From Methanobacteriota archaeon (lineage in GTDB: Archaea > Halobacteriota > Halobacteria > Halobacteriales > Halalkalicoccaceae): DNA of 35,960 nucleotides. Every line of letters begins with the position of its first letter. The first letter of the stretch is position 1. The position numbers and the translations under genes are program-made. The notes below the pieces were generated by a model that had not been told where the DNA came from, searched no databases, and saw only the letters and a list, made by a program, of their open reading frames with translations. Below are positions 1 through 35,960 of the stretch, piece by piece. The stretch is from NCBI GenBank assembly GCA_022561895.1, contig JADFQH010000003.1, forward strand, positions 2,448-38,407, read 5' to 3'.

Positions 1-70
1 CCTCGGCCACTAGACACAACTCTGGGTCCTGGTTGAAGCTGGTGGTGATCTCGTACTGACCGATGCTGGT

Positions 71-592
71 GTGCAGCTGCTGGCTGAACTCGACATCGGA
101 CAAACAGCGAAGCTCTCCGAGGCTGACATCGAATCGTTCGGTCTCGATTTCGTTAATCTCTACGATCGCAACCTCGATCATCCATTACTGCAGGGAATCC
201 GTGAGATTCAGCATGAACTCTGGAAGACACCACAAGTCGGTTACACGCCGGACGAAGATGACCAACCCGTATATGCTGTCGACGAAGATGCCTTTGAAAC
301 CGCTGGTGGCTCCGTCGCAGGCACATTCGAAGATGGGGGTGGCGTCGGCGTTGGGACGCTATCTGGGGGCGATTGCGATATCCATGTCATCGCTTCGATT
401 CTACCGACAGCTAATCAGGAGTATCTCCACCAGTTCGGCATGGCGGACTACGTGGTGTCGACGATGGGGCATACGGTTCTCTGTAATGCGATCAGTGGCG
501 AGCAGCGGCGATATGTCGACGGCAAGCTGGTCGAGACCGTCGGCGAAGACGCCAGCGAGAGCACGTACCGTCGCCAGACCGTGACCCACTGA
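71..592 (+). CDS. Hypothetical protein, 5' end unclear or truncated
   Basis: This is an acidic 173-residue reading frame from a GTG; I do not recognise the family. The same frame stays open upstream only to a TAG at 11-13, and that stretch (VEAGGDLVLTDAGVQLLAEL) looks like genuine protein, similar to the end of a winged-helix domain. The real gene may therefore begin to the left of the window and reach this frame through a frameshift or stop. The central part is glycine-rich (GGGVGVGTLSGGDCD). The ORF at 63-584 overlaps it in another frame and is basic and serine-rich, so it is taken as a shadow. No membrane segment or catalytic motif could be assigned. That the frame is coding is fairly sure; the start and function are not. 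Confidence 0.5.
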   Translation: MQLLAELDIGQTAKLSEADIESFGLDFVNLYDRNLDHPLLQGIREIQHELWKTPQVGYTPDEDDQPVYAVDEDAFETAGGSVAGTFEDGGGVGVGTLSGGDCDIHVIASILPTANQEYLHQFGMADYVVSTMGHTVLCNAISGEQRRYVDGKLVETVGEDASESTYRRQTVTH

Positions 593-1083
593 ATTCTGGC
601 GCACTCTCGCAGCTTTTGATGGATGAGGGTGTCTCCCATCTTGTTGTTTGGACGACTCCTTGTGACTGATCGGCCGCTGCAGCACGTATTCCGCATCGGC
701 GTGATCAATCTCCGCTGTCGCGAAAATCGCAGTCGCTCGATTGACAGATCCCACTCACAAACGTTGACGTGAGACGCGAGCATTCGATGTACGTCGAGAA
801 TTAGTCAAACAGGGCTGTGTGAACATTTCAATGCGTTGTAATCACAATTCAGTGCGTACAATCGATCTGGTTCGTGGATCTAACCGGATCGAGATTGGCT
901 GCAATACACAAATCATCGATCCTGCGTTCCGTTTCATATGGAACGTTCTATAAGTAAATTGTCTCGTAAGAGGATACGATTAGACTATTTTCTCTGTAGC
1001 ATCAAACAGAATGGTGAATTATGCGCTACACTTGATTTTTAAATAAAATGATTTATGTTTGCCAGCGGCGTCCTCCAACTGAC
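593..1083. other. Intergenic region, AT-rich, with promoter for the aldolase gene
   Basis: No convincing gene is seen in about 490 bp. The antisense ORFs at 401-754 and 448-783 look like shadows. From about 817 the sequence is clearly AT-richer than the coding regions. It holds a GTTCC-N9-GGAAC palindrome (926-944) followed by TTCTATAAGTAAAT, and a strong TATA-like run TTTTTAAATAAAA near 1034-1046. The latter would place transcription start near 1067-1072, just ahead of the ATG at 1084. Confidence 0.45.
926..944. promoter_or_regulatory. Palindrome GTTCC-N9-GGAAC, possible operator
   Basis: The arms GTTCC and GGAAC are perfect complements around GTTTCATAT. The half-sites match those of the palindromes around the IclR gene (18105-18121), but the spacer is two bases longer. 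It lies immediately before a TATA-like TTCTATAAG. A regulator site is plausible but unproven. Confidence 0.3.
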
Positions 1084-2001
1084 ATGGTAGATAATAACAA
1101 TCAACCATATCGCGGTCCCGAAGTCAGCCGACGAACGTACATGCAAGGTACCGCCGCAACAGGCGCCGGACTGGCAGGTCTGGGCACAGCAAGCGCACAT
1201 TCGCTTGATGAACCGATGATGGGCGGTTCGGAAGAATTTCTTGACCGGGTCGAGGATGGTGAGACGGTTTTCGGAATGTCGACAGGATTTGCGAGCATGG
1301 ATCCTGCAACTGTCGTTGGTAACCATCCGGCAACGGATTGGGTCTGGGTGGACAGCGAGCACGGGTCCTATGATCTCAGAATCATCCGTCAGATCGTCTC
1401 AGTTATTCCCGACGACACCGCCGCGTTGGTACGTATTCCCGGTCATCACCCGAGAGAGGTGGACCGCGTACTCGATGCGGGGGCCGATGGGGTTATCGTA
1501 CCGTTTCTGCCAAGGGTTGACGGGCCGGGCGTCATCGAAGACGCTGAAATGTTCGTCGAGGCAGCGTATTACCCACCTGATGGAAATCGGGGGGCTGCTG
1601 GTAGCCACGCTGGGGCGGTGTACGGCTTGGAAGCCGATGAATACTTTGAGACCATCAACGACCGCGTATTCGTGATGCTTCAAGTTGAGACACGAGAAAT
1701 GATCGACAACATCGACGAAATCGCACAAATCGATGGACTCGACTGTCTGTTGGTCGGACCAACTGATCTGTCATATCAGCTTGGCGATCCGGGGAACTTC
1801 GACTCTTCGGAGTTCCAGCAGGCGATCCAAGACGTCCTCGATGCCTCACACCGCCACGGCGTCGCACCCGGATACTGGGTGGGTGACGAAGACGAAAACG
1901 AGTTCATTGATGACGGATGGCAGGTCCTTTCGTTAGGAGCGGATGGTGGTCTGTTAGCCGCTGGTATCGAGGACCGGTTCCCGAATTCCAACGAATCATA
2001 A
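1084..2001 (+). CDS. HpcH/HpaI-type aldolase with an apparent Tat signal
   Basis: Member of the HpcH/HpaI (2,4-dihydroxyhept-2-ene-1,7-dioate aldolase) family, which cleaves 4-hydroxy-2-oxo acids to pyruvate or oxaloacetate plus an aldehyde. Seen: the DSEHGSYD loop, LVRIPG, the GADGVIVPFLP strand, and metal-site segments QVET and VGPTDLS, so the barrel looks complete and active. The ATG at 1084 is chosen over 1048 because the TATA-like run at 1034-1046 would put transcription start between them. From that start, residues 15-22 read SRRTYMQG, followed by an Ala/Gly-rich hydrophobic stretch and an AxA site (TASA) near residue 38, which is a classic Tat signal. Family members are normally cytoplasmic, so predicted export is odd. 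It is separated by about 200 bp from the amidase. Family call is sure; substrate and export are inferred. Confidence 0.88.
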   Translation: MVDNNNQPYRGPEVSRRTYMQGTAATGAGLAGLGTASAHSLDEPMMGGSEEFLDRVEDGETVFGMSTGFASMDPATVVGNHPATDWVWVDSEHGSYDLRIIRQIVSVIPDDTAALVRIPGHHPREVDRVLDAGADGVIVPFLPRVDGPGVIEDAEMFVEAAYYPPDGNRGAAGSHAGAVYGLEADEYFETINDRVFVMLQVETREMIDNIDEIAQIDGLDCLLVGPTDLSYQLGDPGNFDSSEFQQAIQDVLDASHRHGVAPGYWVGDEDENEFIDDGWQVLSLGADGGLLAAGIEDRFPNSNES

Positions 2002-2202
2002 CACCAGTTTGTGACTCGACCGCTTTTTGACAGCCAATTTTGACAATGTAGTTGTTCGTTGTTGCTACTTATATCAGTCTATTATTTATCTTAATCGGCG
2101 CGCAATCGAACGATCACTTCACTGGTGGGAGAACGCTTGGTAGAGGAGCTTACGACCACGAGAAGCTATAACCCCACACGAATAGACTGTCCACACAGTA
2201 CA

Positions 2203-3702
2203 ATGACCGACCAGTTTCAGCTAGTAGAAGCAACCGTTGATGAGATACACGATGCGATGAAAGACGGGGAACTCACGAGCCAAGAGCTTGTTGAGCGCTA
2301 TCTCGAACGGATCGACGCGTACGATCGAAGCGGTCCCGAACTAAACAGTATCATCACCATCAACGAAAACGCAGTCGAACGCGCAGCTGAATTGGATCAA
2401 GTGCTGGAAACGGAGGGCTTCGTCGGCTCGCTGCACGGCATTCCGGTTCTCGTCAAGGATCAAGCGGAGACTGCGGGAGTGAGGACGACGTTCGGTTCCG
2501 AGGCATGCGCTGACTATGTTCCGGACACCGATGCGACCATCGTCACGAAACTCAAAGACGCTGGTGCGATCGTCCTAGCCAAGACGAACCTGCCGGACTG
2601 GGCCGCCGCATATTTCGGCTACTCCTCGGCGCACGGACAGACGAAGAACCCATACGATCTCGATCGAGATCCCGGTGGATCCAGTGCTGGGACCGGCACC
2701 GGTGTCGCTGCCAACCTCGGAACGATCGGGATCGGCGAGGATACAGGTGGCTCGATTCGCGTTCCATCGGCCAACTGTAACCTGTTCGGGATCCGCGTGA
2801 CGACCGGACTCATTAGTCGAATCGGACTCTCGCCGATCGTCCCCCGACAGGACACCGCCGGACCGATGGCACGAACAGTGACGGACATGACTTACTTGCT
2901 AGATGTTCTCGTTGGGTACGACCCGGAGGAGTCGTGGACCGGCGCGACGGCACAGACGGACATCGACTCGTATACGAACTACCTCGACGAGGACGGGCTC
3001 GACGGCGTCCGTCTCGGGGTTCTGCGCGAGGCGTTCGGCTCGGACGATGATCCTCGGGCGGCACCCGTAAACGAGATTACCGAGAGGGCACTCGATAGGA
3101 TGGTTGCGGCAGGTGCCGAACTCGTCGATCCGGTATCGGTTCCCGATCTCACGGAGCAGATCGGGGAAACCACCGTGTACACCTATTATGGGACGCTGTC
3201 TCTCAACGAGTTTCTCACCGAGCGCGAGGGAATTCCGTACGACTCCGTAAGAGAGATCTACGAGGCGGGTGCGTATCACGAAGAGCTGGAGCTGCTCGAA
3301 GCGATCGCCGCGATGACCGCAGATCCCGAGGAGGAACTCGACTTCTGGCGGCGTTCGCTCGGCCAGGAGTCGTTCCGTCGTGACGTGCTGAACACCTTTG
3401 CCGCGGATGATCTCGACGCGATCGTCTTTCCGGATGTGCGAGTCGTGGCCCCGACGATCGCGGATCTCGGTGACCGGTATACGACGGCGAACTACCCGAC
3501 GAACACGCCGATCGGATCCCAGACACAGTGTCCGGCGATCTCGGTTCCGGGCGGACTCACCGACGGTGGGCTGCCCGTCGGTGTCGAACTCCTCGGAAAG
3601 CCATATCACGAACACCGGCTCATCGAGATGGCCTACGCTTACGAGCAGGTGACGGAGACAAGACAGCCGCCCGAAACTGCACCTTCGCTCCGAGAGGAGT
3701 AA
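2203..3702 (+). CDS. Amidase signature (AS) family amidase
   Basis: Hydrolyses an amide to a carboxylate and ammonia; 499 residues is normal for the family. The Ser-cisSer-Lys triad is visible: Lys85 in PVLVKDQ, cis-Ser160 in PGGSSAGTG, and nucleophile Ser184 in DTGGSIRVP. The 24-residue Ser-Ser spacing is as usual. The C-terminal PAISVPGG segment is also typical. The ATG at 2203 is preferred to the upstream start at 2125, because the extra 26 residues are not family-like. GatA is unlikely, since no gatB or gatC lies nearby; a catabolic amidase is more likely. It converges on the FGGY kinase gene with about 100 bp between their ends. Substrate unknown. Confidence 0.88.
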   Translation: MTDQFQLVEATVDEIHDAMKDGELTSQELVERYLERIDAYDRSGPELNSIITINENAVERAAELDQVLETEGFVGSLHGIPVLVKDQAETAGVRTTFGSEACADYVPDTDATIVTKLKDAGAIVLAKTNLPDWAAAYFGYSSAHGQTKNPYDLDRDPGGSSAGTGTGVAANLGTIGIGEDTGGSIRVPSANCNLFGIRVTTGLISRIGLSPIVPRQDTAGPMARTVTDMTYLLDVLVGYDPEESWTGATAQTDIDSYTNYLDEDGLDGVRLGVLREAFGSDDDPRAAPVNEITERALDRMVAAGAELVDPVSVPDLTEQIGETTVYTYYGTLSLNEFLTEREGIPYDSVREIYEAGAYHEELELLEAIAAMTADPEEELDFWRRSLGQESFRRDVLNTFAADDLDAIVFPDVRVVAPTIADLGDRYTTANYPTNTPIGSQTQCPAISVPGGLTDGGLPVGVELLGKPYHEHRLIEMAYAYEQVTETRQPPETAPSLREE

Positions 3703-3801
3703 TGATACAAAACAACACGGAAGACGTGCGCTACACTGCGTAGAACAGCTGAAATATTGAATTAGAAATAGTCGGGACACGATACAGCGGTAGACTGGTA
3801 A

Positions 3802-5382
3802 CTATTCTCCTACAGTATCTTTTCCCGTGACGGACTTCTTCGTCGACTGGTGTGAACTAGACTCTTCCATATCTCGGAGGTCTCGAAGAGCCTGCGTTCG
3901 CTGGTCCCATATTTCGAAGGTCGCTTCGTAAGCCTCCCTATAGACATCGTACCAACGGCGGTACTGACGGACTTTCTCGGGTTGGGGCTCGAACGATTTT
4001 TCGACGGACGACGTCTGTTCGACAGCACTGGGAAGATCAGCATATGCATCGACCCCGACACCAGCCAGTAGTGCTGCACCTTTCGCTCCGAACTCCGATC
4101 CTTCGGGGACGATGATCGTCGCGTTGAGACAATCAGCGAACATCTGACACCAGAAACTGGAGTTCGCACCGCCACCACTGAGATAGATATTCTCCGTCTC
4201 GTATGGAAGGTGTGCGTAACAGTCACGCATGGCGAGCGATATCCCCTCGTATACTGCACGAACGAGATGAGCCTGTGTATGCTCTTGAGTCAATCCCATG
4301 AACTGTGCACGAGCATTCGGGTTCACGAACGGTGCGCGCTCGCCGGCCGAACTGAGGAACGGATGGTAGAGAACGCCATCCGATCCGATTGGAATCGACT
4401 CGACTGCTTCCTCAACGAGGTTGAAATCGCTCTTGTCCATGATCTCTTCGATCGCCCAATCGAGATTCGGTGTCCCGGTCATCGACGCCATAAACTGTGT
4501 CCAAAGGCCGTCTCCGATGCCGAGTGTGAGTGTGATCCCGGCTTGCTGATCGCCCAGTACCGGTTCATCCAAGATCATCTGACTGACCGATGTCGTTCCA
4601 ACGACCGATGATCCATCGCCCGAGAGTGCGGCACCGCTGCCGAAGGCGGATGCAGCGACATCGATGAAGCCAGAAACGACCGGCGTTCCGGGAGGGAGAC
4701 CTGTTTCGACGGAGGCGTCCCTCGTGATTTCGCCAATAATCTCCGTCCCGGCCGCCAGCGAGGGGCGCATTGGTGCGACTTCGGGCATCTCGACGATATC
4801 GAGTACCTCGTCGGCGTACTCGCCCGTCTCGACATCGACGTACGGAAGGGACCCATCGCTCAGATCCGTCGTGAGTTCGTCCGTGAGATTGTACTTCAGC
4901 CAGTCCTTGCAGAAAAAGACGGTATCGATCTTCTCGTAGGTCTCTGGCTCGTGTTCTCGAAGCCATCCGAGGATAACGAGACTACTGCCCGTAAACTGCG
5001 TGCCACCACAGATGTCGTATATCCGCTCGGTGATCCCCTCATCTTGCCATTTTGTGACGCGATCACTCGCGCGACCGTCCGACCAGAGGATCGCAGAGCG
5101 GGCAGGGGTCCCGTCCGCTTCAATGAGCCAGCAGCCATCACCCTGTCCAGTGACGCCAACAGCGAGAATTTCGTCCGATCGATCGAGCTGATCGATGACT
5201 TCACTGATCGTTTGGACGGTCTTCTTCCACGTCGTTACCATCGATTGTTCCGTCCAGCCGGGTTCGGGACGCTTTACCGTATTCCGAACGCTGCTCTTGC
5301 AGACAGTATCGCCTTCGAGAGAGAAGGCGACAGCCTTTATCATGGTCGTCCCGGCATCTATGCCAATGATAATCTTTCTCAT
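3802..5382 (-). CDS. FGGY-family carbohydrate kinase
   Basis: ATP-dependent sugar or polyol kinase of the FGGY family, 526 residues. Seen: N-terminal phosphate loop IGIDAGTTMIKAV, substrate-side GQGDGCWL, the SGFIDVAASAFGSG segment with the likely catalytic Asp, the HPFLSSAGERAPF region, and the C-terminal SGGGANSSFWCQMFADCLN ATP-binding segment. The ATG at 5382 gives the correct MRKIIIGIDAGTT start; the upstream ATG at 5406 adds eight unlikely residues. A TATA-like sequence (TAATTTA on the plus strand, 5409-5415) lies about 30 nt upstream. It is divergent from a dehydrogenase-aldolase pair, a combination also found in bacterial loci labelled as autoinducer-2 kinase, xylulokinase or erythritol kinase. 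The substrate cannot be fixed from sequence. Confidence 0.88.
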   Translation of the reverse strand: MRKIIIGIDAGTTMIKAVAFSLEGDTVCKSSVRNTVKRPEPGWTEQSMVTTWKKTVQTISEVIDQLDRSDEILAVGVTGQGDGCWLIEADGTPARSAILWSDGRASDRVTKWQDEGITERIYDICGGTQFTGSSLVILGWLREHEPETYEKIDTVFFCKDWLKYNLTDELTTDLSDGSLPYVDVETGEYADEVLDIVEMPEVAPMRPSLAAGTEIIGEITRDASVETGLPPGTPVVSGFIDVAASAFGSGAALSGDGSSVVGTTSVSQMILDEPVLGDQQAGITLTLGIGDGLWTQFMASMTGTPNLDWAIEEIMDKSDFNLVEEAVESIPIGSDGVLYHPFLSSAGERAPFVNPNARAQFMGLTQEHTQAHLVRAVYEGISLAMRDCYAHLPYETENIYLSGGGANSSFWCQMFADCLNATIIVPEGSEFGAKGAALLAGVGVDAYADLPSAVEQTSSVEKSFEPQPEKVRQYRRWYDVYREAYEATFEIWDQRTQALRDLRDMEESSSHQSTKKSVTGKDTVGE

Positions 5383-5407
5383 ATCGGTAAGTACCTCGAT
5401 TTGCATG

Positions 5408-5416
5408 GTAATTTAG
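5408..5416 (-). promoter_or_regulatory. TATA-like box of the FGGY kinase gene
   Basis: On the minus strand the sequence reads GCTAAATTA, centred about 30 nt before the kinase ATG at 5382. This spacing fits an archaeal TATA element driving a leaderless or nearly leaderless transcript. Confidence 0.45.
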
Positions 5417-5466
5417 CTTCGCATCGTCGAACGGGGCTGTCGATGACTGCCCGAAAAGGATAGGAG

Positions 5467-5482
5467 CCTCAATCGAGTGAGG
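5467..5482. promoter_or_regulatory. 16-bp palindrome between the divergent kinase and dehydrogenase genes
   Basis: CCTCAATCGAGTGAGG is symmetric except for one base pair: CCTCA and TGAGG arms around a TCGA centre. It sits in the 116-bp space shared by the kinase and the dehydrogenase-aldolase genes and just ahead of the dehydrogenase start. That is the expected position for an operator that coordinates both directions. No regulator gene is adjacent, so the partner is unknown. Confidence 0.4.
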
Positions 5483-5498
5483 ATCGGTAGACGACATC

Positions 5499-6554
5499 AT
5501 GAACGCACTGGTCACAGCGAACTTCGATTCGGCGGCGCTCGATCGCCTCCGCAATGAACTGAACATGGATATCGAGTACGCACCGATCGCCGAACGCGAG
5601 GGACGGCTTCCCGAAGACGAATTCAAGGAGCGCGTTCGTGATGTCGATGTCCTCATCGTCGGCTACGAGGGAGTTTCCGCGAGCGTCATCGACGCTGCAG
5701 TAGAGTTACAGATCATCGCCTGTGCCCGCGGTGGACCGGATGCGAACGTCGACATCGAGGCTGCAACCGAACGGGGTATTCCGGTTCTGTACGCTCCGGT
5801 CCGCAATGCAGTCAGCGTTGCCGACTTCACATGGGGCGAGATCCTCTCGGTGATGAGAAACATTGCACAGGCACACCATCTCCTTCATACCGGGACGTAC
5901 ACCGGGACACCCCGTGCTGACGCCGCGTCGGGTGGCGCTCGCGAAGACGTGACCTGGGGAATGGGACAGGATTCTCCGTACGTGAACCTCAAAGGGCCGG
6001 AGCTGGAGGGCAAAACAGTCGGTATTATTGGCATGGGAGCCGTTGGCCGCGAAGTCGCAACACGCGCACAGGGGTTCGGAGTGACACTCCTCGGGTTCGA
6101 TCCGTATATCGACGAGGAGACCATGGCGGAACACGATACGGAGAAGGTCGAGCTCGCAGAGCTGCTTCGCGAAAGCGACGTTGTAACCGTCCACGTCCCC
6201 GTTACCGAGAGCACACGAGGTCTCATCGGCACAGACGAGTTCGCGTCGATGAAGGAGAGTGCGTACTTCATCAACAACGCACGCGGTGTGATCATCGATC
6301 AGGAAGCACTGCTCGAAGAACTGCGGACGGGTGGGATTCGAGGGGCGGCGCTCGATGTCTACGATATGGAGCCGATCCCGAACGATCATCCCCTGCTCGA
6401 CCGCGATAACGTCGTTACGACGCCACATCTCGCCGGCGCTGCCGAGGAAGTGATCACTCGACACTCGACGATGATCGTCGACGATATCGATGCACTTCTT
6501 TCGGGTGAGAGTCCAACCTACGTTGCGAACGAAGAAGTGTTAGCCGAGAAGTAG
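5499..6554 (+). CDS. D-isomer-specific 2-hydroxyacid dehydrogenase (SerA-like)
   Basis: NAD(P)-dependent oxidoreductase interconverting a D-2-hydroxyacid and a 2-oxoacid; 351 residues, as usual for the family without an ACT domain. Seen: dinucleotide-binding GIIGMGAVGREVA near residue 175, followed by an acidic residue in GFDPYID at the end of the next strand. The catalytic Arg is in NNARGVIID, the Glu in DMEPIPNDHPLL and the His in TPHLAGA. The absence of an ACT domain and the neighbours (FGGY kinase, class II aldolase) argue against serine biosynthesis and for sugar-acid catabolism. The aldolase follows by at most 44 nt, probably co-transcribed. Confidence 0.88.
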   Translation: MNALVTANFDSAALDRLRNELNMDIEYAPIAEREGRLPEDEFKERVRDVDVLIVGYEGVSASVIDAAVELQIIACARGGPDANVDIEAATERGIPVLYAPVRNAVSVADFTWGEILSVMRNIAQAHHLLHTGTYTGTPRADAASGGAREDVTWGMGQDSPYVNLKGPELEGKTVGIIGMGAVGREVATRAQGFGVTLLGFDPYIDEETMAEHDTEKVELAELLRESDVVTVHVPVTESTRGLIGTDEFASMKESAYFINNARGVIIDQEALLEELRTGGIRGAALDVYDMEPIPNDHPLLDRDNVVTTPHLAGAAEEVITRHSTMIVDDIDALLSGESPTYVANEEVLAEK

Positions 6555-6598
6555 AACGAACAGTGAAATACCCCAGTCACGAGCAACTAACCGAACAT

Positions 6599-7264
6599 AT
6601 GAGCTCCAACTCCGTAGACGAAGGCGCTGTCCGGGAGGAACGCGAATCGATCAGCAATTACGGGCGCGAGATGGTGAAACAGGGTCTCACGAAAGGGACG
6701 GGTGGCAATATCAGCGCGCGCGTCGAGGGCGATCATATGGCGATCAGCCCGTCCGGGGTCGCTTACGAGGAGATCACCGTCGACGACGTTCCAGTCCTCG
6801 ATCCCGCTGAGGCGACCGTTCTCGGCTCGCTAAAACCGTCGGCTGAACACTCGATGCACATGCAGGTGTATCGCGAGCGAGACGACGTCGGTGGCGTCGT
6901 TCACAACCACTCGCCGTACGCGAGTACGTTCGCAAGCATCAGTGAACCCATCGAAGCGTCCCACTATCTCATCGCGTTCGCGGGGGACGAAGTGCCAGTC
7001 GCGGCGTACGAAACCTACGGGACCGAAGAACTCGGTACGGTCGCAGTCGAGACACTCGGTGATGAATACAACGCGTGCCTCTTGGAGAATCATGGCGTGT
7101 TGGCCGTTGGAGACGACGTCGCTTCCGCGTTCGAAATCGCCTTGATGGTCGAATACTGTGCCCGGATCCACTATCAAGCCCGGACCATCGGCGATCCGAC
7201 GATCCTCCCGGACGAAGAAGTCGAGAACCTCATGACCAAGTTCGAGGGGTACGGTCAGAACTGA
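6599..7264 (+). CDS. Class II aldolase/adducin family protein (fuculose-phosphate aldolase-like)
   Basis: Zinc-dependent aldolase of the FucA/AraD family, which cleaves a ketose phosphate to dihydroxyacetone phosphate plus an aldehyde, or acts as an epimerase. Seen: phosphate-binding GTGGNISAR, the Glu/His cluster SAEHSMH, zinc ligands in VVHNHSPYA, and a C-terminal LLENHGVLAVG. ATG 6599 (221 residues) is preferred; a GTG at 6563 would add twelve residues. The likely role is to split the product made by the kinase and dehydrogenase next door. The stop codon TGA is the first part of an 82-bp palindromic element. Family is sure; substrate is inferred only from context. Confidence 0.87.
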   Translation: MSSNSVDEGAVREERESISNYGREMVKQGLTKGTGGNISARVEGDHMAISPSGVAYEEITVDDVPVLDPAEATVLGSLKPSAEHSMHMQVYRERDDVGGVVHNHSPYASTFASISEPIEASHYLIAFAGDEVPVAAYETYGTEELGTVAVETLGDEYNACLLENHGVLAVGDDVASAFEIALMVEYCARIHYQARTIGDPTILPDEEVENLMTKFEGYGQN

Positions 7265-7343
7265 TAAGGTCGGTTGTAATCCCTTACCGCTGATCGCCGA
7301 CGTGTACTGGTGATCGCCGGTAAATAGTTACAACCGACCTTAT
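7262..7343. repeat. 82-bp palindromic element, copy A
   Basis: The perfect 16-bp terminal inverted repeats ATAAGGTCGGTTGTAA (7264-7279) and its complement (7328-7343) enclose a second imperfect palindrome built on TTACCG and TGATCGCC. The left end is fused to the aldolase stop codon (CTGATAAGG). Copies B (10519-10709) and C (32482-32563) have the same architecture and the same 82-bp length once B's insertion is removed. The terminal arms differ between copies but pair within a copy. It could be a non-autonomous element or a mobile terminator-like hairpin. Confidence 0.75.
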
Positions 7344-7410
7344 GACACCGTCTACACGAGTTCGACGAGGTCGAACGGATGGTCGTCAGCGCCAGCATCG
7401 ACGCCTGTCG

Positions 7411-7871
7411 TCACTCGGTGATGACGGTACGCTCGGTCGCGTACCCTTCTCCCTCTTCGTAGCTCCAGAGGCTCACCACGACGAGTACTGGAATCGCGAC
7501 CGGCCAGACGAGAATCGGGGAGTACTCGGGGAACAGATAGAGGTTTCCGATCGATCCGGCGAGGCCGATGACGATCTTCGGGCCGCGACCGCCGCCACCA
7601 TCTGCTTTGATAGCAACAGGATAGCCGTGATCGTCAGCGAACGCACGCACCTCATCCGGAGAATCGACGGTATCGTCCGTTCCGGGAACGACCGGAACAC
7701 CTGCCTGTTGCACGATAGCTCGAGCCTTTGCTTTCTCGCCAAAATCGGCCATGACTTCCGCAGGTGGGCCAACCTAGACGAACTCGGATTCCTCGACATG
7801 GCGGGCGAACGGTTCGCTCACGGCCTTTGCGCCTGTTTTGTACGCCGCCAAGTAGACGGTGACGGAGGTGC
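7411..7871 (-). pseudogene. Composite remnant: biotin carboxylase fragment joined to a small membrane-protein tail
   Basis: Reading the minus strand, residues PFARHVEESEFV, then an in-frame TAG, then [19 protein letters not shown] to [15 protein letters not shown] match the N-terminal half of biotin carboxylase (AccC/PccA-like). The TAG stands where the family has Trp, a TGG to TAG change. Directly after GGGGRG the frame runs into [17 protein letters not shown]...[10 protein letters not shown], a two-helix membrane segment that cannot belong to biotin carboxylase. This tail resembles the 54-residue protein at 25005-25169 (IGL..., then ...VFSYLEY). The stretch before PFARH (SVTVYLAAYKTGAKAVSE) is also unlike the family. 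It is therefore a chimera of gene fragments and most likely not functional. Confidence 0.7.
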
Positions 7872-7944
7872 AGGTTAGTCGGTTTAGATGCGCGGTACGG
7901 GCATTCTGGCCACGTGGCCGTCGCCATTGGCGAACTCGTACGTC

Positions 7945-8304
7945 ATGAAATTCACCGAAGCCCGTGACTCGCTTGCGCCGCTCCAGCAACCCGACTCAGA
8001 AAATGCGGGCTCCGACCAGCTCGATTCGCTTCGCGAGACACAATCCCAGCTCGAGGACGTTATACTGTCGGACAGAACGGTTGATACAGTCGCCAACGGC
8101 CGTCCCCGGCGATGAACTATCAAAGCCTCTGTCCGATAGTATAGCTACGATCTCGAAACCGAACAGGAGAATGTCGCCTCACTCGAAGCGGAACACACCG
8201 AACTCACCGAGGAACTCGACGAAATTATCTCCCAACTGCAGACGGTCATCCAGTTCAACGAGCAAACCACTGACGGGTGGTTACGATCGTTCGCCTTCGC
8301 ATGA
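7945..8304 (+). pseudogene. Small coiled-coil protein gene split by a MITE
   Basis: The frame MKFTEARDSLAPLQ...RETQSQLEDV runs to 8060, is broken by an inserted element, and resumes in the same frame at about 8144 with YDLETEQENVASLEAEHTEL...DGWLRSFAFA to TGA 8302-8304. Removing the 79-bp element plus one TA copy joins GAG GAC GTT AGC TAC cleanly and gives a 92-residue, Glu/Gln-rich, heptad-like coiled coil. The insertion adds 81 bp, so the frame is kept, but the element carries TGA (8113-8115) and TAG (8137-8139) in frame. Function unknown. Unless read-through occurs, the gene is dead. On the minus strand a short frame starting MTYEFANGDGHVARM at 7946 is also codon-biased, so the 5' boundary is uncertain. 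Confidence 0.7.
8061..8143. mobile_element. 79-bp MITE with TA target duplication
   Basis: Terminal inverted repeats TATACTGTCGGACAGA (8061-8076) and its complement (8128-8143) differ at one base. The outer TA on each side fits a duplicated target, leaving a 79-bp element (8063-8141). It has no coding capacity. Its termini (TACTGTCGG) match those of the 107-bp element nested at 10586-10696. TA duplication suggests mobilisation by an IS630/Tc1-mariner type transposase, which is not encoded in this window. Confidence 0.75.
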
Positions 8305-8340
8305 AAACAGCTCATCTGAACACCGCCTTAGGCACAACTG

Positions 8341-8349
8341 TTTTATTTG
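8341..8349 (+). promoter_or_regulatory. TATA-like box for the TetR-MATE operon
   Basis: TTTTATTTG lies about 27-30 nt ahead of 8370-8375. Transcription would thus begin inside or just after the annotated ATG at 8360, which favours the GTG at 8375 as the real start of a leaderless message. Confidence 0.45.
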
Positions 8350-8355
8350 TTGGAA

Positions 8356-8375
8356 CTGAATGAACGTTCAATCAG
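8356..8375. promoter_or_regulatory. 20-bp TetR-type operator palindrome
   Basis: CTGAATGAACGTTCAATCAG is a palindrome with a single mismatched pair (A/T in the fifth position), centred on AACGTT. It lies between the TATA-like box and the TetR coding sequence and overlaps its first possible start codon. A TetR-family dimer bound here would block initiation, so autorepression of the TetR-MATE operon is the simple reading. Confidence 0.6.
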
Positions 8376-9004
8376 TGAGTTCATATGCGTTCTTTGACGA
8401 CGAACCAGCCGACACCCGAGCGGCTATCATGCAGGCAACGTACCGGGCGCTCTGTGAGCACGGCTACGCCGGGCTGACGATTCAACGAATTGGCGACGAG
8501 TTCCCGAAAAGCAAGTCGCTTCTCTACCATCATTACGACGGCAAGGACGCGCTGTTGGTCGAGTTCCTCTCGTTCATGCTCAGACGCTTCGAAGCGACGA
8601 TACCGGATCGGGAGTACGAGGACGCCCGCGACCAGCTTACTGCGATCTTCGATCACACACTTCCACGAGATCCTGCTCCCGAGCGCGCGCAGTTCAGGGC
8701 TGCGATGGTCGAGCTGCGTGCGCAAGCCACTACCAATAGAGCCTACCGGACGCACTTCACCCGGAACGACCGGTTCTTCCGCGAGCGCTTCGCCGCGGTC
8801 GTCCGGAGAGGGATCGAGGAGGGTGTGTTCCGCGAGGTCGATCCGGATCGGGTCGCCGCGATGGTGGTTGCGACGATCCATGGCGCGATGCAGGAAGAAG
8901 CAACGACCAACGGCGCTGAGAGCGCACACGTCCGAGAGGAGCTACGGGCCTACGTTCGGTCCCAACTGCTCGCAGAGAACGTCACGCCGGAGACGATCGG
9001 ATGA
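8360..9004 (+). CDS. TetR/AcrR-family transcriptional regulator
   Basis: Likely repressor of the efflux pump that follows. The N-terminal helix-turn-helix is clear: DTRAAIMQATYRALCEHGYAGLTIQRIGDEF followed by KSLLYHHYDGKDALLVEFL. The remaining 150 residues form the variable ligand-binding part. The frame from ATG 8360 gives 214 residues, but GTG 8375 (SSYAFFDDEPADTR) is at least as likely, because the operator and TATA box imply a transcription start around 8370-8375. The stop overlaps the MATE start (ATGA at 9001-9004), so the two genes are translationally coupled. Confidence 0.9.
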   Translation: MNVQSVSSYAFFDDEPADTRAAIMQATYRALCEHGYAGLTIQRIGDEFPKSKSLLYHHYDGKDALLVEFLSFMLRRFEATIPDREYEDARDQLTAIFDHTLPRDPAPERAQFRAAMVELRAQATTNRAYRTHFTRNDRFFRERFAAVVRRGIEEGVFREVDPDRVAAMVVATIHGAMQEEATTNGAESAHVREELRAYVRSQLLAENVTPETIG

Positions 9005-10521
9005 GCAAGGGCGAGACTGACCGGGCTGTCGATGTCGTCAACGGCGGACTGGTGTGGCCGCTGGTCGTGCTGTCCGTTCCCATCGTCCTGACGAACCTGC
9101 TCATGGTGGGGTACAACCTCGCCGACACCTTTTGGGTCGGGCGGTTGGGCCAAGAGGCCGTCTCGGCACTGTCCTTTTCGTGGGCGATCATCTTTCTCGT
9201 CATCAGCTTCGCGATCGGATTTAACGTCGCTGGAACGGTACTGGTCGCCCAGAACAAGGGCGCTGGCAATATCGGGAGGATCAGCCACGTTGCCGGACAG
9301 ACGGTCACGTTCGTCTTCTTGCTATCGATAGCGTTCGGCGTCATCGGCTTTTTCCTCTCGCCGTCCCTGCTCCGGCTCATCGGGGCCGAACCAGGTACGC
9401 TAGAGTACGAGTACGCCCTCGTTTACACCCAGACCGAGTTCATCGGCATGCCGTTTATTTTTGCCTTTTTCGTCTTCCAATCGCTGTTGCAGGGTTGGGG
9501 CGACACCAAAACGCCGTTCTATCTCATGAGCGCAAGCGTCGCGCTCAACGTCGTGATCGACCCGTTTTTCATCCTCGGATTCCAGGAGAACGTCGTCTTC
9601 GCGTGGTTCGGTCTCGAAGCGCTCGAAGCACAGCTGTACGCACTCACGGGCTTTGCGGGCTGGGAAGTCCAAGGCGCGGCGCTCGCGACGATCCTCTCTC
9701 GGGGGCTTGCCGCCGGAATCGGAATCTGGCTCCTCCTTTCGGGTCGGGTCGGCATCCAGCTTTCGTCGAGTGACTTCCGGCTTCGGGCGGAAACGGTAAA
9801 ACAGCTCATCACGATCGGCACGCCCGCGAGCGTCGAGATAAGTACGAAGGCTTTTAGTGTCACTATTCTGACCGCGCTCGTGGCGCTCGCTGGCCCGACG
9901 CCGGTCGCCGGGTACGGGATCGGAACCCGTATTACATCGATGGTCGTGCTGCCAGCGCTCGGGCTCGCACGCGGCGTCGAGACCGTCGTCGGGCAGAATC
10001 TCGGCGCTAAACAGGTCGAGCGCGCCAAACGCGGTGTGTTCGCCGCGAGTGGGATCATTGCGGGCTGTCTGCTCGTTTTCAGTCTCTTCGTCTACGTTCT
10101 TGCAGACCCCATCATCGGCGTCTTTATCACCGGATCCGGCGCGGCCGAAGTGATAGAAATCGGCGCGGAGTATCTCCGGATCGTCAGCGTCTCGTACGTC
10201 TTCCTCGGCGTCTTTTACATCGTGCAGGGTGCGTTCCGCGGCAGCGGAAGCACGCGGATCGCAATGACGTTCGCGATCATCGGCTTCATCGTCCTCCGGC
10301 CGATACTAGCATACGCTTTCGCCGAACCCATGGGGATGGGCGCGAGCGGTGTCTTCCTCGGGGACGCCCTGACGAACGTCGTCATCGTCGTTCTCGCCGG
10401 ACTGTACCTCCTTCGTGGGACGTGGACCGACAACGTGATCGAGGACGAACCTGAAGGGGGTCCCGTGACCGACGCCGGAGAGCACGCAACGGCAACGAGC
10501 GGCGGGGGCGAGGACGACTGA
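9001..10521 (+). CDS. MATE-family multidrug efflux transporter
   Basis: Integral membrane antiporter that exports drugs or toxic organic cations in exchange for Na+ or H+. The 506 residues hold about twelve hydrophobic helices in two related halves. Typical segments are YNLADTFWVGRLGQEAVSALSF near the N-terminus and VVGQNLGAKQVERAKRG at the start of the second half. The C-terminal 35 residues are hydrophilic and acidic (DEPEGGPVTDAGE), as expected for a halophile cytoplasmic tail. The ATG overlaps the TetR stop, and the pair forms one operon. Its stop codon begins the 82-bp element copy B. Confidence 0.92.
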   Translation: MSKGETDRAVDVVNGGLVWPLVVLSVPIVLTNLLMVGYNLADTFWVGRLGQEAVSALSFSWAIIFLVISFAIGFNVAGTVLVAQNKGAGNIGRISHVAGQTVTFVFLLSIAFGVIGFFLSPSLLRLIGAEPGTLEYEYALVYTQTEFIGMPFIFAFFVFQSLLQGWGDTKTPFYLMSASVALNVVIDPFFILGFQENVVFAWFGLEALEAQLYALTGFAGWEVQGAALATILSRGLAAGIGIWLLLSGRVGIQLSSSDFRLRAETVKQLITIGTPASVEISTKAFSVTILTALVALAGPTPVAGYGIGTRITSMVVLPALGLARGVETVVGQNLGAKQVERAKRGVFAASGIIAGCLLVFSLFVYVLADPIIGVFITGSGAAEVIEIGAEYLRIVSVSYVFLGVFYIVQGAFRGSGSTRIAMTFAIIGFIVLRPILAYAFAEPMGMGASGVFLGDALTNVVIVVLAGLYLLRGTWTDNVIEDEPEGGPVTDAGEHATATSGGGEDD

Positions 10522-10709
10522 TAAGGGTGGTTGTAACTGTTTACTGGTGATCGCTTGTGTGGGTCGGCGATCACCGGTAAGGGACTATACTGTCGGTCAT
10601 GGGAGATTGAACGGCGGTGATCGATCCGAATAACAACAGCACGTCAGCTGCCCGGCTTTGCCATCGCCGCTTTACGTACTTATGACCGACAGTATACAAC
10701 CACCCTTAT
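10519..10709. repeat. 82-bp palindromic element, copy B, interrupted by a MITE
   Basis: The perfect terminal arms ATAAGGGTGGTTGTA (10521-10535) and its complement (10695-10709) enclose a core hairpin (ACTGGTGATCGC / GCGATCACCGGT). The core closely matches copy C. The element spans 191 bp; subtracting the 107-bp insert and its duplicated TA leaves exactly 82 bp, the length of copies A and C. The left end is the MATE stop codon (CTGATAAGG). Confidence 0.75.
10586..10696. mobile_element. 107-bp MITE nested in copy B, with TA target duplication
   Basis: TATACTGTCGGTCAT (10586-10600) and its perfect complement (10682-10696) bound the insertion. Comparison with copy C (GGGAC-TA-CAACAG) shows that TA was duplicated and 107 bp (10588-10694) inserted. 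It has no ORF. The ends TACTGTCGG are shared with the 79-bp element at 8061-8143, so both probably used the same transposase, which is not present here. Confidence 0.75.
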
Positions 10710-10846
10710 GACGATCGCAGCGCAACACACCTCCACCGGGGTGCGCTGGTGGCCTTATCGGGAGGAAGCACACTCGAAACGTGATTCTGCGCGTCGATGT
10801 GAAATCAGAATCTACTTACCGATCTATCACATCATATTTGTTACGT

Positions 10847-11923
10847 ATGAAGAAACACAGTTCGCGCAGATCGTTCATCGCGCTGGGAGGGGCGACCGTG
10901 GCCGCATTGGCCGGGTGCATCGGAGAGAACGGCGAGAACGGTCGAAACGGAGCGGACAACGGTGAAGAAGGGTTTCCTTCGCATGATCTCCCACGACACA
11001 GCGAGTGGGTAGCGACTGAAACCCACGACGGGGACGTCTTCTTCACCCATCTCGACTGGGCGGTGCTCGACGACCTCGATAGCGAGGGCGGCGAGGACGA
11101 GGAGGACACCGAAGACGTCATCGAGGAGATCCCGATCCTCGGGCTCCCGCTCTATGGCGGTCTCATCAGCCCGCTCGCCGTCTTCGGCATCGCCTTTTAC
11201 CCGTTTTCGGGGGACGTGCTTCCCGAAAACGGACAGACCGCCGAGGGCGTTGGCACCGAAACGATGACGTGGGCCGGCGAGGCGCTCGTTTTTCAGGGGG
11301 AGTACGATCCCGCCGTCTTCGCCGACCAGTACGCAGACGGGTTCGAGGAGACCGACGGGCGCGAGGGCTTTACGCTCTACGTCGGCGACGACGAGTTCAC
11401 CGAGGGGATGGCCTACGCTGTCTCGGAGGAGACGCTCGTCGTCGGCATGATGCCCGGCGACGACGATGAGTACGTTCCTGAAAATATTGTTTCCGACGCA
11501 CTCGAGCGCTACGGCGATTCGACGGGTCGCGTGGTCGACGAGGACGACGGTCAGTGGCTCTTCGAGACGACCGGCGAGGCGCGGATGGCCTTCGGCGCGT
11601 GGCAGACCGATGATCTCATGGCCGCGCTCGCTCCCGATGAGGGAGGAGACGAGGATGTCGATAACGGACCGGACGCGGAACCCGATGTCGAGGACAACCC
11701 GGTTTTCGACGCCGTCGAAAGCCTCGTCAACAACATCGTGTTCACCGTCGAGGACGGCGAGATGCACGATATCGAAGCCCGGTTTTCCGGGATCTATCCC
11801 GACGAGGCGGTTCCCTCCGAGGACGAGGTAAGAGAGCACCTTATCGGGGTGGAGGACGTGCCCCACGAGATCGTGATCGACGGCAACAGGGTCCACGCGA
11901 CGGCGACGTTCGAGGAGCTGTAA
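10847..11923 (+). CDS. Tat-exported lipoprotein of unknown function
   Basis: Starts at ATG 10847 (358 residues) with twin-arginine motif SSRRSFIALGG, a hydrophobic stretch and lipobox ALAGC. It should be exported folded and lipid-anchored on the outer face of the membrane, the common arrangement in haloarchaea. A very acidic Gly/Asn/Glu linker follows (GENGENGRNG). The body contains several DGREGFTLYVGDDE-like segments that suggest internally repeated beta-rich units, but no family could be named. The upstream start at 10781 would bury the signal and is rejected. A TATA-like CATATTTG lies just before the ATG, too close to be decisive. It stands alone on the strand. Confidence 0.75.
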   Translation: MKKHSSRRSFIALGGATVAALAGCIGENGENGRNGADNGEEGFPSHDLPRHSEWVATETHDGDVFFTHLDWAVLDDLDSEGGEDEEDTEDVIEEIPILGLPLYGGLISPLAVFGIAFYPFSGDVLPENGQTAEGVGTETMTWAGEALVFQGEYDPAVFADQYADGFEETDGREGFTLYVGDDEFTEGMAYAVSEETLVVGMMPGDDDEYVPENIVSDALERYGDSTGRVVDEDDGQWLFETTGEARMAFGAWQTDDLMAALAPDEGGDEDVDNGPDAEPDVEDNPVFDAVESLVNNIVFTVEDGEMHDIEARFSGIYPDEAVPSEDEVREHLIGVEDVPHEIVIDGNRVHATATFEEL

Positions 11924-12300
11924 CCGCTGTCCGCGTCGGAGGACTTTGGCAGGATACAGGGATGAGCTCCGATATCCATCCCTGTTGGCGAGGCGGACGC
12001 CTTCGCCGAGCGCTCCGGCTGTTTTTCGCGCGTGAGATCGTACTGGCTGATGAAACGACGGTACTGACCGGATTTTGGGATCAATACGTTTCCCGGTATC
12101 AGCATCACCCGCTGAAACACATCGATAGAGGGGCGTCGATGACGCGATCACGGAGTATAAGCCTGCGGTTCAGCGGAGCGAGGCTGACAATGCATGCCAT
12201 AGAACTAAGTGCTGTTTGCCGGAGTATCCACTGTGTTGATGTTACGACTCCGAGCGGCTGGATCCCTCTCGGATGCTAACGGGAACGGGGGACGGTTTCG
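11924..12300. other. Intergenic region without recognisable genes
   Basis: About 375 bp with open frames on both strands (for example 11962-12279 plus and 11794-12120 minus) whose translations are serine/arginine/histidine-rich and unlike halophile proteins. I see no RNA gene, repeat or protein remnant that I can support. Confidence 0.35.
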
Positions 12301-13260
12301 ATGACCCCCATTGGCTATCACGCCTCGCACGAACAGTTCGCGCCAAGCGACCTCTTGGAGTGGGTGCAGCTCGCAGAGGATCACGGCTTTGCGGACTGTC
12401 TGGCGTCGGATCACTTCCATCCGTGGAGCGAGCAGCAGGGCGAATCGGGGTTCGTCTGGTCGTGGCTCGGGTCGGCGATGGAGGCAACCTCGATGCGCTT
12501 TGGGACCGTCAACGCGCCCGGCTATCGCTATCATCCCGCGATCATCGCACAGGCAGCGGCGACCCTCCGAGAGATCTATCCCGAGCGGTTCTTTCTCGCC
12601 GTCGGCAGCGGCCAACTGATCAACGAGGGGATTACGGGGACCGACTGGCCGGTAAAGGAGGAGCGAAACGCCCGGCTCGAAGAGTGCACGGAGATCATGC
12701 GACGGCTCTTCGAGGGCGAGCAGGTGACCCATCACGGTCATGTGGATGTCGAAAAGGCGAAACTCTACTCACGGCCCGAAACGGCTCCACCAGTAATCGG
12801 CGCGGCGCTGTCGGAAGAAACAGCAAAATGGCTCGCCAAGTGGGCCGACGGCATGATCACGATCGCCACGCCGAACCAGGAGGAGGACGCCGCGCGCGTC
12901 GAGGCGTTCCGGGAGAACGCACCCGACAAACCGGTCTATCTCAAGGCCCAACACTCCTATGACGCCGACGACGAGGCAGCCCTCGAAGGTGCCTACGAGC
13001 AGTGGCGAAACCAGTGCGTTCCGGGGCCGGTGACCCAGCAGCTTCGAACCCCCGAGGAGTACGACCAGCTAGGTGAGCAGCTGACGGCGGAGCACGCCGA
13101 GGCGAACATTCGAATCTCCGCCGACCTCGACGACCACATCGAGTGGCTCGACAACGATCTCGACCTCGGCGTCGAGCGGGTGTTCGTCCACAACGTGAAC
13201 ACGAATCAGGAGACGTTCATCGAGGCGTTCGGCGAGAGCGTGCTGCCGGCGTTCGACTGA
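12301..13260 (+). CDS. LLM-class flavin oxidoreductase (TIGR03885-like)
   Basis: Bacterial-luciferase-like TIM-barrel oxidoreductase of 319 residues. The N-terminus IGYHASHEQFAPSDLL, the ASDHFHPWSEQQGESGFVWSWLGSA segment and FLAVGSGQLINE closely resemble the subfamily described as probable non-F420 flavin oxidoreductase (TIGR03885), a branch related to F420-dependent glucose-6-phosphate dehydrogenase. The true cofactor, FMN or F420, is not decided by sequence inspection; haloarchaea make F420. It has its own transcription unit and no pathway partner beside it. The overlapping antisense ORF (12205-12741) is a shadow. Confidence 0.85.
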   Translation: MTPIGYHASHEQFAPSDLLEWVQLAEDHGFADCLASDHFHPWSEQQGESGFVWSWLGSAMEATSMRFGTVNAPGYRYHPAIIAQAAATLREIYPERFFLAVGSGQLINEGITGTDWPVKEERNARLEECTEIMRRLFEGEQVTHHGHVDVEKAKLYSRPETAPPVIGAALSEETAKWLAKWADGMITIATPNQEEDAARVEAFRENAPDKPVYLKAQHSYDADDEAALEGAYEQWRNQCVPGPVTQQLRTPEEYDQLGEQLTAEHAEANIRISADLDDHIEWLDNDLDLGVERVFVHNVNTNQETFIEAFGESVLPAFD

Positions 13261-13473
13261 TACCCGGCGGTCCGCGAGTGGGTCGTGGAGCGATCTGAGT
13301 CGATCAGAAAGATCTGATACCCAACGGGATAGCTTGGTTTCACTTAGACAGGGCGCATCTGCCGGGGGAGAGAGTATGTCAATTGGTTACGTTCTCTCAT
13401 ACACTAATCCGTTTCGTTGAAACGAACGTGAATACGAGTTCGTCGTCGATCGCTCCGATGGGTGGTGTTTGAA

Positions 13474-15066
13474 ATGTCCGAAAAAGACGGGATAGATAGG
13501 AACGTACAAACGGTTTCGCTTTCGAAATCGTTTGACGATGAACGACTGTGGCTGTTCGTTGCCCTCCTTACTGGTTCGATCGTTACCGCGAGTTACTATC
13601 TTTCTAACCCCTACCCGTCGTACGCGACGGCGCTGTTTCCACATATGGCGGAGGTGTTGCTCGAAAACGGCTATCGGAGACCCGAGACGATCCCCCTCTA
13701 TACGGCGGGTGGCATCCCCTTTGCATATCCGCCACTTTTGTTCTACGTGATGGCGATCCTGATCGATCTCGGGATCAATCCGTTCGAACTCATCAGACTG
13801 CTACCCGGAATCAGCTTCGTTCTCGCGCTGATCCCCTATTTCTATCTCGCTCGTGAGTTTCTCTCGGTGCGGGAAGCCGGTTTTGCGACGGTCATTCTCG
13901 CGGTCGCTCCACAGGTCGTTCGCTGGCACATCTCGGGGGGTGGCACAGTGAGAAGTCCCGCCTTTCTGTTCATGCTCGCCGGGTTATACGTCGGCGTTCG
14001 GTTGTTCAAAACCGGCGACAGACGCTATATCCTCCCCGGTGCGCTGCTGTACGGGTTGACGATGCTCACCCATCCGGTGTACATGGCGTACTTCGGGATC
14101 TCGTATCTCGTTTTCTTTGCCGTCTTTTCGCGGTCGGCCCGTGGCCTGTTGTCCGGCGCTGGCGTTGCGCTGGGCGGTACGCTCGTCGGCGCGCCGTGGT
14201 GGCTCTTCGTCGTTCGTACTCATGGATACGAACCCATTCTAAACGCCTCGGATACTCACGGTGGTCTCGGGGCGGACTTTGCGGAAGCCATCGATGCAGT
14301 ACTGCTCTTTCATTACGGCACATATCCTTCTGAGATAATTCTCGGCTTTCTCGTTCTCGCCGGGGCAATATACCTGCTCTCGAAGCGACAGTACGCGCTG
14401 CCGATCTGGTTTGTCCTCACTGCTGTTGTGATCTCCCAGCTCCGGTTTGCGTACATCCCCGGTGCGATGTTGATCGCTGCGGCGGTCGCGGGCGGGGTCG
14501 TCCCATGGTTTGCGGAGGTTGCCGCTGGACGAGGCGAACGTGGGAGAACAACCATTATGACCGTGGCGTTCGCTGCAGTGCTCTTGACGACGACGTGGTT
14601 CGGGGCGCTTTACGTGACGGGCGATCCACCCGGCGAGGACAGAAACGCGATGTCCTCGTACGTCGATCACGGCGATATCGAGGCGATGGAATGGGTCGAA
14701 GTGGAAACCCCACCCGATGCGGAGTTCGTCGTCCTCGGTGATCAGGCAGAATGGTTCCCCTACGTTGCCGAGCGCACGAGCCTCGTCGGCCCGTGGGGCG
14801 TCGAGTGGATCTCTCCCGAAGCGTACGACCATCATCGGCTCCTTCATGGCGATCTCACCCGGTGTTCCGACGAGGCGTGCGTGAGCGACCACCTCGACGA
14901 ACACACCGTCGAGGCCGACTACGTGTACGTCCCGGCAGGCGAGTACACCCTCGGCGGGGGCGTTCGAACACAGGACGAAGCGATGCGCGAAACGATGGTC
15001 GAAAGCGAGCGCTACGATCTCGTCTACGAGAACGAGAGCGCGCTGGTCTTCGAAGTCACCGAGTAG
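13474..15066 (+). CDS. Polytopic membrane protein, GT-C glycosyltransferase-like
   Basis: 530 residues from ATG 13474 (the ORF track start is GTG 13462). After a short cytoplasmic N-terminus there are about ten to eleven hydrophobic helices, with an acidic loop after the second one (LFPHMAEVLLENG). The C-terminal 150 residues are soluble and contain EAMEWVEVETPPDAEFVVLGD, the kind of post-membrane segment found in oligosaccharyltransferase/PMT-like proteins of archaea. I infer a GT-C fold enzyme using a lipid-linked sugar, acting on the outer face. I do not see a signature strong enough to name a family, and no glycosylation genes are adjacent. Confidence 0.6.
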   Translation: MSEKDGIDRNVQTVSLSKSFDDERLWLFVALLTGSIVTASYYLSNPYPSYATALFPHMAEVLLENGYRRPETIPLYTAGGIPFAYPPLLFYVMAILIDLGINPFELIRLLPGISFVLALIPYFYLAREFLSVREAGFATVILAVAPQVVRWHISGGGTVRSPAFLFMLAGLYVGVRLFKTGDRRYILPGALLYGLTMLTHPVYMAYFGISYLVFFAVFSRSARGLLSGAGVALGGTLVGAPWWLFVVRTHGYEPILNASDTHGGLGADFAEAIDAVLLFHYGTYPSEIILGFLVLAGAIYLLSKRQYALPIWFVLTAVVISQLRFAYIPGAMLIAAAVAGGVVPWFAEVAAGRGERGRTTIMTVAFAAVLLTTTWFGALYVTGDPPGEDRNAMSSYVDHGDIEAMEWVEVETPPDAEFVVLGDQAEWFPYVAERTSLVGPWGVEWISPEAYDHHRLLHGDLTRCSDEACVSDHLDEHTVEADYVYVPAGEYTLGGGVRTQDEAMRETMVESERYDLVYENESALVFEVTE

Positions 15067-15121
15067 TAGGGGTGACGAACCTCCCCACAACGTTGATCTG
15101 TCTCCGCGATGGTTAGCCTCC

Positions 15122-15379
15122 ATGGCAGCATACGACACCGACGAGGTCGTTCTCGTCGACGGCGCTCGGACGCCACACGGCACTCTCTTGGGATCGCTCG
15201 CCGACGTCTCGGCAGTCGACCTCGCGCGGGTCGCGCTTGACGGGTTGGTCGAAAGGATCGAGATCGGAGGCGAGACCGTCGAGTGGGTCTGTCTCGGCAA
15301 CACCGGTCGCGAAGCGGTATAGACGTGGGTGGAGCGCGTCGAGCGCGATCACCCGGTCCCGCCAACGAAAATCGAGTAA
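15122..15379 (+). pseudogene. Truncated thiolase N-terminus with in-frame stop
   Basis: The first 60 residues (EVVLVDGARTPHGTLLGSLADVSAVDLARVAL...EWVCLGN) are a clear acetyl-CoA acetyltransferase N-terminus. After CLGNTGREAV comes TAG (15320-15322), and the same frame continues with codon-biased TWVERVERDHPVPPTKIE to TAA at 15377-15379, which is not thiolase. The catalytic Cys and both later His motifs are absent. This looks like a thiolase start joined to the tail of another gene, followed by a nonsense change. A working protein is very unlikely. Confidence 0.75.
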
Positions 15380-15450
15380 CGACGTTCCTAAACGGGTGAG
15401 AATGGTGCCGTGTGTCACTTACTGGATCTGCGGTCACGTGACGGTTCAGA

Positions 15451-15457
15451 TTTATAA
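15451..15457 (+). promoter_or_regulatory. TATA-like box before the gamma-glutamyltransferase gene
   Basis: TTTATAA in otherwise GC-rich sequence would start transcription near 15480, about 24 nt before the GTG at 15504. This supports the long N-terminal form of the following protein. Confidence 0.4.
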
Positions 15458-15503
15458 CTTGCCAGTAGAAATCGCTTATTGAGACCCTCCCAGTAGACGG
15501 GAT

Positions 15504-17225
15504 GTGAACCGATTCGATCCGGAGGAGGGCGTGCTGGGGGCCGACGCATCGAGCGGCGAGGGCATCGGCGCCAGCGAGGAGACGAGTGTCAGTCCCACGG
15601 CCGACTCGGCGTTCGAGTACCCGTGGCAGTTCATCAGTCGGCGCTCGGCCGTGATGGCGAGAAACGGGATGGTCGCGACCAGCCACCCGCTCGCGGCCCA
15701 GACCGGCGTACGGATCCTCCTGAAAGGTGGGAACGCGGCGGACGCCGCGGTCGCCGTCGCCGCCGAACTCAGTTTCGTTGAACCGCACATGACCACGATC
15801 GGCGGCGATATGATCGCGCTCACCCACTTCGACGGCGAGTATAAGGCGCTCAACGGCAGCGGGTTCGCGCCGAAGGCTGCCGATATCGAGACCTACCGCG
15901 AGCGCAGCGACGAGAGCGAGGACGGCGAGCCGATCGTCCCCTCGGAGGGTGGGCTTTCCGTGACGGTGCCCGGCGCAGTCGACGGGCTCTACCGACTCGC
16001 AGAGCGCTACGGAACGCTCGAGTTCGCTGAACTCCTCGGGCCGGCGATCGATCACGCTCGACAGGGCGTGCCCGTCACCGAGTACATCGCCTCCCAGTGG
16101 GAGTCGGCCGCCCCGCGGGTCAGCGAGTTCGACGCCCTCGCCGAAACGTTCCTGATCGACGGCGAGAGCCCGCCGCCCGAGTACGTCTTCGACAACCCCG
16201 ACCTCGCCGACTCGCTCGAACGAATCGCCGAGGAGGGTATCGAGACGTTCTACGGCGGGGAGCTTGGCGAGGAGATCGTCGAGACAGTCCAGGAACACGG
16301 CGGATTTCTCGAACTCTCGGATCTCGAAGAGTACGAGAGCGAGTGGAGGGATCCGATCAGCACCGAGTATCGGGGAATCGAGGTGCTCGAACACCCGCCG
16401 AACACCATCGGTGTCGTCGCGCTGGAGGCATTAAACGTCCTCGAGAACTTCGACCTCCCGGAGGAGCCGACCGACCCCGAGCGACTCCACCGGATGATCG
16501 AGGCGGTAAAGATCGGTTTCGCCGACGCCGAGGAACATCTCGCCGATCCCGACGCAGAGCAGATCCCGCTCGAAACCAAGCTCTCCTCGGAGTACGCGAG
16601 CGAACGAGCCGGAGAGATCGGCTCGGAGGTCGGCGAGTACGAAGCGCGGGCAGGTGAGGCGAGCGACACCGTCTACCTCACCGTCGTGGATGGCGACGGC
16701 AACGCCGTCTCGCTGATGAAAAGCGGCTACCAGCCGTTCGCGAGCGGGCTCGTCGTTGGCGGGTTCACGCTACAGAATCACGCTTCCGAGTTCAACCTCG
16801 ACCCCGACGACGTGAACGCGCTCGAACCCGGCAAACGTCCGTTCCACACGCTCATCCCCGCGATGCTCGCCGAGGACGGCGAGTTTCGCGCCTCCTTCGG
16901 CGTGATGGGGGGAAGCATCATGCCCCAGGGTCAGCTCCAAGTGGTCTCGAACCTGATCGATTCGGGACTCAACCCGCAGGCCGCCCTCGACGTGCCGCGG
17001 TTCCGGTACGAGAAGGGCCAGACGGTCGCCCTCGAAACCACCCGAATCCCCGACGAGGTCGTCGAGGAGCTCCGCGAGCGGGGACACGACGTGCTCACCG
17101 AAGAGGAGTACTTCGTCCCCGACTCGGACCACTTCGGCGGCGGCCAACTCATCTACCGCACCGAGGACGGGACGTTAATCGGCGGCTCGGAGCCACGCCG
17201 CGACGGCTTGTCGATCGGTTTCTGA
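15504..17225 (+). CDS. Gamma-glutamyltransferase family protein
   Basis: N-terminal-nucleophile hydrolase that transfers or hydrolyses gamma-glutamyl groups; the precursor cuts itself before a Thr. Seen: SRRSAVMARNGMVATSHPLAAQTG and LLKGGNAADAAVAVAA, the standard family start; the likely nucleophile Thr in ASDTVYLTVVDGDGNAVSLM; FHTLIPAM; and MGGSIMPQGQLQV. 573 residues is normal, but the first 45 (FDPEEGVLGADASSGEG...) are an acidic extension absent from most relatives. It has no Tat motif, so a cytoplasmic enzyme is likely. The start is GTG 15504, supported by a TATA-like box. The 456-residue antisense ORF (15024-16394) is a shadow. Confidence 0.9.
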   Translation: MNRFDPEEGVLGADASSGEGIGASEETSVSPTADSAFEYPWQFISRRSAVMARNGMVATSHPLAAQTGVRILLKGGNAADAAVAVAAELSFVEPHMTTIGGDMIALTHFDGEYKALNGSGFAPKAADIETYRERSDESEDGEPIVPSEGGLSVTVPGAVDGLYRLAERYGTLEFAELLGPAIDHARQGVPVTEYIASQWESAAPRVSEFDALAETFLIDGESPPPEYVFDNPDLADSLERIAEEGIETFYGGELGEEIVETVQEHGGFLELSDLEEYESEWRDPISTEYRGIEVLEHPPNTIGVVALEALNVLENFDLPEEPTDPERLHRMIEAVKIGFADAEEHLADPDAEQIPLETKLSSEYASERAGEIGSEVGEYEARAGEASDTVYLTVVDGDGNAVSLMKSGYQPFASGLVVGGFTLQNHASEFNLDPDDVNALEPGKRPFHTLIPAMLAEDGEFRASFGVMGGSIMPQGQLQVVSNLIDSGLNPQAALDVPRFRYEKGQTVALETTRIPDEVVEELRERGHDVLTEEEYFVPDSDHFGGGQLIYRTEDGTLIGGSEPRRDGLSIGF

Positions 17226-17354
17226 GGTCGGCGGAGCACACCGAATACGGCGATACGATCGTCATGACCGTCGAGTCGGGGTAGCGTTCTGCACCGCGAT
17301 CGCTCCTTCCGGAATCGACTGGAACATTAAGTACGGGGGATTAGTACGACGCAC

Positions 17355-18056
17355 ATGAGCCTTCCGCTCGCGTTCGAATGGCGGCATCTCCTGTTCGCGA
17401 ACTGGCCCGTCGATCCCGATTACCTCTCGGCGCATCTCCCGGATCGGTTGTCGGTCCAAGAGTACGAGGGAACGGGCTGGCTCTCCATCATTCCGTTCGT
17501 GAACGTCGATACCAGACCACGTGGTCTGCCCGCGTGGCTGGGCGTCGATCTGCCCGAACTCAACCTCCGGACGTACGTCACCTGCGAGGGCGAGCCGGGA
17601 GTGTACTTCTTCAGCCTCGATGCGAATATGCTCAGTAGCGTCCTCGGCGCGCGAGTGCTCCATCGGCTCCCGTACTACTACGCGCGAATGAGCTGTGACT
17701 GGGCGGGCGGCCGGGTGGCGTTCGAGAGCCACCGGCGTCATCCCGGCGATCGACCCGCACGGTTCGAGGCGACCTACTGGCCGACCGGCGAGCCGTTCAC
17801 GCCCGGTCCGAACTCGCTGTCCGAGTTCCTCACCGAACGCCGCCGTCTCTACACGCAGGGGATGGACGGGGCGATTCGATACACCGATGTCGAACACGAG
17901 CGGTGGACGCTCTATCCCGCCGACGCGACAATCGAGGAGAACACGCTTTTCGAAGCGAACGCGTTCAGGAATCCCGACTCCGAACCCCTCTTTTATTACA
18001 GTCCTGGTCTCGATGTTCTCACGACGCGGAGCAAGCGGTGGGATCGGCGCACGTAA
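17355..18056 (+). CDS. DUF2071 (YqjF-like) protein
   Basis: Complete 233-residue member of the DUF2071 family, whose biochemical role is unknown. Recognisable features are the N-terminal WRHLLFANWPVDPDYLSAHLP, the GTGWLSIIPF strand, PELNLRTYV, GVYFFSLDAN, and the C-terminal PLFYYSPGLDV. The start is ATG 17355. It ends about 95 bp before the IclR gene, with an IclR-type palindrome in between. No pathway context is evident. Confidence 0.85.
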   Translation: MSLPLAFEWRHLLFANWPVDPDYLSAHLPDRLSVQEYEGTGWLSIIPFVNVDTRPRGLPAWLGVDLPELNLRTYVTCEGEPGVYFFSLDANMLSSVLGARVLHRLPYYYARMSCDWAGGRVAFESHRRHPGDRPARFEATYWPTGEPFTPGPNSLSEFLTERRRLYTQGMDGAIRYTDVEHERWTLYPADATIEENTLFEANAFRNPDSEPLFYYSPGLDVLTTRSKRWDRRT

Positions 18057-18104
18057 CGGCAGGTGTCGCCAAACGGCGGAGTTCCGGCAGCAGCTATCCC
18101 ATCC

Positions 18105-18121
18105 GTTCCGAAATGCGGAAC
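18105..18121. promoter_or_regulatory. Palindrome GTTCCG-N5-CGGAAC upstream of IclR gene
   Basis: Perfect 6-bp arms around AAATG, centred about 40 bp before the IclR ATG. A related site, GTTCC-N7-GGAAG, lies at 18922-18938 after the same gene. These half-sites suit a dimeric IclR regulator; autoregulation is inferred. Confidence 0.5.
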
Positions 18122-18142
18122 AGTAAAGGATGTGGGAGGGTA

Positions 18143-18169
18143 TTCGGACGTATGCCCGATACGTCCGAA
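18143..18169. promoter_or_regulatory. 27-bp perfect palindrome over the IclR start codon
   Basis: TTCGGACGTAT and ATACGTCCGAA are perfect 11-bp arms around GCCCG, and the ATG (18152-18154) lies inside. It could be a second operator, or an mRNA hairpin that hides the start codon. Confidence 0.5.
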
Positions 18170-18919
18170 CGGAACAGGGTGCGGACGACACGAACGGCGT
18201 TCGAAATTCTCCGATGGATCCGGGATAAGGATGGAATAGGAGTGAGCGAACTGGCGCGCGATCTCGGGATCGCGAAAAGCACGGCCCACCGCCATCTGAC
18301 AACGCTTCTCGACGAGGAGTGCATCATCAAAGAGGGTGAGAAGTACTATCTCGGCCTCCAGTTTCTGAACTTCGGCGAGGCCGCAAGAAACCGCCATCCG
18401 GCGTATCGAATGGCCGGCCGGAAGGTCGAACAGCTCGCGGCGGAGACCCAAGAGCGCGTCCAGTTCATCGTCGAGGAACACGGCCACGCGGTCTACGTTT
18501 ACAGAGAAGTCGGCGAGCGAGCCGTCCAGACGGATCCGGGGATCGGCAAACGGATCCCGCTTCACGCGACCGCCGCGGGAAAAGCGATCCTCGCGTCGTT
18601 CCCACAGGAAAGAATCGAGGCGATCATCGAGCGGCGCGGGTTGGACGCGCTCACCGAAGCCACGATCACCCGGCCGGACGCGCTGTTCGACGAGCTGGAG
18701 GAGATCCGCTCGCGGGGATACGGCTTCAATGAACAGGAGAACATCGTGGGGCTGCACGCCGTCGGCGTCCCGATCAGGGGAGCCGACGAGACGGTGATCG
18801 GGGCGCTCAGCATCTCGGGTCCCAGCCACCGGCTCGTCGGCGAGACGCTCACTGAAAAACTCCCGCGACTGCTTCTGGGCACGGCCAACGAACTCGAACT
18901 CAACATCGCTCACTCCTAA
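18152..18919 (+). CDS. IclR-family transcriptional regulator
   Basis: 255 residues from ATG 18152; the ORF track start at 17903 overlaps the DUF2071 gene and is rejected. The N-terminal winged helix is clear (RTAFEILRWIRDKDGIGVSELARDLGIAKSTAHRHLTTLLDE), followed by the IclR effector domain with PLHATAAGKAILA, SRGYGFNEQENIVGLHAVGVPI and IGALSISGPS. Such proteins respond to small organic acids. The position directly upstream of the acyl-CoA dehydrogenase operon, with GTTCC/GGAA palindromes on both sides of the gene, suggests it controls itself and that operon. Confidence 0.92.
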   Translation: MPDTSERNRVRTTRTAFEILRWIRDKDGIGVSELARDLGIAKSTAHRHLTTLLDEECIIKEGEKYYLGLQFLNFGEAARNRHPAYRMAGRKVEQLAAETQERVQFIVEEHGHAVYVYREVGERAVQTDPGIGKRIPLHATAAGKAILASFPQERIEAIIERRGLDALTEATITRPDALFDELEEIRSRGYGFNEQENIVGLHAVGVPIRGADETVIGALSISGPSHRLVGETLTEKLPRLLLGTANELELNIAHS

Positions 18920-18921
18920 GC

Positions 18922-18938
18922 GTTCCACATAGCGGAAG
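18922..18938. promoter_or_regulatory. IclR-type half-palindrome before the acyl-CoA dehydrogenase gene
   Basis: GTTCCACATAGCGGAAG shares spacing and half-sites with the palindrome at 18105-18121. It lies just after the IclR stop, about 220 bp before the acyl-CoA dehydrogenase ATG, and could serve that operon. Confidence 0.35.
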
Positions 18939-19121
18939 TTACCGACCGAATCACGCTCTCACGATTACACGGATACTGTTGTAATCAGCTCTGATACGCG
19001 ACGTTGGCTGACACGAATCCGTGTCGGTCGTTGTTTGCTGTTCCGTATAGGAGAACGCGGTCGTGTCAATCATTCCCACCGTGTGGGACGTCGCGTGTTT
19101 GTCCATGAATCAGGGGGAATG

Positions 19122-19131
19122 CATACATTTA
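19122..19131 (+). promoter_or_regulatory. TATA-like box of the acyl-CoA dehydrogenase operon
   Basis: TACATTTAAC lies about 30 nt before the ATG at 19159, the spacing expected for a leaderless or near-leaderless archaeal transcript. It supports 19159, not 19063, as the start of the dehydrogenase. Confidence 0.45.
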
Positions 19132-19158
19132 ACTCGCGGTGTTCGTTCTTCCTACGCG

Positions 19159-20361
19159 ATGGCAATACAGTGGGACGATAGCATCGCACTTTCTTCGACA
19201 CAGCGGGCGGTTCGGTCGGAGGTCCGGGATCTCTGTGCCGAGTTCGACGCGGCGTACTGGCGCGAGAAGGACCGCGAGGGCGAGTATCCGTACGATTTCG
19301 TCGAAACGCTCGCCGAGGCGGGCTGGCTCGGGACGCTCGTACCCGAAGAGTACGGCGGGAAAGGCTACGGAACCGAGGAAACCGTCGTCCTGATGAACGA
19401 GATCGCCAGAAGTGGGGCGGGTTTTAGCGGCGCACAAACCGTTCATGCGGCGATCTACAACTCCGCGCCGCTCGTTCGCTACGCGAGCGAGGAAATGAAG
19501 GAGGATCTGCTCCCCCGCGTCGCAAACGGCGAGGCGTGGATCCAGTGTTTCAGCCTCACCGAACCCGAAACGGGCTCGGACTCGACGGCGATGACGACAG
19601 AAGCCGTCCGCGAGGGCGAGGAGTACGTCATCAACGGCGAGAAGCTCTGGACCTCCCGGCTCGACGTGAGCGACTATCTCGTGTTGGCGGCACGAACCAC
19701 ACCAAAAAACGACGTCGGGAAGAAAACACGGGGAGTCTCGCTGTTTCTCGTCGATATCGCCGCGGGGATCGAGGACGGTTCGATCGAGTACGAAGAGATC
19801 GAAAAGACAGTTAGCGGCGTCGTCCACTCGTTTCGGGTGACCTACGACGATCTGCGTCTCCCGTCGAAAAACCTGATCGGCGAGGAGGACCGAGGATTCT
19901 ATCACGTCCTCGATGGGTTGAACGAGGAACGCCTGGTCATCGCCGCCGAATGTATCGGTCTCGGGGAGCTCGCGATCGAGAAAGGGGTTTCCTACGCGAA
20001 CGACCGGGAAGTCTTTGGGCGTTCTATTGGACAGAATCAGGCGATCCAACACCCGCTTGCGGCCGCCTTTGCGCGCGTGCAGGCGGCCAAACAGCTCACC
20101 TACGACGCCGCTACCCGCACCGACGACGACAGAAAGGACGTTGGCGCGCGCGCAAACATGGCGAAGTATCTCGCCGCGGAGGCGGCCTACGAGGCCGCCG
20201 ACGCCGCGGTCCAGACCCACGGCGGGCGGGGCGTCGCCCGCGAGTACGACGTCGAGCGATATTTCAGAGAAGCGCGCCTCACCCGGCTCGTCCCCATCAC
20301 GCAGGAACTGGTGTTGAACTACATCGGGGAAAACGTGTTAGAACTGCCCCGATCGTACTAA
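19159..20361 (+). CDS. Acyl-CoA dehydrogenase
   Basis: FAD enzyme introducing a 2,3-double bond in an acyl-CoA; 400 residues, full length. Seen: GWLGTLVPEEYGGKG, the FAD-binding CFSLTEPETGSDSTAM and INGEKLWTS, and the C-terminal VQTHGGRGVAREYDVERYFREARLTRL. The usual general-base position near the C-terminus (IYEGT in medium-chain enzymes) reads LVPITQE, so the Glu seems absent there. A Glu in LNEERLVIAAE occupies the alternative base position used by isovaleryl-CoA and long-chain dehydrogenases. The start ATG 19159 is supported by a TATA-like box; the ORF track start at 19063 adds an unrelated leader. MaoC follows after 21 nt. Confidence 0.9.
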   Translation: MAIQWDDSIALSSTQRAVRSEVRDLCAEFDAAYWREKDREGEYPYDFVETLAEAGWLGTLVPEEYGGKGYGTEETVVLMNEIARSGAGFSGAQTVHAAIYNSAPLVRYASEEMKEDLLPRVANGEAWIQCFSLTEPETGSDSTAMTTEAVREGEEYVINGEKLWTSRLDVSDYLVLAARTTPKNDVGKKTRGVSLFLVDIAAGIEDGSIEYEEIEKTVSGVVHSFRVTYDDLRLPSKNLIGEEDRGFYHVLDGLNEERLVIAAECIGLGELAIEKGVSYANDREVFGRSIGQNQAIQHPLAAAFARVQAAKQLTYDAATRTDDDRKDVGARANMAKYLAAEAAYEAADAAVQTHGGRGVAREYDVERYFREARLTRLVPITQELVLNYIGENVLELPRSY

Positions 20362-20382
20362 CGAAACGACGAACCCCAATCC

Positions 20383-20976
20383 ATGACTGACGATACCACA
20401 GGCGATTCCGACACTGAATCAGTTACTAAAAAACTCGTTTCCGGCTGGCAGGGCCGGTACTACGAGGATTTCGAGGTAGGCGACATCTACAAACACCCCT
20501 TCGGACGCACGGTGACGGAAACGGACAACGTCTGGATGACGAACGTGACTATGAACCTCAATCCGATGCATTTCAACGAGGCCTACGCCGCAGAAACCGA
20601 GTTCGGCGAGCGCCTCGTCGACGGCACGTTCGTCATCGCGCTGGCGGTGGGCATGAGCGTCATCGATATCTCGGTGAACGCGACTGCGAACCTGGGCTAC
20701 GACGCGATCCGCCATCACGCACCTGTCTTTCACGGCGATACGATCCTCGCCGAAAGCGAGGTGATCGAAAAGCGCGAAAGTAGTTCGAGGGATCACGTCG
20801 GGATCGTTACGACCGAGCTCCGGGCGTACAATCAAGAGGGTGAAAAGGTGCTCTCTCTAGAGCGTACGCCGATGGTGCTCAAACGCGAGTACGCACAGCC
20901 GACGGCGGCGAAGCCACCGGGCTGGCCCGAGGGCGTGGGAACCCAGCCCGAGGAGATCGACGGAGCAGGCGAATGA
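20383..20976 (+). CDS. MaoC-family (hot-dog fold) acyl-CoA hydratase
   Basis: 197-residue enoyl-CoA hydratase-like protein. YYEDFEVGDIYKHPFGRTVTETDNVWMTNVTMNLNPMHFNEAYA is the MaoC signature, with the Asp and His of the active site in ETDNVW and NPMHFN. The NVWMT/TMN variant is that of the group containing itaconyl-CoA and mesaconyl-CoA hydratase-like proteins (for example RipB), rather than the classic PhaJ type. The acidic N-terminus and Pro-rich C-terminus are halophile extensions. It overlaps the CoA-transferase start by four bases (ATGA), so the pair is translationally coupled. The exact substrate is inferred. Confidence 0.87.
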   Translation: MTDDTTGDSDTESVTKKLVSGWQGRYYEDFEVGDIYKHPFGRTVTETDNVWMTNVTMNLNPMHFNEAYAAETEFGERLVDGTFVIALAVGMSVIDISVNATANLGYDAIRHHAPVFHGDTILAESEVIEKRESSSRDHVGIVTTELRAYNQEGEKVLSLERTPMVLKREYAQPTAAKPPGWPEGVGTQPEEIDGAGE

Positions 20977-22442
20977 GCTTCGACCTCGAAGACGGACGAC
21001 TGCAGGGTGATCTCCCGACGACGGACCCGGAAACGGCAGCCGGGGCAGTCGGTCCCGAGGATCTCGTGTTGGTGAGCGGCTTTGGAGGGGTTGGCTATCC
21101 GAAGCGCGTTCCAGAAGCACTTGCGGCGGACGATCGAGAGCTGTCGCTGTCGGTCGTCAGCGGCGGCGGCGTCGGTGCGGAACTCGACGATCGGATAGTT
21201 GAATCCGGAAAACTCGCCCGGCGATACCCCTTCCAAACGCGTCGAACATCGAGAAAAGCGATCAACGAGGGTGAGGTTGCCTTCCACGACCGGCATATCT
21301 CCCGCTTTGGCGACGAAGTTCGACTTGGGGATCTCGGCACGCCCGACGTCGCGATCATCGAGGCGATCGCCCTTGGAAAGAACTGGCTCGTCCCCTCGAC
21401 GTCGATCGGGCACAGTCCATCATTTGTCGCGAGCGCACGGAAACTGATCGTCGAGGTGAATCACGCACAGCCCGTAGAGCTGGCGCGCGTTCACGACATC
21501 GATCTTCGAGAGCTGCCGCCGAACAGGGAGCCAATTGCCCTCGATGGTCCAACTGATAGGATCGGCTCGCCGACGATCGAGTTCGATCCCGAGAAGGTAG
21601 TTGGAATCGTCGAAACCGAGCGCACGGACGATCCGTACACGTTTCGCGACCCCACGGAGGCGGATCTCGCGATCGCCTCGCATCTCAAAGGGTTTCTCGA
21701 AGCCGAAATCGAGCGCAATCCGCTGTGCGAAGAGACGGTCCACCTCCAGTTCGGCGTCGGGAGCATGGGCAACGCGCTGATGGGTGCGCTTGAGGACATC
21801 GAGTTCGGGGATCACGAGGTCGTCTACTTCGGGGAGGTCTTTCAGGACGGCCTGCTCGACAGCCTCGACAGCGGCCTGCTCGCGGGCGCGAGCGCGACGT
21901 CGCTTGCGCTCTCGGAGGCGGGCCAGCAGCGGCTGTTCGACGATATCGAGCGATATGCCAAAAACACGGTGTTGCGACCGGCGGATATCTCGAACAACCC
22001 CGCGCTGATCGAGCGCTTCGGCGTCGTGGGGATCAACAGCGCCGTCGAAGTCGATCTGTATGGAAACGCGAACGCGACGCATCTCGGCGGCACGCGGATG
22101 GTAAACGGGATCGGCGGGAGCGGGGATTTCAACCGCAATAGTCGGTTAGGAATTATCGCGCTGCCTGCGACGGCGAGCGATGGCGAGATCTCACGGATCG
22201 TTCCGATGACCCCGCACGTCGACCACACCGAGCACGACTTTTCAATCATTGTCACCGAACACGGGGTGGCCGATCTTCGGGGGCTGAGCCCCCGCGAACG
22301 CGCAGAAACGATCGTCGAGATTGCTGATCCGAGTTTTCGCGAGGAGTTAGACGAGTACCGAGCGCGGGCCGTTCGCGGTGGCGGGAACACGCCACACGAT
22401 CTTGAAACCGCGCTGTCGTGGCATGCTAGCTGGAATCGCTGA
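20973..22442 (+). CDS. Acetyl-CoA hydrolase/CoA-transferase family protein
   Basis: 489-residue member of the Ach1/ScpC/Cat1 class I CoA-transferases, which move CoA from acetyl- or succinyl-CoA to another carboxylate through a glutamyl-CoA intermediate. The likely catalytic Glu is in VVYFGEVFQDG; the oxyanion and CoA-loop segments LQFGVGSMGNALM and NANATHLGGTRMVNGIGGSGDFNRNS are well preserved, as is FSIIVTEHGVADLRGLSP. Within this operon it would activate an imported acid for the dehydrogenase and hydratase. Its last 17 bp overlap the convergent MmgE/PrpD gene. Acetate or succinate as CoA partner cannot be told from sequence. Confidence 0.9.
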   Translation: MSFDLEDGRLQGDLPTTDPETAAGAVGPEDLVLVSGFGGVGYPKRVPEALAADDRELSLSVVSGGGVGAELDDRIVESGKLARRYPFQTRRTSRKAINEGEVAFHDRHISRFGDEVRLGDLGTPDVAIIEAIALGKNWLVPSTSIGHSPSFVASARKLIVEVNHAQPVELARVHDIDLRELPPNREPIALDGPTDRIGSPTIEFDPEKVVGIVETERTDDPYTFRDPTEADLAIASHLKGFLEAEIERNPLCEETVHLQFGVGSMGNALMGALEDIEFGDHEVVYFGEVFQDGLLDSLDSGLLAGASATSLALSEAGQQRLFDDIERYAKNTVLRPADISNNPALIERFGVVGINSAVEVDLYGNANATHLGGTRMVNGIGGSGDFNRNSRLGIIALPATASDGEISRIVPMTPHVDHTEHDFSIIVTEHGVADLRGLSPRERAETIVEIADPSFREELDEYRARAVRGGGNTPHDLETALSWHASWNR

Positions 22443-23889
22443 ACGGACCAGCCGTTGGTGTCCCTGTCGTACCTCGGCGTCGGTCGTCTGCGACCGCACT
22501 ATGCTGATCGAGTCCCACAAACGGCTCCGTCAGCTCCCCGGCCGTCCGATGTTCGAGCGACTGAACGCTATCGAGCGCCTCGCCCCTCGTCTCCGGCGAG
22601 AGGTGGTCGGTCAGCTCCTCGAATTTTTCTGTAACCTCCTCCCACGACATCGGGTTTTCGGGTTCGCCCTTTGCAAACTCGACGTGCTTTTCGTACTGCT
22701 GGCCGGCCGCTTCGAGACGCACGTAGGCCGACCATTTCTCCGGGTATGGCTCGTTCACCCGATCCGTTGATTCGACCGCCGTCACGTCCATCAGTTTCTC
22801 GAATCCCTCGTCGTGTCCAGTCTCGCTGGCTTCGAGAAAGCTATCGATTCCGGCGTCGCCTTCGGTGATCGCGAGCGCAACCCCGAAGGGCATGCTGAAC
22901 TGTGCATCGACGAACGACTGGGGGCGCTGTTTTCGCTCGATTGGCTTCCCGACGATGTTGACGCCGGCACGCGGGAGCTCGACGACGACTCGCTCGACGG
23001 ATTCGGAACTGATCGGGTTCTCGGAGAGCAGCGAGAACAGCGCATCGAGGGCCGGATGCATGTACCGACAGCAGGGGTAGGGCTTCATTCCAGTTTGGAG
23101 CAGTTCGAACGCCTCGTCGAGTTCTCTTATCGCGAGTTCCGGTTTCGCATCGTCGCTGTAGCCGGAGAGAAAGCCGTCCTCACCCTCGATCGGGGCGCTC
23201 GAACCGTAGAAACCAGCGTCGGCGAACGAGACGGCGAGGATGCCCGCGTGTGCAGCCAGCCCCGGATGGGCGCGCTTGTTCCACGCCCCGTTCGAGAGAA
23301 ACTGCATCGATCCGGACGCTTGGCTTCCGTTGAGACCGAAGGCGTTCGTGAGTTTTTCACTATCCAGTCCCGCGATTTTTCCGGCTGCGGCCGTTGCCCC
23401 GAACGTCCCGCAGGTCCCCGTGCCGTGAAACCCCCTCGAGTAATGCGATTCGGGGTTGATCGCCATCCCCAGTCGGCAGTCGACCTCGTAGCCCGCGACG
23501 ATCGCAGTCAGTAGCTCTTCGCCATTCACCGCACGGTCGGCCGCCTCGGCCGCGGCGATGGCCGCCGGGATCACCGCCGCACCGGGATGATGTGAGGCTC
23601 CCCTGTGGGTGTCATCGTAATCGAGACTATGAACGAGTGCGCCGTTCAACAGCGCCGCGTACTCCGGTTCGAGGCCTCGATGAGAGGAGAACACCGTCAC
23701 ATCGCCGCCGTTCGCGAGCGCGTCGACGCCGTCTATGAACGCCTCGCTCGAGATCGCGCGGTGTTCGGCTCCGAGCGCGATTCCGATCGCGTCGAGTGTC
23801 AGTTTTTTCGCGTGCTCGACGACCTCGTCCGGAAGGTCGTCGTACTGTAGCTCGGTCACGTACGCCGCGTACGTCTCGGCGATAGTCAT
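22426..23889 (-). CDS. MmgE/PrpD family protein
   Basis: 487-residue member of the family that includes 2-methylcitrate dehydratase and cis-aconitate (itaconate-forming) decarboxylase. Seen: LTLDAIGIALG near the N-terminus, HSLDYDDTHRGASHHPGAAVIPAA with the active-site Asp/His cluster, GFHGTGTCGTFGATAAAGKIAGL, KRAHPGLAAHAG, and KPYPCCRYMHPALDA. The start is ATG 23889. It is last in a minus-strand series running from the SSS transporter, and converges on the CoA-transferase. No methylcitrate synthase is nearby, so the methylcitrate cycle is not the obvious role. Confidence 0.9.
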   Translation of the reverse strand: MTIAETYAAYVTELQYDDLPDEVVEHAKKLTLDAIGIALGAEHRAISSEAFIDGVDALANGGDVTVFSSHRGLEPEYAALLNGALVHSLDYDDTHRGASHHPGAAVIPAAIAAAEAADRAVNGEELLTAIVAGYEVDCRLGMAINPESHYSRGFHGTGTCGTFGATAAAGKIAGLDSEKLTNAFGLNGSQASGSMQFLSNGAWNKRAHPGLAAHAGILAVSFADAGFYGSSAPIEGEDGFLSGYSDDAKPELAIRELDEAFELLQTGMKPYPCCRYMHPALDALFSLLSENPISSESVERVVVELPRAGVNIVGKPIERKQRPQSFVDAQFSMPFGVALAITEGDAGIDSFLEASETGHDEGFEKLMDVTAVESTDRVNEPYPEKWSAYVRLEAAGQQYEKHVEFAKGEPENPMSWEEVTEKFEELTDHLSPETRGEALDSVQSLEHRTAGELTEPFVGLDQHSAVADDRRRGTTGTPTAGPFSDSS

Positions 23890-23953
23890 TGCTATCTGGA
23901 GATCACAGCCGGATTGCTTCAGTGTTTGGGTGGATTATCCATTCGAATCTCGG

Positions 23954-24154
23954 TCAGCCCGTGGGTCGATCACTGACGTCTCGTATCTCCCTGGAGTTGC
24001 ACTCGGGACAGACGAGCGTCCCTTTCGCGGGGAGGCGTGCTTCGCTCCGGAGAAACGTCGCTTGGCATTCGCCACAGCGCATCAGCGCCTTCGCTTCCGG
24101 CTCGATATCGACGTGCACCCGTGGCAGCTGGCAGTCCTCCGAATCAGTTCCCAT
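23954..24154 (-). CDS. Small zinc-ribbon protein
   Basis: 66 residues with two CxxC pairs, MRCGECQATF and LVCPECNSRE, spaced like a zinc ribbon, and an acidic N-terminus (PRVHVDIEPEAKAL). It lies between the MmgE/PrpD and enoyl-CoA hydratase genes on the same strand with about 60 bp on each side. Such small zinc-finger proteins are frequent in haloarchaea and often of unknown role. A link to thiolase-associated DUF35 ribbons is possible but there is no OB domain. Confidence 0.7.
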   Translation of the reverse strand: MGTDSEDCQLPRVHVDIEPEAKALMRCGECQATFLRSEARLPAKGTLVCPECNSREIRDVSDRPTG

Positions 24155-24216
24155 AGCTACCGTGTCTCAACCAGTGCTAATAAATCTCGTCCGCCCTCTC
24201 CGTTTGGAGCGACGAA

Positions 24217-24966
24217 CTACTCGTTTCCGTCCGTGTCGCGTTCGAGAAATTCCCGAGTCGCACGCTGGCAATCCTCCGAGAGAGCTGTCCGGGCGAGCGC
24301 ACCGGCGATGCGGGTTCGTGCTTTGTCGCCCCCTTGACCGAACCGAGCGTGCTGCTTTGTCACTCGCGTCGACTGTTCGGGCGACTGGACGATCGAGTCG
24401 ACGTACTCCATCACCGTTTCCTCCAAGGATGCCCGAGGAACGACGCGGTTGATCACCCCCCATTCGAGTGCGGTCTCCGCATCGATCGGCTCGCCCGTCA
24501 GCATCAGCTCCATGCCCCGTTTCTTGCCGCCCAGCGTGCCCAGCCGTTCGACGGCGAACGGCGGATACGCCCCGATACGCGTTTCGGGAAGCGCAAACGT
24601 CGCGTCCTCGACTGCAACGGCCAGATCCGCGGCGGCGACGATCTCACACCCACCACCGTAGGCGAGCCCGTTGACGGCGGCGATCACCGGGATGGGCAGC
24701 GCTTCGATCCCGAACAGCACGTCGTACAGGTGCACAGCGAGTTCGCTCACCTCGTCCGTCGTGGTCATCGAATCCAGCGTTTCGATATCATCACCCGCAC
24801 AGAACACCTCGGCGGTCCCGGTTATCACTGCGACACGTGCGTTCTCGCTTGCTCGCTCGAGTTCTTCGGAGAGGGCGGCCCAGCCCTCTATATGCAGGGC
24901 GTTCATCTTCTCGGGTCTGTCGAGTCGGATCCAAACCGCCTCTCCGCGCGCGCTACGCTCTATCAT
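24217..24966 (-). CDS. Enoyl-CoA hydratase/isomerase family protein
   Basis: Crotonase-fold enzyme, 249 residues. The oxyanion-hole segments are FCAGDDIETLD and NGLAYGGGCEIVAAADLAVA; the likely catalytic Glu is in ALPETRIGAYPP. The Glu at the first acid position of classic hydratases is less clear (GGGCEIV), so hydration, isomerisation or C-C cleavage remain possible. It begins at ATG 24966 and belongs to the minus-strand catabolic series with the transporter upstream and MmgE/PrpD downstream. Confidence 0.88.
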   Translation of the reverse strand: MIERSARGEAVWIRLDRPEKMNALHIEGWAALSEELERASENARVAVITGTAEVFCAGDDIETLDSMTTTDEVSELAVHLYDVLFGIEALPIPVIAAVNGLAYGGGCEIVAAADLAVAVEDATFALPETRIGAYPPFAVERLGTLGGKKRGMELMLTGEPIDAETALEWGVINRVVPRASLEETVMEYVDSIVQSPEQSTRVTKQHARFGQGGDKARTRIAGALARTALSEDCQRATREFLERDTDGNE

Positions 24967-25004
24967 ACACTGAGAGATTGGTTGCCGATACTAAATCCGT
25001 TTCT

Positions 25005-25169
25005 CTACCCCGTCTTTCGATACTCCAGATAGCTGAACACCGCGAGGACGATCCAGCCGACCGCAATCACTCCGGTGACCGGGTTCTCCCACTGGAGTGC
25101 AAATCCAGCAGTGCCGAGACCGATCAGCACCCAGACAGCGGTTCCGACCCTCGATCCGAACAGTTTCAT
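25005..25169 (-). CDS. Small two-helix membrane protein
   Basis: A 54-residue gene missing from the ORF track: MKLFGSRVGTAVWVLIGLG, then a second hydrophobic helix (VIAVGWIVLAVFSY) and LEYRKTG before the TAG. It starts 17 bp after the SSS transporter stop and precedes the enoyl-CoA hydratase, so it is probably in the transporter operon. It resembles the hydrophobic tail of the composite pseudogene at 7411-7871. It may be an accessory subunit of the symporter; function unknown. Confidence 0.65.
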   Translation of the reverse strand: MKLFGSRVGTAVWVLIGLGTAGFALQWENPVTGVIAVGWIVLAVFSYLEYRKTG

Positions 25170-25185
25170 CGGATAGCGATCCCCG

Positions 25186-26865
25186 TTACCACGGCTGGAG
25201 TCCCCACCAGAGAATCGGGAGCATGAGGACGGCGAGAACGATCAAGGGGGCTGCACTCGTAAACCGATCGACGCCGTCGTCGGGGTAGCCGTGCATCTCG
25301 TTGATGAGCGATCGGTTGTACTCGGGGTCGACATCGAGGGAGTCGATCCGTTCGGCGAGAAGTGAAACGACGACGAAGGTGATGATCGAAAGCGGGAACG
25401 CGATCATGATCGCGTCGATACCGAGATCGGCTGTCAGCCCCTCGCCACCCGCCCCGATGGAGCCGAGCGCGTGCGGCGAGAGAATCAGGACGGTAAAGAA
25501 CCCGACGGCGCTCGATGCGATCGCGCCGTACTTGTTGACGCGTGCGGACCAGACACCGAGTACGATTGCGGGGGTGATGGCGGCCGCGCTGATGGCAAAG
25601 GCCCACAGAATGCTGACGACCAAGAACGCCGGAGGTTGCAGGGCAATGAGGGCGATCACGAGCCCGGCTGCGATGACCGAAACATACCCAAATTGAGTTT
25701 TTCGATCGTCGGTGACTTCGAGTTCGAACGCTTCGACTACGTCGTTTGCGACCGCCGCGCTGATCGCGAGCATATGCCCGCTCACCGTCGAGAGTCCACC
25801 GGCGACCGCCCCCGCGACCACATACCCGGTGATGGTATCGCCGTTGAAGGCGAAGTTGAGATAGAAGATCATCTTATCGAGATCCGCCTCCCCGATCTCG
25901 TGGCCCTGCTGTTCGATCCACATGACACCGGCAAAAGCAACGGAATAGATCGTTGCGAACATGAGTCCGGTCACGATGATGAACCAGAACACCGTCCGCC
26001 GACCGGCTTCGACATCCCTACTAGTAAAGATTCGCTGGGCGAGATGCGGCATGCCAACTGGACCCAACGCCATCGCCAGGAACATCGCGAAGTACCATTT
26101 CACGTCGAAGGTCATATCGAAAAAGCCGGGAAGCGCCTCTGCCATCTCGCCCGAGAGATTCCCATATCCAAGCGGCGGGAAGTACCACGCGCTTGCGCCG
26201 AGATCCTGTAGAATGAACATCATCGGGAAAAAGGCCGCGGTGAACATGATCCAAAACTGGAGTGCGGAGTTGTACGAGACGCCCCACATCCCGGCGATGA
26301 CGACGTAGCCAGTGACGAGGACGGCGATAACAAGTAGGGAAAGGCTGTACTCCCAGCCAAAGAGGATCTCTGCGATCTGCGCTAAGCCGATAAACTGCCC
26401 CAGTGCGTACATCAGCATGACGAAGACGATGAGCAGCGCCATCACCATCGACATCGTGTTCCCATATCTATCTTTACAGAACGTCGCGGGTGTGAACGAA
26501 CCCAGTCGTCGGAGCGTCTGGCCGTACAGGATGACGATCAGCGGGATCGATAACAGAAAGTTAGTCCAGAGTGCGAGAAACGGCATCTGGACTTGGATCA
26601 TCAGGGCAATCACACCCATAAAGGTCGCGAGGCTCTCCCACGTCGCAGAGACCGCCGATCCGTTGACGAACGGGCCGATCGTCCGTCCCGCCACGTAGTA
26701 GTCGGTCGTGCCGTGGATCCGGCTCTTCATGTAGTAGCTAATCCCGTAGTAGAGCGCAAACGTCGCGAGAAGAATGAGAAGCGGAACCAGTAGCGCGCCG
26801 AACGTTTCCTGAAAGGGGTACTCCCCGATCTCGCCGACTTCCGTCTGGAGCAGCCAGCTACTCAT
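25186..26865 (-). CDS. Sodium:solute symporter (SSS) family transporter
   Basis: Na+-coupled importer of an organic solute with about thirteen membrane helices; 559 residues from ATG 26865 (the ORF track start is GTG 26874). Family features: YYVAGRTIGPFVNGSAVSATWESLATFMG near helix 1-2, LGPVGMPHLAQRIF, and TGYVVAGAVAGGLSTVSGHMLAISAAVANDVVE, similar to acetate/monocarboxylate carriers of the ActP branch. It overlaps the upstream small subunit gene by eight bases. The adjoining CoA-transferase and acyl-CoA genes suggest that its cargo is the organic acid they degrade. Confidence 0.92.
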   Translation of the reverse strand: MSSWLLQTEVGEIGEYPFQETFGALLVPLLILLATFALYYGISYYMKSRIHGTTDYYVAGRTIGPFVNGSAVSATWESLATFMGVIALMIQVQMPFLALWTNFLLSIPLIVILYGQTLRRLGSFTPATFCKDRYGNTMSMVMALLIVFVMLMYALGQFIGLAQIAEILFGWEYSLSLLVIAVLVTGYVVIAGMWGVSYNSALQFWIMFTAAFFPMMFILQDLGASAWYFPPLGYGNLSGEMAEALPGFFDMTFDVKWYFAMFLAMALGPVGMPHLAQRIFTSRDVEAGRRTVFWFIIVTGLMFATIYSVAFAGVMWIEQQGHEIGEADLDKMIFYLNFAFNGDTITGYVVAGAVAGGLSTVSGHMLAISAAVANDVVEAFELEVTDDRKTQFGYVSVIAAGLVIALIALQPPAFLVVSILWAFAISAAAITPAIVLGVWSARVNKYGAIASSAVGFFTVLILSPHALGSIGAGGEGLTADLGIDAIMIAFPLSIITFVVVSLLAERIDSLDVDPEYNRSLINEMHGYPDDGVDRFTSAAPLIVLAVLMLPILWWGLQPW

Positions 26866-27181
26866 TGTTCTCACCGTAGCGTGAATCGCCCCCGTCAGTG
26901 GTTACGTGATCCGCATCAGCCCGTTGGGTTGAATCGATCTCTGCGTGTAGCAGTTTCTTTTCTTCGACGATAGACGTTGTAATGAACTGATAGTACACCC
27001 AGTACAGCAGATACATCGCGGCGGGTCCGCCCGCCACTAGCCAGAAGTAGTGAAACGGGTATCCCAGTACGGTGAAATCAGGAGTACCGAACAGCGTAAA
27101 CCAGATGCCCGCGTGGATGACTGCCACCAGCGCCAGCGCGGCTCCGAGGGTCGCAGCCGCCTCTTTGGTATGAGTTTGCAT
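26858..27181 (-). CDS. Small membrane subunit accompanying the SSS transporter (DUF4212/DUF3311-like)
   Basis: 107 residues from ATG 27181, with two membrane helices (LGAALALVAVIHAGIWFTLFG and GGPAAMYLLYWVYYQF) around a YPFHYFW segment, and an acidic C-terminal tail. Small proteins of this kind directly precede SSS symporters in many prokaryotes. Which of the two DUF families it belongs to cannot be settled by eye. The ORF track start at 27295 is rejected because a TATA-like box lies 25 nt before 27181. Confidence 0.75.
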   Translation of the reverse strand: MQTHTKEAAATLGAALALVAVIHAGIWFTLFGTPDFTVLGYPFHYFWLVAGGPAAMYLLYWVYYQFITTSIVEEKKLLHAEIDSTQRADADHVTTDGGDSRYGENNE

Positions 27182-27202
27182 GGCCCCCCCACAGATCCCA
27201 TC

Positions 27203-27210
27203 TATTAAAC
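27203..27210 (-). promoter_or_regulatory. TATA-like box of the transporter/catabolic operon
   Basis: The minus strand reads GTTTAATAGA about 25 nt before the ATG at 27181. It fits a near-leaderless archaeal promoter for the series of minus-strand genes ending with MmgE/PrpD. Confidence 0.45.
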
Positions 27211-27499
27211 TGTTGTGTGCAGTTGATTGATAGCTGTATCGTTCACGAACCGGACGAGCGACGGCGTTTTTTGCGGGTTCGCCACCGGAAATCACGTCTC
27301 GATGGATGTGTCGATAGAACAGAAATAATACGACGTGCGTCCAACTCGTCCGTGTTAGGACGATAGTAGTATCGACCCATACATTCTTGCATATAGAATT
27401 CTTTAATCGACAGATGATAGGAATTATGTGTGTGAGCGGCGCACAGTGTACGGTCCCGCTCGTGATCTCTCGATGCGTGTCTGTATCAGCGATTTTGAG
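27211..27499. other. Intergenic region, no gene seen
   Basis: About 290 bp between the transporter operon and the gene ending at 27500. AT-rich patches (ATAGAATTCTTTAATC near 27395) are present, but no repeat, RNA gene or protein remnant could be supported. The ORF at 27387-27845 on the plus strand is the antisense shadow of the next gene. Confidence 0.3.
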
Positions 27500-28075
27500 T
27501 CAGCGATACAGGACGGACTCGTGGAAATCGACGAGATGGCTATCACGAATCGCTGCCGGGACCGCGTCGCTATTGGCGAACCGGTACTGCTCGACTGACA
27601 GCGCCGACAGACAGTCTCCGAGCGCATCGAGATTCGCTCGTGCGATCTCCCCGCTTTTGCCCCGGTCGGACTCCGCGATCCGAACGTTCTCCTCGATGCG
27701 CGCAGCGTTGAGCACGATCACGTCCGTCTCGCTCCGGTGGAACACGTGTGTGAACCGATCGAGCACCGAAACGAAGTTCTGCAATCGGCTTGCGGAGTTG
27801 TCCGTATTGAAGAGATTCGCTCCGGGTGGAAACAGCGAGGGATAGCCCTCCCGGTCGGTCAGATCGACGGTGAACCCGTTTCGGTGTGTCTCGGTCAGGA
27901 GCGTCGTCAGCGCCGTTTCGGCGTCCGGAGACGGTGATTCCGGGATCTCTATTAGCAGGTACTCCCCGGTGAGATCGGCGGTCGAAATCGGCGAAACGTA
28001 CCGTTTCGAGTTCGAACGATGATGACGGGGGAGATGGCGCAAAGCACTGGTGAACAGTGACTTGATAGTGGGCAT
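27500..28075 (-). CDS. Hypothetical protein
   Basis: 191 residues from ATG 28075. The first 25 residues are basic (SALRHLPRHHRSNSKRY), the rest is acidic and soluble: LTGEYLLIEIPESPSPDAETALTTLL, GFTVDLTDREGYPSLFPPG, FVSVLDRFTHVFHRSETDVIVLNAARIEEN. The pattern of alternating strands and helices suggests an alpha/beta fold. I do not recognise the family, and no membrane helix or catalytic motif is visible. It is divergent from the CBS gene with about 145 bp between them. Codon use looks normal for the region, so the gene is probably real. Confidence 0.65.
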   Translation of the reverse strand: MPTIKSLFTSALRHLPRHHRSNSKRYVSPISTADLTGEYLLIEIPESPSPDAETALTTLLTETHRNGFTVDLTDREGYPSLFPPGANLFNTDNSASRLQNFVSVLDRFTHVFHRSETDVIVLNAARIEENVRIAESDRGKSGEIARANLDALGDCLSALSVEQYRFANSDAVPAAIRDSHLVDFHESVLYR

Positions 28076-28220
28076 TTCGTGACGGACTCAACAGGAGATT
28101 TCTGGGTAAACGTTTCGATAGAACAATACAGGACAACTGATAGCAAATAAAAGATCTGATCGCAGCGTGAACTGTGTTCCGGAGGGAAACAGCCAATATC
28201 GTGTAGTCTGTTGACAGGGT

Positions 28221-28601
28221 ATGACTCTCAGTCAGGGGACTCGCGTCGAGGACGTGATGTCCTCACCGCTCGAAACGATCACGAAAGAGGCGACCATCGG
28301 GGAGGCCGCAACGGCGATGCGCGAACACAACATCAATGCCCTCGTCGTGACCACCAGCCCTCCTTCGATCGTTACGAGCACCGACGTTCTTGCGGTTGCT
28401 GCCGACGGACACGATCCCGCCGAACTGAGCGTCGCCGACGTAATGACGCGGTCGGTCGAGACCGTCACACCGGATCTCTTCCTCGAAGAGGTCGCCGCGA
28501 TGATGACGAACTTCGAGATCAACCACCTTCCCGTCGTCGACATCGACGACGAGTATATCGGGATGATCTCCTCGACCGACGTAACCGCCCAGCTCTCGTA
28601 A
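28221..28601 (+). CDS. CBS-domain pair protein
   Basis: 126 residues forming one Bateman module of two CBS motifs: VEDVMSSPLETITKEATIGEAATAMREHNINALVV, and VADVMTRSVETVTPDLFLEEVAAMMTNFEINHLPVVDIDDEYIGMISSTDV. Such stand-alone pairs bind adenine nucleotides and act as sensors or regulators of partners. The first motif has lost the usual gap before VTSTDVLA, as in many halophile homologues. The stop codon is only a few bases from the 3' end of the TnpB element, so its terminator may have been displaced. Confidence 0.88.
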   Translation: MTLSQGTRVEDVMSSPLETITKEATIGEAATAMREHNINALVVTTSPPSIVTSTDVLAVAADGHDPAELSVADVMTRSVETVTPDLFLEEVAAMMTNFEINHLPVVDIDDEYIGMISSTDVTAQLS

Positions 28602-28605
28602 ACTA

Positions 28606-28823
28606 CCCTACCCTACTTCGCTCACCCCATACAGGGTTCGCTCGTTGAGGGTGGGGCCACCGACGGAGCGAAGCTCCGTCGAGGCCTCGAAAGGCTTAGC
28701 CTTTCGGTGGCTTTGATGTGGACTCCCGGCAATCAGTCACCAGCAACAGGCCGGTGACTCTTGCCGTTCAACGTCACCAGAACGCTTTGCGTTCTGGTTG
28801 GCTCACGAGACCGAAGGTCTCGT
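28606..28823 (-). ncRNA. Hairpin array at the 3' end of tnpB, candidate omega RNA region
   Basis: Read in the tnpB direction, the first hairpin (28823-28805, loop TTC) includes the last codons of tnpB. It is followed by hairpins at 28777-28797, 28735-28759 (longer loop), 28688-28706 and 28661-28681, then a nested ACCCT/AGGGT stem at about 28606-28655. Four of the five hairpins before the nested stem have 8-9 bp stems and 3-nt loops, and each stem has its own sequence. TnpB nucleases use an RNA from the element's 3' end (omega or reRNA), with the guide taken from flanking DNA. By that rule the guide would lie across the CBS stop codon near 28600. RNA function is inferred from position and structure. 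Confidence 0.5.
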
Positions 28824-30032
28824 CAACGTCCCACCATTCACACGCACGTCTACTGGTGCGTCTCCGTTCCCCGACGTGGGCGAGGAACGGAGTCTGTGTT
28901 TTCGCTTCCGGGCGTATCGTAGCCCGATGTTTTTTGCCGCGTTGTAGTCTGCGTTGACCTCGTAGCTGCACTTCTGGCAGTGGAAGTGTTCACCGTCGCG
29001 GTTGTTGCGATGCGTGAACCCACAGTCCATCCGAGAACAGCGTTGGGACGTGTGGTTCGGCGCAACCTGCTTCGCCGTGACGCCGCGTTCCGGGGCCTTG
29101 TACTCGACGTACTCGTAGAGGCGTCGGAACGCCCAGACGTGGTGCCACTTCGCGTGTGGGAGCCGCTCGCGGATGTCCGTTAAGTCCTCGAACGCGATCA
29201 CGTCGCACCCGTTCTCGACGGCTTCCGAGGCAATCTCGTTGGCGACGGTGTGGATGTACTGCTCCCGCCACGCTTCTTCGCGCTTGCCGAGGCGGAGGAG
29301 AGCGTTGTGCGCGGCTTGCGTCCCGCGCTGTTGCATCTCTCCACGTCGCTTCTCGAACTCGCGGCACCAGTGGTCGTACTCGTCGCCCTGCCAGAACGTT
29401 CCGGTCGAAGCGACCGCAAGGCTGTTGACGCCGAGGTCGATACCAAGGACTGTTTGGTGCTCGGTATCCGCCGAAACCTCGGATTCGTCGTTGTCGTACT
29501 TCCGCGTCGTGATGTGGAAGTAGAACTCGTCGGTCGCCTTGTCGTATTGCAGTGTACTCGCCCGAAACTCGTACTCCTCCGAGAGAACATACCGCTCATA
29601 GGGCGTCGGACTATCCGCCGGAAGCTCAAAATCGCACTCGACGCGCCCGTTGACGGTTGAGAGGGATACGCGGTCGCGGTAGAAGGTCGCGCTTCGCTTG
29701 TCGTAGACCATGCTCCATGACGTGAACTCCGGCTGGCTCACCCGCTTGCCCTGTTTCCACCGTTCGACACAGCCTTTCGTCGCTTGGACGGCGCGTCGGA
29801 TGGCTTCTTGAACGAGGTTCGCGGTGAGGTCGGTTTCCTTTCGTAGTTCCGCGTAGAGCGCGTCCCGTGCGGTCGTGTTCGCCGTAACGCAGTTCGTGTA
29901 GGAGTCGTCGTTCCAACAGAACTCGGCGGCACAATTCGCGCAGTGAAGGAATTGTCGGGCGGATTCGTGGAGGTCATCGCGGCGCTCATCGGGAACGATG
30001 AGTTTGACCGGCGCGGTTCGACGCACCTCCAT
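28803..30032 (-). CDS. tnpB: RNA-guided endonuclease TnpB-type protein (IS605/IS1341 OrfB)
   Basis: 409 residues, full length and apparently intact. The split RuvC nuclease is visible: Asp in LGIDLGVNSLAVAS, Glu in VIAFEDLTDIRERL and Asp in VNADYNAAKNIG. A four-Cys zinc ribbon (SQRCSRMDCGF...FHCQKCSYE) lies between the last two. The N-terminal half is the usual helical OrfB region. No tnpA lies nearby, so it is an IS1341-type element. A TATA-like box (TATAAGTA on the minus strand, about 30055-30062) precedes the ATG by 25-30 nt. The 3' end merges into a hairpin array. Insertion on the 5' side seems to have removed the start of a BASS transporter gene. Confidence 0.93.
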   Translation of the reverse strand: MEVRRTAPVKLIVPDERRDDLHESARQFLHCANCAAEFCWNDDSYTNCVTANTTARDALYAELRKETDLTANLVQEAIRRAVQATKGCVERWKQGKRVSQPEFTSWSMVYDKRSATFYRDRVSLSTVNGRVECDFELPADSPTPYERYVLSEEYEFRASTLQYDKATDEFYFHITTRKYDNDESEVSADTEHQTVLGIDLGVNSLAVASTGTFWQGDEYDHWCREFEKRRGEMQQRGTQAAHNALLRLGKREEAWREQYIHTVANEIASEAVENGCDVIAFEDLTDIRERLPHAKWHHVWAFRRLYEYVEYKAPERGVTAKQVAPNHTSQRCSRMDCGFTHRNNRDGEHFHCQKCSYEVNADYNAAKNIGLRYARKRKHRLRSSPTSGNGDAPVDVRVNGGTLTRPSVS

Positions 30033-30184
30033 ATTTCAGAATGCTACCCAATGGTACTTATAGCTCTGGGATTCGGGTAGCTACAGTCGTGCGGTTGCGT
30101 CGTGCATTGTCGGTTTCCTCTCCGACCTACTCCCTCGGCGCATACGCGCCTCGCTCCTTGAGGTCGGAGGCTCCACCTCGAATT
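30033..30184. other. TnpB element 5' flank and junction with the truncated BASS gene
   Basis: Contains the tnpB promoter, a GCTACCC/GGGTAGC inverted repeat (30043-30049 and 30075-30081) around the TATA box, and a CCGACCT...AGGTCGG stem ending near 30165. BASS-like coding begins right after, at about 30179. The exact element boundary could not be fixed. Confidence 0.35.
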
Positions 30185-30955
30185 ATGCTGATCGGCTCGC
30201 TCGCCCAGTGGCTGATCATGCCGACGCTCGCCTATATTCTCGTGGTTGGATTCGATCTCCCGACGGAGGTGGGTATCGGGCTGATTCTCCTCGGGGCTGC
30301 ACCGGGCGGGACCGCCTCGAACGTTATGACGTACTTGGGAAAAGGCGACGTCGCCCTTTCGGTGACTATTACGTCGGTGACGACGCTTGCCGCACCGATC
30401 GTGATGCCGGCGTGGGTCGTCTTTCTCGCTGGCGAGCAGATCCAAGTCACGTTCGCGGAGATGTTCCAAGAGATCGTTCTTATTGTACTTATCCCAGTGA
30501 TCGCTGGCGTAGCAGTTCGCCAGTTCTTGGATCGCACGGCCCCGACCGCAGCGGAGGTCGGTCTCAGCGTCTTCCCCGCGATCAGCGTCCTCGCGATCGT
30601 GACGATCGTCGCGGCGGTCGTCGCTCTCAACGTCGAGAACGTTCTGACGGCGAGCGCGTTTGCACTCGCGGCCGTCTTCTTCCACAACGCGGTCGGACTG
30701 GGCGCGGGCTACGGCGTCGGCCACGCGACGAAGATGCCGGAGGATCGCGCGCGTGCCTGTGCGTTCGAGGTCGGAATGCAGAACAGCGGTCTCGCCGTTG
30801 CCCTCGCTGTTGCCTTTTTCAGCCCGCTCGCGGCGCTCGTGCCCGCACTCGCAAGCGTCTGGCACAACGTCACCGGACCTGCGTTAGCGACGTACTTCAC
30901 CCGACGAACGCCCGAACGGTCGTCGGCGACACCGATGACACGCGAATCGGACTGA
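30185..30955 (+). pseudogene. 5'-truncated bile acid:sodium symporter (BASS) family protein
   Basis: The frame matches BASS transporters from LIGSLAQWLIMPTLAYILV through GAAPGGTASNVMTYLGKGDVALSVT to FEVGMQNSGLAVALAV and LASVWHNVTGPALATYF, with about seven of the usual ten helices. The family's first three helices (about 80-90 residues) are missing. The ORF is open to 30041, but that extra part (SYSLGAYAPRSLRSEAPP) is non-family sequence from the TnpB element side, and no 5' piece occurs beyond the element. A deletion linked to the insertion is likely. A 256-residue product from ATG 30185 could be made, but transport is doubtful. Confidence 0.75.
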
Positions 30956-31111
30956 GGTCGTATCGCCCTATGCAAATGGGTATAGGGATTATCGTTACGA
31001 CCCTCCGTACAGACGAGAGCGACCACGAGGGTCATGCAGCAAGCGCGAAATCGATGAATCTCTACGATAATCCTATATCACTCGCACACCCACCAGCACA
31101 CAGTAGATACG

Positions 31112-32484
31112 ATGGCACACGACTGTTCATTCGTTGATGACGTCGTTCGAAAGGGACGAGTCAGCACCGACGACGAGATTCTGCTGGCGCACTCGAAGGA
31201 CGAGGGACCACACGACGCCCATCGGCCCGATGTCGTCGTTTGGCCGGGATCAGTGAGCGAGATTTCGGCGCTGCTTTCGGCGGCGAACACCCGAAAAGTT
31301 CCGGTGACGCCGTGGAGCGGCGGAACCAGTATCGAGGGGAATCCGATCCCCGTTGCGGGCGGGATCGTACTCGACACCTACGAGTGCAACGAGATCACGG
31401 TGAGAAACGACGATCTTCAGGCGGTCGTCGGTCCCGGCGTCGTCTATGACGACCTCAACGCAGCGCTCGAACCGTACGATCTCCGATTCGCACCGGGGAT
31501 CGCAGCCGGTGATGTCGCGACCATCGGCGGGATGATCGCGAACAACGCGAGTGGACTCAACGCCGTTCGCTACGGCGTGACCGGCGATCACGTCCTTCGA
31601 CTGGAGGTCGTCCTGCCCGACGGGCGGATCATCGAGTGTGGCCGCGATGTCCCGAAAACCACGGCCGGATACAACCTCAAGGACCTCTTCGTGGGCAGCG
31701 AGGGAACCCTTGGGGTCATCACCGAGGCAACCCTCTCGCTCGAAGGAGTTCCCCGGCATCGACACGCCGCGCTCGTCACCTTCTCTTCGAATACTGCGGC
31801 GAGTCGAGCCGTTTCGACGATCATGGGTTCGGGACTGAAACCCGGAGCGCTCGAGTTCATGGACTCCCAGCTCGTCAGGCTGCTCAACGAGTACAGAGAA
31901 GACGCCGATTTTCCCGATCCCCTCTCCTGTTGATCGAACTTCATGGGGACGTGGGCGATCTCGCCACACAGATGGATCGCGTCCGAACGATCTGTGAGGA
32001 ACACGACGCCACGCAGTGGTCGGAGGCCGATACGGGTGAGATCGAAACCATCTGGCACGTCCGGCGGGATGCGTATCCGGCAGCCTGCGAGTACTACCCC
32101 GATCGAACGGTCGGAGTCATCGGCGATGTCGTGGTCCCGATCTCGACCTACCCCGAGATCGTCCGTCGAATCGATGAAATCGGTGACGAACTCGATCTGC
32201 TGACGCCCTGCGTCGGGCACGCCGGCGACGGAAACATCCACTTTCTACCGGTCGTCGACACGAGTGATAGAACGGCAATGGATCGCGTTCACGAGCTGAC
32301 TGATCAGATCGTCGGGACGGCGCTCGAACTCGGCGGGACCGCGACCGGCGAACACGGGATCGGGATCGGCAAACGCAAGTTCATGCGTCGAGAACACGGC
32401 GACGGCGTCGATGTTATGCGTGGAATCAAGGACGTGATCGATCCGAACGGGATCATGAACCCCGGAAAGACGCTTCCGGACTGA
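31112..32484 (+). pseudogene. FAD-linked oxidase (GlcD/D-lactate dehydrogenase type), frameshifted
   Basis: Two frames together make a full-length (about 457-residue) FAD-binding oxidase for D-lactate, glycolate or a similar hydroxyacid. Frame one (31112-31933) carries WSGGTSIEGNPIPVAGG, GGMIANNASGLNAVRYG and LFVGSEGTLGVITE. Frame two, read from about 31923 to 32484, carries IELHGDVGDLA, CVGHAGDGNIHFLP and GEHGIGIGKRKFM. The switch falls at CCCCTCTCCTGTTG, where two extra bases (a CT/TC duplication) break FPDP-LLLIELHG. Everything else is intact, so the lesion is recent or a sequencing error. Its stop codon begins 82-bp element copy C. Confidence 0.85.
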
Positions 32485-32563
32485 TAAGGACTGTTGGAAC
32501 TGTTTACCGGTGATCGCCAGTACGGGTCAGCGATTACCGGTACGGGACTACAACAGAACTTAT
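32482..32563. repeat. 82-bp palindromic element, copy C
   Basis: It begins at the FAD-oxidase stop codon (CTGATAAGGACTG) and ends CAGAACTTATGA. The core hairpin is ACCGGTGATCGC / GCGATTACCGGT with one mismatch. The outer arms (ATAAGGACTGTTG against ATAAGTTCTGTTG) are less perfect than in A and B. Exact length is 82 bp. Confidence 0.7.
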
Positions 32564-32957
32564 GAGGGGAGAAGCTCCCATCAACGGTCATCGAACCCTC
32601 TCCCGTGGCTGAAATCCGCGAGTGCGCTCGACGACGATCGAGCTTCTCGTTATCGATCCGACCCGGTCCGAAGAAGAACGTCCACGATCGAGGTCTCGTC
32701 GCCGACGGGATGGACGAGAACCGGATTGAGGTCGAGTTCGGCTCGTGAACGTACGTGTCGATCACACTAGTCCCGTAGTGTGTGAAGCTGATCGGGAATC
32801 GTGCCCTCGTTCTCTCGGGTTCATGTGAGCGAGTTCAGCCAGCGACACGAGGTGGAGGACGCCTTAGAATACACCGACTAACGAGATGGTGCGCCTCCTG
32901 AGAGGGACGTTCTCGTATGTCCTACCGTATTGTGAACAGGTCATGTGCCATCGAGGG
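32564..32957. other. Region of gene remnants without intact genes
   Basis: About 390 bp containing the acyl-CoA synthetase tail described separately (32650-32760). A short HEVEDALEYTD-stop segment near 32850-32880 on the plus strand may be another gene end. Nothing else is recognisable. Confidence 0.35.
32650..32760 (-). pseudogene. Tail remnant of an NDP-forming acyl-CoA synthetase
   Basis: The minus strand encodes RAELDLNPVLVHPVGDETS and IVDVLLRTGSDR before TAA (32650-32652). AELDLNPVLV is the characteristic C-terminal strand of the ATP-grasp half of NDP-forming acyl-CoA or acetate-CoA ligases. Upstream on that strand the match ends abruptly, so only about 35 codons survive. It is a decayed fragment. 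Confidence 0.5.
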
Positions 32958-33131
32958 CTACTCCAGACCGACGTTCCGTTCGTGTTCCGCAGTCGCGACT
33001 CGTTCGATACTGTGGCCGAATATGATATGATGATCGATCGCGGCCGAGGTTGCTGCGGTAGGAGGGTCTCGTACCTCGACGGCTGTCTTCCATCCGCAAT
33101 GACAGCACACGAGGGTTTCTTTCTCGTCCAT
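32958..33131 (-). CDS. Small zinc-finger protein, leaderless
   Basis: A 57-residue gene absent from the ORF track: MDEKETLVCCHCGWKTAVEV, then an acidic/histidine-rich part with IDHHIIFGHSIERVATAEH. CCHC (CxxC overlap) plus the later HH and H could bind one zinc. A TATA sequence (minus strand TATAATAT, plus 33153-33160) is centred 25 nt before the ATG, a textbook haloarchaeal leaderless arrangement, which argues strongly that it is a real gene. It lies in a debris region between two gene remnants. Function unknown. Confidence 0.65.
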   Translation of the reverse strand: MDEKETLVCCHCGWKTAVEVRDPPTAATSAAIDHHIIFGHSIERVATAEHERNVGLE

Positions 33132-33152
33132 ATCTCTTGTTTGGACCTAGAG

Positions 33153-33160
33153 ATATTATA
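33153..33160 (-). promoter_or_regulatory. TATA box of the small zinc-finger gene
   Basis: TATAATAT on the minus strand, 25 nt from the ATG at 33131. It is the clearest TATA element in the window. Confidence 0.6.
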
Positions 33161-33216
33161 GCTACTGTTGGGATGATAAAGGTCTATAAGTCAACGGCGA
33201 GAAAGTCCCGTCCTGA

Positions 33217-33398
33217 GGCCGAAGGCCAAAGGGGCGTCGCCAGAACCGTCGGTTCTGGCTGCCAACCAGACGCCACGTGTCTGGGGACGTTGACGAGACG
33301 CTTCGCGTCTCGTTCGCACATCAGAAACGCGAAGCGTTTCTGAGGACGTTAACGAGAACGAAGTTCTCGTCCGCACACCAGAAATCAAAGATTTCTGG
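33217..33398 (+). repeat. Hairpin array 2: seven short palindromes with varying stems
   Basis: Hairpins at 33217-33227, 33240-33258, 33266-33284, 33293-33313, 33321-33343, 33352-33370 and 33378-33398. The last six alternate between CAGA-type and ACGAGA-type stems with conserved spacers GGACGTT and CGCACA. All but one have 3-nt loops (GAA, TTC, AAA or GTC), and stem substitutions are always matched on the other arm. The spacer-plus-stem GGACGTTGACGAGA is the same as the 3' end of tnpB at 28803, so the array is probably TnpB-element derived. Confidence 0.75.
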
Positions 33399-33476
33399 GG
33401 ACGGTGACGAATCGCGTACTGCACGGGGATCAGCCGACGACGATTGCCGGCTGGATATTTCACGGAAGCGATACTC

Positions 33477-33599
33477 CTACTCGGTATGTTCCTCAGTCCA
33501 TTCTTGGATCAACCTCCGTACAATCTCGGCTTTCGTTGCATCCACATCGATTACAGCCTTCGAGAACTCTCGGTGTAGATCTTCGTCTAAGTCAACGGC
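33477..33599 (-). pseudogene. Ribbon-helix-helix (CopG/antitoxin-like) remnant
   Basis: Minus-strand VDLDEDLHREFSKAVIDVDAT, then KAEIVRRLIQEWTEEHTE and TAG (33477-33479), is a ribbon-helix-helix DNA-binding domain as found in small antitoxins and plasmid regulators. The expected start methionine and first strand are replaced by sequence antisense to the TnpB remnant (NAVDLDE across 33588-33600). The gene is therefore cut at its 5' end, unless it starts inside that region at a non-ATG codon. No toxin gene is seen beside it. Confidence 0.55.
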
Positions 33600-33791
33600 G
33601 TTCGCAAATCCGAACGCGACACCTCGAAGACCTGCTCGGTCTGTGGGACGAAAGCCGACCGCCAGCGCGTTGAGCGTGGGTTGTACGTCTGTGACGACTG
33701 CGGATTGGTTGCGAACGCCGATGTTAACGGAGCCAAGAACATCCGAGAGAAAGCAAAAGTACTCCCGAATCTCGCCGCTGATGGCGGTTGA
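33591..33791 (+). pseudogene. C-terminal remnant of a second TnpB
   Basis: The frame VNGVRKSERDTSKTCSVCG, then YVCDDCGLVANADVNGAKNI and TGA at 33789-33791, contains the TnpB zinc ribbon and the last RuvC Asp (ADVNGAKN). It starts right after a TAA and the 13-bp repeat, so about 340 residues of the protein are missing. It differs from the intact TnpB at 28803-30032 (CSVCG and CDDCG against CSRMDCG and CQKCS), so it came from another element. Confidence 0.8.
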
Positions 33792-34013
33792 GATAGGGAC
33801 AACGGCTGGATGGCATCTCGGAAATCTTCGATTTCCGAGGACTCGTCAAAAATGCCGAAGGCATTTTTGAGACAGCCAGCGGTGCGCCTGTTCGATATAT
33901 CCACGGGTGGGTTTCACCCGAGAGAACAGACGACTCGCGAACCATAATATCCCAACGCTGGGGAAACCTCACCGTTTACGGCGAGGAGGCTGTCATAAGT
34001 CAATGACCCCCGG
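33792..34013 (+). ncRNA. Structured right end of the TnpB remnant, candidate omega RNA relic
   Basis: Downstream of the TnpB remnant stop are CTCGGAAATC-TTC-GATTTCCGAG (33817-33839), an 11-bp stem with GAA loop (33846-33870), CGGGTG/CACCCG (33904-33920), and a final CCTCACCG-TTTA-CGGCGAGG stem (33967-33986) followed by AGGCTGTCATAAGTCAA. The location and the terminal hairpin match where TnpB elements encode their guide RNA. The last bases adjoin the truncated Bat gene, so the element end lies near 34000. Confidence 0.5.
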
Positions 34014-34019
34014 ACATGA

Positions 34020-34511
34020 TCAGACCATCTCGTTCTGCCCGCGGATCTGCGTGATGCAGGGGGCAAATCCGTGCTCTTTGTAGCGTTCGTACAATCGCGC
34101 CAGTTGCTCGCGCTCGGGGACCGACACGCAAAGCGTCCACCGGCCATCGCTCGCGCTGGCGGCTTGCAGCGTCGCTTCCTCGCTACAAACTGCGTTGATC
34201 CGCTCTCGTGCCTGCTCGTCCCATTTGATCCGATACAGCCACTCGTCTTCGTTGTCGAGGACGAGCGAACACGCGGCAATATCCGGATCGTCGATGAGCA
34301 GGCTCCCCGCCTCGATCCGCTCCGTCCCGTGGACCCAGATCGACGGCCATGTGTGCTCGCCACCGTATGCAGTGGTTCTCGCGGGTTCGACCGTTACTAA
34401 CTCGAACCGGCTCAGCGTTCGATCGAGGACGAACTCCCGACTGGGAAGCTCGAACTCAAAGACGCTACCCGCCGTTGAATCCGCATACCGTGGATTCGTT
34501 CGCGATGACAT
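34020..34511 (-). pseudogene. Bat-type regulator N-terminal domain lacking its HTH
   Basis: From ATG 34511 (the ORF track shows 34523) the protein SVFEFELPSREFVLDRTLSRF...LVLDNEDEWLYRIKWDEQARERI...LCVSVPEREQLARLYERYKEHGFAPCITQI matches the sensor/BAT domain that precedes HTH-10 in haloarchaeal bacterio-opsin-activator-like regulators. The frame ends with RGQNEMV and TGA, only about 20 bp from the right end of the TnpB remnant, and no HTH-10 follows. The element most likely inserted in or deleted the 3' half. A DNA-binding role is lost; a residual sensor protein could still be made. Confidence 0.75.
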
Positions 34512-34551
34512 GGAGATGACCACTCACCGTTAGCTATCTCCTCGATCCACA

Positions 34552-34616
34552 ACCCCGCTCTCCCTAACATACGAAAGTCAAAATCCCGACGTGCCTAGAC
34601 TGTTAGGTTGCGGGGT
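34552..34616. repeat. Inverted repeat ACCCCGC...CCTAACA / TGTTAGG...GCGGGGT
   Basis: ACCCCGC (34552-34558) and CCTAACA (34563-34569) pair with TGTTAGG (34601-34607) and GCGGGGT (34610-34616) around a 31-bp centre. It lies just upstream of the truncated Bat gene and next to hairpin array 3. It could be a terminator-like stem or a small element. Confidence 0.4.
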
Positions 34617-34648
34617 GCTCCACGTCGCAAATCAGAGATTTACTCGCC

Positions 34649-34867
34649 CGACGAGGCTCACGCCTCGTCGAATCGCGCAAGGCAATACCTTGCTGACCCG
34701 ACGAATCTTACGATTCGTCGAACACACGGCTGGAGATCCGTTGGCTTGACGAAGCTCACGCTTCGTCGAACACCGGGGAGCAAAGCTCAGCTTGCACGAT
34801 GAGGCTTACGCCTCATCGAACAGCGCAAGACGATGCCTTGCTCGCCCGACGAAACTACGTTTCGTCG
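34649..34867 (-). repeat. Hairpin array 3: tandem 49-bp units repeating the 3' end of the HTH-10 gene
   Basis: Major hairpins at 34847-34867, 34797-34818, about 34747-34768, 34699-34720 and 34649-34670, with stop-to-stop spacings of 49, 50, 48 and 50 bp. Smaller GCAAG/CTTGC stems lie between (34825-34840, about 34780-34795, 34677-34693). In the gene direction each unit reads TTCGAYGARNCG followed by TAG, TAA, TGA, TAA or TGA, that is, FDE(T/A/S)-stop. The first of them is the real end of the HTH-10 gene. Stems differ in sequence yet remain self-complementary. Confidence 0.75.
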
Positions 34868-35960
34868 AACACCATCTCGAAGATCTTGCGCTGGCTCGCC
34901 CGCAGGTGCTGTATGAACGTCGGCTGAGAGATACCTAATGAAGCGGTGACCTCTTGGCCCGTACTCTCACGCGGGGACTCGAAAAAGCCACTCAGATACG
35001 CCGTCCTGAGGACCTCCTGTTGGCGCTCGGTGAGGCGCTCTTCGAAGGCCGTCCGTAGCTCGTGGCGGGTCGTTGCCGGTCGATCACGACTACGGCGCGC
35101 GAGCAGTTCCGTTTGGGGGTACTGCCCCTGGAGAGTTTCGATGAACTCGCGGGTTTCGGTGGTGGCGGGAAGATCGATAATGGCCCTCCCACTGTCGCCG
35201 TCGATACTGAGCGAGCGGATCGCACCGTCCCGCTCGATGAGCACCATCGGGAGCGACCGCCCGGAACAGACGGCCTTGAACGCCGAGTTCTCGCCGTGAT
35301 CCGCGAGACAGGTCAGTTCCTCGATGGCGATCGAGTGCGCTCCGTGCGTCAGGATCTCCTCGATCGACGCGCCGCGTGCGGTAAAGAAGATCTGTGCGGT
35401 CCCGTCCGATCCGGGAACGAGCCCCTCGAACTCGATCCGACAGCCCGTCTCCCCTGCGAGCCGGCAGAGAACGTCCTCGGGCGCTGAAATCCGGAGTTCG
35501 AGTTCGGCGACGCTGTCGGTCTGGAGCGTTCGTTTCGTCTCGACGGTGTCGATGGCGTGGGCGATCGTCTCGCCGAGTTCAGCGAGGACGGTGTAATCGC
35601 GCTCGTCGGACTGGGGACAGCTCGCATAGACGGTCAAAACGCCGTAAGGCGACTTCTCGTACACCAGCGGGATCGCAACACAGGAGCGAACGCCTTCCGC
35701 GAGCGTCTCCTCGCGCCACGGGGCGAACGTCGGATCGGTGAGGATGTCCTCCGTGACCTGTAGCTCGCCCGTTCGCAGTGCGGTGCCGATCGGCCCTGTA
35801 GAGCCCTCGTCGGTCGCGATTGAAAGGCCTTCGAGATACTCGCTGTCGACGCCGGCCCACTCCTGTGGCACGACTGTGTTGGACCGTGTGTCGTACTGGC
35901 CGATCCACGCAAACGCATAGAGATCCGAACCGGCGAGTCGCTCACAGACGGTCCGATTGA
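34855..35960 (-). CDS. GAF and HTH-10 (Bat-type) transcriptional regulator, 5' end outside the window
   Basis: The frame is open to the window edge; the ORF track start at 35871 is only an internal GTG. A GAF domain covers VCERLAGSDLYAFAWIGQYD...WAGVDSEYLEGLSI...GTALRTGELQVTEDI...GVRSCVAIPLVYEKSPYGVLTVYA. Next comes the BAT-type sensor region (ELELRISAPEDVLCRLAGETG...), then the C-terminal HTH-10 LTERQQEVLRTAYLSGFFESPRESTGQEVTASLGISQPTFIQHLR. Such proteins sense redox, light or small ligands and control nearby genes. The stop codon sits at the loop of the first hairpin of array 3. Confidence 0.92.
   Translation of the reverse strand, partial: NRTVCERLAGSDLYAFAWIGQYDTRSNTVVPQEWAGVDSEYLEGLSIATDEGSTGPIGTALRTGELQVTEDILTDPTFAPWREETLAEGVRSCVAIPLVYEKSPYGVLTVYASCPQSDERDYTVLAELGETIAHAIDTVETKRTLQTDSVAELELRISAPEDVLCRLAGETGCRIEFEGLVPGSDGTAQIFFTARGASIEEILTHGAHSIAIEELTCLADHGENSAFKAVCSGRSLPMVLIERDGAIRSLSIDGDSGRAIIDLPATTETREFIETLQGQYPQTELLARRSRDRPATTRHELRTAFEERLTERQQEVLRTAYLSGFFESPRESTGQEVTASLGISQPTFIQHLRASQRKIFEMVFDET

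Follow-up and report, generated by a model that had tools for sequence, protein, structure and literature searches.

A 107-bp element was found precisely inserted into one copy of a 78-bp palindromic repeat, with duplication of a target TA. Both elements are dispersed in multiple copies, and further nested insertions were identified. Very probably the insert is a MITE that entered a TA in the stem of an older mobile repeat, was moved in trans and belongs to a group of elements with a preference for particular subterminal sites. The window, the whole stretch of 35,960 nucleotides that was analyzed, corresponds to G000:C65:2448-38407 in a draft genome (G000) that consists of 392 contigs and is ~71% complete.

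Structure of the insert

The insert occupies positions 10588-10694 and ends in perfect terminal inverted repeats of 13 bp, TACTGTCGGTCAT on the left (10588-10600, forward strand) and ATGACCGACAGTA on the right (10682-10694, reverse strand), or of 15 bp when the flanking TA is counted in. The two copies of the duplicated TA lie at 10586-10587 and 10695-10696. Copy C and the other uninterrupted copies of the host repeat in the genome have a single TA at this site, which reads GGGAC-TA-CAAC or a close variant. Measurement of the ends and the length confirmed what the original prediction had read from copy B, namely a 107-bp insert with perfect inverted ends and a TA doubled relative to copy C. 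Taking out 109 bp indeed leaves the predicted 82 bp, the host unit proper being 78 bp. No ORF of at least 80 aa was found inside the insert, which is too short to encode a transposase, and family members of the same length have an interior that can be aligned with it. The insert is short, lacks a transposase ORF, carries terminal inverted repeats, shows a target site duplication when compared with the empty site and has dispersed copies; it fits the working definition of a MITE, save for an autonomous partner.

The host repeat and the order of insertion

The host unit, TAAGG..CCTTA, is palindromic and has a 3-bp direct repeat on either side. Besides copy B (10522-10708), in which the 78 bp are split by 109 bp, the window contains two uninterrupted copies flanked by TGA/TGA, copy A (7265-7342) and copy C (32485-32562). 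A profile search of the genome identified at least ~40 copies, a lower bound since 40 of the 99 first-look candidates were scored. Identical 3-bp flanks were present in 26 of these 40, mostly TGA/TGA or TCA/TCA, while TAA was also used. Copy B begins directly where a MATE-family efflux gene ends (9001-10521, forward strand; PF01554, 1.7e-63), so that its left TGA flank (10519-10521, forward strand) is the stop codon of that gene, and the right TGA of the 3-bp duplication follows at 10709-10711 (forward strand). Of 34 testable host copies, 17 lie at a stop codon that closes a reading frame of at least 60 codons, compared to 22% of control TGAs. Covariation between the arms of the host repeat was seen at stem positions 6 and 8; position 8 is paired in 35 of 39 cases, whereas shuffling gave a mean of 20.8 and a maximum of 27. 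Relatives of the host repeat were also identified on plasmids of Haladaptatus, Halostella/Salinibaculum and Natronorubrum. By eye, the host repeat equals the 78-bp TACTATCGG elements of G000 in length and, like them, contains a bulge of unpaired bases (AACTGTTT facing AGGGAC or AGGGC), and because of these shared features host repeat and insert may be parts of one superfamily.

The ends of the MATE orthologues in G003, G007 and G008 read plain CTGATC and contain neither host repeat nor insert. The host repeat arrived first and the insert second, an order that is secure because neither element is present at the site in the three relatives. Together with the single TA of uninterrupted host copies, this bears out the proposal that the insert is younger than its host. 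A 191-bp form that would be ancestral in sister genomes was not seen in these three relatives. At this locus, two mobile repeats can be dated cleanly relative to each other.

Another repeat was observed at 34650-34823 of the window, where four 26-bp palindromes lie 48-50 bp apart and show matching changes in both arms.

Distribution of the insert family

At G000:C113:6718-6828 lies a copy that shares 82% identity with the insert. In total, 29 paired elements were recovered from G000, with sizes of 78-80, 105-109 and 189-209 bp; their flanks were TA/TA in 17 cases and GA/GA in 2, and 3 showed a 3-bp TNA duplication. Elements of G000 and G002 could be aligned through their interiors over the full, near-constant length, and the ends were the best-conserved part. 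Within the window, a 79-bp cousin of the insert with TACTGTCGGACAG ends and TA/TA flanks (8063-8141) splits a short ORF. With its TA it adds up to 81 bp, and its two flanks, once joined, are in frame.

The same ends are associated with different duplications in different genomes. Of 27 elements recovered from G002, which is of the same genus, 15 showed a TGA, TCA or TTA duplication. A 3-bp TCA/TGA duplication dominated in G059 (YIM A00010; 52 of 79 elements), and 3-bp TCA/TGA/TTA duplications also occurred in G061 (Tc-Br11_E2g1). In G060 (ERR2683608_bin.7), 25 of 36 elements had a 2-bp duplication (TA 17, GA 4, TC 4) and none had one of 3 bp. TAA duplications with the same ends were found among relatives as well. 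When right flanks were shuffled within each genome, the number of matching flanks exceeded that explained by flank preference in G002, G059 and G060. Most flanks in G000 are TA, so the evidence for duplication there is the comparison with host copies and not the shuffling.

Elements of 107 bp with conserved ends are present in G002, G059, G060 and G061. When the genome_contigs collection was scanned for such ends in pairs, 85 stretches were returned, and among the matches listed with a title all were haloarchaeal (G059, G060, G061 and G062). No relative of the insert family was found in the viral contigs and phages searched; the plasmids searched contained none either, giving one partial, chance-like match only, and the papers listed by a literature search on the end sequence were all unrelated. 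By its ends, the insert is a member of a large family of haloarchaeal elements that measure 78-209 bp.

A TACCGTCGG-ended subfamily of 108 bp with TA duplication (L239 5737-5844, L269 2151-2258, L290 3845-3952) was observed in YIM A00010 beside TACTGTCGG elements that use TCA/TGA.

Target choice and nesting

Two further interrupted host copies were identified. In L091, a 109-bp element interrupts the left stem TA, and in L093 both stem TAs are interrupted, by elements of 108 and 79 bp. Each time the TA is duplicated and the host sequence resumes exactly. Including the window, three host copies thus carry four inserts, which represent three subfamilies and occupy two mirror-image target sites, TTG-TA-AC and GAC-TA-CAAC. 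Chance is a negligible explanation for the insertion in copy B because the three other cases show the same kind of split, at this TA or at its mirror-image counterpart. Approximately 0.05 inserts would be expected in host copies (~40 copies, 3.1 kb of 2.94 Mb; ~45 elements, taken as half of the end matches in excess of the control), compared to the four seen, an approximate expectation given that the search which turned up L091 and L093 was one for the host.

In G059/G060, the inner element lies 23-24 bp from one end of the outer element in all 5 nested TACTGTCGG pairs that passed the length test (L224 3978-4205, L260 5706-5907, L283 3839-4042, L290 3772-3976 and L281 6195-6402; L290 was placed with these genomes by sequence type). 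L224 apparently contains two levels of nesting. The idea that hairpins are favored as targets in general was tested and rejected, as insertion sites fold no better than local controls. Because most insertion sites are not hairpins, the 4 + 5 nested cases point to a preference not for palindromes generally but for certain sequences within related elements. Such a measurable target hotspot would allow the specificity of the mobilizing enzyme to be tested.

Search for the mobilizing transposase

A search for a full-length transposon with TACTGTCGG ends, the check that went with the original prediction, yielded none in the draft genomes; for G000, with its incomplete and fragmented assembly, this absence is weak evidence. 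Pairs of ends at IS-like distances were rejected as full-length elements, since each proved to be a pair of short, separate elements or a weak match attributable to chance. The transposase families searched in these incomplete drafts were IS630 (DDE_3), IS4/IS5 (PF01609), PF13586 and rve (IS30-like).

An origin from IS5/PIF-like or other DDE-group MITEs, in which different members with the same ends make TNA or TA duplications by 2- or 3-bp staggers, can tentatively be considered. The dominance of TNA duplications in G059 and G002 points in this direction, as does the use of TGA, TCA and TAA with identical flanks by the host repeat. However, none of the PF01609 genes inspected in G000, G002, G059, G060 and G062 (QS_4_69_34) lies between TACTGTCGG ends, and PF13586 gave no match. 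For rve, a single match below the cut-off was obtained in G062.

The original prediction had pointed to a TA-targeting, IS630/Tc1-mariner-like transposase. Strict TA use is the hallmark of IS630/mariner elements, and a MITE derived from them and moved by an IS630-type transposase would agree with the TA duplication of the window insert and of 17 of the 29 paired elements of G000, as well as with the presence of DDE_3 genes, one in G002 and a broken one in G000. Nevertheless, this origin is unlikely. Strict TA use does not characterize the family because one family of terminal inverted repeats shows 2-bp TA, TC or GA duplications (TC/GA in G060) and 3-bp TNA duplications (TCA/TGA/TTA in G002, G059 and G061). 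In addition, no inspected DDE_3 gene, some of them broken and all from incomplete genomes, lies between TACTGTCGG ends, and the surroundings of five DDE_3 genes of G059 and G062 showed no TA-flanked inverted repeats.

That the elements are functional structured repeats (regulatory hairpins or terminator-like) and not transposons is very improbable. The constant length of 107 bp with inverted ends, the covarying host arms and the enrichment of the host repeat at stop codons would suit such a role, but target duplications, nested insertions and the interruption of an ORF argue for mobility, and an Rfam search of the window gave no match.

Discussion

The insertion of a MITE into an older mobile repeat can be described as a series of steps. 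The first would have been insertion of the host repeat at the stop codon (TGA) of the MATE gene, creating the 3-bp duplication. The transposase-free 107-bp MITE would then have entered one of the two mirror-image TAs of the stem, which duplicated the TA. A DDE-type transposase presumably acts in trans on the 13-bp TACTGTCGG ends, and the nested position would reflect that elements of this group favor certain subterminal sites of short elements related to them. A broader proposal, at present rather doubtful, is that a haloarchaeal superfamily of transposase-free elements of 78-209 bp, moved by a transposase family as yet unlinked to it, exists in which members preferentially insert into each other at fixed subterminal positions and, with the same ends, switch between 2- and 3-bp duplications.

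The precise insertion event itself is real, but of a known kind, and it exposes an abundant haloarchaeal MITE family of which the mobilizing enzyme is missing. With IS630/Tc1-mariner elements the family shares the TA duplication in G000; it differs from them in that its duplications are not restricted to TA and no IS630 gene with TACTGTCGG ends was found. Like other haloarchaeal MITEs, e.g., those of Haloquadratum walsbyi as far as described in PMC3119063, the insert is short, non-coding, multi-copy and nested, with inverted ends and a target duplication. In contrast to those MITEs, its family yielded no autonomous partner with matching ends and has a duplication of 2 or 3 bp depending on the genome. 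The SMR-A elements of H. walsbyi, ~110 bp long with inverted ends and dozens of copies, target near-terminal palindromes of PATE/IS605 elements; their mobilization is given as unknown, and the available description reports no target duplication (PMC3119063). Compared by description only, the targets differ, a 78-bp MITE-like palindrome here and PATE/IS605 palindromes for SMR-A, and the insert family has a clear TA or TNA duplication (PMC3119063). Nevertheless, the size of ~110 bp, the prominent inverted ends, the dozens of copies, the strong preference for near-terminal targets in other mobile elements and the lack of a known transposase are common to both, and the behavior described for SMR-A elements in PMC3119063 is the closest published match to that of the insert family.
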